From NCBI RefSeq assembly GCF_011927665.1, contig NZ_JAATJA010000005.1, positions 1 to 64,000 of the forward strand: a DNA stretch of 64,000 nucleotides, written 5' to 3'. Position numbers and translations under genes: made by a program. Below the pieces are notes generated by a model. That model did no database searches. It saw only the letters and a program-made list of their open reading frames with translations, and was not told the DNA's origin. Within the stretch, counting starts at the first letter, position 1. Each line of letters starts with the position of its first letter. Positions 1-64,000 of the stretch are shown here, one piece after another. Source of the stretch: Desulfobaculum xiamenense. Lineage in GTDB: Bacteria > Desulfobacterota > Desulfovibrionia > Desulfovibrionales > Desulfovibrionaceae.

Positions 1-235
1 GCAGAACTAACCGGCTTAGCCGTCGTCGTCAACCCGTTTTTTCACCTTTTTTCAAATTGCCGTTTCGGAGTGGCTGTTGCCTTTTCCGTGCGGCGAAGTT
101 TCTTTCTATGCAAAACGCTCCCGTCAGTCAACCGGTTTCGCACATTTCACCAAAAGAAATCCACTGAAAGTCCGGGAAACTGCACAGGTGCTCAATCCCC
201 GGGCACTTTTCCGCCACTCGCCCGAAGCATGATCG
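1..235. other. intergenic edge region
   Basis: No convincing coding sequence on either strand. Apart from the promoter-like sequence at 4-32 and T-rich runs near 39-55, I see nothing. It lies downstream of the pseudouridine synthase gene, and no clear terminator hairpin with a T tract is visible. Confidence 0.5.
4..32 (-). promoter_or_regulatory. candidate sigma-70 promoter pointing off the left edge
   Basis: On the minus strand TTGACG (27-32) is followed by a 17-base spacer and TAGTTC (4-9), with an A/T-rich stretch just upstream. The -35 and spacing are the same as in the three tRNA-Arg promoters of this window. Whatever it drives lies outside the window; a stable RNA gene would fit, but that is a guess from the resemblance. 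Confidence 0.35.
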
Positions 236-1123
236 TCACCGCGCATAACTATCAAGGAGAGTTGCCCACCCCGTCCACTCCGGCCAATCGGGAGCGACGC
301 GCGCCTCGAAATCCGGAAGCGAGACCCGCCAATGGTGCAGATAGAGCCGCTCGCCCTCCTCCGCCGCCCCATACACAAGGTCGCCGACGATGGGATGTCC
401 GGCGCTGGCGCAGTGCGCACGAATCTGGTGCCGCGCTCCCTTGGCTATCTCGGCCAGTACGAGAGTTCTATCCGTACCGACTTCGCCAAGTGGACGCACG
501 CTCGTTGCTCGCACGGGGTTATCGTCATCCTCATCAAGCACCCGCACAACCTTCCTGCGCGCCATGTCCAAACGACGCCGCACGACGAACTCCGACTCAA
601 CCCGGCCATGAAGGACGGCGAGATATGCCTTGCTGACGCGCCCCTCATCCTCCAGCTCGCGGTATTCCTCGCCTGCCGTAGGCGACAACGCCACAAGCAC
701 GATGCCAGAGGTCAGAAAGTCGAGCCTGTTGACGAGCGTAGCCTCTCGCCCCGGCCAGAACAGGGGGAGCGCATTCTCGACGCTCGGAACCGGTCGCCCG
801 GCTATATTCTCGGTATGCACGCCCGCAGGCTTGAACAAGGCCGCCATGTACCCCGTACGCTGCGCCACGACGCGCACTCCGTCCGGGACAGACATATCCT
901 GCCGATCCATCGCGTCGGCGGCGTCATCAATCTCGATACGCTGCCCAGTCCGCACACGGTACCCCTTGGGACGTGGAACGCCATCCACACGGACAGCGCC
1001 CAGCTCCCAGAGCCTGCGTCGTTCGCGCAAGGGGGCATCGGGCATGACAAGCATGATTGCGTGGTCGAGGCGAGTGCCTTCGAAGTCATCAGAAACGAGA
1101 GCTGATTTTCGGATTTGAGCCAT
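236..1123 (-). CDS. RluA-family pseudouridine synthase
   Basis: A 295-residue protein of the RluA family, which converts specific uridines of rRNA or tRNA to pseudouridine. An S4-like N-terminal part (about residues 15-65) precedes the catalytic domain. The active-site motif reads NRLDFLTSG where the family usually has HRLDxxTSG, so the catalytic Asp is kept. The C-terminal motif GARHQIRAHCASAGHPIVGD is the usual RQIRxH...GHPIxGD block. The reading frame extends upstream, but the start at MAQIRKSAL removes an uncharacteristic Arg-rich leader. No strong ribosome-binding site is seen, so the start is uncertain. The RNA target (RluA, RluC or RluD type) cannot be told from sequence. Confidence 0.85.
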   Translation of the reverse strand: MAQIRKSALVSDDFEGTRLDHAIMLVMPDAPLRERRRLWELGAVRVDGVPRPKGYRVRTGQRIEIDDAADAMDRQDMSVPDGVRVVAQRTGYMAALFKPAGVHTENIAGRPVPSVENALPLFWPGREATLVNRLDFLTSGIVLVALSPTAGEEYRELEDEGRVSKAYLAVLHGRVESEFVVRRRLDMARRKVVRVLDEDDDNPVRATSVRPLGEVGTDRTLVLAEIAKGARHQIRAHCASAGHPIVGDLVYGAAEEGERLYLHHWRVSLPDFEARVAPDWPEWTGWATLLDSYAR

Positions 1124-1311
1124 GCGCAGGCTATAGCGTTTCGCATGGCGCATGCCAAGGGCTTGGCGAGGCCCCGGACGGGGCGAGTTGATATGTGGTT
1201 CCGTGGTGGGGCAGCAAAGCCTCTTCTTCCCTGAAAAGGCTTCGATGTCGCTGGCGTCCCTGCCGGCCAACCGACCGCTACGGCGGGGCTCCACCCCCGC
1301 GGTCGGAATTG

Positions 1312-1671
1312 CTACCCACGCTTGCTTATGAAACGGCTTCGAAACAATGGGGTCACCTTGGTCGAATTCCCGTACCCCACCATTCGCCGCCCTTCACTCT
1401 TGGTTCGTGCGAGGTCTTCCCGGAGGCTGGCATGCAGTCGCTTGGCCTCTGTGGTCAACTGCCCCTGCAGGCTGCGCAGACGGCGCAGCTTGGCAAGAAC
1501 CAGATCGACATCAACGGAGCCTTCCTCCCGCATCGCCCAGGCCTGCTCAATGAGCCGTCCTCGCTGAACAGCCAGATCACCGGTCTGATCGACGTCACCG
1601 CCCACAAGACAATCGAGTTCCCTCTGCCCGATGTCCAGGGCCTGATCGAGAAGAAGCAGGCAGTCGGACAT
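1312..1671 (-). CDS. hypothetical helical protein, possibly a FlgN/FliT-like chaperone
   Basis: A 119-residue, mostly helical protein with a Leu-rich first 85 residues and a short basic tail containing GRRMVGYG. I do not recognise a named domain. The gene starts three bases after the stop of the upstream gene (1674-2282), so the two are almost certainly cotranscribed. Its size, helical content and Gly/Tyr tail recall flagellar secretion chaperones of the FlgN/FliT kind, but this is a weak analogy and nothing here proves it. No signal peptide or membrane segment is visible. Confidence 0.6.
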   Translation of the reverse strand: MSDCLLLLDQALDIGQRELDCLVGGDVDQTGDLAVQRGRLIEQAWAMREEGSVDVDLVLAKLRRLRSLQGQLTTEAKRLHASLREDLARTKSEGRRMVGYGNSTKVTPLFRSRFISKRG

Positions 1672-1673
1672 GG

Positions 1674-2282
1674 CTAGGCCGCCTTTGCCTTCTGACGGAT
1701 GTCCTCACGCAGTTGCGCGATGACGCCCTTCCACTTCTCGACGGCGGTGAGGAACTCGTATTCGAGCAGGTCGGCAAGCAGAATCCAGTCCTCGTTCTCG
1801 CTGACCTCGATCATCTCAGTGAACAGGCTGGTGATCTCCTCAAGGCTGTCGTTGAGTTCCTGCGATTCGCGCAGGCCGAACTCGTCGCGCAGCACGGCGA
1901 TCATTCCAAGGAAGTCGCGGGTGACGTCGAGCAGATCCTGATAGAGTTCGAGGGCCTCGGCGTCGTCGGCCTGCCGGAAGAGGTCGGCAACGGTACGGCT
2001 GCCGTGGGCCATGAGCCGCACGACCTTGTACAGCTCGCGGGTGATGTTCACGGCCATCTCGGGAACGGCCATGGTCACGATCTCGACACTCTCGATTTCC
2101 CCGGAGGGAATGTCTTCCGCCTGATGGGGGTAGATCTCGGAAAACGGCTCTTTGTTCACGATCACGTCGGTGACCATGCGGTTGTCGAGGTTCTCGTCCT
2201 CCATGACCCGCACCAGAAGCTCTTCGAGGTTGGCGAAGTTGTTGACGCTCAACCCTGTTTCACGACCGTCAATGACAATCAT
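1674..2282 (-). CDS. hypothetical acidic protein
   Basis: A 202-residue acidic protein beginning MIVIDGRETGLSV. Residues 1-70 look like a small alpha/beta domain; residues 80-200 are predicted helical and rich in Glu, Asp and Leu. The start is set by a strong ribosome-binding site (GGAGGAGAGAG) directly upstream; the longer in-frame reading has no such site. It sits 46 bases after the glycosyltransferase gene and touches the 119-residue gene downstream, giving a three-gene minus-strand unit. No known family recognised. The absence of cysteines, signal peptide and membrane segments suggests a cytoplasmic partner or chaperone (inference). Confidence 0.7.
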   Translation of the reverse strand: MIVIDGRETGLSVNNFANLEELLVRVMEDENLDNRMVTDVIVNKEPFSEIYPHQAEDIPSGEIESVEIVTMAVPEMAVNITRELYKVVRLMAHGSRTVADLFRQADDAEALELYQDLLDVTRDFLGMIAVLRDEFGLRESQELNDSLEEITSLFTEMIEVSENEDWILLADLLEYEFLTAVEKWKGVIAQLREDIRQKAKAA

Positions 2283-2328
2283 CTCTCTCCTCCTTGTAGG
2301 AAAAAATGTGCGCACGGCACACGTCGAT

Positions 2329-3954
2329 TCAATCTGTTTCAAGTTGCATGCCAAGCGGCGCAAGATGGCGGCACCACTGACCGCACAGCCGCTGATACCG
2401 CTCCGCAAGTGCTGGCATGCGGGAAAAATCGTCGCCAAGCCCATGGGCCTGCTCGCGCCACATGTCGCCAAGTACGGAAAGGTATCGACTCTCGCACAGA
2501 AGGCCCGTCAACCGCTCGAAGCTGGCCATGAACCGCTTCTTGAGCGGCGGTAGCGGCACCTTGGAGAGCGCCACAGCCTGCTCGCCAAGCAGATGGAACA
2601 GGCGTTCGGCTTGCTCCAGTTCGGCGCGGACGGTTTCCGCCACGCTCGAATCCCCGGCGAAACGCGGTGCTCCCGCCTCGGAAATCGGCTCGCCGTCAAG
2701 GAACCGACAGTAGAAATGGCGCTGCTGCCTCACCCACACTGTCCTATCGGCATCTTCGTGGCCGGAACGAGAGACAAGCCCCATAAAACCGTCTGCTCCG
2801 GGGCGCATCTCCCATACTCTGATACCTTCGGGCCGCGACGCGCCAGATTCGAGTTCCCACCGCCCGCGATCGAGACGTGCGTGCACGAACGCCGCGACGG
2901 CCTCGGGCTGCACGGCATGGCGGCAGGAAAATCCCGTGGGGCACGTCTTGCCGAATCCGCAAGGATGGCACGGCATATCCGGTTCAATACACAGGGCGTC
3001 CGACGAATAGGGACCGGTATCCCACGGCTGGGCCGTGGCGAGAAACACCGCGCACACCGGCACGCCAAGCCCTGCGGCGAGGTGCATCGTCCCGGTGTCG
3101 TTGGTGACGAGCATGCGCACCAACCCGAGGGCCGCAGCCAATTCGACAAGGGACGTGCGTCCGACAAGGCTGGCCGACGGCACACGACAGGCGGCCCTGA
3201 ATCGCTCGGCGAGTGGAGCCTCGTCCCCACTGCCGAGGAGCACGGGGCACAGGCCCGTACGCTCGTGAACCAATTCGGCCAATCGGGCGAAATGCGCCAC
3301 GGGCCAGCGCCGAAAATCCGCGCTGGCTCCAAGTTGGATGGCTATGTACCCCGGGGCGTCGGCCGGTCCCTCGGCAGTCAGCACCCCACGCACGGCAGCG
3401 GTTGCAGCCGTATCGGGTTCGCGCAGGCGATATACGGGATGCGCGGGGCCATCGGACTGCGCCCCCGGCTCCTGCCCATACCCGGCGACGTGATGGAACA
3501 GATCGACGAGATTGAACGGACTGCATCCGCGATTGCGTGACGAAGCGACCAGAAAGGCAGCCCACGGCGAGGTGTTGTCCGCAAAGCCGAATTCGTCGAG
3601 CGCGTAGCCGACCACCTCGCACGGGGCGAGGTAGCGTGCGAGCAGTCGTCCGGGCAGCGTGGACGTGAGATTCACAACCTGATCGGCCCCGAAGGATGCG
3701 AGGTCGTTCCCGGCCCAGTCGCAGAACGTGCCGAGTCCCCGCCGCCAGTCGTCGTCCAACTGCGAGAGCAACGCCGCGCCCGGCAGAGCGAAGACGGCGT
3801 CCACATCGCGCATGAGCTTCGCCGCCGATGCGAAATTCTCCAGACAGACAAGGGCCGTTTCGCGCCCCCGCGCCTTCAGCGCCGTAAACACGGGCTGTGT
3901 TTGGAGGAGGTCCCCGAAGCGGGTCAAATTGATGACGATGGTTTTCTGATTCAT
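2329..3954 (-). CDS. GT9 heptosyltransferase-like glycosyltransferase
   Basis: A 541-residue protein. Residues 1-370 match glycosyltransferase family 9 (ADP-heptose transferases): the N-terminal strand KTIVINLTRFGDLLQTQPV is the family signature, and a TNDTGTMHLAAGLGVP motif marks the nucleotide-sugar binding half. A cysteine-rich segment CHPCGFGKTC..C follows, as in many anaerobe members. Residues 370-541 form an extension that classical WaaC/WaaF enzymes lack, so the acceptor may not be lipid A core. It heads a unit with the two small unknown genes downstream. Start chosen at MNQKTIV, where family similarity begins. The sugar donor and acceptor are unknown. Confidence 0.82.
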   Translation of the reverse strand: MNQKTIVINLTRFGDLLQTQPVFTALKARGRETALVCLENFASAAKLMRDVDAVFALPGAALLSQLDDDWRRGLGTFCDWAGNDLASFGADQVVNLTSTLPGRLLARYLAPCEVVGYALDEFGFADNTSPWAAFLVASSRNRGCSPFNLVDLFHHVAGYGQEPGAQSDGPAHPVYRLREPDTAATAAVRGVLTAEGPADAPGYIAIQLGASADFRRWPVAHFARLAELVHERTGLCPVLLGSGDEAPLAERFRAACRVPSASLVGRTSLVELAAALGLVRMLVTNDTGTMHLAAGLGVPVCAVFLATAQPWDTGPYSSDALCIEPDMPCHPCGFGKTCPTGFSCRHAVQPEAVAAFVHARLDRGRWELESGASRPEGIRVWEMRPGADGFMGLVSRSGHEDADRTVWVRQQRHFYCRFLDGEPISEAGAPRFAGDSSVAETVRAELEQAERLFHLLGEQAVALSKVPLPPLKKRFMASFERLTGLLCESRYLSVLGDMWREQAHGLGDDFSRMPALAERYQRLCGQWCRHLAPLGMQLETD

Positions 3955-4329
3955 GAATGCACCGTGGTGCGCGGCATTCCGGATGATTCGACACAGGATG
4001 GAGCATGTCGCCGCGCAAAGACATTCCCCCGCAGGCGGTCCTTTCCAAGAAGCGGACCAATGGCCACACATGACGTCGGCAAAATCGAAACCCACTCAAT
4101 CGGCTACACAGCCACATTGTCCGCAATCCGCCGATGCCCAAAGCCCGCCAACACAGCCAGTTCCCCCGCCGCCCTGCCCCGCTTTGGCCTTGCTTTCCTC
4201 CAACGGGTGCAATAACTTGCAAGTTTTAGGTCAGAAACGCATGGGCCACGCCGTGCGGCGGCATCCCGGACGGAGCGCCCCGCAGCGACGAGACGCAGCT
4301 TCAACTATCAACTCCGGAGGACCACTCCA
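3955..4329. other. 375-base divergent intergenic region
   Basis: Lies between the divergently transcribed glycosyltransferase and malic enzyme genes and must hold both promoters. A possible promoter for malic enzyme is listed separately. I see no RNA gene or small reading frame with a ribosome-binding site. Confidence 0.5.
4190..4218 (+). promoter_or_regulatory. weak candidate promoter for malic enzyme
   Basis: TTGCTT, 17-base spacer, TAACTT, ending 111 bases before the malic enzyme start. Both boxes are imperfect, so this is only a candidate. Confidence 0.25.
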
Positions 4330-5646
4330 ATGGCACTGTTCACCAAGGAAGAAGCGCTCGACTACCATTCCAAGGGAAGGAAGGGAAAAGTCGAAGTCGT
4401 TCCCGTCAAGCCCTGCAAATCGCAGAAGCACCTTTCGCTGGCCTACTCTCCGGGCGTGGCCCAGCCCTGTCTGGCCATCGCCAAGGATCCGTCCCTCGCC
4501 TACGAGTACACCGCCAAGGGCAACCTCGTGGCCGTGGTCTCCAACGGCACGGCCGTGCTCGGCCTCGGCAACATCGGTGCACTGGCCGGAAAGCCCGTCA
4601 TGGAAGGCAAGGGCGTGCTGTTCAAGATGTTCGCGGACATCGACGTCTACGACATCAACATCGGCACCGAGGACCCGGACAAGCTCATCGAATGCGTGAA
4701 ACTGCTGGAGCCGACCTTCGGCGGCATCAACCTCGAAGACATCAAGGCCCCCGAGTGCTTCCGCATCGAGGAAGAACTCAAGGCCCAGATGAACATCCCC
4801 GTGTTCCATGACGACCAGCACGGCACGGCCATCATTTCCGGCGCGGGCATCATCAACGCACTCGCCATCACCGGAAAGCGCATCGAGGACCTGAAGGTCG
4901 TCGTCTCCGGCGCTGGCGCTGGCGCGACCGCCTGCACGAAGTTCTACATCGGCATGGGCGTGCGCCGCGAAAACGTGTTCATGTTCGACTCGCGCGGCCT
5001 CATCCATCAGGGTCGCGAGAAACTCACGCCCCAGAAGCGCTACTTCGCGCAGGACAAGGATTACGGCACCCTCGCCGAGGTCATCCGCGGCGCGGACATG
5101 TTCCTCGGCCTGTCCACCAAGGACGTGCTGACGCAGGACATGGTGCGCTCCATGGCCGACCATCCGATCATCTTCGCCTGCGCCAATCCGGACCCGGAAA
5201 TCACCTACGAGGATGCCAAGGCCGCCCGCCCCGACTGCATCATGGGCACGGGCCGCTCGGACTTTCCCAACCAGATCAACAACGTGCTGGGCTTCCCGTC
5301 CATCTTCCGCGGCGCGCTGGACACCCGCGCCACCGCCATCAACGAGGACATGAAGCTCGCCGCGGCCAACGCGCTGGCCGCACTGGCCAAGGAACCCGTC
5401 TCCGAGGACATCAACGCCCTCTACGGCCGCACCTTGAGCTTCGGCCCGGACTACATCATCCCCAGCCCCTTTGACCCGCGCGTGCTCGAATGGGTGGCCT
5501 CCGCCGTGGCCAAGGCCGCCATGGACAGCGGCGTGGCCACCGTGCAGCTGGACCTCGACGCCTACCGCGAAAGCCTGCGCGCCCGCCTCGCTGGCGTGAA
5601 GGAACGCATCGCCCTCGTGGTGGACTACTACGGTCTGGACTTCTAG
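4330..5646 (+). CDS. maeB: NADP-type malic enzyme
   Basis: A 438-residue malic enzyme: oxidative decarboxylation of malate to pyruvate with reduction of NAD(P). The N-terminal domain holds YSPGVAQPC and [17 protein letters not shown], the middle [10 protein letters not shown] metal/substrate motif, and the Rossmann turn [13 protein letters not shown]. It ends after the malic domains without the phosphotransacetylase-like extension found in E. coli MaeB. GGAGG stands upstream of the start and a strong terminator follows, so it is probably monocistronic. With fumarase and fumarate reductase in this window it completes the pyruvate-malate-fumarate-succinate route. Cofactor preference is not certain from sequence. 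Confidence 0.93.
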
Positions 5647-5672
5647 CCGCAGGCCGCACCCGCAAACACCAC

Positions 5673-5710
5673 AAGGCCCCCACAGTCTCCGGACCGTGGG
5701 GGCCTTTTCG
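5673..5710 (+). terminator. intrinsic terminator after malic enzyme
   Basis: Stem GGCCCCCAC / GTGGGGGCC with an 11-base loop followed by TTTTCG. Confidence 0.85.
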
Positions 5711-5749
5711 TATCGCACCTGCGCCCCGCGCCCCTCCGCGCCACAGACG

Positions 5750-5784
5750 CAAAAAGGCCCCGAACCTTACGGTCCGGGGCCTTA
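5750..5784 (-). terminator. intrinsic terminator of the amidohydrolase gene
   Basis: AAGGCCCCGAACC paired with GGTCCGGGGCCTT around a TTAC loop (one mismatch); read on the minus strand it ends in a run of T. It closes the amidohydrolase gene. Confidence 0.8.
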
Positions 5785-5812
5785 TTAATTGAAGAGCAAA
5801 CGGATTGCGGGG

Positions 5813-7180
5813 CTAGCGCACGCGCACCGTGGGGAAGCGGTCCGGCAGTTCGATGCCAGCCTTTTTACGCAGGAAGGCGGCACGGCTCTTGGCCTCTTCC
5901 AGCACGGCCTTTTCGTCCACGGTCAGCACCTTGCCATCGCGCATGAGCCAACGGCCATCGCACATGGAGGATTCCACATCCGAGGAATGCATGGAGTAGA
6001 CCATGGCCGACACCGGATCGTGCACGGGCAGGGTTCCGGCGCTGCGGGGATGAACGATGACGAGGTCGGCCTTCTTGCCGGGCTCCAGCGAACCGATCTC
6101 GTCCTCCCACAGCATGCAGCGCGCGCCGTGCAGGGTGGCCATCTCTAGAATGGTCACGGCGGGCAGCGTGGCGGGATTGAGGGTGCGGCCCTTGTGGATG
6201 AGGGTGGTCAGCCACATCTCGTCAATCATATCCATGCGGTTGTTGGACGGCGCACCGTCGGTACCGATGGACACGGCCAGTCCGCGCGAAAGCAGCTCGG
6301 GCACGTAGGCGAATCCGAGCACGCGCATGGCGGCGGCAGGGTTGTGGGACACCTTCACGTCGTGCAGGCGGAAGAGGTCCATGTCGCGCGGGGTGAGCCA
6401 CACGGTGTGCACGGCCAGCAGATTGGGGCTGAGCGCGCCGATGCGGTTCATGTGCTCCACGGTTCCGGCTCCGCGGGTCTTCTGCGCGAACTGCACTTCC
6501 TCCAGCACCTCGGCCACGTGCATGTGGATGCCGATGCCGCGTTCCTCGGCCATCTCGCGGGAACGAACGAGCAGCTCGTCCGAACAGTTGAAGATGGTGC
6601 GCAGGCCAAACTGCATGCGGATGCGGCCATTCTCGGCACCATGCCACTTCTCGTAGTGGGCCACCTGCCGCTCCATGCACTCGTCCGTGGAGCGGACCCA
6701 GCCCTTGGGCAGGCCTTCGCCACAGTCCATAATGGATTCGCACAGTGCGGCGCGCAGGCCGATCTCGGTCACGGCGCGGCCCATGCCGTCAACGTGCTGA
6801 CCGCCCGCCTCGGCGAAGGTCGTCACGCCGGAGTGGATGAGTTCCAGTCCACAGGCCAGCGAGGACAGGTAGGAGTCCTCCTCGGTCAGGGCGCTCTCGA
6901 AGGGCCAGGTGCGCTCATGCAGCCAGGTCAGAAGGTCCACGTCGTCGGCAAGGCCGCGTTCGAGCTGCTGCGAGGTGTGGACATGGGAGTTCACGAGACC
7001 GGGCAGGACGATGCAATCCGTGGCGTCGACGATGTCGGCATCCGGAGCGATCAGCTCGTCGGCGATGACACCGACGGCCTTGATGCGGTCGTCCTCGACC
7101 AGCACGTCTCCGTTCTCGAATGCCTGACGTCCGGCATTCATGGAAATGACAAAACCGTTTCTGATGAGAGTCTGAGCCAT
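5813..7180 (-). CDS. amidohydrolase (cytosine/guanine or MTA/SAH deaminase type)
   Basis: A 455-residue metal-dependent hydrolase of the ATZ/TRZ-SsnA branch. Metal ligands are visible in order: NSHVHTS (HxH, about residue 66), MHVAE, HTVWLT, and GTDGAPSNN (catalytic Asp). VSHNPAAAMRV is typical of the branch. Such enzymes remove amino groups from purines, pyrimidines or thioadenosine derivatives. The neighbouring NCS2 nucleobase permease, transcribed the same way 43 bases upstream, argues for nucleobase deamination, for example of guanine, 8-oxoguanine or cytosine, rather than methylthioadenosine; this is inference. An AGGAAG ribosome-binding site precedes the ATG. Confidence 0.85.
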   Translation of the reverse strand: MAQTLIRNGFVISMNAGRQAFENGDVLVEDDRIKAVGVIADELIAPDADIVDATDCIVLPGLVNSHVHTSQQLERGLADDVDLLTWLHERTWPFESALTEEDSYLSSLACGLELIHSGVTTFAEAGGQHVDGMGRAVTEIGLRAALCESIMDCGEGLPKGWVRSTDECMERQVAHYEKWHGAENGRIRMQFGLRTIFNCSDELLVRSREMAEERGIGIHMHVAEVLEEVQFAQKTRGAGTVEHMNRIGALSPNLLAVHTVWLTPRDMDLFRLHDVKVSHNPAAAMRVLGFAYVPELLSRGLAVSIGTDGAPSNNRMDMIDEMWLTTLIHKGRTLNPATLPAVTILEMATLHGARCMLWEDEIGSLEPGKKADLVIVHPRSAGTLPVHDPVSAMVYSMHSSDVESSMCDGRWLMRDGKVLTVDEKAVLEEAKSRAAFLRKKAGIELPDRFPTVRVR

Positions 7181-7223
7181 GATTTTCGCTTCCTGTTTCC
7201 TGATATGTCAGGAGATTTGGGAA

Positions 7224-8531
7224 CTAGTCCCTGCTCTCGGGCAGGATGAGATTGAGGATGACGGCCGACAGCGCGCCGACGGCGATGCCGGAGGCCACGA
7301 GATAGCGGGCCAGTTCGGGCAGGCGGTCCACGAGTTCGCGAGGCATGAGCACGGCGGCGAGGGTCAGGAGCACCGGCAGGCCGATCACCAGCATGTTGCG
7401 CTCGTCGAGCTTCACGCCCTTGACCACGCGGAAGCCGTTCATGGAAATGATGACGCAGATGACGGCGAACACGCCGCTGATGACCACGCCGGGGATGCAG
7501 GCGATGACGTTCATGAGCTTGGGCATGAGGCCGAGCACCATGAGCACGACACCGCCGCCCATGATAGCCCAGCGGCTGGCCACGCCGGTCACGGCGATGA
7601 TGCCTGCGTTGGTGGAGTATCCGGTAACGGGCGTGCCACCGAACAGCGCGCCGATGAAGCAACCGATGCCCTCGCCCACGGCACCGCCATTGAGACGCTT
7701 GTCGGTGAGTTCCTCACCAGTCACCGCGCCCACGGCGAACCACGTGCCGGTGGTTTCGACGAGCACCACGAAATAGATGAAGATGAGCGTCAGGGACGAT
7801 GCCAAGTCGAACTGCGGCATGCCGAAGGGGAAGAACCTCGGCAGAGCCAGCCAATCGGCCTTGGCCACGGGCGAGAAGTCCACCACGCCGTACATGGCGG
7901 CAACGGCGGTGCCGCAGGCCATGGAGAGGATGACGGAGGTCAGGCGCAGCACGGAACCGGCTCCGGGCAGCCGCGTACCAAGGACCATGAGCGCGACGAG
8001 CATCGAACCGGCCACGAGGGCGATGACGCAGTTGCCGACCATGTCGCCGGGCGCATGATACACGCCATTGAGGGCCACCGGCATGAGCGCGATGCCCACG
8101 ACCACGATGACCGTGCCGCCCACCAGCGGAGGAATGATCTTGCGCACGATGCTGCCGAGGGCCTTGAGCGGCCAGCCGAGCACGGTGATGAAGAGTGCGC
8201 CGCTGAAAAGCGAGCCGAACACAACCGGCAGCCCCATGCTGCTACCGATGGCGGCAAGCGCACCGATGGGCACATAGGACGGTCCCTGCATCACGGGCAG
8301 GCGAATGCCGAAGCCCGTCTGGATCAGGGTGGCGATGCCGGCGGCGATGAAGGTCATCTGGATGAAGAAGGCCGTCTCGGTCACGGTCATGGACAGGATG
8401 CCTGCAAGCACGATGGGCGCAATGTACAGGTCCATGGCCAGAACGTGCTGGAGGCCCAGCAACAGCGCCTTGCCCGGCGAAAGCGGGTCGTTGACGCCAA
8501 CCGTGAGATGCAATTCGTTTTGCTCTTTCAT
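7224..8531 (-). CDS. NCS2-family nucleobase permease (xanthine/uracil type)
   Basis: A 435-residue integral membrane protein with about 12-14 hydrophobic segments. GLQHVLAMDLYIAPIVLAG near the N terminus and GTPVTGYSTNAGIIAVTGVASR match NCS2 purine/pyrimidine:H+ symporters (UraA, PbuX, XanQ). The substrate-site residue Glu lies in the VLVETTGTWFA segment (helix 8). AAGGAG precedes the ATG. Cotranscribed with the deaminase downstream, so it probably imports the deaminase substrate. I looked for a purine riboswitch in the leader and did not see one. Confidence 0.9.
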   Translation of the reverse strand: MKEQNELHLTVGVNDPLSPGKALLLGLQHVLAMDLYIAPIVLAGILSMTVTETAFFIQMTFIAAGIATLIQTGFGIRLPVMQGPSYVPIGALAAIGSSMGLPVVFGSLFSGALFITVLGWPLKALGSIVRKIIPPLVGGTVIVVVGIALMPVALNGVYHAPGDMVGNCVIALVAGSMLVALMVLGTRLPGAGSVLRLTSVILSMACGTAVAAMYGVVDFSPVAKADWLALPRFFPFGMPQFDLASSLTLIFIYFVVLVETTGTWFAVGAVTGEELTDKRLNGGAVGEGIGCFIGALFGGTPVTGYSTNAGIIAVTGVASRWAIMGGGVVLMVLGLMPKLMNVIACIPGVVISGVFAVICVIISMNGFRVVKGVKLDERNMLVIGLPVLLTLAAVLMPRELVDRLPELARYLVASGIAVGALSAVILNLILPESRD

Positions 8532-8578
8532 TGGAACTCCTTGCGGGTGGAGGAAGCCCGAACGGGCCGGAAGCGGGC

Positions 8579-8607
8579 TTGCTACCGCAGCGTCCGGCTC
8601 GCGTCAA
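8579..8607 (-). promoter_or_regulatory. promoter of the permease-deaminase operon
   Basis: On the minus strand TTGACG, exactly 17 bases, then TAGCAA, placed about 48 bases before the permease start. A short inverted repeat (AAGCCCG / CGGGCTT, 8554-8580) overlaps the transcription start region. Confidence 0.5.
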
Positions 8608-8798
8608 TTGCTAATGCATGCCATTTGACGGCGTGCAACGCGGAAATCCACGGCTCCGAATCCGGAAGCGACTCTTGTGACCCATGCCGCCAAACGCACG
8701 GGAATCTTCCTCTATCGCCACGCACATGCTAGGCTCTCGCCAGAGTGGACATCCCACACGCACCCGGCCCCCTGAACACGCAGCGATAATGTTACGCC

Positions 8799-10763
8799 AT
8801 GACCAGGAATATGGAAAAGGCCAACACCCTCCTCGCCGACAGATTCGAACGCTTCACGGATCGGCACGGACACCCCGAAGCCTCACGCGACCTCCGGGAG
8901 ATCGTGGACAAGGGCGTGTCCATCGTCGCCGCGCGCAAGGCGTCCCCCCAGAGCGAAGGCGTGCGCCATGTCATGACCTTCGTCACCTCGGGCCGCAGGG
9001 CGCAGCTCGTAGAGGAGATCGCCGCCGACGTGCAGGATCTCGTGAAGGTCCGGCGCGGCGAGCATCTGGCGGGCATAGCCACGGCGCACGGCGGCCTGCT
9101 CTTTTTGCCCGACGTCCTCATCCCGAACACGCAGGAGACCATCGACCGCTGGCGCGCCTTCCTCGATTCCCTCGACCACTCCTGCATCGCGACCAGCGAT
9201 CCCCGCACCGGCCTGCATGGCCGCATACCGTTCCGGGACGGGACATGGCTCTCGGACATCAGGTTCCGCCCCGATGCTCCGGCAGCGATCATCGCCGACA
9301 TCGAAACGGTCGAAGGTAGCCTGTTCCTGCGCGGGCACTCCGGCACGAGCGGCGCGGTGACCGTACGCGGCACCCTGTACGCGGACGTTGACCAGCTCGC
9401 AAAACAGCCCTCCCCCGTGCGCGAGGCAATCGGCCCGGTCCGCCTCCTCGCCGAAAAGGCCCACTCCGCGCAGGACATCGCCCTCGCCCCGGAGCGCTTT
9501 GCTGCGTGGGGCATCGGACATGGCGCGTCCCTCTTTTTCAATGACAAGATCGAATACGTCATGCACGCGGAACAACTGAGTGGGCACACGGTACATGCGC
9601 TCATCGAATGCCCCGGCGGCAAACGCATCGACGCGAAATCCCTACGCTTCGTGTGGAATGGCGAACGCTGGACGCGCTTCAACCGCGAACTCCCGCCCGA
9701 ATTGGCCTATGCGCTCGGCAAGAAGCTGGAGCGCGCCTGCGCCACCCTCGGCATTGGCCAAACATGCCTCGTCGAGGGCCGCGACGCGTCGGAAACGCTG
9801 TCGGAAAACATCTCGCGCATCGCCACGCTACTGGCCATGGGCCGCGGCGAGCACAGCGCCGCCCTCGCCCGCACCATTCCCGGCGAAGCCCGCGAGGCCG
9901 TACAGGAGGTCGAAAACCTGCTGGTGCACATCCGCGCGCTGGCCATCGGCGAAGGCGCATACTTCTACATGGGACCGGAAGAACTGACCCAAACCCTCAC
10001 CGTGGAAATGGACCGCCTGTCGGACATAAAACTCACTCACGCCCGCGAGGCGTTCGACGCCCACTGCTCGCCCGTGCCGCTCTCCGCCCTGAAGGCGGAC
10101 AGAACATACCTCGAAGGCCTTCGCTCCGCGCAGCTCACGCTCGACGAGGTACTCGGAACGGCGGGCAGGACGCTGGTCTTCCTGAATAACATGTTCACCT
10201 CACGGCAGGCGCGGGCGCGCGCGGCGGAATCCATCGCCCCTATCCGGGCCAACCTGCGCGGCCTGCTGGGCACCAAACCCCGCGACGATATGCTGCTCAC
10301 CCTGCTCAAGACGGCCGGGGCCAACACCATGGACAACCTCAAGCGCCGCTACGGCGACCACCCCGGCGCGGTGCAGGCGCTGGGCAAGGATCTCGAAGCT
10401 CTCGCCGCCGACCGGCCGCTTCGCCTCATCCGCGAATTCCTGAACGCGCCCTACCGCGACGTGGACGAGGCCCTCGAAGAGGACCGCGCCCTGCTCTCGC
10501 GGCTTCTCGAATACGGGCGCGGCCCCCTGCGCGACGTGCTGCGCCCCACGCGCTCGCGGCCGGACGGCGAACTGGATGGCACAATCTTTCGCAACTGCCT
10601 GCTGGTGAACCTCCAGTCCTTCCTTGCCGAGGACGCCCGGACCGCGACGATCAATCTGGACACGCGCGAGGCCGACGACATCGTCACCGAACTACTCGAC
10701 CGGCTCACACGCTTCGCGCCCATCGTCCCGGAATACAATCGCCGCTGCGGCGCGAAATCCTGA
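8799..10763 (+). CDS. large hypothetical protein, no recognised domain
   Basis: A 654-residue soluble protein with normal codon use for the window. I recognise no catalytic motif, P-loop, signal peptide or membrane segment. Residues 1-300 look alpha/beta with the strings ATAHGGLLFLPDVLIP and GHSGTSGAVTVRGTLYADV; residues 300-640 look largely helical and Arg/Glu-rich. A second ATG at 8811 (MEKANTLL) lies just after an AGGA and may be the true start. Downstream lies a tiny lipoprotein gene, upstream a divergent permease. The length and lack of obvious relatives make it one of the true unknowns here; a GTP/ATP-independent structural or RNA-related role cannot be excluded. Confidence 0.75.
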   Translation: MTRNMEKANTLLADRFERFTDRHGHPEASRDLREIVDKGVSIVAARKASPQSEGVRHVMTFVTSGRRAQLVEEIAADVQDLVKVRRGEHLAGIATAHGGLLFLPDVLIPNTQETIDRWRAFLDSLDHSCIATSDPRTGLHGRIPFRDGTWLSDIRFRPDAPAAIIADIETVEGSLFLRGHSGTSGAVTVRGTLYADVDQLAKQPSPVREAIGPVRLLAEKAHSAQDIALAPERFAAWGIGHGASLFFNDKIEYVMHAEQLSGHTVHALIECPGGKRIDAKSLRFVWNGERWTRFNRELPPELAYALGKKLERACATLGIGQTCLVEGRDASETLSENISRIATLLAMGRGEHSAALARTIPGEAREAVQEVENLLVHIRALAIGEGAYFYMGPEELTQTLTVEMDRLSDIKLTHAREAFDAHCSPVPLSALKADRTYLEGLRSAQLTLDEVLGTAGRTLVFLNNMFTSRQARARAAESIAPIRANLRGLLGTKPRDDMLLTLLKTAGANTMDNLKRRYGDHPGAVQALGKDLEALAADRPLRLIREFLNAPYRDVDEALEEDRALLSRLLEYGRGPLRDVLRPTRSRPDGELDGTIFRNCLLVNLQSFLAEDARTATINLDTREADDIVTELLDRLTRFAPIVPEYNRRCGAKS

Positions 10764-10886
10764 CACCGCAGGGCTGCGTTCGCAGCGACTGCCATTGCAA
10801 AATCGCCAACACTTTCGTAAACGGAAGAAAATTCGCACGCCGCACCGGCGGAGACACTCCGCTGCGGGCGGCATAGGGAGGTTTTC

Positions 10887-11045
10887 ATGTCGATCTGGAA
10901 GAAACTGGTGATTGTGGCCTGCGCCCTGCTGATGCTCGTCTCCGCCTTCGGCTGCAAAGAAGAGGGGCCTGCGGAAAAGGCGGGCAAGTCCATCGATCAG
11001 GCCGTGGACAACATGAAGGATCAGGCGAAGAAGCTGCTGGACTAG
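10887..11045 (+). CDS. small lipoprotein
   Basis: A 52-residue protein beginning MSIWKKLVIVACALL. A basic start, a hydrophobic core and the lipobox SAFGC (Cys about residue 20) make a convincing lipoprotein signal peptide; the mature part is a 33-residue charged helix ending KDQAKKLLD, resembling entericidin-like or amphipathic stress lipoproteins in size and composition. GGGAGG stands five bases before the ATG, and a terminator-like hairpin follows. It lies 123 bases after the 654-residue unknown gene, possibly with its own promoter. Confidence 0.78.
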   Translation: MSIWKKLVIVACALLMLVSAFGCKEEGPAEKAGKSIDQAVDNMKDQAKKLLD

Positions 11046-11125
11046 CCGGACGGCTCGTCAGGGTGACTGCCTCGGATGAGATTCAAAGCGCGGACGCGGC
11101 GAAACGCCCGGCCCCGCTGTCACGT

Positions 11126-11150
11126 GAACGGCCGCCAACGCGGCCGTTTC
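11126..11150 (+). terminator. terminator-like hairpin after the lipoprotein gene
   Basis: AACGGCCG / CGGCCGTT stem with a 6-base loop followed by TTCGCTTTTC; the T tract is interrupted. Confidence 0.6.
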
Positions 11151-11155
11151 GCTTT

Positions 11156-11692
11156 TCAGGGACACGCAGCGCAGTCGCACAGCACCTTGCGCATGGCATA
11201 GACCTTCGCCCCCATCTGGCCGATGAACTCCCGTTCCACCTCCCAGCCACAGGCCTCGTAGAAGCGTAGCGCAGGAACGTTGTCCGCATAGACCTCTAGC
11301 GTGGCGCTGCGGAATCCGCCCTTGGCCACCCGCCGCTCGGCATCCCGAAGCAGCAGGAGCCCCGCGCCCTTGCGCCGATGCGGGGTATCGACCCACAACA
11401 GGCTCACGTGACTGCCATTGACCACCAGCGCCATCCCGGCCAGACGGCCATGCGTGAAGGGTGCCAACGGATCGTCGGCATCGGGCCACGCGTGTGCGGG
11501 CCAGGGCGGGGCGACCTCGCAGATGCGAGCATTCGGCCAATGCAGCATCAACGTCTCGACCACGTTGCCCACTCGCCCGGACAGCTCATGGGCGGGAACG
11601 ATGTCGCGATAGACCTCGGGAATGGTGCGGGCGAACATCTCCGCAAGAAAGGGTAGGTCCGTGGCAGCGGCGGGACGAATGCGAAACGTCAT
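11156..11692 (-). CDS. GNAT-family N-acetyltransferase
   Basis: A 178-residue GNAT acetyltransferase. The acetyl-CoA binding motif A is seen as LLWVDTPHRRKGAGLLLLRDAERR (Q/RxxGxG/A shape: RRKGAG), followed by the typical VYADNVPALRFYEACGWEVER (N..A..FYE..GW) motif B. The substrate is not predictable. The reading frame opens further upstream, but the start at MTFRIRPAAATDLP gives the normal family N terminus and has GGAGAAAG before it; the longer form would also run through the terminator of the fumarase operon. The last residues carry three cysteines of unknown meaning. Confidence 0.85.
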   Translation of the reverse strand: MTFRIRPAAATDLPFLAEMFARTIPEVYRDIVPAHELSGRVGNVVETLMLHWPNARICEVAPPWPAHAWPDADDPLAPFTHGRLAGMALVVNGSHVSLLWVDTPHRRKGAGLLLLRDAERRVAKGGFRSATLEVYADNVPALRFYEACGWEVEREFIGQMGAKVYAMRKVLCDCAACP

Positions 11693-11710
11693 GGCTTTCT
11701 CCGCACGAAG

Positions 11711-11741
11711 GAAAACGGCCCCCGACATGCGCCGGGGGCCG
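11711..11741 (-). terminator. terminator of the frd-fumarase operon
   Basis: GGCCCCCG / CGGGGGCC stem with an 8-base loop; on the minus strand it is followed by GTTTTCC. It lies between the fumarase beta subunit and the GNAT gene. Confidence 0.8.
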
Positions 11742-11751
11742 GGGAAATCGG

Positions 11752-12309
11752 CTAGTCCAGCCCCACGGCAGCGAGATCCGGCTTCGCGTACAGCTCGCCG
11801 CCCTTCGTGTCGTTGATGACGAGGACCGGGAAGTTCTCCACCGTCAATTCGCGGATGGCCTCGGGACCGAGATCGTCAAAGGCGATGACCCGCGCGGCGG
11901 TGATGCACTTGGACAAAAGCGCTCCCGCGCCGCCAGTGGCACCGAAGTAGACGGCCATGTTCTCGCGCAGAGCGGCCTTGACCTCGTCGCTGCGCTTGCC
12001 CTTGCCGATGGATGCCTTCTGACCGAGGGCATGCAGGCGCGGGGCATAGCTGTCCATGCGATAGCTCGTGGTGGGTCCGGCGGCACCGATGGGCCGTCCC
12101 GGAGGCGCTGGGCTCGGGCCTACATAATAGATAATGGAGCCTTCGAGAGGAAACGGCAGTTGCACGCCGGAATCGATGAGGTCCATGAGCCGCTTGTGGG
12201 CAGCATCGCGCGCGGTATAGATGGTGCCGGTGATGAACACCACATCCCCGGCCGTGAGCTGCGTCGTATCCGCGTCGGTGAGCGGCGTCGTCAGATGGAA
12301 TTCAGCCAT
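11752..12309 (-). CDS. class I fumarase, beta (C-terminal) subunit
   Basis: A 185-residue protein equal to the C-terminal domain of class I [4Fe-4S] fumarase/tartrate dehydratase. GDVVFITGTIYTARDAAHKR and YYVGPSPAPPGRPIGAAGPT are family blocks, the latter contributing to the substrate site. It starts inside the stop codon of the alpha gene (TGATG, one-base overlap) with AGGGAGG upstream, so the subunits are translationally coupled. Together the two subunits hydrate fumarate to malate. Oxygen-sensitive Fe-S fumarase fits an anaerobe. Confidence 0.93.
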   Translation of the reverse strand: MAEFHLTTPLTDADTTQLTAGDVVFITGTIYTARDAAHKRLMDLIDSGVQLPFPLEGSIIYYVGPSPAPPGRPIGAAGPTTSYRMDSYAPRLHALGQKASIGKGKRSDEVKAALRENMAVYFGATGGAGALLSKCITAARVIAFDDLGPEAIRELTVENFPVLVINDTKGGELYAKPDLAAVGLD

Positions 12310-13145
12310 CAGATCACGACCTCCCTGTGCCGGATGGAATGGCACTGCACGTTGACGGCCAGCGGCAGGCTGGCGATGTGACACGGGGCCATCTCGATCT
12401 TGACGCCGAGACAGGTCGTCGCGCCGCCAAGGCCCATGGGACCGATACCGAGCCGATTGATGTCCGCGAGGAGCTCGTCCTCCATCTTGGCGACGGCGGG
12501 ATCGGGATGCCGATCCTCCAGCCCACGCAGCAACGCGTGCTTGGCCATGACCGGAGCTTTCTCGAAGGTGCCGCCAATGCCAATGCCGAGCATAATGGGC
12601 GGACAGGGGTTCGGACCGGCCTCCACCACGCGCCGCAGCACGAATTCGCGGATGCCCTTCCAGCCCTGCGCCGGGGTCAGCATGGTCACGCGGGACATGT
12701 TTTCCGAACCGCCGCCCTTGGCCATGAACGCTATGCGTATCCTGTCGCCGGGGACGAAATCGAAATGAATGATGGCCGGGGAATTATCGCCGGTGTTGGC
12801 GCGGGTCATGGGATCGCAGGACGACTTGCGCAAATAGCCTTCGGCATAGGCGCGAATCATGCCCTGCTCGATAGCCTGCTTGAGGCTTCCCTCCACCCGC
12901 ACGTCCTCGCCTATCTCCACGAAGAACACAGCCAATCCGCAATCCTGACACAGAGGCAGACCGGTCTCCTCGGCCAGTTCGGCATTCTCCAGCAATTGCC
13001 GGAAAATCTCCTTGGCCGCGGGGGTGGTCTCTTCCCGCATGTGCCGCCGGAAGGCCGCCTTCACGTCGTCGGGCAGCCGCACTCCGGCATCGCGGACCAT
13101 CGAGGCGACGGTATCCGTGATGTCGGAGGCCTGAATCGTTCGCAT
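12309..13145 (-). CDS. class I fumarase, alpha (N-terminal) subunit
   Basis: A 278-residue catalytic subunit of class I fumarase. Cysteines that would bind the [4Fe-4S] cluster are in LCQDCGLAV (about residue 65), NPCPPIMLGIGIGGT and the C-terminal GGATTCLGVKIEMAPCH region. AAGGAG lies before the ATG, 17 bases after frdB. In the operon with fumarate reductase it supplies or consumes the fumarate used by that enzyme; in the reductive direction malate is dehydrated to fumarate and then reduced to succinate. Confidence 0.93.
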   Translation of the reverse strand: MRTIQASDITDTVASMVRDAGVRLPDDVKAAFRRHMREETTPAAKEIFRQLLENAELAEETGLPLCQDCGLAVFFVEIGEDVRVEGSLKQAIEQGMIRAYAEGYLRKSSCDPMTRANTGDNSPAIIHFDFVPGDRIRIAFMAKGGGSENMSRVTMLTPAQGWKGIREFVLRRVVEAGPNPCPPIMLGIGIGGTFEKAPVMAKHALLRGLEDRHPDPAVAKMEDELLADINRLGIGPMGLGGATTCLGVKIEMAPCHIASLPLAVNVQCHSIRHREVVI

Positions 13146-13161
13146 CGCGTTTCTCCTTCTC

Positions 13162-13905
13162 TCACTTGCCGCCGGGCAGGAAGCTTCTGATGGCCGCCAA
13201 ACCCATTCTGCGGCGCAAAAAGCCCAGCTGATCCTGAAGCGGGAGTCCCTTGGGGCACACGTCCTCGCAGCCGAGCAGGCCCATGCAGCCGAAAATGCCT
13301 TCGTCGTCACCGATGATCTCGAAGAAATCCTTCTCCGTGCGCTGGTCGCGCGGGTCCAGCATGAAGCGAGCCACGCGGTTCAACCCCGCCGCGCCGAGAA
13401 AATCCCGACGCATGCGCGCCGTGGCACAGCCCGCGATACAGCATCCGCACTCGATGCAGCGCTCCAGTTCGTAGATCTCGTTGGCGAGGGCATTGTCCAT
13501 GCGCTCCTCCTCGGCCAGCGGATCGAACTCCCTGTCGGTGTGTATCCACGAACCGACGCGGGAATACATTTCCCGGAACCACGTGCCGGTGTCAACGGAC
13601 AAGTCCCCGACAAGGCGGAAGATCGGCAGCGGAAGCAGGGTCACAACGTCCGGCAGCTCCTTCGTCTTGGTCTTGCAGGCGAGATTCGGCCGCCCGTTCA
13701 CCAGCATGCCGCAGGCCCCGCAAATGCCCGCCCGACAGCAAAAATCGAACTGGAGCGAGGGGTCCTGCTCCTCGCGAATGCGTGTAAGGGCAATAAACAG
13801 CGTCATGGACGAGGTCTCCGGAACGACGAAGGTGTCCATATGCGGGGTCGAAGTCCGGTCCATGGGGTTGTAGCGGAATATGCTGAAGGTGAGATTGCGC
13901 GTCAT
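13162..13905 (-). CDS. frdB: fumarate reductase iron-sulfur subunit
   Basis: A 247-residue subunit carrying three Fe-S clusters: the [2Fe-2S] ligands are in FCCRAGICGACGMLVNGRPNLAC shortened here to CCRAGICGACG plus the later Cys (residues about 55-77), the [4Fe-4S] in CIECGCCIAGC, and the [3Fe-4S]/[4Fe-4S] ligands in CMGLLGCEDVCPKG. It passes electrons from the membrane cytochrome b to the flavoprotein. Its ATG overlaps the stop of frdA by four bases (ATGA), showing coupling. Start at MTRNLTFSIFRY; the longer reading is out of family. Confidence 0.94.
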   Translation of the reverse strand: MTRNLTFSIFRYNPMDRTSTPHMDTFVVPETSSMTLFIALTRIREEQDPSLQFDFCCRAGICGACGMLVNGRPNLACKTKTKELPDVVTLLPLPIFRLVGDLSVDTGTWFREMYSRVGSWIHTDREFDPLAEEERMDNALANEIYELERCIECGCCIAGCATARMRRDFLGAAGLNRVARFMLDPRDQRTEKDFFEIIGDDEGIFGCMGLLGCEDVCPKGLPLQDQLGFLRRRMGLAAIRSFLPGGK

Positions 13906-15743
13906 GAGTTGTTCTCCCCCGCGTCCATCGGAATGATCGTTCCGTTGCCATAGCCCCTGTCTCCCGGAGGCATCTCCATGACCCGCGTGGCGGGTTCGTA
14001 GGTCAGCGTCGGCAGCTCGTCGCTCTCGCCGGGCCATGTGGCCAGCGTACGATTCAGCCAGTCGCGGTCGTTACGCTCGGGATGGTCCTCGCGCGCATGG
14101 CTGCCACGGCTCTCGGTGCGCATGAGCGCGCCATGGGCCACACACAGCGCCAACCGCACCATTCCCGGCAGCTTGAGCGCCATCGCCAGCTCGGGATTGG
14201 CCCCCACGCCGTTGGACCGCAGCCCGAGGCGCTTGGCGCGGGCGTGAATCTCCCGCAGGCTGTCCACCGCGCGCCCAAGGCCATCGGCATTGCGGAAGAT
14301 ATGCACGCCGTCCTGCAGGGCGTCCTGCATGGCGTCGCGCACGGCGTAGACATTCTCCCCGCCGTCCGTCCCGGTTCGCAGGCGCTCAATTCGATCTTCA
14401 ACGCGGAGCACCGCGTCACGCACAGCGGCGGTGTTCCACACGGCCTCGCGTCCACGCAGATATTCGACGAGCTTTGCGCCCACCAGCATCCCCGCCACCA
14501 CCGTCTCCGCCAACGAGTTGCCGCCAAGGCGATTGAAGCCGTGCATGTCCCAGCAGGCGGCCTCGCCCGCCGCGAACAGCCCCTCCAATCCATAGGCCTT
14601 GCCATCCTTATTCGTGCGGATGCCGCCCATGGAGTAATGCTGCACCGGCTTGACCGGAATGAGGCTCTCCACCGGATCTATGCCGAGGAAATTGTGGCAG
14701 ATTTCGTCCACCTCGCGCAGTTTCACGCGGATGTGCCGTTCGCCGAGGTGGCGGATGTCCAGCCAAAGATGTTCGCCGTAGGGGCTTTTCACGCCCTTGC
14801 CCTCGCGGATGTGGTGCATCATCCAGCGCGAGACCACGTCGCGCGAGGCAAGCTCCGCCTTTTCCGGCTCGTAGAGGTGCATGAAACGCTCGCCGTTGAC
14901 GTCGAGGAGCGTCCCGCCGTCACCACGGCAACCCTCGGTAACGAGGATGTAGGTGGGCACGATGCCCGTGGGATGGAACTGCACGGCCTCCATGTTGCCG
15001 AGCGGCACCACGCCCGTGTCGAGCACGGCGGCATGCGCTCCGCCGTCGTTGATGACCGCGTTGGTCGATTCGCGGTAGATACGGCCGAACCCGCCCGAGG
15101 CCACCAGCGTCGCCTTGGCGAGATAGACGCGCAGTTCGCCCGTGCGCAGACAGCGGGCCACGGCCCCGAGGCACTGCCCCGCGTCGTGGATGATGGAGAC
15201 GACCTCCACCTTGTCGTGCACGGTCACGCCAAGCTGGGCGGCGCGGTTGTCCATGGTGTAGAGCACGGTGTGCCCCGTGCCGTCCGAGGTATAGCAGGTG
15301 CGCCATTTGGCGGTTCCGCCGAAGGCGCGGGCGGTGATGAGACCTGCCTTCTCGGCCTTTTCCTCCTTCTCGAAGCGCTCGCCGCCCTTGTAGTAGTGTC
15401 GCTTGCCCGGAACGACGCGGTTCCACGGCACGCCCCAGTGGGCCATCTGGCGCATGGCGATGGGCGCATTGTCGCAGAACAGACGCGCCACCTCCTGATC
15501 GCAGCCCCAGTCCGAACCTTTCACGGTATCCACGAAATGGACGTCCGGGCTGTCGCCCTCGCCCATGGAGCAGTTGCCCAGGGCCGCCTGCATGCCGCCC
15601 TGCGCGGCGGCGGAATGCGAACGCCGCGCGGGGACGATGCTCAAGCACGTGGCGTCGAACCCGGCCTCGGCCGCGGCGATGGCCACACGCTCCCCGGCAA
15701 GCCCCGCGCCGATACACAACACGTCGGTAACGAATGTCTGCAT
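13902..15743 (-). CDS. frdA: fumarate reductase flavoprotein subunit
   Basis: A 613-residue catalytic subunit: FAD-binding GAGLAGERVAIAAAEAGF at the N terminus, and RRSHSAAAQGGMQA containing the His expected to bind FAD covalently. GWGxx..REDHPERNDRDWLNRTL near residue 570 is the conserved C-terminal block. Gene order C-A-B and length resemble the quinol:fumarate reductase of Wolinella-type and Desulfovibrio enzymes. It can reduce fumarate or, in reverse, oxidise succinate; direction cannot be read from sequence. GAGGAG precedes the ATG, 18 bases after frdC. Confidence 0.95.
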   Translation of the reverse strand: MQTFVTDVLCIGAGLAGERVAIAAAEAGFDATCLSIVPARRSHSAAAQGGMQAALGNCSMGEGDSPDVHFVDTVKGSDWGCDQEVARLFCDNAPIAMRQMAHWGVPWNRVVPGKRHYYKGGERFEKEEKAEKAGLITARAFGGTAKWRTCYTSDGTGHTVLYTMDNRAAQLGVTVHDKVEVVSIIHDAGQCLGAVARCLRTGELRVYLAKATLVASGGFGRIYRESTNAVINDGGAHAAVLDTGVVPLGNMEAVQFHPTGIVPTYILVTEGCRGDGGTLLDVNGERFMHLYEPEKAELASRDVVSRWMMHHIREGKGVKSPYGEHLWLDIRHLGERHIRVKLREVDEICHNFLGIDPVESLIPVKPVQHYSMGGIRTNKDGKAYGLEGLFAAGEAACWDMHGFNRLGGNSLAETVVAGMLVGAKLVEYLRGREAVWNTAAVRDAVLRVEDRIERLRTGTDGGENVYAVRDAMQDALQDGVHIFRNADGLGRAVDSLREIHARAKRLGLRSNGVGANPELAMALKLPGMVRLALCVAHGALMRTESRGSHAREDHPERNDRDWLNRTLATWPGESDELPTLTYEPATRVMEMPPGDRGYGNGTIIPMDAGENNS

Positions 15744-15761
15744 GAAGCGCTCCTCGCGAGG

Positions 15762-16418
15762 CTAGTGGAAGTCCATGAAGTAGAACCGCAGCAGGGTCGC
15801 CAGCCCAAGCAGGATGAAGAACAGCGTCAGCAGATTCTCGCGCCTGCGGAAGATGCCCCGGTTGGCGCGGCGGATGAATCCCCACTTCACGCCGATGCGG
15901 TAAAAGCCGATGCCCACATGCAGCTCCACCATGGGCAACAAGACGAGATACAGCGGCATGAGCCAGCCGCTCTGGATACGTGCAGCGCTCTTGACCGAGG
16001 TGATGGGCAAATCGGTCAGCACGATCCACATATGGATGGAGCCGAGCAGGAGCACCACCATGGCGGAGACGACCTGCACCAGCCACAGCCACGTGTCGCG
16101 ATGGCGCAGGGTGCGCGAATGCGCCCACACCACGCGCTGCTCCGCCGTGCGGAAAGGAATCTTGCGTGCGCCGAGGGCGAAGTGCAGCAGAAAGACGAAG
16201 GCCACCAGCGGCCCGCCCACCTGCGCCACGTAGGTGTATTCGAAGAACCACGCCAACGCGTCCATCACGCGCGGCCCCACAAGGACGCTGGAGACGAGGA
16301 TCATGTGCGACCACATGAACAGGATCAGCCCCGCCCCGGTGAGCATCTGCAGCCAATCCAGATAGGCCGACGCCCTTCCGGGATGGGGAACATGCATGGT
16401 CGAATCGACAACCGCCAT
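15762..16418 (-). CDS. frdC: fumarate reductase cytochrome b subunit
   Basis: A 218-residue membrane anchor with five hydrophobic helices. Candidate haem-ligand histidines are in FMWSHMILVSS, FLLHFALGARK, LLGSIHMWIVL and MVELHVGIGFYRIG, matching the di-haem (type B) anchor of quinol:fumarate reductases. It takes electrons from menaquinol. First gene of a five-gene operon frdC-frdA-frdB-fumarase alpha-beta. GGAGG lies before the ATG at 16418; the longer upstream reading lacks family similarity. Confidence 0.93.
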   Translation of the reverse strand: MAVVDSTMHVPHPGRASAYLDWLQMLTGAGLILFMWSHMILVSSVLVGPRVMDALAWFFEYTYVAQVGGPLVAFVFLLHFALGARKIPFRTAEQRVVWAHSRTLRHRDTWLWLVQVVSAMVVLLLGSIHMWIVLTDLPITSVKSAARIQSGWLMPLYLVLLPMVELHVGIGFYRIGVKWGFIRRANRGIFRRRENLLTLFFILLGLATLLRFYFMDFH

Positions 16419-16718
16419 GGCAACCTCCGCTTGATGGTTTCCGACAGCGCCCGCGCATACGGCATTTTCATCCATGCACAGCCATCACGCCATGCATCAC
16501 ACAGGCACATCCGCACACTGCCTTCGACAAGCATCGGAATTGTTGAACACCACGGCCACATTGTCAATCGAGTCAACGCATTATGTGCAAAACATCGCCT
16601 ATTTCCCCAGACGATCAATCACGACTGGTCACGCCATACACATGCCGCGCACAACTATGCATCACGAGTCACCGTCACACGCCGCCATTTGCCGAGCGTG
16701 AGTCAACGGAGCCAATCC
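16419..16718. other. intergenic region upstream of frdC
   Basis: About 300 bases between frdC and the terminator of the exonuclease gene, visibly less GC-rich than the surrounding genes. It contains the frd promoter candidate. No reading frame with a ribosome-binding site is seen. Confidence 0.5.
16539..16567 (-). promoter_or_regulatory. candidate promoter of the frd-fumarase operon
   Basis: On the minus strand a perfect TTGACA, 17-base spacer and AACAAT (4 of 6 to consensus), ending about 120 bases before frdC. A second TTGAC lies 9 bases upstream of the first (16571-16576), giving a TTGAC direct repeat that could be a regulator site. Confidence 0.5.
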
Positions 16719-16753
16719 AAAACAAAAGCCCGTCCGGACATGCCGGGCGGGCT
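16719..16753 (-). terminator. terminator of the exonuclease gene
   Basis: AGCCCGTCCGG / CCGGGCGGGCT stem (one G-T pair) with a short loop; the minus strand continues TTTGTTTTGG. Confidence 0.8.
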
Positions 16754-16785
16754 GCGAAAGAGCGAAAAGAATGCGCAAGCTCTGA

Positions 16786-17550
16786 TCAGAACTCCAGCTC
16801 CACGCCAAGGGGGCAGTGGTCGGAGCCGTCCACGGCGGGATCGATCCATGCGGAACGCACGTTGTCTCGCAGTTCCTCGGACACGAAGAAATAGTCGATG
16901 CGCCACCCCACGTTTCGCGCACGCGCGCCAGCCCGATAGGACCACCACGTGTAGTTGTCCGGACCATCATCGAACATGCGGAAGGTATCCACGTAGCCAG
17001 CGGCCACGAACCGGTCCAGCCATGCGCGTTCGATGGGCAGGAAGCCGCTTATGCCCTCGTTCTCCTTGGGACGCGCAAGGTCGATGGGCTTGTGCGCGGT
17101 ATTGAAGTCGCCGAAGACGACAATGGGCTTGTCGCGCCGCAGGGTCTCGGCATGCTCCAGAAAAGCGTCGTAGTAGCCGAGCTTGAACTGCAAGCGCTCG
17201 TCGCCGTTGCCGCCGTTGGGAAAATAGATGTTGAACAGGTGGAAGTCCTCATACTCCAGCCGGATGCAGCGCCCTTCGCCACGATAGCGCTCGTCGGGCA
17301 GGCCGTAGGTCACCGAGAGCGGCGCATGGCGGCAGAAGCAGGCCGTGCCGGAATAGCCCTTACGCACCTGTGAGGAATTCCAGAATGCAGACCAGCCCTC
17401 GGGGTTTCTATCCTCACGATCCAGCTGGGCGGCATCGGCCTTGGTTTCCTGAATGCCGACCACGTCCGCACCCGAGGCATCGAGCCATTCCCGAAAGCCC
17501 TTCTTCACGATGGCCCGATATCCATTGACGTTCCACGAGAGGAGTTTCAT
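16786..17550 (-). CDS. xth: exodeoxyribonuclease III
   Basis: A 254-residue AP endonuclease/3'-5' exonuclease of base-excision repair. MKLLSWNVNGYRA, GIQETKAD (catalytic Glu), VFGDFNTAH (DxN) and the final GSDHCPLGVEL (SDH) are the endonuclease/exonuclease/phosphatase motifs. YRAGARARNVGWRIDYFFVS is the XthA-type R..N.GWR.DY block. Start at MKLLSWN is the family N terminus; the longer frame overlaps the next gene. Lies 16 bases downstream of a phosphoesterase gene on the same strand. Confidence 0.94.
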   Translation of the reverse strand: MKLLSWNVNGYRAIVKKGFREWLDASGADVVGIQETKADAAQLDREDRNPEGWSAFWNSSQVRKGYSGTACFCRHAPLSVTYGLPDERYRGEGRCIRLEYEDFHLFNIYFPNGGNGDERLQFKLGYYDAFLEHAETLRRDKPIVVFGDFNTAHKPIDLARPKENEGISGFLPIERAWLDRFVAAGYVDTFRMFDDGPDNYTWWSYRAGARARNVGWRIDYFFVSEELRDNVRSAWIDPAVDGSDHCPLGVELEF

Positions 17551-17566
17551 TTTCACGATGGAACCC

Positions 17567-18241
17567 TCAATCCAGCACGCGCAGTTTTGCGGTGAAACGA
17601 CCGTCGACGAGGCCGATGACGGCATAGCCACCATGAGCGAGCATGCCGGGATTGACGATGCGCGTCCGGCCGATCATATCCTCGGTGCGGGCCTCGTGGA
17701 TGTGTCCGCACAGACACACGTCCGGCTGGACACGTTCGATGAACGCGCGCACGGCGCGGCTGCCCACGTGCATACCGCCGGGCAGTTCATCGGCCGACGT
17801 GCCATAGGGCGGATCATGCGAGACCAGAAGCAGCGCCGCCCAATCGGGCATGGCGGAATGCGCGGCGTCGAGCCACGCCGCAAGCTGCGAATCCGGCACC
17901 TCACAGGGCGTCCGAAAAGGCGTGGGCGATGAGCAGCCAACGCCGATAATCCCTGCGCCGGGGGCCAGCTCGCGCACGCGGGCATGGATGTTCATGTCAC
18001 GCTCTTCCAGCCAGTCCGTGACGGCGTGGGCGTCCATGTTGCCAATCTGGGCATATATACGCGGGTTGCTGCCCCGCACGGTCTCTATGACCTCACGGGC
18101 GACCTTCAGCCCACCATTGGTGGTCAGATCGCCACTGAGAATTATCCCTTCGGCTCCGGCGACTCCGGGGATTTCGGCGAGCCGCCGGGGGTCGCCGTGG
18201 ATGTCGCCGCAACCGATCCAGAATCTTTCGAATTTGTCCAT
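17567..18241 (-). CDS. calcineurin-like metallophosphoesterase
   Basis: A 224-residue phosphoesterase with ordered metal motifs: GCGDIHGD (DxH), LSGDLTT (GDxx), QIGNMDA (GNxD variant), LLVSHDPPYG (H) and CGHIHEAR (GHxH). It resembles YfcE/Icc-like single-domain enzymes; the substrate, perhaps a phosphodiester or nucleotide, is unknown. AAGGGA lies 7 bases before the ATG. It is the upstream gene of a two-gene unit with exonuclease III. Confidence 0.88.
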   Translation of the reverse strand: MDKFERFWIGCGDIHGDPRRLAEIPGVAGAEGIILSGDLTTNGGLKVAREVIETVRGSNPRIYAQIGNMDAHAVTDWLEERDMNIHARVRELAPGAGIIGVGCSSPTPFRTPCEVPDSQLAAWLDAAHSAMPDWAALLLVSHDPPYGTSADELPGGMHVGSRAVRAFIERVQPDVCLCGHIHEARTEDMIGRTRIVNPGMLAHGGYAVIGLVDGRFTAKLRVLD

Positions 18242-18368
18242 CAGCGGTCCCTTTCAAGAACAAAAAAGAAGGTGTACAGTCCTGCCGCACATGCAGATCG
18301 AATCGGTGTCCGCACGTGACCGGGCCGACAATAGTACAAAACCTTGCAATCATAAACAGCCAAGTCCC

Positions 18369-18956
18369 ATGCACGGCACGCAAATACCCAAGGCTCGCCT
18401 GCGGGCCGACCTGCTAGCGCGGCGCAAGGCGCTCCTCCCAGCCGAGGTCGCCAGCCACAGCGGCAGAATTCTCGCCCACCTGCGCACCCTGCCCGTCTGG
18501 AACGACGCGCGGGAAATTCTCATGTACCTCCCCGTGAAAAACGAGGTGGACACCACGCCCCTTCTTGACGAACTGTGGGGGCGAAGCGTACGCCTCCTCC
18601 TCCCCCGCTGCCGCCCGGATCAACCCGGAGTCATGGACGTGGCCTGCGCCACCTGCGCGGAGGAGATCGCACCGGGCATGCACGGCATCCGCGAACCGCA
18701 GCCGGAGCAATGCCCCAGTCTCGCCACATGCCACCCGGACCTCATTCTCGTTCCCGGCGTGGGGTTCGACCGCAGAGGATTCCGGCTCGGCTTCGGTGCC
18801 GGATTTTACGACAGATTTCTCGCAGGGGAATGCTCCACCGGGGCAACGGTCATCGGTCTCGCCTACGGCTTCCAGCTCGTGGACGAACTTCCCGCCGACC
18901 CGTGGGACATCCCCATGCACGCCATAATCACTGAGGACGGCATCCTATGGATCTAA
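18369..18956 (+). CDS. 5-formyltetrahydrofolate cyclo-ligase
   Basis: A 195-residue protein that converts 5-formyl-THF to 5,10-methenyl-THF with ATP. The family motifs are KARLRADLLARRKAL at the start, MYLPVKNEVDTTPLL in the centre, and the ATP-binding RRGFRLGFGAGFYDRFL (RlGyGgGyYDR). The frame continues far upstream, but no good start exists before 18369. The last 10 bases overlap the next gene, so the pair is probably coupled. Confidence 0.92.
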   Translation: MHGTQIPKARLRADLLARRKALLPAEVASHSGRILAHLRTLPVWNDAREILMYLPVKNEVDTTPLLDELWGRSVRLLLPRCRPDQPGVMDVACATCAEEIAPGMHGIREPQPEQCPSLATCHPDLILVPGVGFDRRGFRLGFGAGFYDRFLAGECSTGATVIGLAYGFQLVDELPADPWDIPMHAIITEDGILWI

Positions 18957-19693
18957 GCTACATACCTTTCCGCTTTCCGGGGCTCGACAAGGTCAACTGC
19001 TATTTCGGCACCCGCATGGGTGGAGCCGAAAAGGGCCCCTACGACAACGCGAACATCTCCCTCGAAGTGGGCGATGCTCCCGAGCATGTCATCAATTACC
19101 GCCGCAACCTGCAACGCGAACTCGGCTTCGAAACGTGGCAGGAAGTGCGGCAGGTCCACGGACCGCAGATGATCTTCGAGCCGGAACCCACGGACATCGC
19201 CGTTGAGGGCAGCATCGAGGCCGACGGCATCGCGACCTCCTGCCCCGGCCGGGCGCTCATCATCAAGACAGCCGACTGCCAGCCCATCCTGCTGGCCCAC
19301 GCCAGTGGCAAGTACGTCGCAGCCCTGCATGTGGGCTGGCGCGGCAACGTCCTCCACTTCCCCACCACGGGCGTGAAGGCCTTCTGCCGCGAATACGACC
19401 TGCCGCCCGAAGAGGTGCTGGCCGTGCGCGGCCCGAGCCTCGGCCCCGCATGGAGCCAGTTCGTCAATTTCCATGACGAGTTCGGCAAAAACTTCCGCGA
19501 CTACTACGACCCGGACACCGCGTCCGTGGACCTCTGGCGGCTGACGCGCGACCAGCTTCTGGCCGCCGGCGTGCGCCCCAGCCACATCTTCGGGCTGGAC
19601 CTGTGCACCTACAGCCTGCCCCAGCTCTTCTTCTCGTACCGTCGCAACAGGAACTGCGGCCGCATGGCAAGCATGATCTGGATCGAGAAGTAG
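18947..19693 (+). CDS. laccase-domain (YfiH/DUF152) protein
   Basis: A 248-residue member of the YfiH/YlmD family. TADCQPILLAHASGKYVAALHVGWRGNV shortened to TADCQPIL (metal Cys) and HVGWRG (metal His) are the hallmark sites. Members act on purine nucleosides (phosphorolysis or adenosine deamination) and, in E. coli, correct peptidoglycan side chains; which applies here is unknown. It overlaps the upstream cyclo-ligase gene by 10 bases and ends before a strong terminator. Confidence 0.9.
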   Translation: MDLSYIPFRFPGLDKVNCYFGTRMGGAEKGPYDNANISLEVGDAPEHVINYRRNLQRELGFETWQEVRQVHGPQMIFEPEPTDIAVEGSIEADGIATSCPGRALIIKTADCQPILLAHASGKYVAALHVGWRGNVLHFPTTGVKAFCREYDLPPEEVLAVRGPSLGPAWSQFVNFHDEFGKNFRDYYDPDTASVDLWRLTRDQLLAAGVRPSHIFGLDLCTYSLPQLFFSYRRNRNCGRMASMIWIEK

Positions 19694-19726
19694 CCGCTCA
19701 CGGTAGCGACGCTCCGCCAAACGCAC

Positions 19727-19770
19727 AAGGGCGGCGCGGAACCTTTTGGTTCCGCGCCGCCCTTTTTTCG
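19727..19770 (+). terminator. strong intrinsic terminator
   Basis: A 16-bp perfect stem beginning AGGGCGGCGCGGAACC with a TTTT loop, followed by TTTTTTCG. It closes the cyclo-ligase pair and could also stop the ntrX transcript coming from the other side. Confidence 0.92.
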
Positions 19771-19838
19771 CAGTAATGACACATCGGCGTCCGCCGGACG
19801 CACGGAAAGCTGACACCCCGGCACACCGGCCCGTCGCG

Positions 19839-21224
19839 CTAGTCCGCCTGAATGCCGTAGGCCTTGAGCTTTCGCGACAGATAGGAGCGCTCAAGCCCGA
19901 TGGACTCCGCCAAACGCGTAATATTGCCGTTGAATTCGCGGAGCTTCTGACGCAGGAACCGCGCCTCGAACTCGGAACGCGCAGCCTTGAAATCCGCCGC
20001 GCCGGACTGGATGCCCATGTCGTCGGCATCGTCGTCAAAATCGAGCGCGCCGACACTGCCACGATATTCGGCGGGCAGTGCCTCCGGGCCGACCTCGGAC
20101 CCACCATGCATGATGAGCATCCGCTCCACGAAATTCTTCAGTTCGCGAACATTTCCCGGCCACGGATACCGCTTCAGGCTCTCCAGCGCCGCTGGCGAGA
20201 AGGTCAGCGGACGGAATCCATGCATCCGCGTGAGACGCGAGACGAACTCGTCGATGAGTAACGGCACGTCCCCGGCGCGAACGCGCAGGGCGGGAACCTC
20301 CAGCGGAAAAACGCGCAGGCGATAGTAGAGGTCCTCGCGGAACTGTCCGGCCCGGATTTCCTCCTGAAGATTCTTGTTGGTGGCGGCGATGACCCGCACA
20401 TCCACGGTGATTGTCTTGCGCCCGCCGACCCGCTCGAACTTCTGCTCCTGCAGGATGCGCAGAATCTTGGCCTGCGTCTTGAGGCTCATGTCGCCGATCT
20501 CGTCGAGGAACAGGGTGCCCGTGTGCGCCAGCTCGAACTTTCCGGCCTGCGACGATTCCGCACCGGTGAACGCGCCCTTCACGTGCCCGAAGAGTTCACT
20601 CTCGATGAGTTCCTCGGGAATGGCCGCGCAGTTCACAGCCACCAGCGGTCGATCCGCGCGGCGGCTCTGCTGGTGGATGGAACGGGCCACGATTTCCTTG
20701 CCGGTTCCGTTCTCGCCGGTGATGAGCACCCACGCGTCGGTGGGGGCCACCTGCTCGATCTGGTGGCGCAAAATGGCAATGGCTTCGGACTCGCCGGTAA
20801 GGCGATGCGCCTGATCGGACTCCAAGCGCTCGCGCAAGACACGGTTTTCCTGCCGGATGGAGTTGAACTCCAGCGCCTTGTTCACGCAGACGATGACCTT
20901 TTCAAGGGACAAAGGCTTCTCGATGAAATCGAAGGCCCCCTTCTTGATGGCCGTGACCGCCGTTTCGATGTTGCCATGGCCGGAAATCATGACCACGGGC
21001 AGATCGGGCACCCGCTCCTGCAACCTGTCCAGCACCTGCAATCCGTCAATGCCCGAAAGCCATATGTCCAGCAGCACGAGGGACGGCATCTGCCCCTCGA
21101 TGAGTTCCAGCGCGGCTTCGCCGCTTTCGGCCTCCGCCACCTCGTAGCCCTCGTCCTCGAGGATGCCGCGCAATGAAAAGCGGATGCCGTCCTCGTCGTC
21201 GACGACAAGTATCAGGTTCTTCAC
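19839..21224 (-). CDS. ntrX: NtrX-type sigma-54 response regulator
   Basis: A 461-residue regulator: receiver domain (residues 4-115, phospho-Asp in LVLLDIWLSG), AAA+ domain (about 140-375) with Walker A GENGTGKE, the sigma-54 contact loop GAFTGAE and Walker B TLFLDEIGD, and a Fis-type helix-turn-helix at the C terminus (ITRLAESIGLERSYLSRKLKAYG). The ERSYLSRKLKAYGI ending is characteristic of NtrX. It starts with GTG, overlapping the previous stop as GTGA. Last gene of a five-gene operon that includes its presumed sensor NtrY. Targets unknown; in other bacteria NtrX controls nitrogen, redox or envelope genes. Confidence 0.92.
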   Translation of the reverse strand: MKNLILVVDDEDGIRFSLRGILEDEGYEVAEAESGEAALELIEGQMPSLVLLDIWLSGIDGLQVLDRLQERVPDLPVVMISGHGNIETAVTAIKKGAFDFIEKPLSLEKVIVCVNKALEFNSIRQENRVLRERLESDQAHRLTGESEAIAILRHQIEQVAPTDAWVLITGENGTGKEIVARSIHQQSRRADRPLVAVNCAAIPEELIESELFGHVKGAFTGAESSQAGKFELAHTGTLFLDEIGDMSLKTQAKILRILQEQKFERVGGRKTITVDVRVIAATNKNLQEEIRAGQFREDLYYRLRVFPLEVPALRVRAGDVPLLIDEFVSRLTRMHGFRPLTFSPAALESLKRYPWPGNVRELKNFVERMLIMHGGSEVGPEALPAEYRGSVGALDFDDDADDMGIQSGAADFKAARSEFEARFLRQKLREFNGNITRLAESIGLERSYLSRKLKAYGIQAD

Positions 21225-22636
21225 CCGTCATGCTCCTTGTGATTGGCCGAAGCATACTCCCCTTCGGCCTCTTCGAAATCATAGCCCGAATCGAAAAGTG
21301 CAAGGCAAGCGTCCACGACCGTGGCATCGTAGAGTCCCCCTCGCCCGGCGCGAATCTCGTCCAGCGCACTCGGAAGGCCAAGCGACGCCCGGTAGGGCCG
21401 ATGCGACGACATGGCCTCCACCACGTCGGCCACGGCCAGCACTCGGGCCTGCGGCAAAATGGCCTCCCCTGCGAGTCCGCGCGGATAGCCGCTGCCGTCG
21501 AGGCGCTCGTGATGCTGGTGCACAATGTCCGCCACAGGCCACGGAAAGGGCACCCCGCGCAGAATGTCGTACCCCACGCTGGGATGCGCCTGCACCATGC
21601 GCTGCTCGATGTCGGACAGTAGCGCCGGTTTCGAAAGAATCTCCGCCGGAATGTAAATTTTGCCGAGATCATGCAGCTTCGCGGCGACCTCGATGCCCTC
21701 GACGACCTCGGCAGGCAGGTCCAGCCGCCTCGCCATGGCCACCGCCAGCCGCGAAACTCGGGCCTGATGCCCTGCGGTGTAGGGGTCGCGCTTCTCAGAG
21801 GTGACGATGAGCGCACCGACGGTGGCGTCGCGCGCCTGCCGCAGTTCACTCACGCTCCGGCGCAGCGCGCTGACCGCCTGCCGCCGTTCGGTGATGTCGC
21901 GCAGCGCGACGACCACGCCGAGGATGTCCCCCCGCTCGCCCCGCACCGCCGTCACGGAAATTTCCACGGGCACCTCGCCGCCGCTCCGCCGCTTCAGCGA
22001 AAGCGCATCAGTCCGCACGGCTTCGCCGGACGCGAGCACCGCACCGACAAGATCGACCGGCTCGTCCCCGTCCGCACCGCCAAGCGCAAGCAGATCGGAA
22101 AGTCCGCGCCCCGCGGCCTCGTTCAACGCCCAGCCGGTCAACGCGGCGGCCGCGCCGTTCATGTACTTCACGCGGCCCTGTCCATCGGCGGAAATGACGC
22201 CTTCGCCCACGCTTTCGAGAGTGGACTCCAGCCAGCGGGCGTTGTCGCGCACGCGCCGCTCCGAGCGGTGCTTGTAGCAGGCCATCTCTATGGCCGACTG
22301 GAGTTCGCGATCCTCGAAGGGCTTGAGAATGTAGCCGAACGGCTCGGTGACCTTGACCCGCTGGAGCGTCTCGTGATCGGCATAGGCGGTGAGATACACG
22401 ACCGGGACATCGAAACGGTGGCGGATTTCCTCTGCGGCCTGCACACCGTCCATGGCCCCGGCCAGATGGATGTCCATGAGCACGAGGTCCGGCGCACTCT
22501 CTCCGGCCATGCGCACAGCGTCCTCGCCCGACGAGACCAGCGCGGCGGCTTCGTAGCCAAGCGCCTTGAGCCTGTGCCTGATGTCCAGCGAGACGATGGA
22601 CTCGTCCTCGACCACCAGTATCCGCTTCTTCGTCAT
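21221..22636 (-). CDS. response regulator with PAS and HD-GYP phosphodiesterase domains
   Basis: A 471-residue protein: receiver domain (about 5-120, Asp in LVLMDIHLAG), PAS domain (about 135-255), HD-GYP domain (about 275-460). Key residues are all present: KLHDLGKIYIP (HD), QAHPSVGYDIL, HQHHERLDGSGYPRGL (HHExxDGxGYP) and ARVLAVADVVEAMSS. It should hydrolyse cyclic di-GMP. The ATG at 22636 is preceded in frame by a GTG at 22642; ribosome-binding site weak. It overlaps ntrX by four bases, so a c-di-GMP enzyme is produced together with NtrX. Confidence 0.92.
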   Translation of the reverse strand: MTKKRILVVEDESIVSLDIRHRLKALGYEAAALVSSGEDAVRMAGESAPDLVLMDIHLAGAMDGVQAAEEIRHRFDVPVVYLTAYADHETLQRVKVTEPFGYILKPFEDRELQSAIEMACYKHRSERRVRDNARWLESTLESVGEGVISADGQGRVKYMNGAAAALTGWALNEAAGRGLSDLLALGGADGDEPVDLVGAVLASGEAVRTDALSLKRRSGGEVPVEISVTAVRGERGDILGVVVALRDITERRQAVSALRRSVSELRQARDATVGALIVTSEKRDPYTAGHQARVSRLAVAMARRLDLPAEVVEGIEVAAKLHDLGKIYIPAEILSKPALLSDIEQRMVQAHPSVGYDILRGVPFPWPVADIVHQHHERLDGSGYPRGLAGEAILPQARVLAVADVVEAMSSHRPYRASLGLPSALDEIRAGRGGLYDATVVDACLALFDSGYDFEEAEGEYASANHKEHDG

Positions 22637-22689
22637 GGTCACCCGCTGCCCTGCCCGGCACCGCGCGTCACACGTGCGGTCATCCGCGC

Positions 22690-23625
22690 CTAATCATTGA
22701 AAATATTTCCCAAGGCCACTCGGAGGTCAGGATAGCCGAAAACGAAGCCCATTTCCAGCAGACGCGCCGGAACGGCCCTGTGGCTGGCGAGCACCACCTC
22801 GCGGGCCATGTCACCGAGGACGAGACGAAGAGCGAACCCCGGCACGCCAAGCCACGACGGCCGCCCGAGGACACGCCCGATCCCGGCACAGAAATCGCCC
22901 ATGGTCACAACGCCCGGCGAGACGAGATTGAACGCGCCCCGCGCGTCCTCGCGCTCCGCCAAAAAGGCGAGGGCCGCGACCTCGTCTGCGGCGTGGATCC
23001 ACGGAAACCACTGCCTGCCGCTGCCAAGCGGCCCACCAAGGTACATGCGAAACGGCGGAACAAAACGCTCCAGCACGCCGCCCCCCGGCCCAAGCACCAC
23101 CCCGGTCCGCGCCAGCGCGAGGCGCACGCCGCATTCGGCAACGGCGGCCACGCTCCCCTCCCACGCCTCGCAGACGTCGGCGAGAAATCCGCGCCCCTTC
23201 GGGCTGTTCTCATCCACGGGCCGATCATCCGCCGAGGCGTCGTATCCGTAGTAGCCCACGGCCGAGGCCTGCACAAACGCGGCAACGGGACCATCGGCAA
23301 TGGCCACGGCCCGCGCCAGCGCACGGCCGGGGACGACACGGCTATCGAGAATGCGGCGCTTCTTGGCGGCGGTCCAGTAGCCGTTGGCGATATTCTCGCC
23401 AACGAGATTCACCACCACCTGCGGCTGCGTGGCCTCGTCCAGCAGACGGGCAAAAGACTCCGGGTCGCGTCCATCCCACGCCGCCGCACCGACGCGGCCG
23501 CCGAAAAGGCGCTCCACCCGGTCGGGGCAGCGCGAGGTGACCACAACGTCGTGCCCGTGCGCAAGCAAGGCCACGCACAGTTCCCGTCCGATGAATCCCG
23601 TACCGCCAACAATGATGACCCGCAT
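22690..23625 (-). CDS. TIGR01777-type NAD-dependent epimerase (SDR39U1/YfcH-like)
   Basis: A 311-residue extended short-chain dehydrogenase. Rossmann motif GGTGFIGREL at the N terminus, VVNLVGENIA, the SDR39U1 signature SAVGYYG (Tyr of YxxxK replaced as usual in this family) and the C-terminal DUF1731-like part ending LRVALGNIFND. Function of the family is poorly known; in some bacteria it is linked to cell-division inhibition (SulA-like naming). It lies between ntrY and the HD-GYP gene in the same operon. Confidence 0.88.
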   Translation of the reverse strand: MRVIIVGGTGFIGRELCVALLAHGHDVVVTSRCPDRVERLFGGRVGAAAWDGRDPESFARLLDEATQPQVVVNLVGENIANGYWTAAKKRRILDSRVVPGRALARAVAIADGPVAAFVQASAVGYYGYDASADDRPVDENSPKGRGFLADVCEAWEGSVAAVAECGVRLALARTGVVLGPGGGVLERFVPPFRMYLGGPLGSGRQWFPWIHAADEVAALAFLAEREDARGAFNLVSPGVVTMGDFCAGIGRVLGRPSWLGVPGFALRLVLGDMAREVVLASHRAVPARLLEMGFVFGYPDLRVALGNIFND

Positions 23626-23669
23626 GACGATCCCCCACGATGCGGCCTCCCTGCGGAAAGCCGCCCTCT

Positions 23670-25925
23670 CTAGACGGGAAGTTCCACGACGAGCGTCGTC
23701 CCCCGAGGTTCGCGCGGCATGGCGCGCACGTAGCCGTGATGATCGCTGACGATGGATTTGACAATGGTCAGCCCGAGGCCCGTGCCGCCCTTCTTACGCG
23801 AGAAATACGGTTCAAACAGGCGCGAGCGTTCTTCCTGCGTCAGCCCCTCGCCGTTGTCGCGCACCTCGATGCGCACCCAGCCGAGCAGCCTGTCGCAGGA
23901 GACGACAACCTCTACGGCGGGCTCGGCCTGTTCGCGCACCGCGTCCGCCGCGTTGGTCAGAATGTTGATGAGCACGCGGCGCATGCCCTCCACATCCAGC
24001 TTGAGGCGGGGAATCTGCCCGTCATAGGTCAGTTCCCAGTCGATGGACGTATGGCTATTGCGGAACATGGCCACGATCTCGTCCAGAAGCGGAGCGAGAT
24101 AGCCCCACTTGAGATCGACCTCGGGCAGCTTTGCGAAGGAGGAAAACTCCTGCACCATCTGCTGCAAGTGCTCCACCTGATTGACGATGAGTTGCGTGCA
24201 CTGGGTGAAGACCGGGTCCTCCACCTGCGGGCCGAACTTGCGCTCCATGCGCTGGGCGGAAAGCTTGATGGGCGTCAGCGGATTCTTGATCTCGTGGGCG
24301 ATGCGCCGGGCCACTTCGCGCCACGCGGCGACACGCTGCATCTTCTCCAACTCCGTAATGTCCTCGAACACGGCCACGATGCCGTACTCGGTGCCGTCCG
24401 GTCCGGTCAGCGTCACCACGTTGACCAGCAGCTTGAGATCGCGGCTACCGAGGGTCAGGTCAATCTGACGCTGCCACTGCGAACCGGGGCTTGCGCCCAT
24501 CTGCTCGAATACCTCGCTGATGAGTTCCGCATAGCGGCCCTGTAACAGTTCGAGTGGCCTGCGTCCGATGATCGTCGAGCCATCGAGGCAGAGCATGGTT
24601 TCGGCGGCCTTGTTGACGGTGCTCACGCAGCCTGCGCTGTCGAGCGAGATGACGCCCGCGCCGATGTTGTCCAGAACGGCCTCGATGTAGCGCCCACGTT
24701 GCTCCAACTCGCGATTGTTGCGGTTGAGTTGCTCGTTGGCCTCGGTGAGTTCCGCGCGGGAAAGTTGCAGGTCGCGCGCCATCTCGTTGAAGCTCTGCAC
24801 GAGGAATCCCAGCTCGTCGCTGGAGGAGTCTTCGAGGCGCACGGTGAGGTCGCCGCGTGCCACGCGCTGGGTGCCGTCGGCCAGCGCCTGCACCGGCGCG
24901 GAGAGTTCCTTGGCCAGCCGCATGCCGAACCAAATGGCCCCCATGACGATGAGCATGGTCACCACGGCCAGAAGCACATAGAGCGCCAGTTTCCACTGGT
25001 GCTTCATGGTCCGGATCTGCTTGTACTCGCTTATGCCGTGGACGATCTTGTCCAGCTTGTAGAGTAGCCCGTGGCCGATGCTCTCGCCGAGGACGATGTA
25101 GCCCGTGCGCCCGCCGTCAACCGGTTGCAGGCCAAGCACCATGTCCGCCCCGGAACCGGCGCGGATGGTGGACCAGAACTCCGGGCGGTCGCGCAGGCTG
25201 TCCCAGTTGATCTTGTTGCGCACGTCCTCCCACACGCCCTCCCACTCTGGCCCGGTGTGCCAATTCTGTTCGGACAGGTCGGGATTGATGATGCCGATGA
25301 GGGAGAGATCATACTCCGCGCGCTTTTCCTTGAGAAAGGCGTCCATCGCCTTGCCGCCCCATGCGAACCTGCGTTCCAGAATGCGGCCGAGGATGTAGTC
25401 GGAGCGCCGCTCCAGACGTTCCTGCGACGAGGCGTAGAACGCCTGACCGACTTCCAGCGCCTCCTCCAGCGAGTCCTCGACCTGCGTCTTGAACCAGAAA
25501 TCCACGGAGGTCTGGACGAACTTGGCCCCAAGGGCGAACATGAGAAAGGTCGGCACGATGGACAGGGCGACAAAGGAAATGACCAGCCGCGTTCGCAGTT
25601 TCGAGCCAAGCACGTTGCGCCGCCGCTCCAGCACGAGCTTGATGACGTTGCGCAGCACGACGAAGACGATGGCGAACAGCAGGATGACGTTCAGGTTGAA
25701 CAACCCGAGGAAGATGAACGAGTTGACCTCGCCGAAATACTTGAGCTCCACCCACGTGAGCATGAGCACCACGAGCAGCGCGATGAACGCCATGAACAAT
25801 TCGTGCTGGCGGCGCTTGCGTTCGCGCGTGGTTCCGGTGCCGACCCGTATCGTGCGGCCGTCCTGCGCGTTCTGCCCGTCGGCCGACGGCTCCTGCGGGG
25901 TTTCGATGGGTTCCTGCATGGACAT
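23670..25925 (-). CDS. ntrY: NtrY-type sensor histidine kinase
   Basis: A 751-residue membrane kinase. Three helices near the N terminus (about residues 43-133), an extracytoplasmic domain of about 200 residues, a further helix (about 340-360), HAMP, PAS, then HisKA with the phospho-His in RIAHEIKNPLTPIKLSAQRM and an ATPase domain with NILTNAADAV, DNGEGL and GGTGLGLTIVK. The architecture is that of NtrY. Start at MSMQEPIET, three bases after the stop of the DUF4390 gene; a second ATG lies two codons further. It should phosphorylate NtrX encoded three genes downstream. Confidence 0.92.
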   Translation of the reverse strand: MSMQEPIETPQEPSADGQNAQDGRTIRVGTGTTRERKRRQHELFMAFIALLVVLMLTWVELKYFGEVNSFIFLGLFNLNVILLFAIVFVVLRNVIKLVLERRRNVLGSKLRTRLVISFVALSIVPTFLMFALGAKFVQTSVDFWFKTQVEDSLEEALEVGQAFYASSQERLERRSDYILGRILERRFAWGGKAMDAFLKEKRAEYDLSLIGIINPDLSEQNWHTGPEWEGVWEDVRNKINWDSLRDRPEFWSTIRAGSGADMVLGLQPVDGGRTGYIVLGESIGHGLLYKLDKIVHGISEYKQIRTMKHQWKLALYVLLAVVTMLIVMGAIWFGMRLAKELSAPVQALADGTQRVARGDLTVRLEDSSSDELGFLVQSFNEMARDLQLSRAELTEANEQLNRNNRELEQRGRYIEAVLDNIGAGVISLDSAGCVSTVNKAAETMLCLDGSTIIGRRPLELLQGRYAELISEVFEQMGASPGSQWQRQIDLTLGSRDLKLLVNVVTLTGPDGTEYGIVAVFEDITELEKMQRVAAWREVARRIAHEIKNPLTPIKLSAQRMERKFGPQVEDPVFTQCTQLIVNQVEHLQQMVQEFSSFAKLPEVDLKWGYLAPLLDEIVAMFRNSHTSIDWELTYDGQIPRLKLDVEGMRRVLINILTNAADAVREQAEPAVEVVVSCDRLLGWVRIEVRDNGEGLTQEERSRLFEPYFSRKKGGTGLGLTIVKSIVSDHHGYVRAMPREPRGTTLVVELPV

Positions 25926-25927
25926 GG

Positions 25928-26545
25928 CTAGTAGCTGAAGTCGAGTTGATAGCTCACGGGGGGCAGGACGTCCCAGGACTTGAAGAACACCACGTAGCGT
26001 AGCCACACGGGCACGTCGCGCCGGGCGAGGGAGATGTTCAGGTCCAGACTGTATTCGTTGCCCGGGGACAGCGAGGCCCACGGGCCGACAACCATGGACA
26101 GCCGCCCCCACGCCTCGTCGAGCAGCGTGCGCAGATCGCGCGAGCGCAAGGGTTTCTCCGTTCCCGGCAGAATCAGCACATAGTCGCGGGCAAGCACATC
26201 CCGCGAGAGGGTGGATTCCCAGCGCGCCGAGGCGATTTCCGCATCCGGCCACATGCGTTTGCGACGCGACACGCCGCTTTCGCAGACGAGACCGACCACG
26301 GTGCCCTCGTCGAGCACGGCTTCGAGGGTCTCGATGTCCTCCACGCGGACGCCGAAGCGTACGGTGATGTTGCCCGCCTGATTGTCGAGGATGAGGTTGC
26401 CAAGCTCCAGCGTGCCCGCATGGCTGCTGGGCATGGGCACGGCGAACAGGACAAGCGCCACTAGAAAGAGGACATGTAGGATGACGCGGCGGCCGCGGCC
26501 GGAAGGCGTGCGTTTCACTGTTTCGGCGTCACTCGCACTTGGCAT
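25928..26545 (-). CDS. DUF4390 secreted or membrane-anchored protein
   Basis: A 205-residue protein with a basic start, one hydrophobic segment (about 22-40, ending PSSHAG) that serves as signal peptide or anchor, and a beta-rich outer domain with NEYSLDLNISLARRDVPVWLRYVVFFKSW in part matching DUF4390 as I remember it. The gene ends three bases before ntrY. In several bacteria DUF4390 genes precede ntrY; a role as periplasmic partner of the sensor is an inference from that position. First gene of the operon DUF4390-ntrY-SDR39U1-HD-GYP-ntrX. Confidence 0.82.
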   Translation of the reverse strand: MPSASDAETVKRTPSGRGRRVILHVLFLVALVLFAVPMPSSHAGTLELGNLILDNQAGNITVRFGVRVEDIETLEAVLDEGTVVGLVCESGVSRRKRMWPDAEIASARWESTLSRDVLARDYVLILPGTEKPLRSRDLRTLLDEAWGRLSMVVGPWASLSPGNEYSLDLNISLARRDVPVWLRYVVFFKSWDVLPPVSYQLDFSY

Positions 26546-26702
26546 CGGGACGAACCTCGGGATGTCGCGGTAAGATATGGGGAAACGGCTCCCGCCATGA
26601 ATGCGGGACTCCGGACTTGAACATCGGAAACTTCTCTGACAAGTAAACCAAGCCCCGCACTTTGACAACCGGCGGCGGCAACACCCAACACACGGAAAGC
26701 AC

Positions 26703-27173
26703 ATGCGAAAGATCAAGTTCATATGGGTCGGCAAGCTCCGCAAGGGGCACTGGAAGGACGCGGCGGAGCACTACATGACGGCCCTGTCCCGCCATTATCC
26801 GGTCACGGAAGTCATCGTGAAGGACGCTCCCTCCCATCTGGCGGAAACGTCCAAAAACGACTGGGAAGGCGAAAGGATTCTGGAAAAGCTCGAACCGCAG
26901 GACTTCCCGGTGGCCCTCGACGAGCACGGCAAGACCATGACCTCCGTGGCGCTGGCCGACCGACTCACGGGCTGGGCCGAGGACCCGTCCACATGGCCGT
27001 GCTTCATCATCGGCGGAGCGTACGGACTGTCGAGCGCGGTGCTGGAGCGCTGCCGCTTCACCATGAGCCTCTCGCCCATGACCTTCCCGCACGAGTTGGC
27101 GCGGGTGCTACTTCTGGAGCAGCTCTACCGCGCGGCAAGCATCCAGAAGGGCCTGCCCTACCACCACGTGTAA
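26703..27173 (+). CDS. rlmH: 23S rRNA pseudouridine-1915 N3-methyltransferase
   Basis: A 156-residue SPOUT methyltransferase. IKFIWVGKLRKG at the start, ALDEHGKTMTSVALADRL in the middle, and the cofactor knot FIIGGAYGLSSAV followed by SLSPMTFPHELARVLLLEQLYRA are diagnostic of RlmH. It methylates pseudouridine 1915 in helix 69 of 23S rRNA. Divergent from the NtrYX operon; a TTGACA at 26662-26667 may be part of its promoter, but no good -10 follows. Confidence 0.95.
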   Translation: MRKIKFIWVGKLRKGHWKDAAEHYMTALSRHYPVTEVIVKDAPSHLAETSKNDWEGERILEKLEPQDFPVALDEHGKTMTSVALADRLTGWAEDPSTWPCFIIGGAYGLSSAVLERCRFTMSLSPMTFPHELARVLLLEQLYRAASIQKGLPYHHV

Positions 27174-27267
27174 GGCAGGCCAGCGCGCCTCCCGACTTTC
27201 ACGCATACGCCACCAAACCGCAACGCGGGCAGGCTAGCGTGCGTCGAAACGAACACGGGAGGTTCCA

Positions 27268-27648
27268 ATGCTCGAAAACGGCATCATTGTCCTCATGGGC
27301 TCCGGAATGTCTCTGGCGTGCGCCCTGCTCTGCACGGAGCGCCACACCACGGGTCGAGTCTGCGCCGTGGCCGACGACCTGACCATCTCGATCAAGACGA
27401 AACGGGGCGGCATCCGCCGGTTCACACCTCTTGAAGCGCCAAAGTCGCCGAGTCCGGAATTCATCCGCGCCGTGCGCGACATGCTCACGGGCTGCACCGT
27501 GCGCTGCCGCCATGCGCCCTTCACGCGCGGGGCCAAGCCGCTCGCGGCACACGTGCGCATCGTCTCCACCCCGGGGGGAGTCGCATGCAAGGCGAGCATC
27601 GCGGGCCTGCTGCTCTCCTCCCTCGAAACGCCCGGACGGGCGGCCTAG
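27268..27648 (+). CDS. hypothetical protein with N-terminal hydrophobic segment
   Basis: A 126-residue basic protein. Residues 5-25 (IIVLMGSGMSLACALLC in part) are hydrophobic and may anchor it; the rest is a basic alpha/beta stretch with cysteines at CTVRC. GGGAGG precedes the ATG, which supports translation. Sixteen bases before a PsiE-like gene, so the two may share a transcript. No family recognised. Confidence 0.6.
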   Translation: MLENGIIVLMGSGMSLACALLCTERHTTGRVCAVADDLTISIKTKRGGIRRFTPLEAPKSPSPEFIRAVRDMLTGCTVRCRHAPFTRGAKPLAAHVRIVSTPGGVACKASIAGLLLSSLETPGRAA

Positions 27649-27663
27649 CACGGGGACGTCCGC

Positions 27664-28095
27664 ATGCGCCTTCCCGCATCCAACAAGATATTCGACACGT
27701 CCCTCAGCTTCATCCTCAACGTCGTCATCGCCTATATCATCGTCGTCCTGAACGTCGGCCTCATCCGGACGCTTTTAGGCATGAAGAGGCTGTTCGGCGA
27801 GGGAGACCTGCGTTCCGCCTACAACGAGGCGATCATCGAAATCCTGACCTTCCTGGTGATCATCGAACTGTTCAAGGGGTTCGTGGAATACTTCAAGAAC
27901 CAGCGCATCAGCCTGACCATCATGATCGACTCGGCCCTCGTCTTCGTCATCCGCGAACTGTTGGTTTCCCTCTACACCCAAGGCCATACGGAATGGCACC
28001 TGCTGGCCTCCTTCGGCATCCTCGTCCTGTGTCTGGGCATCGTACGCACCCTCGCCGTGCGCTACAGCCCGCAGGACGCACCACGTCAGGGCTGA
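27664..28095 (+). CDS. PsiE-like membrane protein
   Basis: A 143-residue protein with four hydrophobic helices. The pattern AIIEILTFLVIIELFKGFVEYF, then an Arg-rich turn (NQRISLTIMIDSALVFVIRELLV) resembles the phosphate-starvation-inducible PsiE family. Function of the family is unknown. No Pho box was recognised upstream. It follows a small hypothetical gene by 15 bases. Confidence 0.75.
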   Translation: MRLPASNKIFDTSLSFILNVVIAYIIVVLNVGLIRTLLGMKRLFGEGDLRSAYNEAIIEILTFLVIIELFKGFVEYFKNQRISLTIMIDSALVFVIRELLVSLYTQGHTEWHLLASFGILVLCLGIVRTLAVRYSPQDAPRQG

Positions 28096-28158
28096 CCCCT
28101 TTACCGCGCCCGCCATTTGTGGCATCCCCCTTGTCACACGCATGCCAAGGAGAATGCC

Positions 28159-28383
28159 ATGCCCCTTCTGGACATGAATTATCTGGAAAAACTTGAGGAA
28201 TTTCTAAACTCGGGCGATCTCGCCTTCGAGTTTGAAAACGGGGACGAGGACAAGCGCTTCGCCATCCTCGAATTTCTCGACAAGCTCATGGACGTGGCCG
28301 AAATCGCTGACGCGCAGGCCACCAAGCTCATCTTCAAGGATGGCTATCTCGAAGCGCTCTCGGGCGTGAACGCCCAGAAGTAG
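28159..28383 (+). CDS. small acidic hypothetical protein
   Basis: A 74-residue acidic helical protein beginning MPLLDMNYLEKLEEF. AAGGAG lies six bases before the ATG; the longer in-frame reading from 28117 lacks a ribosome-binding site. The final 40 bases overlap the 3' end of rsmG on the other strand, tail to tail. No domain recognised and no signal for export. Confidence 0.72.
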   Translation: MPLLDMNYLEKLEEFLNSGDLAFEFENGDEDKRFAILEFLDKLMDVAEIADAQATKLIFKDGYLEALSGVNAQK

Positions 28384-28997
28384 CGGGACTTGCCGCCGGT
28401 CTCGTACTCGCGCGAGCCAACGGACCGCCAGCCCGGAGCCTCGGCCATGTCGTCCGGCATGGGCGCATTGGCGAGGATGATGCACAGCCCGTTCGCTTGC
28501 AGACGCGGCAGCGCGAAGGCCAGCACCTCGGGCCACGGTCTGAAGGCGCGGCTCAGGATGAGATCCACGGGAAAAAGCTCCTCCGGCAGCTCCTCGACAC
28601 GGCAGCCAAGGGCGGACGTCCGCGCAAGACGCAGGCGCGAGAGCGCATAGCGCATGAAGGCCACACGCTTTTCGCGGATTTCGACCATGCGGTACTCGCC
28701 GCGCTCCCAGAACACGCGCAGCGGAATGCCCGGCAGCCCGGCCCCGGCTCCGAGGTCGAGGGTAGAAGGCTCCGCGGCCACGGGCAACTCGGCAAGAAAA
28801 TCCGCAAGGTGCCAACTGTCCGCCACAAGGTCGGAGAGGACGCGCGTCCAGTCACCATGCGCCACGAGGTTCATGGCCTTGTTCCACTTGAGCAGGGCAT
28901 CGAGATACAGCGAGAGGAGCCTTGCCTGTTCCGCAGTGATGGAGCGACCAAGGCGCGCAGCCTGTTCGGCGACATTTTCAGGGGTGGGCTTTCCCAT
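28344..28997 (-). CDS. rsmG: 16S rRNA (guanine-527 N7)-methyltransferase
   Basis: A 217-residue methyltransferase. LLKWNKAMNLVAHGD near residue 40 and the SAM-binding TLDLGAGAGLPGIPLRV with the following VEIREKRVAFMRY are typical of RsmG (GidB). It methylates G527 of 16S rRNA; loss often gives low streptomycin resistance. Here it is not beside mnmG, as it is in many bacteria. Its 3' end overlaps the 74-residue gene on the opposite strand by 40 bases. Confidence 0.94.
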   Translation of the reverse strand: MGKPTPENVAEQAARLGRSITAEQARLLSLYLDALLKWNKAMNLVAHGDWTRVLSDLVADSWHLADFLAELPVAAEPSTLDLGAGAGLPGIPLRVFWERGEYRMVEIREKRVAFMRYALSRLRLARTSALGCRVEELPEELFPVDLILSRAFRPWPEVLAFALPRLQANGLCIILANAPMPDDMAEAPGWRSVGSREYETGGKSRYFWAFTPESASR

Positions 28998-29144
28998 GAC
29001 AATCCTTTAATGAAGAGATGATTTTCGCGCGGGGCAGGCAATGGCATAGCCCGCCGCGAAAAGCAAGGCCCACGCCACGCACTTGACATCCACCGGCGCG
29101 GAGCGCTACGCCGCCGTGCTACACACCATAGTGGAGGGAACGCC

Positions 29145-30095
29145 ATGAACGCAAACAATCCGCTTACCGCGGTCATCTTTCCGGGGCAAGGCTCGCAGGT
29201 CAAGGACATGGGCCGCGACCTCGCCGAGAGCGACAGCGATTACATGTACCTCTGGCAGCAGGCCGAGGCCATCTCGCGCCAGCCGCTCAGGGAAATCTAC
29301 TGGGGTGGGGACGACCACGACATGGCGGACACGAGGGCCCTGCAACCGGCCATGACCGTGTGCTGCCTCTCGCTGTGGATGTACGCCTCCAAGCGGCTTG
29401 CCGCCGACTGCTTCGCCGGACACAGCCTCGGCGAATACGCCGCGCTGGCCGCCGCGAAGGTTCTTTCCGTGGATCAGACGCTGGAGCTCGTGTCCCTGCG
29501 CGGCCGCCTGATGGCCGAAGCGGGTTGCGAGGACGACGGCATGCACGCCATCCTCAAGCTCTCCCTGAAGAACACCGAGGAAGTAGTTCAGGCCGTGCGC
29601 GAACGCACCGGCCTCGAAATCGGCATTGCCAACTACAACACGCCCGGCCAATTCGTGCTGAGCGGAAAGAAGGAAGCCCTCGCCGCCGCCGCCGAACTGG
29701 TGAAGGAGCTCAAGGGCCGCGCCATCCCGCTGCCGGTGTCCGGCGCGTTCCACAGCCCGCTCATCGCCGAAGCCGCCGAGGAACTGCGCTCGCAGCTCGT
29801 CGCTGCGGAGTGGAAGGCACCGAGCGCCCCCGTGTATTTCAACGTCACGGCCAGCCCCGAGGCGAATCCCGAGGCCATCCGCGACATCATGGTCCGCCAG
29901 ATGACCTCGTCCGTCCGCTGGATCGAGATCACGCGCAACCAGTACGAAGCCGGTGTGCGCACCTGGTACGAGCCCGGCCCCAAGGGCGTGCTCACCAAGA
30001 TGCTCGGTCAGAATATGGCCGAGGTGAAGGACGAATGGACCGGCAGGAGCCTCGACTCCATGGCCGCCGTTCTGGACGCGGCCCCGGGCCTCTAG
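29145..30095 (+). CDS. fabD: malonyl-CoA:ACP transacylase
   Basis: A 316-residue enzyme loading malonyl groups on acyl carrier protein for fatty acid synthesis. VIFPGQGSQ at the start, active-site Ser in [12 protein letters not shown] (GHSxGE), the Arg in LRGRLM and the catalytic His in SGAFHSPLI are present. A TTGACA at 29083-29088 with a poor -10 may be its promoter. First gene of a fabD-argS-SPOR unit. The other fatty acid synthesis genes are not in the window. Confidence 0.94.
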
Positions 30096-30159
30096 CGGAC
30101 CCGCGACCCTGCACACAACACCACGCGCCGCCCGGCGCGGACATTGCGAGAAGAAAACG

Positions 30160-31815
30160 ATGCGCGCACAGAAATACCTGAAAAGCCTGCTTGAGAAATT
30201 CGTCGAGGACAACGGCTACACCTGGCCCGAAAAGGCCTCCATCGAGCCGCCCAAGGATGAGAAGTTCGGCGACCTCGCCACCAACCTCGCCATGATGCTG
30301 ACCAAGCAGGCGGGCAAGGCCCCCCGCGACGTCGCCGCCGCCATCGCCGACGCCATCCGTGGCAACGGCTCGGAGATCGAGAAAGTCGAGATCGCCGGTC
30401 CCGGCTTCCTGAACATCACCTTCAGCCCCGCCTTCTGGCAGCGCACCGTTCCCGCCGTGATCGAAGCGGGCGACGCCTTCGGCAACTCCGACATGGGCAA
30501 GGGCCAGAAGGCGCAGGTGGAGTACGTGTCCGCCAACCCCACCGGCCCGCTGCACATCGGCCATGGTCGTGGCGCTGCGGTGGGCGACAGCCTCGCCCGC
30601 ATCCTGCGCGCAGCGGGCTACGACACGCACACCGAATATTACCTCAATGACGCCGGCCGCCAGATGCGCATCCTCGGCAACTCCGTGTGGGTGCGCATGC
30701 AGCGCCTGCTGGGCATCGAGGTTCCCGATCCCGAAGATTTCTACAAGGGCGACTACATCATCGACATCGCCCAGCGCCTGCTCGACATCGAGGGTGAGGG
30801 CATCAAGAACCGCCCCGAGGACGAGATTCAGGAAATCTGCCGCGAGTTCGCCATGAACGACATCCTCGACGGCATCAAGGCTGACCTCGCCGACTTCAAC
30901 GTCGAGCATCAGGTGTGGTTCTCCGAAAAGAGCCTGCTGGCCACCGGCGCGGTGGACAAGACCTTCAAGCTCCTCGCCGAGAACGGCCTCGCCTACGACA
31001 AGGACGGCGCGTTCTGGTTCAAGTCCACCCAGTTCGGCGACGACAAGGACCGCGTGCTGCGCAAGTCCGACGGCTCGCTGACCTACTTCGCGTCCGACAT
31101 CGCCTACCACGACAACAAGTACGATCGCGGCTTCGACCTCTGCGTGGACATCTGGGGCGCGGACCATCACGGCTACGTGCCGCGCATGAAGGCCGCCGTG
31201 GAAGCCCTCGGCAAAAATCGCGACAGCCTCGAAGTCATCCTCGTGCAGCTCGTCAACCTGCTGCGCGGCGGCGAGCAGGTGGCCATGTCCACCCGCGCTG
31301 GCGAGTTCGAGACGCTGGCCGACGTGGTCAAGGAGACCGGCGCGGACGCCGCCCGCTTCATGTTCCTGTCCCGCAAGTCCGACAGCCACCTCGATTTCGA
31401 CCTCGAACTGGTGAAGCAGAAGACCATGGACAATCCGGTGTACTACGTGCAGTACGCCCACGCCCGCATCTGCTCCGTGATGGCCAAGGCCGCCGAGCGC
31501 GGTATCGCCCTCCCCGAGCCCAGCGCCGAACTCGTGGCCCTGCTCTCCACCGACGAGGACATCCGTCTGCTCAAGCTGCTGGCCCAGTATCCGGGCGCAG
31601 TGGAGTCCGCCGCCCGCAACCTGAGCCCCCACTTCATCAGCTACTATCTCCAGGAGCTCGCCGGAGCGCTGCATCGCTACTACCACGCCAACCAGATTCT
31701 CGGCGCGGAAACCCCCGAACTGGTGAACGCCCGCATGTGCCTGCTCGCCGCCGTGGCGCAGGTCGTGCGCAACGGCCTCGGCCTGCTCGGCGTCACCGCT
31801 CCGGAACGGATGTAG
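30160..31815 (+). CDS. argS: arginyl-tRNA synthetase
   Basis: A 551-residue class I synthetase. The HIGH motif is in [17 protein letters not shown] (residue about 132). The position of the KMSKS loop reads [10 protein letters not shown], a replacement common in ArgRS. The N-terminal Add-1 domain (about 1-110) and C-terminal DALR anticodon domain (about 430-551, AGALHRYYH) are both present, so the gene is full length. Three copies of a tRNA-Arg gene lie 16 kb away. Confidence 0.96.
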
Positions 31816-31870
31816 CCGCGGCTCCCCGAGCTTCGGAACAACTGCGCGACTCCACAGGAGGAGAAGCAAC

Positions 31871-32587
31871 ATGCCACTGAGCCTCAAGCTGAACGGCAAC
31901 GACTCGAAGAACGAACCCCGCGAGAAGGATACGGTGAAGGAGCCCAAGCGCTACACCGTCACCTTCTCCCTTGCGGGTCTCGTCTCCCTGTCCGTGCTGA
32001 CGCTGGTGGCCCTGTCGTGGATATTCATTCTGGGCGTGCTGGTGGGTCGTGGCTACAAGCCCGAGAAAGCCGTCCCCGAACTGGAGCGCATCATGCCCCA
32101 GGCCGAGGAACAGGCTCCCGCCACGCCCGAGGTCATCAAACCCGAGGAATTGAACTTCTACTCGGAACTGTCCCGCAAACCCGAAGAGGCGCAGGAATCG
32201 CGCCCCGAAAAGCCTGCGGTGAAAAAGGCGCCGGAGCGCCCCGCCCCGGTGAAGCCCGAACCCGTGCGCGAGACGGCCAAGCCCGCCCCCGCTCCGGAAC
32301 AGAAGCCCGTCCACGTCGTGACCCCGGCCGAGGAGTCCTACCGCTACGCCTATCAGGTGGCGTCGCTCAAGGATCTCAAGGCCGCACGGCAGTTTCAGGA
32401 CAAGCTGGCCCGCGCGGGATTGTCCTCGCGCATCGAGAAGGCCGACGCCAAGGGAACCACCTGGCACCGGGTCATCGTGAGTTTTCAGGGCACCCCCGAA
32501 GACACGCGCGACCTCAAGGCAAAGCTTGGGCAGCTCGGCATCGAAAAGCCTCTGCTCAAGGAAAAGACTCTCGTCAAGGCCCGCTAG
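31871..32587 (+). CDS. SPOR-domain membrane protein
   Basis: A 238-residue single-pass protein: cytoplasmic N terminus (1-34), one transmembrane helix (about 35-60), a Pro/Glu/Lys-rich linker (70-145) and a C-terminal SPOR domain (about 155-235; YAYQVASLKDLKAARQFQDKL, then HRVIVSFQG). SPOR domains bind denuded glycan strands at division septa. Follows argS with AGGAGGAG before the ATG and ends before a terminator. Confidence 0.9.
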   Translation: MPLSLKLNGNDSKNEPREKDTVKEPKRYTVTFSLAGLVSLSVLTLVALSWIFILGVLVGRGYKPEKAVPELERIMPQAEEQAPATPEVIKPEELNFYSELSRKPEEAQESRPEKPAVKKAPERPAPVKPEPVRETAKPAPAPEQKPVHVVTPAEESYRYAYQVASLKDLKAARQFQDKLARAGLSSRIEKADAKGTTWHRVIVSFQGTPEDTRDLKAKLGQLGIEKPLLKEKTLVKAR

Positions 32588-32606
32588 TCACCACGGCCAG
32601 ACGCCA

Positions 32607-32647
32607 AGCGGCCCCGCTCCCACAGGAGCGGGGCCGCTTTTCTTGTT
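32607..32647 (+). terminator. terminator of the fabD-argS-SPOR unit
   Basis: AAGCGGCCCCGCTCC paired with its complement around a CACA loop, followed by TTTCTTGTTT. Confidence 0.9.
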
Positions 32648-32859
32648 TCTGCGGCGAAAGTTTCCTTCACAGCGCGGCCAAGGCAGAGTACACCCCTGCG
32701 CGGTGTCATTGCCCCGTCACTTGAAGGGAATGTTTTTCCATTGCATACGCAACGATAAGGCACTTCACTTCGAGTCGAATCCATACTATGAAAACCGACT
32801 CGCATCGTCCACGTCCGTACCGGACGGACACCGAACAAATCCGATCACAAGGATCGAAC

Positions 32860-34650
32860 ATGAAGGAAATGACGCGTCCCTGGCTGAAGAGCTACGATAA
32901 GGAAGTCAGCCATACCATAGACTACGAGGCCATCCCAGTTTTCGGCTATCTGGACCGCGCGGCCAAGCGCTTCCCCAAGCGCAAGGCCATCGTCTTCCAG
33001 AACTGGAGCATCACCTACAAAAAGCTCCACCACTTGACCGAGGTCATGGCCGCCAATCTGCGCGCGCTCGGCGTGCAGCCCGGCGAGCGCATCTCGATCA
33101 TGCTCCCGAACCTGCCGCAGACCATCATCTCGTACTGGGCGGCCCTCAAGGCCGGTGCCACGGTGGTCATGACCAATCCGCTGTACATGGAGAAGGAGCT
33201 CATCCACCAGCTCAACGACGCGGATTGCCAGACCATGATCGTGCTGGACCACCTCTGGCCCAAGGTCGAGGAAGTCCGCGACAAGCTGCCGGTCAAGAAA
33301 TTCCTCGTGGTCCGCATCCCGGACTGCCTGTCCTTCCCGCTGAATCTGCTCTACGGCTTCAACGCCCGCAAGAAGGGCTTGTTCACCGGCGTTCCCTTCG
33401 ACGGCAAGACCGTCATCCCGTGGAAGCCGCTCATGAAGGGCGAGGAGCGCATCAGCCGTCCCCCGGCGGACCCCCGCGAGGACATCGCGCTGTTGCAGTA
33501 CACCGGCGGCACCACCGGCGTGTCCAAGGGCGTCATGATCACCCATCAGAACATGACGGCCAACGTCCAGCAGTGCCGGACCATCCTGCACGCCCTCGGC
33601 GAAAGCCACGAGACGTTCGTGGCGGTCATGCCCTTCTTCCACATCTACGGCCTGACCACCTGTCTCAACCTGCCCACGTCCATCGGCGCGACCATGGTCC
33701 CCGTGCCGCGCTTCGACCCGCAGGAACTGCTGACCACCCTGCACAAGCGCAAGATTTCCATCTTCCCCGGCGCACCGGCCATCTATTCCGCGCTGCTGCT
33801 CCAGAAGAATGTGAAACCCTCGGACTTCGACTCCGTGCGCTACTGCGTGTCCGGCTCCGCCGCCATCCCCGTGGAGGTGCTCGAACAGTTCAAGAAGATG
33901 ACCAGCGCCGAGATCATCGAAGGCTACGGCCTCACCGAGGCCTCGCCGGTCACGCATCTCAACCCGCTAAGCGGCGTGAAGAAGTACGGCTCCATCGGCC
34001 TGCCCTTCCCGTCCACCGATGCCCGCATCGTGGACATGGAGGTCGGCGAGCTGAACCTCGCGCCCGGCAAGCGTGGCGAACTGGTCATCCGCGGACCGCA
34101 GGTCATGAAGGGCTACTGGAACCGCCCGGACGAGACGGCCAACGCCGTGCGCAACGGCTGGCTCTACACCGGCGACATCGCCATGATGGACGAGGACGGC
34201 TACTTCTTCATCGTGGACCGCAAGAAGGACCTCATCATCACCAGCGGCTATAACGTCTACCCCCGCGAGATCGACGAGGTGCTCTACGAGCATCCCAAGA
34301 TCAAGGACGCGGTGGCCGTGGGCATCCCCCATCCCTCGCGCGGCGAGATCATCAAGGTCTACGTGGTGCTCAAGGACGGGGAATCCATGACCAAGAGCGA
34401 GGTCATCTCGTGGTGCCGCCAGAAGCTTGCCAAGTACAAGCTGCCACGCAAGGTGGAATTCCGCCCCGAGTTGCCCAAGACCATGGTCGGCAAGGTGCTG
34501 CGCCGCGCCCTGCGCGCCGAGGAAGAGAAGAAGATGCAGCGCATGGCCGAACGCCATGCGGCCCGTCAGGCCGCCAAGGCCCGTGCCGGCGCTGCGGGAG
34601 ACGACGACTCCTCTCCCGAGGCCGATCTGGAGACCGAACCCCGGGATTGA
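32860..34650 (+). CDS. long-chain fatty acyl-CoA ligase
   Basis: A 596-residue AMP-forming ligase. The P-loop-like YTGGTTGVSKGVMITHQN, EIIEGYGLTEASPVTHLNP in part (YGLTE), WLYTGDIAMMDEDGYFFIVDR in part (TGD and DR) and the C-terminal KTMVGKVLRR lysine block are in the right order. It activates fatty acids as CoA thioesters; a FadD-like use is inferred. The start MKEMTRPWL follows AAGGA; a longer form from 32788 is less likely, and TACTAT at 32784-32789 could be a -10 box. The last 40 residues are a charged Ala-rich tail. Confidence 0.92.
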   Translation: MKEMTRPWLKSYDKEVSHTIDYEAIPVFGYLDRAAKRFPKRKAIVFQNWSITYKKLHHLTEVMAANLRALGVQPGERISIMLPNLPQTIISYWAALKAGATVVMTNPLYMEKELIHQLNDADCQTMIVLDHLWPKVEEVRDKLPVKKFLVVRIPDCLSFPLNLLYGFNARKKGLFTGVPFDGKTVIPWKPLMKGEERISRPPADPREDIALLQYTGGTTGVSKGVMITHQNMTANVQQCRTILHALGESHETFVAVMPFFHIYGLTTCLNLPTSIGATMVPVPRFDPQELLTTLHKRKISIFPGAPAIYSALLLQKNVKPSDFDSVRYCVSGSAAIPVEVLEQFKKMTSAEIIEGYGLTEASPVTHLNPLSGVKKYGSIGLPFPSTDARIVDMEVGELNLAPGKRGELVIRGPQVMKGYWNRPDETANAVRNGWLYTGDIAMMDEDGYFFIVDRKKDLIITSGYNVYPREIDEVLYEHPKIKDAVAVGIPHPSRGEIIKVYVVLKDGESMTKSEVISWCRQKLAKYKLPRKVEFRPELPKTMVGKVLRRALRAEEEKKMQRMAERHAARQAAKARAGAAGDDDSSPEADLETEPRD

Positions 34651-34670
34651 GCCGCAATCCCACGCCAAAC

Positions 34671-34718
34671 GCATGAAAAAAGCCCCCGGACCAAACGGTC
34701 CGGGGGCTTTTTTCATGC
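34671..34718. terminator. bidirectional terminator
   Basis: A perfect 22-bp inverted repeat (GCATGAAAAAAGCCCCCGGA..., 4-base loop AAAC) with A tract on one side and T tract on the other, between convergent acyl-CoA ligase and azoreductase genes. It can stop both transcripts. Confidence 0.95.
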
Positions 34719-34757
34719 ACACAATCCGGCCTCGCCTCGGCGTGCTCAACGCAAACG

Positions 34758-35387
34758 CTAGAATTCAGCCACAAGGTCACGCACCTTTTCCATGGCCACA
34801 GCCCGGGCGGCATCACGCACATCCGGTCCCATGAGGGCCCCCTCCACGGCCACGCTACGCACGTCGGTCACACCCATGAAGCCAAGAATCATCTCCAGAT
34901 ACGGGGACTGGTGGTTGTACCCCTCGGCCGGGGTCCCCGGAGTGTAGACGCCCCCACGCGCATAGACCACGGCGGCCCTGCGCTTTTCCAGCATGCCGAA
35001 GTACGAGCCGTCCGCCTTCATGCCGAAAGTCAGCCCCGGCTGGGCAATAATGTCGATGTACTGCTTGAGGATGTAGGGAATGGAAAAATTCCACATGGGC
35101 ACGGCGAAGAGGTAGCGATCATGTGCCTTGAATTCGTCGATAATCTCCTCCACCCGCCCCCACGCCTCGCGCTCGGTGAGGCTATGCTCGCGCCCGTGCA
35201 TGATGTTGTACTTGGCCTGAATCACGAAGCCGTCAAAGGCAGGAAGTTCCGCATCGAAAAGATTTTTCGTGGTCACGGTGGCGCCGGGATTGGCATCCCG
35301 CCACGCGGCGGCGAACGCATCGGCCACGGCCAGCGAATGGGAGCGTCCTCCACGCGGAGAGGCCTTGACGTACAAAAGCGAACTCAT
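34758..35387 (-). CDS. azoR: FMN-dependent NADH-azoreductase
   Basis: A 209-residue flavodoxin-fold quinone/azo reductase. LLYVKASPRGGRSHSLAVAD binds FMN phosphate, VPMWNFSIPYILKQYID (PMYNFxxPxxLK) and YARGGVYTPG are AzoR signatures. It probably reduces quinones as protection against electrophiles. GGAGGAG precedes the ATG at 35387. Stands alone between a terminator and a divergent sensor kinase. Confidence 0.92.
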   Translation of the reverse strand: MSSLLYVKASPRGGRSHSLAVADAFAAAWRDANPGATVTTKNLFDAELPAFDGFVIQAKYNIMHGREHSLTEREAWGRVEEIIDEFKAHDRYLFAVPMWNFSIPYILKQYIDIIAQPGLTFGMKADGSYFGMLEKRRAAVVYARGGVYTPGTPAEGYNHQSPYLEMILGFMGVTDVRSVAVEGALMGPDVRDAARAVAMEKVRDLVAEF

Positions 35388-35507
35388 GGACTCCTCCTTC
35401 ACGACAATCGGTCATGGTTACAATCCCCATCCAATCTGTTATGACAATGGAAAACGACGTCTGTCAAAAGCATTCGCGCAGAAGGCAAATATCGCACCGG
35501 AGGCTTC

Positions 35508-37883
35508 GTGCCACATCCCCGGCCCAACCCGCAACACGCCCGGCGCATAGTCTGGTCCACGTCAGTTGCGCTCGCCGTCCTCACGCTCGTCGCGCTGGCG
35601 GGCTGCGTCATTGCGTGGACCGGCCAGCTTCACGCGGAAACGCTTTCCCGCCCGAACGTGCTCATCCTCAATTCCTACCACCGCGGCTACCAGTGGTCGG
35701 ACGACATCATGAACGGCATGGACTCCGTTCTTCGGACCTCATCCACCCGGCCAGAACTGTTCACCGAATATCTCGATTCGAAGCGCATCCCGGTACAGCA
35801 GGCCTTTTCCTACATGGCACAACTCATTGCCCTGAAATACGGGGCCAGACATTTCGATGCCATCCTGACCTCGGACGACAACGCCCTCGACTTCGTGCTC
35901 GCGCACCGCGCCGACTTGTTCCCGAACCTTCCGGTCGTCTTCTGTGGCATCAACGAATTTTCTCCCGAGCGAGTCCACGGGGACACGATGGTCACCGGCA
36001 TCGTCGAACGCCGCAACTACAGCGGCACGGTGGAACTCGCCCTACGCCTGCACCCCGGTACGAGAAAGATCGTGGCCGTCAGCGACGCCACCACCACCGG
36101 CCGTCTGATGCTCGACGACGTGTGGCGGGCCGTGTCCTCGCTGGAACAGGCCGTGACCTACGAGGAACTCTCGGGCCTCACGCGGGCGGAACTCCGTTAC
36201 TCGCTGGGCACGCTACCGCCCAATACCGTCATCATCTTCGTCTCCTACTTCCTCGACCGCGAAGGCCGCTCGTACACGCTGGAGGAAGCCTTCGAAATTC
36301 TGAACTCCGCGCCACACATCCCCGTCTATACGGTGGTGGGCACCTATCTCGGGCTTGGTGCCGTGGGCGGAGAACTGCTCAGCGCACGGCTGCAAGGCGC
36401 ATACGCGGCCCGGATGCTGGACCGCATCCTCGGCGGCACGCCCATCGAAAAGATTCCCCCGTACACGGAAAGCCCAACCCAGACGGTACTCGACTGGAAC
36501 GCCATGCAGCACTTTCACATCGACGAACAACGTCTGCCGCCGGGGAGCGTCGTCATCAATCGCCCGGAATCCTTCTACCTGAAATACAAGTACCACATCT
36601 GGGCCGCAGCGGGCTTCACCGCGCTCCAGACGGCGGTCATCCTCATTCTGCTGGCAAACATCATCCGCCGCAGGGCCGCAGAACTGCGCCTGCGCGAGAG
36701 CGAAGAGAAATTCCGCCGGATATTCGAAAACATTCGCGACGGCTACTTCCTCACCCGCATGAATGGCACCCTGCAACTGGCCAACAAGGCCCTCGCCGAC
36801 ATGTTCGGCTACGACAGCCCCGAGACGATGCAGGGCATCGACGTGCGGGAATCGCTCTACAATTCCCCGCGCGACAGGGACCGAATGCTCTCGCGCCTCA
36901 TGGAGACGGGCGACCTCTACGGCTATGAAATGACCTTTCGCCGCAAGGACGGTTCCGTATTCCTCTGCGACTGCAACATTCACCTGCTCTACGACGATGC
37001 AGGCACCCCCTTCGCAACGGAAGGACTCCTGCGAGACGTCACCGAACGCAAGCTGACCGAGGCCATGATGGTCCAGAACCAGAAGATGATGAGCCTTGGC
37101 GGTCTGGCCGCAGGCATGGCGCACGAGATCAACAATCCGCTAGGGGCCATCACGCAGGGTGCGCAAAACATCATGCGCCGAGTCTCACCCGGACTGTCCG
37201 CCAACGAGAAGGCTGCAACCGACGCAGGCACCAGCCTTGAAGCGGTTCACGACTACCTCGAACGCCGGGGCGTCATCCGCATGATCCGAGGCATTCAGGA
37301 ATCCGGCGCACGCGCGGCGCGCATCGCCTCCGACATGCTGAACTTCAGCCGCCGTAGCGAATCCGAACACGCGCCACACGACATCCACGCCATCATCGAC
37401 GACACCCTCACCCTCGCCGCCAACGACTACGACCTCAGCAAGCGCTATGACTTCAAGAAAATCGAGATAACGACCGACTACGCAAGGGACATCCCTCCCG
37501 TGATCTGCTCGCCTTCGGAAATAGGCCAAGTATTCCTGAACATCTTCAAGAACGCCACGCAGGCCATGACAGCCCAGCACACCGGAGACGCACCGCGCCT
37601 CTCGCTCGGCACGAAGCGTAACGATGGACATGTCGTCATCACCATTTCCGACAATGGTCCCGGCATGGACGCCGATACACTCACTCATCTCTTCGATCCC
37701 TTCTTCACCACCAAGCGCATGGGCGAGGGAACGGGGCTCGGAATGTCCGTCTCCCGCCACATCATCGAGAATAACCACTGTGGCACCATCCGCGCCACAT
37801 CCGCCCCGGGGCAGGGTGCCACCTTTGTCATCACCCTTCCCTTCGGGGAGTGCCTGCGAAAGGACGACGCCACCGCGCCATGA
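35508..37883 (+). CDS. sensor kinase with substrate-binding-like outer domain, PAS, HisKA
   Basis: A 791-residue protein starting at GTG with CGGAGG before it. Signal-anchor near residues 15-40; an outer domain (about 45-340) beginning NVLILNSYHRGYQWSDDIMNG that resembles ABC-type substrate-binding proteins (PF04392-like); a membrane helix (about 365-388); PAS (about 400-510); HisKA with AAGMAHEINNPLGAI; ATPase with NIFKNATQAM, DNGPGMD and GEGTGLGMSVS. The segment between phospho-His and MLNFSRR is longer than usual and contains YLERRGVIRMI. No response regulator is adjacent. A paralogue of the same build lies at 49086-51797. Confidence 0.9.
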   Translation: MPHPRPNPQHARRIVWSTSVALAVLTLVALAGCVIAWTGQLHAETLSRPNVLILNSYHRGYQWSDDIMNGMDSVLRTSSTRPELFTEYLDSKRIPVQQAFSYMAQLIALKYGARHFDAILTSDDNALDFVLAHRADLFPNLPVVFCGINEFSPERVHGDTMVTGIVERRNYSGTVELALRLHPGTRKIVAVSDATTTGRLMLDDVWRAVSSLEQAVTYEELSGLTRAELRYSLGTLPPNTVIIFVSYFLDREGRSYTLEEAFEILNSAPHIPVYTVVGTYLGLGAVGGELLSARLQGAYAARMLDRILGGTPIEKIPPYTESPTQTVLDWNAMQHFHIDEQRLPPGSVVINRPESFYLKYKYHIWAAAGFTALQTAVILILLANIIRRRAAELRLRESEEKFRRIFENIRDGYFLTRMNGTLQLANKALADMFGYDSPETMQGIDVRESLYNSPRDRDRMLSRLMETGDLYGYEMTFRRKDGSVFLCDCNIHLLYDDAGTPFATEGLLRDVTERKLTEAMMVQNQKMMSLGGLAAGMAHEINNPLGAITQGAQNIMRRVSPGLSANEKAATDAGTSLEAVHDYLERRGVIRMIRGIQESGARAARIASDMLNFSRRSESEHAPHDIHAIIDDTLTLAANDYDLSKRYDFKKIEITTDYARDIPPVICSPSEIGQVFLNIFKNATQAMTAQHTGDAPRLSLGTKRNDGHVVITISDNGPGMDADTLTHLFDPFFTTKRMGEGTGLGMSVSRHIIENNHCGTIRATSAPGQGATFVITLPFGECLRKDDATAP

Positions 37884-37887
37884 GCAC

Positions 37888-37920
37888 AAAAAAGCCCCGC
37901 CGGGATATCCCGACGGGGCC
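37888..37920 (-). terminator. terminator of the isoprenoid operon
   Basis: GCCCCGCCGGGA / TCCCGACGGGGC stem with one mismatch; on the minus strand followed by TTTTTTGTG. Confidence 0.82.
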
Positions 37921-37943
37921 GAAAAAAGTCCGCTCCATTCGCT

Positions 37944-39854
37944 CTAGGCCGAGGCCAGCAGCTCCTCAAGATTTCGACGAATGCCAACCTTGTCGATGCC
38001 CAGACGCGCACGCAGCTCCTTCTGCTTGCCGTGCTCGACGAACCCGTCCGGCAGGCCAAGGCGCTTCACCGTCACGCCAGACAGCGCGCCGTTGTCGGAA
38101 AGCACTTCGAGCACTCCGGAACCGAAGCCGCCCTTAAGTACGTTTTCCTCCACCAGCAGCATCTTGCTGAACCGTCCAGCCAGTTCGATAAGCTGAGCCT
38201 CGGGCATGGGCCGGATGAAACGCGCGTTGAACACGGCGACGCTCGCCCCGGTTTCGCGCTCCAACTCCTCTGCTGCGGCGAGCGACGGATTCACGCGGCT
38301 GCCGATGGCGACGACCACCGCGTCGGTTCCGTCGCGCAGCAGGCATCCCTCACCAAGGGGCAACGGCTCGGGCTTCTCAACGGTGGGCGTACCCAGTCCG
38401 ACGCCGCGCGGATAGCGCAGCGCCACCGGGCCGTCATGCCGAATAGCCGTCACCAGCATGCGCTGAAGTTCGGCCTCGTCCGCCGGAGCCATGAATACGA
38501 GGTTCGGAATGTGACGAAGGTAGCTCATGTCGAACGCGCCATGATGCGTGGGGCCGTCCTCGCCCACCAGACCGCCGCGGTCGAGACAAAGCACAACCGG
38601 CAGGTTCTGGAGACAGACGTCGTGCACGATCTGATCGTAGGAGCGCTGCATGAACGTGGAATAGATGACGACCACGGGCTTGAAGCCCTCGGTGGCCAGA
38701 CCGGCCGCGAAGGTCACCGCGTGCTGCTCGCAGATGCCCACGTCCACGAAGCGGTCCGGGAAGCGCTCGCGGAAGCGGTCCAATCCCGTTCCTTCGGGCA
38801 TGGCGGCGGTGATGGCGATGATGGACTGGTCCTCCTCGGCCATGCGGCACAGGGTCTGGCCGAAGACGTCCGTGTACGAGGGCAGGCTGCATCCGCCGAA
38901 CTTGCGGGCGAGGCCGGTTTCCGGCTCGAAACAGCCCACGCCGTGGAAATAGGTCGGGTTGTCCTCGGCGGGCTGGTACCCCTTGCCCTTCTTGGTCAGC
39001 ACATGCACGAGCACCGGTCCGGACAGCTTCTTCACCTGCTCGAACACGCTGGTCATGAGGTCGATGTTGTGGCCGTCGAAGGGGCCGAGGTAGTTGAAAC
39101 GGAAGGCCTCAAACAGCATGCCCGGCGTAAAGAAGTGCTTGAACGCCTCCTCGGACTTGCGGGCGTAGGTCGCGAGGTCTTCGCCGATCTTGGGCACGGA
39201 CTTGAGGATGCTTTCCACGTCCTTCTTGAAGCGCACCACCCAACTTTTGGTCAGGTTGCGCGAGAAGAACGAGGACAGCGCACCCACATTGCGCGAGATG
39301 GACATCTCGTTGTCATTGAGGACGACGATCATATCGCTGTGCAGGCCGCCAGCCTGATTGAGGCCCTCGTAGGCCTGCCCGGCGGTCATGGAGCCGTCGC
39401 CAATGACGGCCACCACGCGGTTGTCGCGCCCCTTGAGGTCGCGGCCGCAGGCCATGCCAAGGGCGGCGGAGATGGACGTGGAGGAGTGCCCCACGCCGAA
39501 ATGGTCGTACGCGCTCTCGGACATCTTCGGGAATCCGCTGATGCCGCCAAGGCTGCGCAACGTGCCGAAGCGGTCACGCCGTCCGGTGAGGATCTTGTAG
39601 ACGTAGGCCTGATGCCCCACGTCCCACACGATCTTGTCCCGGCTGGGGTCGAAGGCGCGAAGCAGGGCCAGCGTCAGTTCAACCACGCCAAGCGACGGGG
39701 CAAGGTGGCCGCCGGTGGTGGCCACGGTATCGATGATCAGCCGGCGCAGTTCACCGGCAAGCTGAATCAGCTCCGGCGAAGAAAGCTGCTGCACGTCCGT
39801 GGGACGCTCTATGCCGGAGAGAACCGTCTTTTCCTGTAGCTGGGTGGCATCCAT
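37944..39854 (-). CDS. dxs: 1-deoxy-D-xylulose-5-phosphate synthase
   Basis: A 636-residue thiamine-diphosphate enzyme making DXP from pyruvate and glyceraldehyde 3-phosphate, the first step of the MEP pathway. The ThDP motif is GDGSMTAGQAYEGLNQAG to NDNEMSIS; HHGAFDMSYLRHIPN and the C-terminal VEENVLKGGFGSGV are typical. Last gene of an eight-gene minus-strand run whose first gene is ispG, so the operon carries the first enzyme and the HMBPP-forming enzyme of the pathway plus ispA. Confidence 0.97.
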   Translation of the reverse strand: MDATQLQEKTVLSGIERPTDVQQLSSPELIQLAGELRRLIIDTVATTGGHLAPSLGVVELTLALLRAFDPSRDKIVWDVGHQAYVYKILTGRRDRFGTLRSLGGISGFPKMSESAYDHFGVGHSSTSISAALGMACGRDLKGRDNRVVAVIGDGSMTAGQAYEGLNQAGGLHSDMIVVLNDNEMSISRNVGALSSFFSRNLTKSWVVRFKKDVESILKSVPKIGEDLATYARKSEEAFKHFFTPGMLFEAFRFNYLGPFDGHNIDLMTSVFEQVKKLSGPVLVHVLTKKGKGYQPAEDNPTYFHGVGCFEPETGLARKFGGCSLPSYTDVFGQTLCRMAEEDQSIIAITAAMPEGTGLDRFRERFPDRFVDVGICEQHAVTFAAGLATEGFKPVVVIYSTFMQRSYDQIVHDVCLQNLPVVLCLDRGGLVGEDGPTHHGAFDMSYLRHIPNLVFMAPADEAELQRMLVTAIRHDGPVALRYPRGVGLGTPTVEKPEPLPLGEGCLLRDGTDAVVVAIGSRVNPSLAAAEELERETGASVAVFNARFIRPMPEAQLIELAGRFSKMLLVEENVLKGGFGSGVLEVLSDNGALSGVTVKRLGLPDGFVEHGKQKELRARLGIDKVGIRRNLEELLASA

Positions 39855-39905
39855 GCCGACTCCTTGTCCGTCACGCTTGGTTGCGCTGTTTGAAATGTCG
39901 GAAGA

Positions 39906-40814
39906 TCAGTTGGCGCGCTGGACAATATACTCCGCCAAAGACCGAAGGAAATCCGCCTGCGTGCCGGAATATCCCCGGATGGCCAGACAGGCTTCGGCAA
40001 TGACCTGCACGGCCATGTCGCGGCTTTCGTCGAGGCCGACAAGACTCGGGTAGGTGTTCTTGCCCTGCCCCTCGTCACTGCCGACAGGCTTGCCGAGTTC
40101 CTTCTCGTCGCCGACCACGTCGAGAATGTCGTCCACGATCTGGAAAGCCATGCCCACGTGCTTGCCGTAGGCGATGACGTTGGCAAGGTCGTCGTCCGTC
40201 GCTCCAGCGAGAATGGCACCGGACAGGCACGACGCGGTGATGAGCGCACCGGTCTTCAGGGAATGCATGCGCTGCAATTCGGCAAGCTCCACGCCCGCCT
40301 TCCCGGTCAGCGCCATGTCGAGCATCTGGCCGCCGACCATGCCATTGGCACCCGCCCCGTACGCGACGACAGCCGCAGCCTGCAACACGCGCTCGGCGGC
40401 AACGCCACGGGTGTTGAGCATCAGCCCGAAGGCCTCGGTCAGAAGTGCGTCACCGGCCAGAATGGCCGTAGCCTCGTCGAACTGGCGATGGTTGGACGGC
40501 TTACCGCGCCGCAGGTCGTCATCGTCCATGGCGGGAAGGTCGTCGTGGATGAGAGAATAGGTGTGGATCAGCTCGATGGAGCACGCAAAGGGCATGGTCA
40601 CATTGAAATCCAGCCCGAAATGCGCGGCCCATGCGAGGCACAGCGCGGGGCGAAGCCTTTTTCCGCCTGCAAGCAGGCTGTATTCCATCGACTCGCGGAG
40701 TCGGTCCATGATGCCGCGATCCGCAAGGCAGGTCTCAAGGTAATCGTTGACGGCCTGTCCGTAGTTGCCAAGGGTCTTCTTCGCGTCCACCATTCTATGC
40801 TGCGTCATCGTCAT
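39906..40814 (-). CDS. ispA: polyprenyl (farnesyl/geranyl) diphosphate synthase
   Basis: A 302-residue trans-prenyltransferase. First Asp-rich motif HDDLPAMDDDDLRRGK, second VDDILDV; GGKRLRPAL near residue 55. The length and short residues before the first DD suggest a C10-C20 product enzyme such as farnesyl diphosphate synthase. The start at 40814 overlaps xseB by 20 bases; later in-frame ATGs at 40808 and 40793 are possible. The xseB-ispA-dxs order is common in many bacteria. Confidence 0.94.
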   Translation of the reverse strand: MTMTQHRMVDAKKTLGNYGQAVNDYLETCLADRGIMDRLRESMEYSLLAGGKRLRPALCLAWAAHFGLDFNVTMPFACSIELIHTYSLIHDDLPAMDDDDLRRGKPSNHRQFDEATAILAGDALLTEAFGLMLNTRGVAAERVLQAAAVVAYGAGANGMVGGQMLDMALTGKAGVELAELQRMHSLKTGALITASCLSGAILAGATDDDLANVIAYGKHVGMAFQIVDDILDVVGDEKELGKPVGSDEGQGKNTYPSLVGLDESRDMAVQVIAEACLAIRGYSGTQADFLRSLAEYIVQRAN

Positions 40815-41028
40815 CTTCCGTTTGAAATTCCTTGAGTCCGTCCGCGGTGAGCAGGCTGACCTCGTTTCGGGCCTCCTCCAGCCGCTTGCGGCAGGCCTTG
40901 GCCAACTCCACGCCCTCCCTGAACAGGGCGACGCCTCTTTCCAGCGGTTGTTCACCACCTTCGAGTTCCTGCACGATCTGCTGCAACCTCAAGAGCTGCG
41001 CCTCGAAATCATCCTTTCTTTTCGCCAT
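40795..41028 (-). CDS. xseB: exodeoxyribonuclease VII small subunit
   Basis: A 77-residue helical protein with the XseB pattern FEAQLLRLQQIVQELEGGEQ and PLERGVALFREGVELAKACRKRLEEA. It stabilises XseA, encoded two genes upstream, with an M23 peptidase gene in between. It overlaps ispA by 20 bases. Confidence 0.94.
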   Translation of the reverse strand: MAKRKDDFEAQLLRLQQIVQELEGGEQPLERGVALFREGVELAKACRKRLEEARNEVSLLTADGLKEFQTEDDDDAA

Positions 41029-41032
41029 GCTG

Positions 41033-41929
41033 TCATCCTTGCGTGTTCGGAACGCCTGCGCCCTCGAACAGGGGCATCGGGTCCACCATGTGCCCCATGA
41101 CCGACAGGCCGAAATGCAGATGCGGACCGGTCACACGGCCCGTGGAGCCGACCTTGCCGATCTCCTGCCCGGCGGAGACGAACTGCCCCTCACGCACGCC
41201 GAAGGCCGACATGTGGCAGTACATGCTGATCATTCCCTGTCCATGATCGATGTACACGACATTGCCGGAAAAGTAATGGTCCGCCACGAGGGCCACCTCA
41301 CCGGCGGCAAAGGCATTGATGGCAGAACCGGCCGCTCCGCGCAGGTCCACCCCGCGATGCGGGGCGCGCGGCTCGCCGTTGAAGACGCGACGCAGGCCGA
41401 AATCGCTCGACACGCCTCCCGGAACAGGCCGCACGAAGGGCGTCTCCCAGAAGCGCTCACCGGACCTGCGAGCCAGCACGCGCTGCACCGCCTCGCGCTC
41501 AAGTTTGTGACGTTCTAGCGCCTTGGGGGCCGGGTGGACCATCTTCTTGGCCACCGTGAGATGCTGCTCAGGATACTTGCGGGTCACGACGGTCACGTCG
41601 CGCCGCACGGCGCGGGTTCCGCCGGGCAGCTCGAAGGCCACGTCCAGCGCCTTGCGCCCGGGCTTGGTCGTCAGGTCCGCAGCCAGCGCCACCCACGTTC
41701 CGTAGCCTGCGGCCTCGGGGCGCAGAACCGGAGAAAAGGTCTCACCAAGCCACGACACGCGCACGGCCTTCGCCTCCACGGGCGAGGCAAGGCGCACGAA
41801 AAAGGCGCATCCGATGCCCACACTGTCCACGGCGTCCACAGCGGGCGACGCGGCGGCATACGCCGCTCCCGGGGCGACACACCATGCGGCGACGCCGGGG
41901 GCCAATGCCAGAAAATTTCGTCTATTCAT
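41033..41929 (-). CDS. M23-family (LytM) metallopeptidase
   Basis: A 298-residue exported protein. The N terminus MNRRNFLALAPGVAAWC has an RR and a hydrophobic core ending AAYAA, so Sec or perhaps Tat export. The C-terminal LytM domain (about 165-290) has HRGVDLRG (HxxxD), YCHMSA and HLHFGLSV (HxH), so the zinc site is complete and it should be an active peptidoglycan hydrolase. It starts in the stop of xseA (TAATG) and lies between the two exonuclease VII subunit genes. Confidence 0.93.
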   Translation of the reverse strand: MNRRNFLALAPGVAAWCVAPGAAYAAASPAVDAVDSVGIGCAFFVRLASPVEAKAVRVSWLGETFSPVLRPEAAGYGTWVALAADLTTKPGRKALDVAFELPGGTRAVRRDVTVVTRKYPEQHLTVAKKMVHPAPKALERHKLEREAVQRVLARRSGERFWETPFVRPVPGGVSSDFGLRRVFNGEPRAPHRGVDLRGAAGSAINAFAAGEVALVADHYFSGNVVYIDHGQGMISMYCHMSAFGVREGQFVSAGQEIGKVGSTGRVTGPHLHFGLSVMGHMVDPMPLFEGAGVPNTQG

Positions 41930-43329
41930 TATTCCGTTTCCTGAATGTCCCTGACCGTATCGGTCACGTCGGCTCCGACGCGTCCATCGCGAACGCGAAT
42001 GGTCACGCGCTCGCCGGGGCCTATCTCATCCACGCTGCGCAAAAAGCGTCCCGTGCGTTCCACGGTCACCAAACCATATCCACGCGTCAGCGGCTTCTCT
42101 GGGTCCACTGCGTCAAGGCGTGCCTCGGCAAGGGCCAAGGCCTGCGCCCGCGTGCGTACCTGTCCCGCTGCGGCAAGCTCCAGCCGATGCACCAAGGCGT
42201 CGATGCCGTCGCGCCGACGCGCCAGCGCCTCGGGCCCGAAGGCTCGGGGCAACGCTGTCTCCGCGCGCGAAATGACCTCGGCCCTGCGGTCCAGCTGAAC
42301 GCGCATGGCCTGCTCCAGCGCACGGGCGGCATCGGTGAACCGTTCCAGCCAATGCTCCACGCGCCGTGCCGGCGACAGCCACGCCAGCGCCTTCTCAAGA
42401 TTGCCCAGCCGTTCGTCGGCCGCGCCAAGCGCCCGCCCAGCGGCCCGCTGCAAGGCGATGTCGAGGGCGTCCACCTGCTGCACCAAAGCCGCCCGTTCAG
42501 GCCACAGCAACTGGGCGGCATGCGATGGCGTCGCCGCCCGCAAATCCGCAACGAAATCCGCGATGGTCGTGTCCACCTCGTGCCCTACGCCGGAAAGCAC
42601 CGGAAGGCGACAATTGAAGATGGCGTCGGCCACGGGTTCGGTATTGAAGGCCCACAAGTCCTCAAGGGAACCGCCGCCACGAATGAGCACGACCACATCG
42701 GCCCAGTCGTCGGCGTCCACCTGCGCAAGGGCATGCGCAATCTGGGCCGGAGCCTGATCGCCCTGCACCAGCACGGGATGGATGCGGATCTGCGCACCCC
42801 ATCCGCGTTCGGCGGCAATGCGCAGGAAATCGCGAATGGCCGCCCCGGTGGGCGCAGTGATCACTGCCACCCGTGCGGGATGCCACGGCAGGCTCATCTT
42901 GCGAGAGGGGTCGAAGTAGCCCAACCCGGCCAGCTTGGCCTTGAGGGCCTCGAACTCCGCGTGCAGACGCCCCACGCCCTGATCCTGCACCAGTTCGGCA
43001 ACGAGCTGGTACTGGCCGCGAGGAGCGTAGACGTTGAGCCGCCCGGCGCACACGACCTCCTGCCCTTCGGCAAGACTCGGCCGATAGCCGTTCTCGTGCA
43101 CCTCGCCGGTCAGCGGGTCCACGCCGCCGCGCTCGATGATGCGCTGGCTGCCGCGAAACCAGACCACGGACAGTTGGGCGTTCTCGTCACGCAGGGTGAA
43201 GTAGATATGCCCGCTGCCGGGGCGGGTGAGATTGCCCACCTGCCCCCGCACCCACACGAAGGGGAACTGGCTTTCCAGCACATCGCGGACCGCGAAGGTG
43301 AGTTCGGATACGCCGAAGATGTGCGGCAC
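41929..43329 (-). CDS. xseA: exodeoxyribonuclease VII large subunit
   Basis: A 466-residue subunit. N-terminal OB fold (WVRGQVGNLTRPGSGHIYFTL in part), then the catalytic domain with APTGAAIRDFL, VVLIRGGGSLEDLWAFN and GVGHEVDTTIADFVADLRAATPSHAA (split) motifs, and a coiled coil toward the C terminus. Starts with GTG behind GGGAGG. It digests single-stranded DNA from both ends. Overlaps the peptidase gene by one base. Confidence 0.95.
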   Translation of the reverse strand: MPHIFGVSELTFAVRDVLESQFPFVWVRGQVGNLTRPGSGHIYFTLRDENAQLSVVWFRGSQRIIERGGVDPLTGEVHENGYRPSLAEGQEVVCAGRLNVYAPRGQYQLVAELVQDQGVGRLHAEFEALKAKLAGLGYFDPSRKMSLPWHPARVAVITAPTGAAIRDFLRIAAERGWGAQIRIHPVLVQGDQAPAQIAHALAQVDADDWADVVVLIRGGGSLEDLWAFNTEPVADAIFNCRLPVLSGVGHEVDTTIADFVADLRAATPSHAAQLLWPERAALVQQVDALDIALQRAAGRALGAADERLGNLEKALAWLSPARRVEHWLERFTDAARALEQAMRVQLDRRAEVISRAETALPRAFGPEALARRRDGIDALVHRLELAAAGQVRTRAQALALAEARLDAVDPEKPLTRGYGLVTVERTGRFLRSVDEIGPGERVTIRVRDGRVGADVTDTVRDIQETE

Positions 43330-43339
43330 GCCAGCCTCC

Positions 43340-43948
43340 CTACTCCGCAGCCACGGCCGCGCCCGCGCCGATCATCACGGCACCGGCGGTGCGGTTGGCA
43401 TTGCGCCATGCCCGGCCGGACGAAAAAAGCCTGCGGCCTCCGGCGGCCAGCCACGCATAGGCGACGACCACCGCATAGACCACCACGCCCACCACACAGG
43501 CGGCGAGCAGGCCGTCCGTGGGCGTCAGGGCCGAAAGGTCCACGAAGGCGGGCAGGAATCCGCAATAGAAGCCGATGACCTTGGGGTTGCCAAGGGTCAG
43601 CGCCAGCCCGGAAAGGAAATTCCGGCTCCGACACGGCGCGGCGGACACGGCGACGGGGCGCGCTGGCGGGCGAAGCAGGCAGCACAGCCCCATCCACACG
43701 AGATAGGCCGCGCCTGCCCAGCGGATGACGGCAAACAGCCAGCCGAGCTCTCGCGCCACCACCCCGAGTCCGCCCATGGCGAACCCGAGGTAGCACAGGT
43801 CGCCCGCCACGATACCCAGCCCAAAGACCAGCGTGGGACGCAGACCATGGGCCATGCCCCGCGCCAGGACGGCCATGATGGCCGGTCCCGGCGTGGCGGA
43901 CATGACGAACAGCGCTGCGGCAAGCGCGAGAAGCCCGGCGGCGGTCAT
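43340..43948 (-). CDS. LysE/RhtB-family exporter
   Basis: A 202-residue membrane protein with about six helices. FVMSATPGPAIMAVLARGMAHG in part (PGP motif) and FLSGLALTLGNPKVIGFY are typical of LysE/RhtB amino acid exporters. The start at 43948 lies just before the proS stop and has GAGGAG about nine bases upstream; longer forms from 43972 or 43984 would overlap proS. Substrate unknown. Confidence 0.88.
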   Translation of the reverse strand: MTAAGLLALAAALFVMSATPGPAIMAVLARGMAHGLRPTLVFGLGIVAGDLCYLGFAMGGLGVVARELGWLFAVIRWAGAAYLVWMGLCCLLRPPARPVAVSAAPCRSRNFLSGLALTLGNPKVIGFYCGFLPAFVDLSALTPTDGLLAACVVGVVVYAVVVAYAWLAAGGRRLFSSGRAWRNANRTAGAVMIGAGAAVAAE

Positions 43949-43949
43949 G

Positions 43950-45707
43950 TTATCTGCACTCCTCGGTTTCATCGCAATTGGCAAGGCCCCAACCGGCCCA
44001 CACGCACTTGCGCCATTCGAGGAGTTCGCGTTCGAGGTTCTCGATGGAGAGTTCGGACTTCTCGCCGCTACGACGGTCCTTGACCTCCACGATGCCGTTC
44101 TTGAGGCCCTTACCGCCCACGACGATCTGCATGGGCATGCCGATGAGGTCGGCGTCCTTGAACTTCACGCCGGGACGCTCGTCGCGGTCGTCGAGGAGCA
44201 CGTCCATGCCCCAGCTGCGGAGCATGCCGTAGATTTCCTCAGCCTTGCCCAGAATGTCCTCCTTGCGGGGGTCGAGGCACAGCACAACGGCCTCGAAGGG
44301 CGCGATGGGCGGCGGGAAGGCGATGCCGTCCTCGTCGTGGTTCTGCTCGATGCAGGCCGCAACGACGCGGGACACGCCAATGCCGTAGCAGCCCATGATC
44401 ATCGTCTGCTCCTTGCCGTTCTCGTCAAGGAAGGTCGCGTTCATGGATTTGGAGTACTTGGTGCCAAGCTTGAACACGTGACCGACCTCGATTCCCTTGG
44501 TCAGCTCGATACGACCACCGCACACGGGGCAGGGGTCGGACTCGGTGATCATGCGCAGGTCGGTGAAGGTCTCAATCTTGGCGTCGCGGGCAAGGTCGAG
44601 GTGCAGGATGTGCGTCTCGGCCTTGTTGGCACCGGCAACATAGTCATTGGCGGCGAGCAGCTCGTTGTCCGCGAGGATGCGCTCCACCTTGAGGCCCACC
44701 GGTCCGGCGAAGCCGACGGGAGCGCCGGTCCATGCGACGACCTGCTCGGGGCTGGCCATCACCGGCTCTTCCTGCGCGCCAAGGGCGTTCTTGAGCTTGA
44801 CCTCGTTGAGTTCGCGGTCACCACGCACGAGTACGGCCACGGGAGCGCCATCCACCACGTAAAGCAGGGTCTTCACGAGACGCTCGGCGGGCACGCCCAG
44901 GAACTCGGCAACCTCTTCCACGGTGTGCTTGCCGGGAGTGGCGACTTCCTCGATGGCGGGGCACTCGGCGGTGCAGGCAGGTTGCCCGCAACGGACCACG
45001 GCCTTTTCGAGGTTGGCGGAATATTCGCAGCCGTGACACACGGCGATGGTATCCTCGCCGGTGTCGGCCAGCACCATGAACTCGTGCGAGAAGCTGCCGC
45101 CGATGGAGCCGGAGTCAGCATCGACGGGACGAAAACGCATGCCGAGGCGCGAGAAGATGCGCTTGTAGGCCTCGAACATGCCCTTGTAGGACTCGTCGGC
45201 ACCGGCGTCGTCGGCGTCGAAGGAGTAGCCGTCCTTCATCAGGAACTCGCGGCCACGCATCAGACCGAAGCGGGGACGGATCTCGTCGCGGAACTTGGTC
45301 TGAATCTGGAACACGTTGATGGGCAGCTGACGGTAGGACTTCACCTCGCCGCGCAGCAGGTCGGTGACGACCTCCTCATGCGTGGGTCCGAGGCAGTAGT
45401 CACGGCCATTGCGGTCCTGAAAGCGCAGAAGCTCCTTGCCGTAGAACTCCCAACGGCCGGTTTCCTTCCACAGGTCGCCCGGCTGCACGGAGGGCATGAA
45501 AATTTCCTGCGCACCGGCGCGCTCCATCTCCTCGCGCACGATGGCGGCAACCTTGTTCAGGCTACGCAGGCCAAGGGGCAGGAAGGTGTAGATGCCGGAG
45601 GTGAGCTTGCGGATCATGCCCGCGCGCACAAGCAGCTTGTGGCTTATGACCTCGGCGTCGCCGGGGGCTTCCTTCAGTGTGGGAACATACATTTTGCTGA
45701 AACGCAT
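43950..45707 (-). CDS. proS: prolyl-tRNA synthetase, bacterial type
   Basis: A 585-residue class II synthetase. Motif 2 in [21 protein letters not shown] (split), the YbaK-like editing insertion (about 230-395; [22 protein letters not shown] in part), and motif 3 in [13 protein letters not shown]. The C-terminal anticodon domain is complete, followed by a short tail [18 protein letters not shown] with three cysteines. The zinc-like cysteines CPVCGG are seen. Begins one base after the ispG stop. Confidence 0.96.
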
Positions 45708-46811
45708 TCAGTTTTCCTCGCTTCGTCTTTCTGAGAGAAATCTATCCAGTTCCTCAAGGAACACGGGAACAAGGTTCTCGTTGCCGCGAACCTTGCGGAT
45801 CACCTCGCCCTTGCGGAATATGATGCCCAATCCACGGCCCCCGGCGATGCCGATGTCGGCTTCGCGGGCCTCGCCGGGACCGTTGACCACACAGCCCATC
45901 ACCGCCACGGTGAACACTTCGGTCACGTGGCGCAGATGGCGCTCCACCTCCTGCGCGAGGCCAACGAGATCAATCTCCGTACGCCCGCAGGTGGGGCAGG
46001 ACACGATCTCGGGCCCACGGGCCCGAAGGCCCAGCGAACGCAGAATTTCCCACGCCACGCCCATCTCGTCCACCGGATCGCCGGTCAGCGAGACGCGCAT
46101 GGTGTCGCCGATGCCCTCGGCCAGAAGCAAACCAAGGCCGACGGACGACTTGACCGTGCCCCGGATGAGCGTCCCGGCCTCAGTCACGCCGATATGCAGC
46201 GGATAGTCGCAACGGGTTGCCAGCAGCCGATACGCGGCCACCGTGTTCAGCACCGATGACGACTTGATGGAAATCTTGATGTCGTGGAAATCGCGCTCCT
46301 CCAGCAGGCGCACGTGACCAAGGGCGCTTTCGACCATGGCCTCCGGCGTGGGACCGCCGAAACGCCGCAAAAGCCCCTTCTCCACGGAGCCGGAGTTGAC
46401 GCCAATGCGGATGGGCACGCATGCCGCACTGGCGGCGCGCACCACGGCGTCCACGGCGTGCTCGTCTCCGATGTTGCCGGGGTTGATGCGCAGACCGTCC
46501 ACTCCGGCATCCACCGCCCCAAGGGCCAGCCGATGGTCGAAGTGGATATCCGCCACGAGGGGAACGCTGACGCGCTTGCGGATTTCAGCCAGCGCGCGGA
46601 CAGCGTCGTCGTCCAGCACGGCCAGCCGCACGATCTCGCACCCCGCCGCGGCGAGGGATTCGATCTGCGCAAGGGTGGCCGCCACGTCACGCGTGTCGGT
46701 ATTCGCCATGCTCTGGACCACCACGGGATTATCCCCGCCAATGGCCACATTTCCCACCCGAATCACGCGCGACCGACGCCGCGCGGGCAGGACTGCCTGT
46801 TCCATGCTCAT
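45708..46811 (-). CDS. ispG: HMBPP synthase (GcpE)
   Basis: A 367-residue [4Fe-4S] enzyme that makes 4-hydroxy-3-methylbut-2-enyl diphosphate. VQSMANTDTRD at the start, LVADIHFDHRLAL, and the cluster cysteines in SCPTCGRTEID and VMGCVVNGPGEA. Start at MSMEQAV behind AAGGAGG. First gene of the ispG-proS-lysE-xseA-M23-xseB-ispA-dxs run; reductant could be the ferredoxin type found in this window (inference). Confidence 0.96.
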   Translation of the reverse strand: MSMEQAVLPARRRSRVIRVGNVAIGGDNPVVVQSMANTDTRDVAATLAQIESLAAAGCEIVRLAVLDDDAVRALAEIRKRVSVPLVADIHFDHRLALGAVDAGVDGLRINPGNIGDEHAVDAVVRAASAACVPIRIGVNSGSVEKGLLRRFGGPTPEAMVESALGHVRLLEERDFHDIKISIKSSSVLNTVAAYRLLATRCDYPLHIGVTEAGTLIRGTVKSSVGLGLLLAEGIGDTMRVSLTGDPVDEMGVAWEILRSLGLRARGPEIVSCPTCGRTEIDLVGLAQEVERHLRHVTEVFTVAVMGCVVNGPGEAREADIGIAGGRGLGIIFRKGEVIRKVRGNENLVPVFLEELDRFLSERRSEEN

Positions 46812-46835
46812 GCGCCTCCTTGGAAGCGTACACTT

Positions 46836-46862
46836 GTTATACGATTTCCCTCCGCAAGCCAA
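46836..46862 (-). promoter_or_regulatory. candidate promoter of the ispG-dxs operon
   Basis: On the minus strand TTGGCT, 15 bases, TATAAC; the -10 matches 5 of 6, but the spacer is short. It ends 24 bases before the ispG start. Confidence 0.4.
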
Positions 46863-46933
46863 GGCCCGCACGGCACCGCATCCCGGTCCGAACCCCGCGC
46901 CACTGTGCACCGCGAACCGATTCGCGCATGCAT

Positions 46934-47647
46934 TCAAAAGTAGCCGAGACTGTGCAGCATCTCCAGCTTGGCTTCCTTGTCCTGATCACGCCCGGCGCGT
47001 TCCGGTTCCGAAGCGTCCGACCTGCGCGTGCAGGGCATGCAGCCGAGCGAACGGTAGCCATCGGCGTAGAGCGAGCAGTATGGGAGAGCTTTATCAATGA
47101 TATATGCCCACACGTCCATCTCCGTGAATGCCAACACGGGATGCGCCAACAGATGCTCAGGATGTTCCCGCCGCTCGACGCATGGCCTCTCCTGCCGGGA
47201 CGCGTGCTCGTCGGCACGGATGCCGGTAAACAGCACCCGCACGCCGTTTTCGGCCAGCGCGCGCTGTAGCGGACGGACCTTGAGATCACGACAGCAGGCC
47301 ACCTTGTCCACGGCCAGCGGATACCCGGCCAGTTCGACCTCGGGCCGCGCCACGACAAGCTCCACGTCCCACTGTCGGGCCACCTCGTCGCGCAGGGCGA
47401 TGACCTCGGGAAACTTGCATCCGGTATCGATATTCACCGCCCGCAGCGGCGCTCCCGGCGCATAACTGCGCAGACACTCCCGCCACAGGGCAAGGGCCAC
47501 CGTGGAATCCTTGCCGCCGGTCCATGCCACGGCAATCTCCTCCGGCGCGGCCAACTCCGCCATGGAGCGCATGAAGGCCACACAGGCCTCAGCCTTTTCG
47601 GCAAGCGTCTTGGCAGTGCGCTCCAGTTGCGGTAGACTCGTCTTCAT
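46934..47647 (-). CDS. APS/PAPS-reductase-like protein lacking the C-terminal catalytic Cys
   Basis: A 237-residue ATP-PPase-fold protein of the CysH/CysD group. The PP-loop is AWTGGKDSTVALALW. ACCRDLKVRPLQRAL and GCMPCTRR form the CC...CxxC set that binds a [4Fe-4S] cluster in assimilatory APS reductases. However, the chain ends EAKLEMLHSLGYF; the ECGLH-type motif holding the catalytic cysteine is absent. It could be a reductase working with another thiol, or a different adenylyl-sulfate or ATP-using enzyme. AGAGGAT precedes the ATG. A longer frame upstream runs through the tRNA and is not used. Confidence 0.85.
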   Translation of the reverse strand: MKTSLPQLERTAKTLAEKAEACVAFMRSMAELAAPEEIAVAWTGGKDSTVALALWRECLRSYAPGAPLRAVNIDTGCKFPEVIALRDEVARQWDVELVVARPEVELAGYPLAVDKVACCRDLKVRPLQRALAENGVRVLFTGIRADEHASRQERPCVERREHPEHLLAHPVLAFTEMDVWAYIIDKALPYCSLYADGYRSLGCMPCTRRSDASEPERAGRDQDKEAKLEMLHSLGYF

Positions 47648-47775
47648 AACGACATATCCTCTGTTCGGTATTCGCGCCTTGCGGCGCAGGCACAGGGATA
47701 GCGCAGCGGCCCGCCGCCGACAACCCGGCAGGGACCGAAGAAGCGGGGATTTTTCCACCTTTCGAAAAAAAGCGC

Positions 47776-47804
47776 TTGACGGTGAAGACGGAAAACCATA
47801 CACA
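47776..47804 (+). promoter_or_regulatory. promoter of tRNA-Arg copy 1
   Basis: TTGACG, 17-base spacer, TACACA, 20 bases before the tRNA 5' end. Confidence 0.65.
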
Positions 47805-47824
47805 CCTTTTCGCGCCAACGACGT

Positions 47825-47901
47825 GGGCCCGTAGCTCAGCTGGATAGAGTGCCTGGCTACGAACCAGTAGGTCGCAGGTTCGAATCCTGCCGGGCCCACC
47901 A
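47825..47901 (+). tRNA. tRNA-Arg (ACG), copy 1
   Basis: A 77-base cloverleaf with CCA encoded. Acceptor GGGCCCG/CGGGCCC, D-stem GCTC/GAGT, anticodon loop CTACGAA giving anticodon ACG (A34 presumably changed to inosine), T-loop TTCGAAT. The top pair of the anticodon stem (C-T, positions 27-43) is a mismatch, the other four pair. Closest in pattern to E. coli tRNA-Arg2. Identical to copies 2 and 3. Confidence 0.97.
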
Positions 47902-47911
47902 CGCAAGTACA

Positions 47912-47940
47912 GCCTCGAAGCAACCGCTTCGAGGCTTTTT
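47912..47940 (+). terminator. terminator of tRNA-Arg copy 1
   Basis: GCCTCGAAGC / GCTTCGAGGC stem, AACC loop, then TTTTT. Confidence 0.92.
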
Positions 47941-47963
47941 CATTTTCCGCCCCCGCGCAGCCA

Positions 47964-47992
47964 GTGACAAGCGCCGCCACCGCTGATACTCT
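47964..47992 (+). promoter_or_regulatory. candidate promoter of the DUF3124 gene
   Basis: GTGACA, 17-base spacer, TACTCT, ending 39 bases before the start codon. Matches are 5 of 6 and 3 of 6. Confidence 0.35.
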
Positions 47993-48031
47993 TGCCTCGC
48001 TTCCGAAAACCAGCCATCAAGCGAGGCTACG

Positions 48032-48526
48032 ATGCTTCACGTATTCCGTTCAGTCCTTGCGCTCCTCATTCTCGCCGCCTTTCTGACGGCCAGTCCGGCC
48101 ATGGCCGAAGATTTCCTCGGCAAAAGCCGCGGCCAGACCATCTACGTGCCGAGCTACTCGCACATCTACCACGGCATGAAGAACCGAAGCGTCCAGCTCA
48201 CCACCATGCTCAGCGTGCGAAACACCAACCCCCGCGAGACCATCACCCTGACCGCCGTGAAATACTACGACACGGACGGCAACCTCGTGCGCAACTACCT
48301 GCCCGAGCCCGTCTCCGTGGGCTCGATGGCCACGCGCGAGTTCATCGTCGCCCTCAAGGATACGCAGGGCGGCTCCGGCGCGAATTTCATCGTGGAGTGG
48401 ACTTCCGACAAGCAGGTGACCAACCCCATCGTCGAAACGCTCATGATCAGCACGGAATCGAGCCTTGGCATCTCCTTCCTGTGCGAGGGACGAGTCATCG
48501 CGGAGCGCGACGGCACCAAGAGGTGA
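48032..48526 (+). CDS. DUF3124 secreted protein
   Basis: A 164-residue protein with a clear signal peptide (MLHVFRSVLALLILAAFL..., cleavage near AMAED). The mature part, with GQTIYVPSYSHIYHG and VNLTTML-like LTTMLSVRNTNP, matches DUF3124 as I know it, a beta-sandwich family of unknown function in Desulfovibrio and related bacteria. GAGG lies six bases before the ATG. The gene lies between tRNA-Arg copies 1 and 2, which make 96-bp direct repeats around it. Confidence 0.85.
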   Translation: MLHVFRSVLALLILAAFLTASPAMAEDFLGKSRGQTIYVPSYSHIYHGMKNRSVQLTTMLSVRNTNPRETITLTAVKYYDTDGNLVRNYLPEPVSVGSMATREFIVALKDTQGGSGANFIVEWTSDKQVTNPIVETLMISTESSLGISFLCEGRVIAERDGTKR

Positions 48527-48561
48527 TCTGCGTCGCCCTTCCATGTTTTTTCAGAAAGTTC

Positions 48562-48590
48562 TTGACGGCGAGGGGTGAAACGCCTAAATC
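48562..48590 (+). promoter_or_regulatory. promoter of tRNA-Arg copy 2
   Basis: TTGACG, 17-base spacer, TAAATC, with a GC-rich stretch (discriminator-like) before the tRNA. Confidence 0.68.
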
Positions 48591-48610
48591 CCCTTTCGCG
48601 CCAACGACGT

Positions 48611-48687
48611 GGGCCCGTAGCTCAGCTGGATAGAGTGCCTGGCTACGAACCAGTAGGTCGCAGGTTCGAATCCTGCCGGGCCCACCA
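48611..48687 (+). tRNA. tRNA-Arg (ACG), copy 2
   Basis: Same 77 bases as copy 1, with its own promoter and terminator. Anticodon ACG. Confidence 0.97.
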
Positions 48688-48696
48688 CGAAAGTCC

Positions 48697-48725
48697 GCCC
48701 CGAAGCATCAGCTTCGGGGCTTTTT
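48697..48725 (+). terminator. terminator of tRNA-Arg copy 2
   Basis: GCCCCGAAGC / GCTTCGGGGC stem, ATCA loop, then TTTTT. Confidence 0.92.
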
Positions 48726-48847
48726 CATGTTCGACGTCCAGAATGGCGTGTTCGCGATGCATCAACCGGGCGGGCACCCCTACACTGAGCCTCGCGAACC
48801 TCACGTGCAGAAAATTGCCTCGTTGCGAAATTGTTTCACAAAAGTTC

Positions 48848-48876
48848 TTGACGGCGAGGGGCGAAACGCCTAAATC
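48848..48876 (+). promoter_or_regulatory. promoter of tRNA-Arg copy 3
   Basis: TTGACG, 17-base spacer, TAAATC, one spacer base different from copy 2. Confidence 0.68.
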
Positions 48877-48896
48877 CCCTTTCGCGCCAACGACGT

Positions 48897-48973
48897 GGGC
48901 CCGTAGCTCAGCTGGATAGAGTGCCTGGCTACGAACCAGTAGGTCGCAGGTTCGAATCCTGCCGGGCCCACCA
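48897..48973 (+). tRNA. tRNA-Arg (ACG), copy 3
   Basis: Same 77 bases as copies 1 and 2; anticodon ACG. Confidence 0.97.
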
Positions 48974-48982
48974 CGAAAATCC

Positions 48983-49012
48983 GCCCCGAAGCATCAGCTT
49001 CGGGGCTTTTTT
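48983..49012 (+). terminator. terminator of tRNA-Arg copy 3
   Basis: GCCCCGAAGC / GCTTCGGGGC stem followed by TTTTTT. Confidence 0.92.
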
Positions 49013-49085
49013 ATGTTCAACGTCCTAAATGCACGCCATCACGCCACCCGCCCGGCACGCCGCGCACAGAACCGCACACCGCTCA

Positions 49086-51797
49086 TCATTCTAAACACAC
49101 CCCGCCGACGAGAGGGAGCCGCACCACGAAGCGCGCCCCCGGCCCGGCGTCCTCCACACGCAACTCCCCGCCATGCTTGCGCGTGACGATGAAGTACGAC
49201 ACGGAAAGGCCAAGCCCAGTCCCATCTCCCGGCGAGCGCGTGGTGTAGAACGGCTCGAAGACGCGCCTGCGCTCACTCTCGGGAACGCCGGGACCATTGT
49301 CCTCAACCTCGATGACGGCAAAATTCCCTTCCTTGCGCGTGCACACGCCGATGACAGGCTCCGGCACGCTGGCGACGGCCTGTGCGGCATTGCGCAACAG
49401 GTTCAGGACCACCTGTTCGATGTCGGCCCGCACGCAGGGCACGCACTCCACGCCCGCCCCATTCTCGCGCTCCACACGAACCATGGAAAAATCCACCTGC
49501 CGCGCAAGGCTCTCGTCCGTAGCGACCAGCTCCAGCGAACGCGACACGCATTCCGCGAGGTCGCACGGCTCAAGCCGGATAGCCCCCACGTCGCCAAGCT
49601 CCAGCATCCCGCGCACGATTCCCGCCGCTCGATTCCCGGCATCGCGTATACCGTCGAGCATGCGGAAAATCCCCCGCTCGTACAAATAGGCCCGCACCTG
49701 CGGCAAGCCCACCCCCACCCGTTCGGCGGCAATCAGATTGCCCTTCACAGCATCGGACAGCCTGCGCTCCACATTCTGGGCGCTCTGGAGGATGGCCCCC
49801 AGCGGATTGTTCAGCTCATGCGCCATACCCGCAGCCAGCCCCCCAAGCGCCTGCATCTTCTCGTTCTGGACCATCATGTCTCGCATGCGCCGCGCTTCGG
49901 TGACATCACGCACAATGGCCTGCACATACTTTCCGTCGCCCACCGCATATCCCGCGAGCGAAACCTCCGCCTCGAAGGAAGTTCCGTCCGCGCGCACATG
50001 CTCCCAATCAAAAACGCACGCCTCGCCGCGCTCGGCCATGTCGAACAGCTCGCCAGCGCGCACGGAGGACAACTCGCCTCCGGGCTGCCTACGAACCGAA
50101 AGCGATGCTGGCGTACGCCCCACAAGCTCCTCGAAATCAAGCCCAAACAGCCGCTGCGCACTGCTGTTGCAATCGACGATACGCCCTCCGCGCACGATGA
50201 GAATGGCGTCGTGCGCGGATTCGAACAGCAGACGGTAGCGGGCCTCACTCTCGCTGAGCGCCTTTCGTGCGGCCCGCCGTTCCGTCACGTCATCCCCGAA
50301 GCCGACAATCTCGACAAGATCGCCACGCGGCCCGTAGCGATTCATGGACGTCCAGACGACGGTGCGCCGCATTCCGTCCGCCGTGGTCAGCACCATTTCA
50401 TATCCGCCCACATCGCCGCCTTCCATCCGCTCGAAGAGTCTGTCGATCTGCGCCCGCTCATCACCGGGGTAGAACGTGTCCCACCAGTTGCGCCCGACAA
50501 GCTGCTCCGTGGTCCACCCGGTCACCTGTTCGCCGAAGGGATTGATGAAATTCGTCGTGCCGTCGGGCGCGACACCGCAAATGACGGCCGGAGTTCGCGC
50601 GATGAGATCGGCGGACCGGTCGCGCTCGTACATCACGGCCGCTCGCGAGCGGCGAAGAATGATGACTGATGTCGAAAGAACAAAGGTCATGACCACGGCC
50701 AGCCCGAGTGTGCCGCCGAACATGAACGCCGCCGCCCGCTTGATGCGCACCTCGTCCGGCGGCCGACCGATGATGCGCGAACCGGCGGGAAGATCGGCCT
50801 CGGCCAGACCATAACGATGCAATTGGGCGTAATCGAAGGTAAACACGCCGGCGACATCTCCAACCACGGGGATGTTCGCAGGCGATTCCCCGCCGAGGAT
50901 TCGGGCCGCCAGCCGCGCCGCAGCCCGTCCCTGCTCGTATCCGCAAGCGCACTTGCCGCCAAGCACACCCCGCCCAATGAGCAATTCCGTCCTGTCGAAG
51001 ACCGGCACGGGACTCGTTCGGAGAATGGCCGAAATCTGCTCCTGCGAGACATCATCGCCGACCATATCCTTCCAAAACGAAAGAAAGAACACGAAGGAAT
51101 CGCGCGGAAGTTCCGGAATGCGCGCCCGCAGATCGCCCACAGTGACATCGCGCAGCAGCAGAACGGGAAGATCGGAATGCTCCTGCGCCACCACGTCCAT
51201 AAAGGCTTCGAGATTTATCTCGCCGGTCGGGGTCCGGTCCGCAATCACGTAGACCCACGCGACATCCGGCAAAAGTCGACGGGCAAGGTGCAACGTTTCC
51301 GAATACTCCACGCGCTCGACAACGCCGGTCACGTTGCCCGCAGTGCCGAGCATTTCAGGCGAGTATCCGTTCACCCCGCAGAAGACGATGGCGGCGTCCG
51401 GAAACAGCGTACGGCCATGCTCCACGGCAAAACGAAGCGCCGTGTTGTCTGAAACGAGGACCACTGCGAAGCGCGTTCGACGATATTTGCGGTAATAGGC
51501 ATCCCGCAAGGCATGCAGATAAGCGGGGCTGTGGTCGCGCTTGGTGTCCATATACTCGACGAACACGTCCAGATCGCCGAAGTCGTCGAGCACCTCGCGA
51601 TACCCGCGCATGATGTTCTCGGTCCACAGCGACGGATGGTAGGAATGCAGGAAGAGCACCGCCCGCCGCCCCTGAAGATCGGACGAAGCGGCGCAGGGCA
51701 GGATCGTCGAAACGATAACGCACGCGGCACAAAACGCAATGAAACCACTCCAACCGCCGTGACGGCGAATGAAGACCGGCCAGGGAAAATAATCCAT
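49086..51797 (-). CDS. sensor kinase with substrate-binding-like outer domain, two PAS, HisKA
   Basis: A 903-residue protein. Signal-anchor (about 18-40); outer domain (about 43-350) beginning RRAVLFLHSYHPSLWTENIM, resembling ABC substrate-binding proteins (PF04392-like); membrane helix (about 365-388); two PAS domains (about 400-520 and 525-650); HisKA with AAGMAHELNNPLGAI; ATPase with NLLRNAAQAV, DNGPGVP and GDGTGLGLSVS. As in the kinase at 35508-37883, the HisKA hairpin is lengthened and contains YLYERGIFRML. GGAGG precedes the ATG. No regulator gene is adjacent. Confidence 0.9.
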   Translation of the reverse strand: MDYFPWPVFIRRHGGWSGFIAFCAACVIVSTILPCAASSDLQGRRAVLFLHSYHPSLWTENIMRGYREVLDDFGDLDVFVEYMDTKRDHSPAYLHALRDAYYRKYRRTRFAVVLVSDNTALRFAVEHGRTLFPDAAIVFCGVNGYSPEMLGTAGNVTGVVERVEYSETLHLARRLLPDVAWVYVIADRTPTGEINLEAFMDVVAQEHSDLPVLLLRDVTVGDLRARIPELPRDSFVFFLSFWKDMVGDDVSQEQISAILRTSPVPVFDRTELLIGRGVLGGKCACGYEQGRAAARLAARILGGESPANIPVVGDVAGVFTFDYAQLHRYGLAEADLPAGSRIIGRPPDEVRIKRAAAFMFGGTLGLAVVMTFVLSTSVIILRRSRAAVMYERDRSADLIARTPAVICGVAPDGTTNFINPFGEQVTGWTTEQLVGRNWWDTFYPGDERAQIDRLFERMEGGDVGGYEMVLTTADGMRRTVVWTSMNRYGPRGDLVEIVGFGDDVTERRAARKALSESEARYRLLFESAHDAILIVRGGRIVDCNSSAQRLFGLDFEELVGRTPASLSVRRQPGGELSSVRAGELFDMAERGEACVFDWEHVRADGTSFEAEVSLAGYAVGDGKYVQAIVRDVTEARRMRDMMVQNEKMQALGGLAAGMAHELNNPLGAILQSAQNVERRLSDAVKGNLIAAERVGVGLPQVRAYLYERGIFRMLDGIRDAGNRAAGIVRGMLELGDVGAIRLEPCDLAECVSRSLELVATDESLARQVDFSMVRVERENGAGVECVPCVRADIEQVVLNLLRNAAQAVASVPEPVIGVCTRKEGNFAVIEVEDNGPGVPESERRRVFEPFYTTRSPGDGTGLGLSVSYFIVTRKHGGELRVEDAGPGARFVVRLPLVGGVCLE

Positions 51798-52030
51798 CCG
51801 GTGAGCCTCCGAGCGGAGAAATCGTCAAGTCGGCATGCACCAACCGCATGTTCCGAACCGAGCACCCGATTCTATCGAACAAGTTGTATCGCAAACCAAA
51901 ACGCTCGACAACACGGATGGCCGTCAAACATTGCCTTTCGCCCGACGCTGGGATAGAAAAAAGTCAGCGGCTCGTTTCCCATCCGGGGAAAACGCTCTTG
52001 CTTCACCATACATTTCAGGCGACTACGACA

Positions 52031-52858
52031 ATGCACAGCGACCCGATCGGCACACCTTTCCAGCGCGTCAAACGCAACATCGCGCGAGCCTCGAACCATT
52101 TGAACAAGAACGACTTCCTGAAGGCGGTGGACGCCGCCCGGACCGCCTTTGCGCTCGTCCCAGCATGCACTACCGTCGTCGGCCAGCAGAAGATCGAACT
52201 GCGCTTCATGCTCGAGGAATTCTGCGACAAGTTCAGCAACACGCCAGGCATCCTGCTCATCCTCTCGCGCATGAAGATGCGCGCCAGACCCTACCTGAAG
52301 TTCGTGAACGGCAATCACGAGATGATCGCCAGCAGGCTTGAGATCTTCGGTACGCGCCTTGAGGACATGGAGCGGGAAAAGGTGGAGCGCCACGAACTCC
52401 AGCGCGATGCGCGCCGAAAGGAGCTTCTGGACAAGGGACAGCAGTGCCTCGACTCCGGCGAAACGCCTCGCGGAAAGGCCTACCTGCGCCGTGTTGCCGA
52501 AGAGTTTGGCGACGAACCCGGCGTAGTGACCGACGTGGGCAAACGCATGCTCGCCGCGGAGCTTTTCCCAGAGGCTGCCGAAATTCTTGAGGAAAGCCGC
52601 AGCCGCTTCCCCGGGGATAGCGAGGCCTATCAGCACTGCGTGCACGCCTATCTGGGCATGGGCGAGTTCGCCAAGGCGGAGGCCGTCTACAAGGACGCGC
52701 TACGCCAATTCGGCAACCACCCCATCACCCTGCTCAACTTAAGCAAGCTCTACCTCGCGTGGCGAAAGCGCGACGAGGCCTACGACTACGCCCGCCGCGC
52801 CCTAGAGGCCGACCCCTCGCTCGACGAGGCGCGGGCCATCATGGATAGGACAGCCTAG
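52031..52858 (+). CDS. TPR-repeat protein
   Basis: A 275-residue soluble protein. The N-terminal part (1-120) is basic and helical; from about residue 125 there are TPR-like repeats, clearest in KGQQCLDSGETPRGKAYLRR, DSEAYQHCVHAYLGMGEFAKAEAVYKDALR (split) and LLNLSKLYLAWRKRDEAYDYARRALEADPS (split). A scaffold role is inferred. The frame opens 61 codons further upstream, but that part looks non-coding. No strong ribosome-binding site. Confidence 0.78.
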   Translation: MHSDPIGTPFQRVKRNIARASNHLNKNDFLKAVDAARTAFALVPACTTVVGQQKIELRFMLEEFCDKFSNTPGILLILSRMKMRARPYLKFVNGNHEMIASRLEIFGTRLEDMEREKVERHELQRDARRKELLDKGQQCLDSGETPRGKAYLRRVAEEFGDEPGVVTDVGKRMLAAELFPEAAEILEESRSRFPGDSEAYQHCVHAYLGMGEFAKAEAVYKDALRQFGNHPITLLNLSKLYLAWRKRDEAYDYARRALEADPSLDEARAIMDRTA

Positions 52859-52905
52859 CCCCGCGCTGGCCACATCACTCATTCCAGACACAACGGATCG
52901 AACGC

Positions 52906-53124
52906 ATGGATCTTAAGGCGAGCATCGCTCGTGCATGGCGCACGGCCAAGGAAGAAGGCCGCGACATGGTCGTCGGCAAGGAACGCGGAACGGGCTGGAT
53001 CATCCTGCCCATGGACGACTCCCGCTCGGACATGATGGACCCGAGCATCATCGTGACCCCCACCGGACTGCGCTACCCGGACGACCACGACACCGTGGCA
53101 CAACTCATCGCGCGGGGAGAGTGA
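52906..53124 (+). CDS. small hypothetical protein
   Basis: A 72-residue protein beginning MDLKASIARAWRTAKEEG. It has a basic helical start and a beta-like centre (GTGWIILPMDD). No domain recognised. It follows the TPR gene by 47 bases on the same strand and ends nine bases before the convergent DUF3108 gene. Confidence 0.62.
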   Translation: MDLKASIARAWRTAKEEGRDMVVGKERGTGWIILPMDDSRSDMMDPSIIVTPTGLRYPDDHDTVAQLIARGE

Positions 53125-53133
53125 GGCCTCGCC

Positions 53134-53955
53134 TCAAAACGGCTGCGCCCGCCCCAAGCGTTCCACCCGCACCAGCTCTGCGGTGAAATGCCCGGCAAAC
53201 CCGGCAACCACGGCCTGAACGCGAATGCGAAGCGGCAGGCGCAGTTGATCCCCACTCGCCCAGATGAGCCATTCGCCATCCCCCCACGGCACGAACGGTC
53301 CATCCAGCCCAGCCATACGCACGGCGAAAAGCTCGGCGTCGCGCCAACCGCCACGGGTACGGATGCGCTCGCGCCCCATGCGGACAACGGCCATGTCGTC
53401 GTCCCGCAGGCCGTCAGACACACGGGCACCAAACACATCCCCACCTCCGCCGACCGCCCGGCGTAGAAGATACAGTACCGCCAGCGGATCGGACACCGCG
53501 CCCACATCCTCGCGCCGCGTCACGTCGCCGTTCTCGTCGTGCCGGACGCTCCCCGTCCCCTCGACATCGAACCACGTCTCGAACCCGCTTTGCACACGCC
53601 CCTCACGCACCTGTCGCGCATAACGGCACGAGCGCGCGAACCCGTCGCGGGACTCGGACTCCACCCGATCACGCACCTTCGCGAACATGTCCGCCAGCGC
53701 GTTGGAACGGGCCTGAAGCGTCACCCGGCAGCCCCCGCACACCCCGTCGACGGCGCTGGTCTCCAGCGTGGCGGAACCTACGGGCAGCGGCCCCCAATGC
53801 AAGTAGAATTCAAGACGTTCGGACACGCCGCCGCAGTCCCCGGCACGGGCGCAGGGCACCAGCCACAGCGCAGCGACAAGCGCCACCGCGCACGCGCAGG
53901 CCAGGCACCGCGCAAACCCGGCGCACCTAGACCATGGCAAGCCGACTGTCCGCAC
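53134..53955 (-). CDS. DUF3108 secreted protein
   Basis: About 273 residues with a signal peptide rich in Ala and Cys (ending near PCARAGD) and a beta-rich mature part: RLEFYLHWGPLPVGSATLE, then SDPLAVLYLLRRAVGGG, a DUF3108-type pattern. In this family proteins are thought to be periplasmic or outer-membrane associated; function unknown. The start is doubtful: a TTG at 53976, the GTG at 53955 used here and a TTG at 53940 are the candidates, all inside the end of the upstream cyclic-nucleotide gene, so translation is probably coupled to it. Confidence 0.78.
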   Translation of the reverse strand: MRTVGLPWSRCAGFARCLACACAVALVAALWLVPCARAGDCGGVSERLEFYLHWGPLPVGSATLETSAVDGVCGGCRVTLQARSNALADMFAKVRDRVESESRDGFARSCRYARQVREGRVQSGFETWFDVEGTGSVRHDENGDVTRREDVGAVSDPLAVLYLLRRAVGGGGDVFGARVSDGLRDDDMAVVRMGRERIRTRGGWRDAELFAVRMAGLDGPFVPWGDGEWLIWASGDQLRLPLRIRVQAVVAGFAGHFTAELVRVERLGRAQPF

Positions 53956-54400
53956 GGGCAAGGCGACGCGCCGCAATGCGATAGAAATGAACCATGAGCG
54001 GAAAGACCACGGACAGGTCGAGACCGGACAGGGCCGTCACATGCATCCGAAACAGCAGGCTCGGCTCCACAGTCTCGACGTCGGCGGTACGCGGCTCATG
54101 CATGAGCGCCCCCATCTCGCCAAACACGGCCCCACGGGTCAGTTCGTCGAGAGGGCGGCCGCCCTTGGCGATGCGCACACGCCCCTCCACCACCACGAAG
54201 AAATCATGCCCGGCCTCGCCCTCGCGCACGACACGCTCCCCGGCTGGGCAGCGCAGCCACGCCCCGCTGGCCAGCACCTTTTGCCGCGCCTCGGACGCCG
54301 CGAAGACCTCGAAGAACGGGATATCGCCAAGCCTCTCGATCACATCGCCCCCAGGATCAGAGACGACAAAGCGCTCCATTCCCCGCTCGTCAATCTGCAT
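53927..54400 (-). CDS. cyclic nucleotide-binding domain protein without DNA-binding domain
   Basis: A 157-residue protein made of one cNMP-binding (cupin-like) domain. AGERVVREGEAGHDFFVVVEG (split) and the phosphate-binding cassette GAVFGEMGALMHEPRTADVE fit the Crp superfamily; a C-terminal helix follows, but no helix-turn-helix. It therefore probably acts through protein contacts. GGGAGG lies before the ATG at 54400. Overlaps the DUF3108 gene. Confidence 0.85.
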   Translation of the reverse strand: MQIDERGMERFVVSDPGGDVIERLGDIPFFEVFAASEARQKVLASGAWLRCPAGERVVREGEAGHDFFVVVEGRVRIAKGGRPLDELTRGAVFGEMGALMHEPRTADVETVEPSLLFRMHVTALSGLDLSVVFPLMVHFYRIAARRLARADSRLAMV

Positions 54401-54490
54401 CACGCACCTCCCTCGCCGTCGTCGCCTCTTCGGCGCTACGTCAGGCCCCATTTCGCACCCCACACAGAGCCGCGCCATGGGCCCGAAACA

Positions 54491-54517
54491 CGAAAGGCCG
54501 GCTAGGCCGGCCTTTCG
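54491..54517 (-). terminator. terminator of the ferredoxin gene
   Basis: Perfect 12-bp stem CGAAAGGCCGGC / GCCGGCCTTTCG with a TAG loop; on the minus strand TGTTTCGG follows. Confidence 0.7.
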
Positions 54518-54536
54518 TCGCGTTCCTTGTGGGCCG

Positions 54537-55057
<521 letters not shown>

Positions 55058-55414
55058 ATGCATATTCTGCTGGTCGAAGACGAATGCATCACGCGCGAAA
55101 GTGCACGCCTGTCCCTTGAGGACAGAGGCTACACTGTCACCGCCGTCGAAAACGGCAAGCGGGCCATCGAGGCGCTCTGCGCCCATCCCTGCGACCTCGT
55201 ACTCATGGACATCAAGATGCCCGTCATGGACGGCATGGAGGCCGCCCGCAAGATCAGAAGCGAGTTGACCTGCGGCACCGCCATCCCGATCATCGCCCTC
55301 ACCGCCTACAACAGCCGCGACTTCGACGACTACCGCGCCGCAGGCTTCACCGACTGGATCGAAAAGCCCTACAACAGCAACGACCTCGTCCGAAAAATAC
55401 GCGAACTCACTTAA
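55058..55414 (+). CDS. single-domain response regulator
   Basis: A 118-residue stand-alone receiver (CheY-like). VEDEC acidic pocket, phospho-Asp in LVLMDIKMPVMDG, Thr in IALTAYN and Lys in EKPYN. No output domain. It may take phosphate from one of the orphan kinases of this window, but none is adjacent on the same strand. ATGs upstream (55031) give slightly longer forms. Confidence 0.9.
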   Translation: MHILLVEDECITRESARLSLEDRGYTVTAVENGKRAIEALCAHPCDLVLMDIKMPVMDGMEAARKIRSELTCGTAIPIIALTAYNSRDFDDYRAAGFTDWIEKPYNSNDLVRKIRELT

Positions 55415-55504
55415 TCCCCGCGCGCCTGCCTTCCACCGCAAAAAACATCCCCATCGAGATCGCCACGTTGGGGCACACACGCCAAAAAGCTTCCCCCACG
55501 GGGA

Positions 55505-55531
55505 TAAACCCCGCGCCCAAAATGCCGATTC
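55505..55531 (+). promoter_or_regulatory. sigma-28 (FliA)-like promoter
   Basis: TAAACCCC, 11 bases, GCCGATTC; the FliA consensus is TAAAGTTT-N11-GCCGATAA. It lies 51 bases before the 98-residue repeat protein gene. The -10 matches 6 of 8, and the TAAA and spacing are exact. Confidence 0.6.
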
Positions 55532-55581
55532 AGCATGATGAGGCGTCGTTTTCGGTTTTTCCCGCAAGGGAGGAAGCATCC

Positions 55582-55878
55582 ATGAGCAGCTTCAGCATCG
55601 GGTCGGCGAGCGCATCCCCGTTCGTATCCAAAAACACGTTCGGGGCCGCCGTCGTCACTAAAACAATCGACACCATGAACCAGTCTGGCACAGCTTCGGC
55701 CAATGCACTCGCGCCGACGGACAAGACCACCTTCGGCGCACAGGTCGTCAGCAAGACGCTGGACTACATGAACCAGGGAGCTTTGGGAGGGAAAAGCGAC
55801 CACAGCTATGATTTTCAGAAGAGCGTCCTTGGAGCCGCATACTCCGGCAAGGGCTCCCTCTTCTCGAAGATTGCATGA
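55582..55878 (+). CDS. small internally repeated protein, possibly motility-related
   Basis: A 98-residue protein rich in Ser, Ala, Thr and Lys. Two similar blocks stand out: KNTFGAAVVTKTIDTMNQ (about 17-34) and KTTFGAQVVSKTLDYMNQ (about 49-66), 12 of 18 identical. I recognise no named family with certainty, though small motility-associated proteins share the helix-forming look. AGGGAGG before the ATG, a sigma-28-like promoter upstream and a terminator downstream make it a single-gene unit. No signal peptide or membrane segment. Confidence 0.82.
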   Translation: MSSFSIGSASASPFVSKNTFGAAVVTKTIDTMNQSGTASANALAPTDKTTFGAQVVSKTLDYMNQGALGGKSDHSYDFQKSVLGAAYSGKGSLFSKIA

Positions 55879-55914
55879 GTGCGGGCACAAACCGCCAATG
55901 ACGCCATTCACGGA

Positions 55915-55947
55915 AAAACCCCGTCAGGCTGGGCCTGACGGGGTTTT
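55915..55947 (+). terminator. terminator of the repeat-protein gene
   Basis: AAAACCCCGTCAGGC / GCCTGACGGGGTTTT stem with a TGG loop, then CTC. Confidence 0.88.
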
Positions 55948-56004
55948 CTCATCGGCAACCGGGGAAGGAAGCCGAAAATGCGACGCACCGCGCCGAAATG
56001 CAAT

Positions 56005-56031
56005 GCGGGCCGCGCCAGTGGCGCGGCCCGC
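56005..56031 (-). terminator. hairpin after the 94-residue gene
   Basis: GCGGGCCGCGCC / GGCGCGGCCCGC perfect stem with a three-base loop; weak T tract on the minus strand (ATTGCATTT). Confidence 0.55.
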
Positions 56032-56039
56032 ACAAAAAA

Positions 56040-56324
56040 CTATTCCTCGTCCTCGTCCAGATCGATGAGGCCCTTGGAACCAGCGAACGCGACGAACTTT
56101 CCGAGGGCCTGCTCGCCATCGGAGAAGACCTCGATGATCTCGTTGGCGGAGCTGCCGCCATAGACGTTGTTCACGAAATCCTTGATGCCGAGGGCAACAG
56201 CCATCTGCACAAGCTGCTCGTATTCCTCGGTTTCCGTCAGGAGTGCGTAAAGGCCTCCCTCCAGCTGCTCAAGAAGCTCTTCCTTGTTCATCTCCTCAAG
56301 CGGCAAGCTTTCTTCCGTCACCAT
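56040..56324 (-). CDS. small acidic hypothetical protein
   Basis: A 94-residue, strongly acidic, helical protein beginning MVTEESLPLEEM, with an acidic tail DLDEDEE. AAGGAG lies seven bases before the ATG. No domain recognised. A GCCGAAAA at 56350-56357 on the minus strand resembles a sigma-28 -10, but the -35 is poor. Confidence 0.68.
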   Translation of the reverse strand: MVTEESLPLEEMNKEELLEQLEGGLYALLTETEEYEQLVQMAVALGIKDFVNNVYGGSSANEIIEVFSDGEQALGKFVAFAGSKGLIDLDEDEE

Positions 56325-56627
56325 GCGACACTCCTTGGGGCACATTTCGTTTTCGGCTCTACAGCCGTACAATTGCTTCAAAACTCGTTTCCGGCGTCAT
56401 CGGCACCGCAAATGCGATGTTGCACTCAGAGCGAGTGATTACTCCATATCAACAAAAAACGCCATACGCTCCGACAAATAGTCGAAAATGAATGCTACAC
56501 CGTGAAATCACGAATCATTCACCGTCATGCAACAGGGTTTTCCCCCGCCACACAACGTTTTTTCCTTCCTCCACCCGCCGACTCAAACACGTATGCCACT
56601 CAAAAAACATGGCAAACGCCAACACAC
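56325..56627. other. AT-richer intergenic region
   Basis: About 300 bases between the 94-residue gene and cbiM. Several A and T runs, visibly poorer in GC than the genes around it. No reading frame with a ribosome-binding site and no tRNA; no clear terminator for cbiM. Confidence 0.5.
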
Positions 56628-57239
56628 TCAATGCGCAGGACGCACACCAAGCGCTTCCGGCTTGGCCCGGGCAAGGAAGGAGACAACGAAGGACACCACG
56701 CACCCCTCCACCGCCGCCACCGGCAAATGCGCGATGAAAAGCGTCTGCGCAGCGGGGATGAGCGCGTCGCCCGACAGCCCGAGGGATACCGCCGTCAGCA
56801 GCCCGGACGCGAGCACAGCGAACGCTCCGCACAGAAACGCCCCCACATTGCGCCGCACTGTGGCCTCGGAAATCATGAGCGGACGAAACAGGTAGAAGCA
56901 CACCACGGCCGGCGCCGCCATATTGAAGGTGTTCGCGCCAAGGGCCGTCAGCCCACCGTACTGGAACAGCACGGCCTGCAGGGTCAAGCCTATCAGGATT
57001 GCCGGAAAGGCCGCCCAACCGAGCATGGCCCCCAGAAGACCGTTGAGCACCAAATGCGCGCTGGACGGACCAATGGGCACATGGATGAGCGATGCCACGA
57101 AGAAGACTGCGGAAAGTATGGCCACATGCATGAGCCTGTCGTAATCCACCCGCCGCAACCCCACGGCCGTTCCCACGGCCGCCAGCACCACCCCGCCAAG
57201 CAGAACGGGCGTGGACAGAACGCCTTCGGAGATGTGCAT
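56628..57239 (-). CDS. cbiM: CbiM-type cobalt/nickel transporter substrate component
   Basis: A 203-residue membrane protein of the ECF cobalt/nickel uptake type. The N terminus MHISEGVLS holds the conserved metal-binding Met1-His2 end; a further His in FVASLIHVPIGPSSAHLVLNG and about six helices fit CbiM. AAGGAGG precedes the ATG. No CbiN, CbiQ or CbiO gene lies nearby, so the ATPase parts must be elsewhere or it works alone. Cobalt for corrinoids or nickel for hydrogenase are both plausible. Confidence 0.9.
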   Translation of the reverse strand: MHISEGVLSTPVLLGGVVLAAVGTAVGLRRVDYDRLMHVAILSAVFFVASLIHVPIGPSSAHLVLNGLLGAMLGWAAFPAILIGLTLQAVLFQYGGLTALGANTFNMAAPAVVCFYLFRPLMISEATVRRNVGAFLCGAFAVLASGLLTAVSLGLSGDALIPAAQTLFIAHLPVAAVEGCVVSFVVSFLARAKPEALGVRPAH

Positions 57240-57599
57240 ACGTCCTCCTTGATGATTCCCCGTCCCATTACACGAAACGACCTGCCGTGTCACCGTGAAA
57301 GCCCATGAAAACCGCAGAGTACATTTTGCCTTGCAGTACAGGGTTTTCCAACCATCCATACATCCGCACGGACCGGCAGCGGCATAAAATCATCATCGAG
57401 CGGCACGCGAAGCGATGGCCGCACGAGCATCAGCGGCTACGGCGCAAGGGTAATCCTGCGCGACGCATCGGACGCGACGCCACATCGGACCAACCGTCTT
57501 GCGACAAACCATGCGCCCTGCTACTGTCGATGCACTGTCATGATTTCCATGCGTCCCTGCATGCATACCGCATCCGTTCACAATGAAAGGAGGCCCGGC
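57240..57599. other. divergent region between cbiM and cytochrome c3
   Basis: 360 bases. Carries the cbiM and cytochrome promoters. A possible promoter for cytochrome c3 is TTGCGA (57499-57504), 17-base spacer, TACTGT (57522-57527). I find no B12 riboswitch consensus near cbiM. Confidence 0.45.
57268..57292. promoter_or_regulatory. imperfect inverted repeat upstream of cbiM
   Basis: TTACAC, 13 bases, GTGTCA (5 of 6 symmetric), 29 to 53 bases before cbiM. Could be an operator for a metal regulator. The arrangement does not match the NikR consensus I know. Confidence 0.3.
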
Positions 57600-57998
57600 A
57601 TGAAACGAAAAATTTCCCTCATCCTCTGCGCGGCCGCGCTCGCATGCGTGTGGCTCGTCCCGGCGGGCGCAACCAGCCCGAAGGCCCCGCAGGAGCCGAT
57701 CACCATCGAGGTCCCCGAGGGCAACACACCCACCAAACCGCCCGTGGTCTTCCCGCATCTGCGGCACGAAGCACTCGACTGTACGGCCTGCCACCACAAG
57801 TGGGACAAGACCGCCGACATCGTGAAGTGCAAGAATTCCGGCTGTCATGACCAGTTCCCGGACAAGAAGAGCGACCGCTCCCACTACCGCGCCTATCACG
57901 CGCAGGGAAAGCAGAGCTGCCTTGGCTGTCACAAGGAAATGAAGAAGGAAAAGGCCGCCACGGGTCCCGTCGTCTGCAAGGAGTGCCACAAGGAATAA
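57600..57998 (+). CDS. tetrahaem cytochrome c3 (class III)
   Basis: A 132-residue periplasmic protein: signal peptide (MKRKISLILCAAALACVWL..., cleavage near GATS) and a mature chain with four haem sites in order: CTACH, CKNSGCH (CxxxxCH), CLGCH and CKECH. Extra His residues (FPHLRH, SHYRAYH, HH) are there to ligate the second axial positions. Such cytochromes take electrons from periplasmic hydrogenases and formate dehydrogenases. The last site is CxxCH; in D. vulgaris c3 as I recall it is CxxxxCH. AAAGGAGG precedes the ATG. Confidence 0.95.
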   Translation: MKRKISLILCAAALACVWLVPAGATSPKAPQEPITIEVPEGNTPTKPPVVFPHLRHEALDCTACHHKWDKTADIVKCKNSGCHDQFPDKKSDRSHYRAYHAQGKQSCLGCHKEMKKEKAATGPVVCKECHKE

Positions 57999-58005
57999 AT
58001 GCATT

Positions 58006-58088
58006 GGACGCCGATGCCAACGCGAAACGTGGCGCATCGGCGTCCATTCGGCATCCTGCGGCGAAAAGCGCCCCGGCGGCGCTCTTTT
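58006..58088 (+). terminator. hairpins after cytochrome c3
   Basis: A long stem GGACGCCGATG / CATCGGCGTCC (58006-58045) followed by a short stem AGCGCC / GGCGCT (58067-58083) and CTTTT. The second looks like the terminator proper. Confidence 0.5.
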
Positions 58089-58096
58089 ACCTGAAC

Positions 58097-58112
58097 GGAT
58101 AGTGTGCTATCC
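58097..58112. promoter_or_regulatory. short palindrome upstream of phosphofructokinase
   Basis: GGATAG-TGTG-CTATCC, 55 bases before the phosphofructokinase start, overlapping the likely promoter region. Could be an operator; regulator unknown. Confidence 0.3.
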
Positions 58113-58166
58113 ATAAAGGCACTTCGGGGAAACATCGCTGACAGGAAACATACAGGAGCACGCCCC

Positions 58167-59486
58167 ATGCCGACGAAGAAGAAGGACGTCAAGCGCATCG
58201 ACACGACCATCCAGACGCTTGGCCCCGCCAAGATTCCTTCCAACATGCCCTATTGCAGGTTCATGGAGGACTCGGCAGCCACGCAGGTCAACTTCGCGGA
58301 GGATCTGGACGACGGAGCGAGCGCAAGCCAGACCCTCAAGCTCGAACTGGCCGGCCCGCGCAAGAATACCTATTTTGACCCGTCCAAGACGAAATGCGCC
58401 ATCGTGACCTGCGGGGGCCTCTGCCCCGGCATCAACGACGTGATCAGGGCCATCGTCATGGAAGCCCACCACAACTACAACGTAGCGGCGACGCTCGGCA
58501 TCCGCTACGGACTGCAAGGCTTCATTCCCAAATACGGGCACCCCATCGAGGAGCTCACGCCCCGTTCCGTGTCGGACATCCACATGTTCGGCGGCACCAT
58601 CCTCGGCTCCTCGCGCGGGCCGCAGCCCGCCGACGAAATCGTGGACGCGCTGGAACGGATGAACATCTCCGTGCTCTTCCTCATCGGCGGAGACGGAACC
58701 ATGCAGGCCGCAGCCTCACTCCTCAAGGAAATCCAAGACAGAAATCTCAAAATCTCGGTCATCGGCATCCCGAAGACCATCGATAACGACATCAATTTCA
58801 TCTACCAGTCCTTCGGCTTCGACACGGCGGTCGAGGCGTCCACCATCGCCATCAACTGCGCCCACACCGAGGCCACCGGTGCCTACAACGGCATCGGCAT
58901 GGTCAAGCTCATGGGCCGCGAATCCGGCTTTATCGCCGCGCAGGCCTCTCTGGCGCTCAAGGTCGTCAATTTCGTGCTCGTCCCGGAAGCTCCCTTCACT
59001 CTCGAAGGCGAGGGCGGATTGCTTGAAGGCCTGGAACGCCGCCTCGCGGACCGAGGGCACGCGGTCATCGTCGTGGCCGAGGGCGCCGGGCAGGACATCA
59101 GCAAGACCTCCGGCGAAACCGACGCCTCGGGCAACCCCATCCTCGGCGACATCTGCACCGTGCTGCGCCGGGAGATCAAGGCCCACTTCGAGCGCAAGGG
59201 CATCGAGCACACGCTCAAGTTCATCGACCCGAGCTACATCATCCGCTCGGTCCCGGCCAACGCCAACGACAGGGTCTACTGCGGATTCCTCGGCCAGCAT
59301 GCCGTCCACGCGGCCATGTCGGGCAAGACCGGCATGGTCATCAGCAAGATGCGCGGGCATTTCATCCATCTGCCCCTGCACCTCGTCACCGGCCAGCGCC
59401 GCAGGATCAACATCGGCTCGGACTACTGGCGTTCCGTCCTCGAATCGACGGGCCAATTCCTCTACATGTCCTCGTGCTTCGGCTAA
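58167..59486 (+). CDS. 6-phosphofructokinase, ATP-type in a PPi-enzyme-like clade
   Basis: A 439-residue phosphofructokinase. N-terminal extension of about 75 residues, then IVTCGGLCPGINDVIRA, YGLQGFI, LGSSRGPQ, GGDGTMQAA and PKTIDNDI. GGDGT (Gly where pyrophosphate enzymes have Asp) predicts ATP as donor, while PKTIDND is the form of the PPi and long ATP enzymes. GRESGFIA is also present. AGGAG lies nine bases before the ATG. It phosphorylates fructose 6-phosphate. Confidence 0.92.
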   Translation: MPTKKKDVKRIDTTIQTLGPAKIPSNMPYCRFMEDSAATQVNFAEDLDDGASASQTLKLELAGPRKNTYFDPSKTKCAIVTCGGLCPGINDVIRAIVMEAHHNYNVAATLGIRYGLQGFIPKYGHPIEELTPRSVSDIHMFGGTILGSSRGPQPADEIVDALERMNISVLFLIGGDGTMQAAASLLKEIQDRNLKISVIGIPKTIDNDINFIYQSFGFDTAVEASTIAINCAHTEATGAYNGIGMVKLMGRESGFIAAQASLALKVVNFVLVPEAPFTLEGEGGLLEGLERRLADRGHAVIVVAEGAGQDISKTSGETDASGNPILGDICTVLRREIKAHFERKGIEHTLKFIDPSYIIRSVPANANDRVYCGFLGQHAVHAAMSGKTGMVISKMRGHFIHLPLHLVTGQRRRINIGSDYWRSVLESTGQFLYMSSCFG

Positions 59487-59579
59487 CATGAACACGCCCG
59501 CGTTCTCCGCCATGCGTCCGGGCGGAGAACGCGGACCGCGCCATCGCCGGACGCCCCACCCGAACCGCGAGTCCGCCCC

Positions 59580-59981
59580 ATGCAACGGCTCTGCCTGCTT
59601 CTGTGCGCCACACTTCTCATGTGCGCGACATGCGCCGCCACGCTGCATGCTGAATCCAGCGAGGAGCGCGTCACCCTGCGCTTCACCGGCCGGGACATGC
59701 CCATCCCGGAGCTGGCCGTTCTGGACGGCGTACCACCCCGCATCGTCATCGACGCCCTCGGCGTGACGCAATGGTCCGGCCCGGCCGAACGCCAGCTCGA
59801 CGGCCTGCACCTCACGCGCATCACGAGCGTCTTCCGCAAGGCGGCTGGCCACGTGCAGATACGCATAGAACTTCGCGAAGCGCCCTCCCGCTATCTCGTA
59901 TCGACGGAATACGAATTTTCCGGCGACACGCTGCTCTACACGGTCACCATCGCCAGACGCCCCGCCCGAGCGCAGCAATGA
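59580..59981 (+). CDS. exported AMIN-domain-like protein
   Basis: A 133-residue protein with a Cys-rich signal peptide (MQRLCLLLCATLLMCATC..., ending near LHAE). The mature part has RVTLRFTGRDMP, PPRIVIDALGV and VQIRIELREA, the beta pattern of AMIN domains that bind peptidoglycan. An inverted repeat GCAATGAT / ATCATTGC (59975-59982, 60015-60022) covers its stop codon. Confidence 0.7.
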   Translation: MQRLCLLLCATLLMCATCAATLHAESSEERVTLRFTGRDMPIPELAVLDGVPPRIVIDALGVTQWSGPAERQLDGLHLTRITSVFRKAAGHVQIRIELREAPSRYLVSTEYEFSGDTLLYTVTIARRPARAQQ

Positions 59982-60018
59982 TCATGCACTGAATCATTTG
60001 TTTTTATTGAAAAAATCA

Positions 60019-60048
60019 TTGCAAGCCCCCCTCGCCTTCACCTAGTAT
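60019..60048 (+). promoter_or_regulatory. promoter of the HisKA_2 kinase gene
   Basis: TTGCAA, 18-base spacer, TAGTAT, in an AT-rich stretch, 58 bases before the start. Confidence 0.5.
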
Positions 60049-60105
60049 CTCCATACTCGACGACAGCACGAATTCGCGACGCTTCACTCTGCCGGAGGTG
60101 TGACC

Positions 60106-61479
60106 ATGGAAGACCTCATCTTCGAACCTCTACGCGCCGTTCTCTGTCTCTGCATTCTCATCATGTTCGCGCGGGCGAGTAGAAATCCCCATCTCGCGGG
60201 GCTCAAGGGCTGGCGCTTCGTCCTTTCCGGGACTGCGCTGCTGACCTTCGGCTCGTTCATGGACATAACGGACCACTTCCCCCGCCTTTACGACAGCCTC
60301 ACCATCAACGGAATCCGATACGCAGAAGTACTTGAGGAGTTCGTCGGATATCTCGTGGGATGCGTTCTACTGGCCCTCGGATTCCTGAAATTGCTCCCCG
60401 CCATGGAGGACAGCTTCCGGCTGGCGCAGGAGCAGTCCCTGCTGCGCGAGCGTTTCCGATCCATCACCGAAGTCGCGTCCGACTACTCCTTCATCTGCAA
60501 TGTCCAGCCGGACGGCAGCATCGTCCCCGAGTGGTTCTCACCCTCCTTCGCAGAACTGTGCGGACACACGCCGGATCAGCCCCAAGGCATTGGCCTGTTC
60601 ACGGAGATGCTCCACCCAGACGACCGTTTCTCCATGGCCGAATGGATGGACGATATGCTGGCGGGCAGAAAATCCGAATGCGAGTGCAGAATCGTCACGC
60701 CCGACGGCCAGATCAAATGGCTACGCCAGCGGTCCACCCCGCAGCGCAGAAATCCCGACGGCCCCACCACGCGCATCGTCGGCGCGGTGAACGACATCAC
60801 CGCCCAGAAGACGGCCGAGGAAGCCATGCTCCGCTCGCTGGCCGAAAACCGTCTACTGCTTCAGGAGGTCCACCACCGGGTCAAAAACAATCTCCAGATC
60901 ATATGCAGCCTACTCGACGTGGCGCATACCCGCATCCGCGACCCGGAAGTTCTCTCCGTGTGCGGCGACATTCAGACCAAGGTGCAAAGCATGGCGCTGG
61001 TCCATTCGCAGCTCTACGAGGCGGACCGCATGGACAGCATCGACATCGCCACCTACAGCCGAAAGCTCTTCGAGCGCGTCGCCGCGATGTACGACTCGCG
61101 CCGCATCACCCCGACTTTCGACGCCCGGCCGGTCTTCCTGCCACTCGACAAGGCCATCCCCTTCGGTCTCGCACTCAACGAACTGCTGACCAACACCTTC
61201 CGCCACGCCTTCAACGGCTCGGACGACAACCGCCTGACCCTGCGCATCCGCCACGAGAATGGCACCGTCATCGTGGATTACTCCGACAACGGGCACGGCC
61301 TGCCACCGGAAGTCGACACGGACATGCCGAAGACCATGGGGCTTCGCCTTCTCCACGGACTGGTCCTGTCGCATCTTGGCGGCACGCTCTCCTGCGCGGC
61401 AAATGGCGACACACGATTCCATATCGAATTCCCGCACGAAAATTCATCCATGACGACAGACGGTTGCATGCGGGATTGA
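60106..61479 (+). CDS. membrane HisKA_2-type histidine kinase with PAS domain
   Basis: A 457-residue protein: three helices in the first 105 residues, PAS domain (about 120-240), then HisKA_2 with EVHHRVKNNLQIICSLL and ATPase with ALNELLTNTFRHAF, DNGHGLP and MGLRLLHGL. This is the kinase type that often works with stress or light signalling and with stand-alone receivers. The start ATG at 60106 is seven bases after CGGAGG; a GTG at 60100 is in frame. No regulator adjacent. Confidence 0.9.
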   Translation: MEDLIFEPLRAVLCLCILIMFARASRNPHLAGLKGWRFVLSGTALLTFGSFMDITDHFPRLYDSLTINGIRYAEVLEEFVGYLVGCVLLALGFLKLLPAMEDSFRLAQEQSLLRERFRSITEVASDYSFICNVQPDGSIVPEWFSPSFAELCGHTPDQPQGIGLFTEMLHPDDRFSMAEWMDDMLAGRKSECECRIVTPDGQIKWLRQRSTPQRRNPDGPTTRIVGAVNDITAQKTAEEAMLRSLAENRLLLQEVHHRVKNNLQIICSLLDVAHTRIRDPEVLSVCGDIQTKVQSMALVHSQLYEADRMDSIDIATYSRKLFERVAAMYDSRRITPTFDARPVFLPLDKAIPFGLALNELLTNTFRHAFNGSDDNRLTLRIRHENGTVIVDYSDNGHGLPPEVDTDMPKTMGLRLLHGLVLSHLGGTLSCAANGDTRFHIEFPHENSSMTTDGCMRD

Positions 61480-61509
61480 CAGAAACCGCCGCTTGCTTAT
61501 TCTCTGTGC

Positions 61510-62478
61510 ATGCTCACGAAACACATCGCGAGGGCCGCAACGGCCCTGATCGCGTTCCTTGTCGTCCTCCTGTATCCCGACAGACAGGCTCTGGCATGGG
61601 GTCCGGGCGTCCACATGGCCATCGGCGAATACGTCCTCGGCAATCTCGGACTGCTGACCCCCGTGATGGCGGAAGTCCTCCGCTCCAACGGGAGCGCGTT
61701 TCTCTACGGTTGCCTGAGCGCGGACATCTTCCTCGGCAAGGGGTCCACCGTGCATCCCACCCACAGCCACAACTGGCTGGTGGGGCAGAAGCTCCTGACC
61801 ACTGCGGCCTCGCCGCGCGCCCGCGCCCACGCGCTGGGCTATCTGAGCCACCTCGCCGCGGATACCGTGGCCCACAACTACTACGTCCCGAACATGCTGT
61901 CGGCCATGCCCATGGCCGGACGTATCAGCCATGTCTATACGGAAATGCTGGCCGACTCCCTCGTGCAGTGGGACAGGCGCAAGGCACGCAGACTGCTGCG
62001 GCAGGAGCATGCCGAAGCGGACAGCGCCCTACTGGCCGCCATGCGCCGCAAGGCACTCCCCTTCGTCATCAAGAAGCGCCTCGTCCACGATAGTCTCGGT
62101 CTGACGGGCTACAAGGGACTTGGGCTTTCCATGAACATCGCCCGCAGGCACTTCGCCCCGCGCGGCGTGGAAGCCTACGTGCTGGACATGCTGGAGTTGA
62201 GCTTCGGCGTGGTCGTCGATTTCCTCCGCCACCCGGACACGACACCCTCGCGCAGTCTGGACCCCGTCGGCACCCGCCATCTGTGGAGCGTCCGCCAGAT
62301 TCTGCACCAGCGCGTCCAGCGCAAGGTGCGCCTCGGCAGGCGCACGCTGGGCACGCTGTTCCCTGTCGAAACGCACTTGGCAGCCGTGCCGCGCCCCATC
62401 CGCCTGACGCTTGGGCACGCGCCCATGCTGTCGCCGACTCCACGCTGGGGCATCCGGCCTACCGGCACGGACGGCTAG
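61510..62478 (+). CDS. zinc-dependent phospholipase C-like protein
   Basis: A 322-residue exported protein. Signal peptide ends in QALA, leaving WGPGVH as mature N terminus, as in the zinc PLC family where Trp1 is a zinc ligand. Further candidate ligands: THSHNW, LSHLAADTVAHNYYVP (HxxxD..H). The C-terminal third is basic and Pro-rich. Substrate unknown; could be a phospholipid or a phosphodiester. No ribosome-binding site is seen, so the start is tentative; the gene begins 31 bases after the kinase. Confidence 0.82.
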   Translation: MLTKHIARAATALIAFLVVLLYPDRQALAWGPGVHMAIGEYVLGNLGLLTPVMAEVLRSNGSAFLYGCLSADIFLGKGSTVHPTHSHNWLVGQKLLTTAASPRARAHALGYLSHLAADTVAHNYYVPNMLSAMPMAGRISHVYTEMLADSLVQWDRRKARRLLRQEHAEADSALLAAMRRKALPFVIKKRLVHDSLGLTGYKGLGLSMNIARRHFAPRGVEAYVLDMLELSFGVVVDFLRHPDTTPSRSLDPVGTRHLWSVRQILHQRVQRKVRLGRRTLGTLFPVETHLAAVPRPIRLTLGHAPMLSPTPRWGIRPTGTDG

Positions 62479-62571
62479 ACCGCCAAACGCGTCAGCCGCA
62501 CGAAGCGTCCCTTCGGCCAACCCCGTCTCCTGTATCCACGTAACCTTCACTCACGGAGACAACGCTCCACG

Positions 62572-63294
62572 ATGCTCGACCTCCTGACCCTCGAAAACGC
62601 CGTGGCCCTCGCCACCCTCTCCGCCCTCGAAATCGTCCTCGGCATCGACAACATCGTCTTCATCGCCGTAATCACCAACCGCCTGCCCGCGCACATCCGC
62701 AACACGGCGCGCCGCCTGGGCCTCGGGCTGGCCATGGGGTCCCGCATTCTCCTGCTGCTGGGCATCGCCTTCATCATGAAGCTGTCCACGCCGCTGTTCA
62801 CGCTGTTCGACCACGCCATAACCGGGCGCGACCTCGTCCTGCTTGGCGGCGGGCTCTTCCTGCTGGCCAAGGCGACCTTCGAGATCCACGAAAAGCTGGA
62901 GGACCCGGCCCGCAAGGACCACATCCAAGCACGCGGAAAGGGACTGGTCACGGCGATGGTCCAAATCGTCGTGCTCGACCTCGTCTTCTCGCTCGATTCG
63001 GTCATCACTGCGGTGGGCATGGCCCGCAGCATAGAGGTGATGATCGCGGCCATCGTTGTGGCTGTCGGAGTCATGATGCTCTTCGCCGGACCGGTGAGCG
63101 ACTTCGTGGCCCGCCATCCGACCATGCAGATGCTGGCCTTCTCCTTCCTGCTGCTGGTGGGCGTGCTGCTGGTGGCGGAGGGCATGGGCAAGCACCTCGA
63201 TCGCGGCTACGTGTACTTCGCCATGGCCTTTTCCCTGTTCGTCGAGGTCTTGAACCTACGAATGCAGAAGGCCCGCGCCACGCAACCCCGCTAG
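62572..63294 (+). CDS. TerC-family membrane protein
   Basis: A 240-residue protein with about seven helices. ALEIVLGIDNIVFIAVI and VVLDLVFSLDSVITAVGM hold the conserved Asp residues (DN and LDxVFSxDS), and LEVLNLR-like VEVLNLRMQK ends the domain. Families of this kind (YgaE/YkoY/Alx) export manganese or act in metallating secreted proteins. Single gene, own short leader. Confidence 0.92.
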   Translation: MLDLLTLENAVALATLSALEIVLGIDNIVFIAVITNRLPAHIRNTARRLGLGLAMGSRILLLLGIAFIMKLSTPLFTLFDHAITGRDLVLLGGGLFLLAKATFEIHEKLEDPARKDHIQARGKGLVTAMVQIVVLDLVFSLDSVITAVGMARSIEVMIAAIVVAVGVMMLFAGPVSDFVARHPTMQMLAFSFLLLVGVLLVAEGMGKHLDRGYVYFAMAFSLFVEVLNLRMQKARATQPR

Positions 63295-63343
63295 CACACG
63301 GCGCGACGCCCCGTCCGCACCCATTCCCCCAGAAACGAGAGAA

Positions 63344-63366
63344 GCCCGCCGCAGCATGCGACGGGC
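63344..63366 (-). terminator. hairpin after the 79-residue gene
   Basis: GCCCGCCGCA / TGCGACGGGC stem with one mismatch; minus strand continues TTCTCTCGTTTC. Confidence 0.5.
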
Positions 63367-63399
63367 CGTCTCTACCCCCGGAAAGTGAAGCGTTGTGCG

Positions 63400-63639
63400 C
63401 TAGGCCTTTTCGACCTTCAACGCATCCTCGAACAAGGCAGTCAGCTTGAACGCCTTCCCCCCGGCCTGAAACGCATAATCGTTGGCAGGGAAGAGCTGAA
63501 TGGTCGGTGTCCATTCATCGCCGAAGAAGACGTCCTTCGCCTCTCCATTGCTTTCGAATCTGACGGTTGTGCCGTCGCTGAAACCGAGAATCTCTCCATG
63601 CTTGATGACGACAGGGATGTCTGCTTCCGTATACTGCAT
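63400..63639 (-). CDS. small hypothetical protein
   Basis: A 79-residue protein beginning MQYTEADIPVVIKHGE. It looks like a small beta barrel (GTTVRFESNGEAKDVFFGDEW in part). GGAGG lies six bases before the ATG and a good promoter stands upstream. The longer frame lacks these signals. No domain recognised. Confidence 0.78.
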   Translation of the reverse strand: MQYTEADIPVVIKHGEILGFSDGTTVRFESNGEAKDVFFGDEWTPTIQLFPANDYAFQAGGKAFKLTALFEDALKVEKA

Positions 63640-63673
63640 GGTCAACCTCCGATTGTCGCCGGGGGATGGAGTC

Positions 63674-63701
63674 AATATATCCCAGCCCACCGAAATAACA
63701 A
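63674..63701 (-). promoter_or_regulatory. promoter of the 79-residue gene
   Basis: On the minus strand TTGTTA, 16-base spacer, TATATT, 35 bases before the start. Confidence 0.55.
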
Positions 63702-63794
63702 CAGTTAAGTTGACGCACGGAAAAAGCGACACACACTGCGGATGGGAAACACACACCCCCCGCGCAGTGCGAAGCGTCAGCGGCATCTCCCCGG

Positions 63795-63836
63795 TACATA
63801 AAGGAAAGGGGCGGAACCCCTGTGGATTCCGCCCCT
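63795..63836 (-). terminator. terminator of the 27-residue peptide gene
   Basis: AGGGGCGGAA / TTCCGCCCCT stem with a 10-base loop; on the minus strand followed by TTCCTTTATG. Confidence 0.75.
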
Positions 63837-63850
63837 CACCGTTGTGACGC

Positions 63851-63934
63851 TCAACTCTTACCCTGCTTCACGAAGAAGCGGATAGCGAAGATCGCCACAA
63901 TCGCCAGCAAACCGAGTGGAAGAGCATATTCCAT
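63851..63934 (-). CDS. 27-residue membrane peptide
   Basis: Reads MEYALPLGLLAIVAIFAIRF followed by FVKQGKS: one hydrophobic helix with a basic C-terminal end, typical of small bacterial membrane proteins. GCAGGAGG lies six bases before the ATG and a terminator follows the stop. No homology recognised; small subunits of transporters or oxidases have this look. Confidence 0.65.
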   Translation of the reverse strand: MEYALPLGLLAIVAIFAIRFFVKQGKS

Positions 63935-64000
63935 GACATGCCTCCTGCCCATCTGGGCAGCTCCCACGCCTGCCTCTTGGCGCTCCCCTTGCGAGGAACA

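Follow-up and report, generated by a model that had tools for sequence, protein, structure and literature searches.

Several small proteins that accompany the flagellar system offer the closest described comparisons for the gene considered here. FlaG (PF03646) is usually encoded beside flagellin or fliD, FlxA (PF14282) is of the coiled-coil type, and FlgM is a small exported protein of the flagellar regulon. At the level of regulation, a regulon of 16 genes has been predicted for FliA (sigma-28) of D. vulgaris, in which a strain deleted for fliA has no flagella (PMC3944678). In E. coli, expression of flxA depends on FliA, although the gene is reported to be dispensable for motility, and both flxA and modA are described as FliA-dependent with no obvious flagellar function (PMC4183435). 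YjfB (PF14070; B. subtilis) is an uncharacterised small protein that forms a sub-module with sigma-28 in the flagellar superoperons of other phyla (PMC11607428).

The window, i.e., the whole 64,000-nucleotide stretch of Desulfobaculum xiamenense DNA analysed here, contains a gene for a 98-residue protein which invites comparison with each of these. Like FlaG, it is a small gene, and the flaG of its own genome has nearly the same promoter; however, the two proteins show no sequence relation. It recalls FlxA, a small FliA-dependent protein of unclear use (PMC4183435), but does not match it in sequence. It likewise recalls FlgM as a small protein associated with the flagellar regulon, but a Pfam match to FlgM is found in none of the 51 members of the family alignment (A1). 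The features of the locus are as follows:

55505-55512, plus strand: -35 element of a sigma-28-type promoter, TAAACCCC, read directly; homologues have TAAAG here
55513-55523, plus strand: N11 spacer between the promoter elements, read directly
55524-55531, plus strand: -10 element of the sigma-28-type promoter, GCCGATTC, read directly
55566-55573, plus strand: ribosome-binding site AAGGGAGG, read directly, 8 nt before the ATG
55582-55878, plus strand: coding sequence of the 98-aa family protein, an open frame with its stop codon at 55876-55878
55630-55683, plus strand: block 1, KNTFGAAVVTKTIDTMNQ, residues 17-34, from sequence and alignment; predicted helix 17-34 (low-confidence AlphaFold)
55723-55776, plus strand: block 2, KTTFGAQVVSKTLDYMNQ, residues 48-65, from alignments; predicted helix 48-65 (low-confidence AlphaFold)
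55804-55875, plus strand: C-terminal module SYDFQKSVLGAAYSGKGSLFSKIA, residues 75-98, from the alignment of 51 members
55915-55947, plus strand: intrinsic terminator hairpin, from folding, with an A-tract, a 15-bp stem, a 3-nt loop and a T-tract

A sequence-only reading of this DNA had described a 98-residue gene closed by its own terminator, and both parts of that description hold: the open frame spans 98 codons, and the hairpin following the stop codon is strong (-28.4 kcal/mol for the folded 56-nt stretch, z -5.25, with none of 200 shuffles as stable). The gene is probably well translated, judging from its ribosome-binding site and its homologues. The A and T tracts of the hairpin would also serve a convergent gene on the minus strand. 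The next probable downstream gene is indeed convergent with the window gene, and an acidic 113-aa frame with no Pfam match lies in that orientation at 56040-56381 (minus strand). This hairpin was missed by a simple terminator scan, probably because the T-run sits within the stem. By a simple scan across the family, a terminator follows the gene in 12 of 52 members as against 2 of 260 control stretches; hence, a downstream terminator is no general feature of the family by this measure, though its frequency is above that of the controls. On the upstream side, the plus-strand frame 55058-55414, which ends 90 bases short of the promoter, encodes a free-standing receiver protein of the CheY type (PF00072, E 1.9e-25); its position next to the gene is not conserved in the other loci.

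The promoter had been read as TAAACCCC-N11-GCCGATTC, a FliA form with exact spacing, and the sequence does read so: the core TAAA and GCCGAT are exact, the -10 element stands 15 nt after TAAA, and the outer letters differ from the consensus. The position of the box given earlier is also right, while its distance from the ATG at 55582, previously put at 51 bases, is 50 nt as counted here. In homologues, the -10 element is mostly GCCGATAA/C/G. Taken by itself, a single instance of this kind proves little, as the bare pattern occurs in the genome at a frequency close to chance (with a loose gap allowed, 14 matches against 9 for the pattern in reverse); the window box stands above chance because it is conserved in front of homologues. 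The same genome encodes FliA (G000:C1:767893-768543, E 4.9e-74, over the cut-off) and carries a near-identical box, TAAACCCGTGGACAAAATTGCCGAT, 59 nt before flaG. Its flagellin at L139 is preceded by TAAAGTTT-N12-GTCGATAC. Elsewhere in this genome, the locus L185 (G000:C4:190500-194500) encodes a 172-aa coiled-coil, weakly FlxA-like protein (E 0.002), whose gene starts 44 bases after an exact TAAA-N15-GCCGAT box and is a probable further member of the regulon. At L006 (G000:C1:1351588-1354612), a 397-aa receiver-plus-TPR protein starts 27 bases after a sigma-28-type box.

Across the family, a box scoring at least 9.5 of 11 precedes 36 of 83 non-redundant members, whereas 60 scrambled consensuses averaged 0.25 such members and never exceeded 3; with the threshold at 8.5 or above, the count is 54 of 83 against a scrambled mean of 5.0. 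Most of the boxes end 39-56 nt ahead of the start codon, and 44 of the 54 do so within 30-60 nt. Additionally, in a control drawn from the same loci, none of 113 other genes reaches 9.5, as compared with 26 of the first 54 members. The expectation that a sigma-28 box would precede each homologue is thus borne out in the majority, but about a third of the members lack a recognisable box. These cluster by genus (g39, g37, g22 and g26), Solidesulfovibrio being among the groups concerned. In g39, whose named relatives are Desulfovibrio sp. A2 and Nitratidesulfovibrio, four flagellin copies likewise have weak boxes only, which suggests that some of the absences may reflect a shifted consensus. The D. 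vulgaris-like homologues covered here are also without the box. Outside the order, each of two f40 members has a GCCGATA-type box at a distance of 38-39 bases, its -35 element being poorer.

The family itself is real, unnamed and centred on the Desulfovibrionales. Searches of GTDB contigs recovered 28 related loci with 45-72% identity over the matched segments, nearly all of them titled Desulfovibrio, Pseudodesulfovibrio, Humidesulfovibrio, Nitratidesulfovibrio, Solidesulfovibrio and kin. A family match was found in 25 of 39 near relatives (E<=1), and 80 of 150 genomes across the order match A1 at E<=0.01, the safer count being 79, given that the match in G106 (E 0.007, within a 592-codon frame) is probably spurious. 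A draw of 297 genomes from the phylum added only four convincing cases from outside the order. For the window protein, neither NCBIfam nor Pfam gives a curated match, its Pfam matches all lying below threshold; the family has no relative of solved structure, and no phage or viral relatives were found. Five members of A1 weakly match PHROG 21215, of unknown function (best E 3.9e-5), and ten weakly match DUF5858. In the Solidesulfovibrio loci L029 and L035, the family gene is preceded by a frame whose final residues resemble its own tail (...FASGIGSLTDTKA and ...FASGVGSLTDKKT), which suggests a tandem, diverged paralogue.

Inspection of the protein confirms the two 18-residue repeat blocks seen in the initial reading, with 13 of 18 positions identical between them. 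However, the double block is a variant rather than the definition of the family: in the non-redundant set of 83, two blocks occur in 38 members and a single block in 39, the remaining 6 being poor fits to the block pattern, and in the alignments it is block 2 that single-block members retain. Within A1, T59 is invariant and V56, L60, N64, Y76, F78, V82, L83 and G91 are near-invariant. AlphaFold gives low-confidence models (pLDDT 53 and 60); that of the window protein (pLDDT 53) has three main helices between Ser/Gly-rich stretches. Neither a signal nor a membrane segment can be made out by eye. Further, cysteine is nearly absent from the family (2 in 7,674 residues, or 0.03%), as it is from flagellins of the same clade (0.04%), compared with 1.18% in neighbouring proteins. 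This depletion fits export via the flagellum, without being proof of it, and also fits a flexible cytoplasmic protein.

The family is restricted to genomes with flagellar genes. Of the 150 genomes of the order, 132 encode FliA over the curated cut-off and 134 have PF00771, a domain representing FlhA or its injectisome homologue. The co-occurrence with flagellar genes that had been anticipated is borne out: the family is present in 80 of the 132 genomes with FliA and in none of the 18 without it (p 3e-7), and in 80 of the 134 with PF00771 and none of the 16 without it (p 2e-6), both values being uncorrected for phylogeny. Four genomes without FliA (G063, G110, G134 and G154) have only a weaker class of PF00771 (E about 1e-230), perhaps corresponding to an injectisome without flagella. 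The reverse relationship does not hold, as 54 of the 134 genomes with PF00771 lack the family, and the sole congener searched (G001) also lacks the gene; that many flagellated genomes are without it indicates that the family is not essential to flagella. One genome (G070) has the family gene on the same strand as the cluster flhB-flhA-flhF-flhG-fliA-X-fliL-Y and about 560 nt downstream of it; no box can be recognised before this copy. Flagellar genes are not the neighbours in most loci, and beyond clade-level synteny no conserved gene partner is seen across loci. Among the neighbours identified by eye are a MazG-like gene upstream in ten loci and, in two f40 genomes, a small upstream gene with an HGKGTGTLRR-type motif (Smr-like).

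Together, the family-wide box and the restriction to genomes with FliA and FlhA support the earlier assignment of the window gene to the late flagellar class, and its membership of the FliA regulon is well supported on comparative grounds. The likely explanation is that this is a single-gene FliA regulon member whose small, mostly helical, cysteine-poor product acts at the filament stage. Transcription by FliA would follow from established knowledge of this promoter form. As FliA would be active once the hook is finished, the gene would be switched on together with flagellin, flaG and the flxA-like gene, and its product would act at the stage of filament formation. In the most likely mode, a partner in the export or assembly pathway would be bound by the C-terminal helix and by the helical block KxTFGAxVVxKTLDxMN, of which flexible Ser/Gly-rich linkers carry one or two copies. 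The protein would itself be exported through the flagellar channel or travel with channel substrates; taken by itself, export is a tentative lead that draws on cysteine composition, and is less likely than not. The window protein is probably a helper of swimming, although a FliA promoter does not prove such a role: the FliA-dependent flxA is reported to be dispensable for motility (PMC4183435). Nothing points to a role in chemotaxis specifically.

A separate question, concerning ancestry and compatible with the above explanation, is whether the family is a highly diverged, block-duplicated branch of YjfB sharing its function. PF14070 (YjfB_motility) is the top Pfam match of the window protein, at 13.6 bits and E 0.07 against a gathering cut-off of 27 bits, and a sub-threshold match to it recurs in 9 of the 51 members; tested with a YjfB profile, a quarter of the single-block members (5 of 20) exceed the 99th percentile of shuffled sequences. 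The two share a short, mostly helical form with almost no cysteine and an occurrence in flagellated genomes. In both, one conserved helix precedes a tail of the form G-x-G-x-x-(L/I)-(D/N) (GxGxxLDxxV-like), and single-block members are similar to YjfB in size. Further, one genus (g35) that lacks the family has a YjfB-like protein of 60-74 residues (L107, L146-L165), whose genes are preceded by sigma-28-type boxes, mostly about 36-58 bases upstream. Elsewhere, YjfB accompanies sigma-28 in flagellar superoperons (PMC11607428). Of these g35 proteins, 8 of 16 match PF14070, the first of them below the cut-off, and many probably go unannotated on account of falling below it. Over the 150 genomes, the family and the YjfB-like proteins do not overlap apart from one probably spurious weak match, and the situation in g35 looks like a replacement of the former by the latter, albeit in what is essentially one lineage. 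Against common ancestry, profile-profile comparison of the family with the YjfB-like proteins of the phylum is not significant (probability 5.5%, E 0.007), and neither is that with the g35 set (0.8% probability), whereas the g35 set itself matches the YjfB-like set at 97.8%. Unlike YjfB, this family has the distinctive, often duplicated KTLDxMN block and the conserved YDFQKxVLG module. Membership of PF14070 is not accepted, on the basis of the sub-threshold score and the non-significant profile comparisons, and a distant branch relationship is possible but doubtful. Somewhat unlikely, too, is the stronger proposal that this protein adds a hitherto unrecognised late-class substrate or component to the flagellar export and filament machinery of sulphate reducers, and that the YjfB-like protein would be interchangeable with it at one step of filament assembly.

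The main functional rival to a filament-stage role is that the gene is transcribed by FliA but plays no part in swimming, its product using the regulon as a cue of the planktonic, motile state and acting elsewhere. The descriptions of flxA and modA as FliA-dependent with no obvious flagellar function (PMC4183435) provide a precedent, and the scarcity of flagellar neighbours and the many flagellated genomes without the family point the same way. However, the strict absence of the family from genomes without FliA or FlhA, the location close to the fliA operon in G070 and the flagellin-like cysteine depletion argue against it, and this alternative is considered unlikely. An anti-sigma factor of the FlgM type, or another regulator of FliA in a feedback loop, would accord with a small, probably flexible and helical, possibly exported protein behind a FliA-type promoter and with the fliA linkage in one genome, but the lack of any FlgM match among the 51 members makes this very unlikely. 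Finally, an ordinary small gene behind a chance promoter match, as the near-chance frequency of the bare pattern and the divergent outer letters of the window box might suggest, is strongly disfavoured by the dozens of diverged homologues that keep the box with its spacing and distance, and by the flaG box of the same genome.

The claim of a late flagellar gene now extends from one site to a family-wide pattern, limited by the box-less genera. Flagellar regulons still contain small conserved proteins with no assigned role, such as YjfB (PMC11607428), and the present family offers a defined sequence set together with a promoter signature, and a genus in which a YjfB-like protein appears to take its place. 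It would add a marker of flagellar competence for genomes of the Desulfovibrionales. If the two are indeed interchangeable, the family and the YjfB-like protein would represent two solutions to one step of filament assembly.
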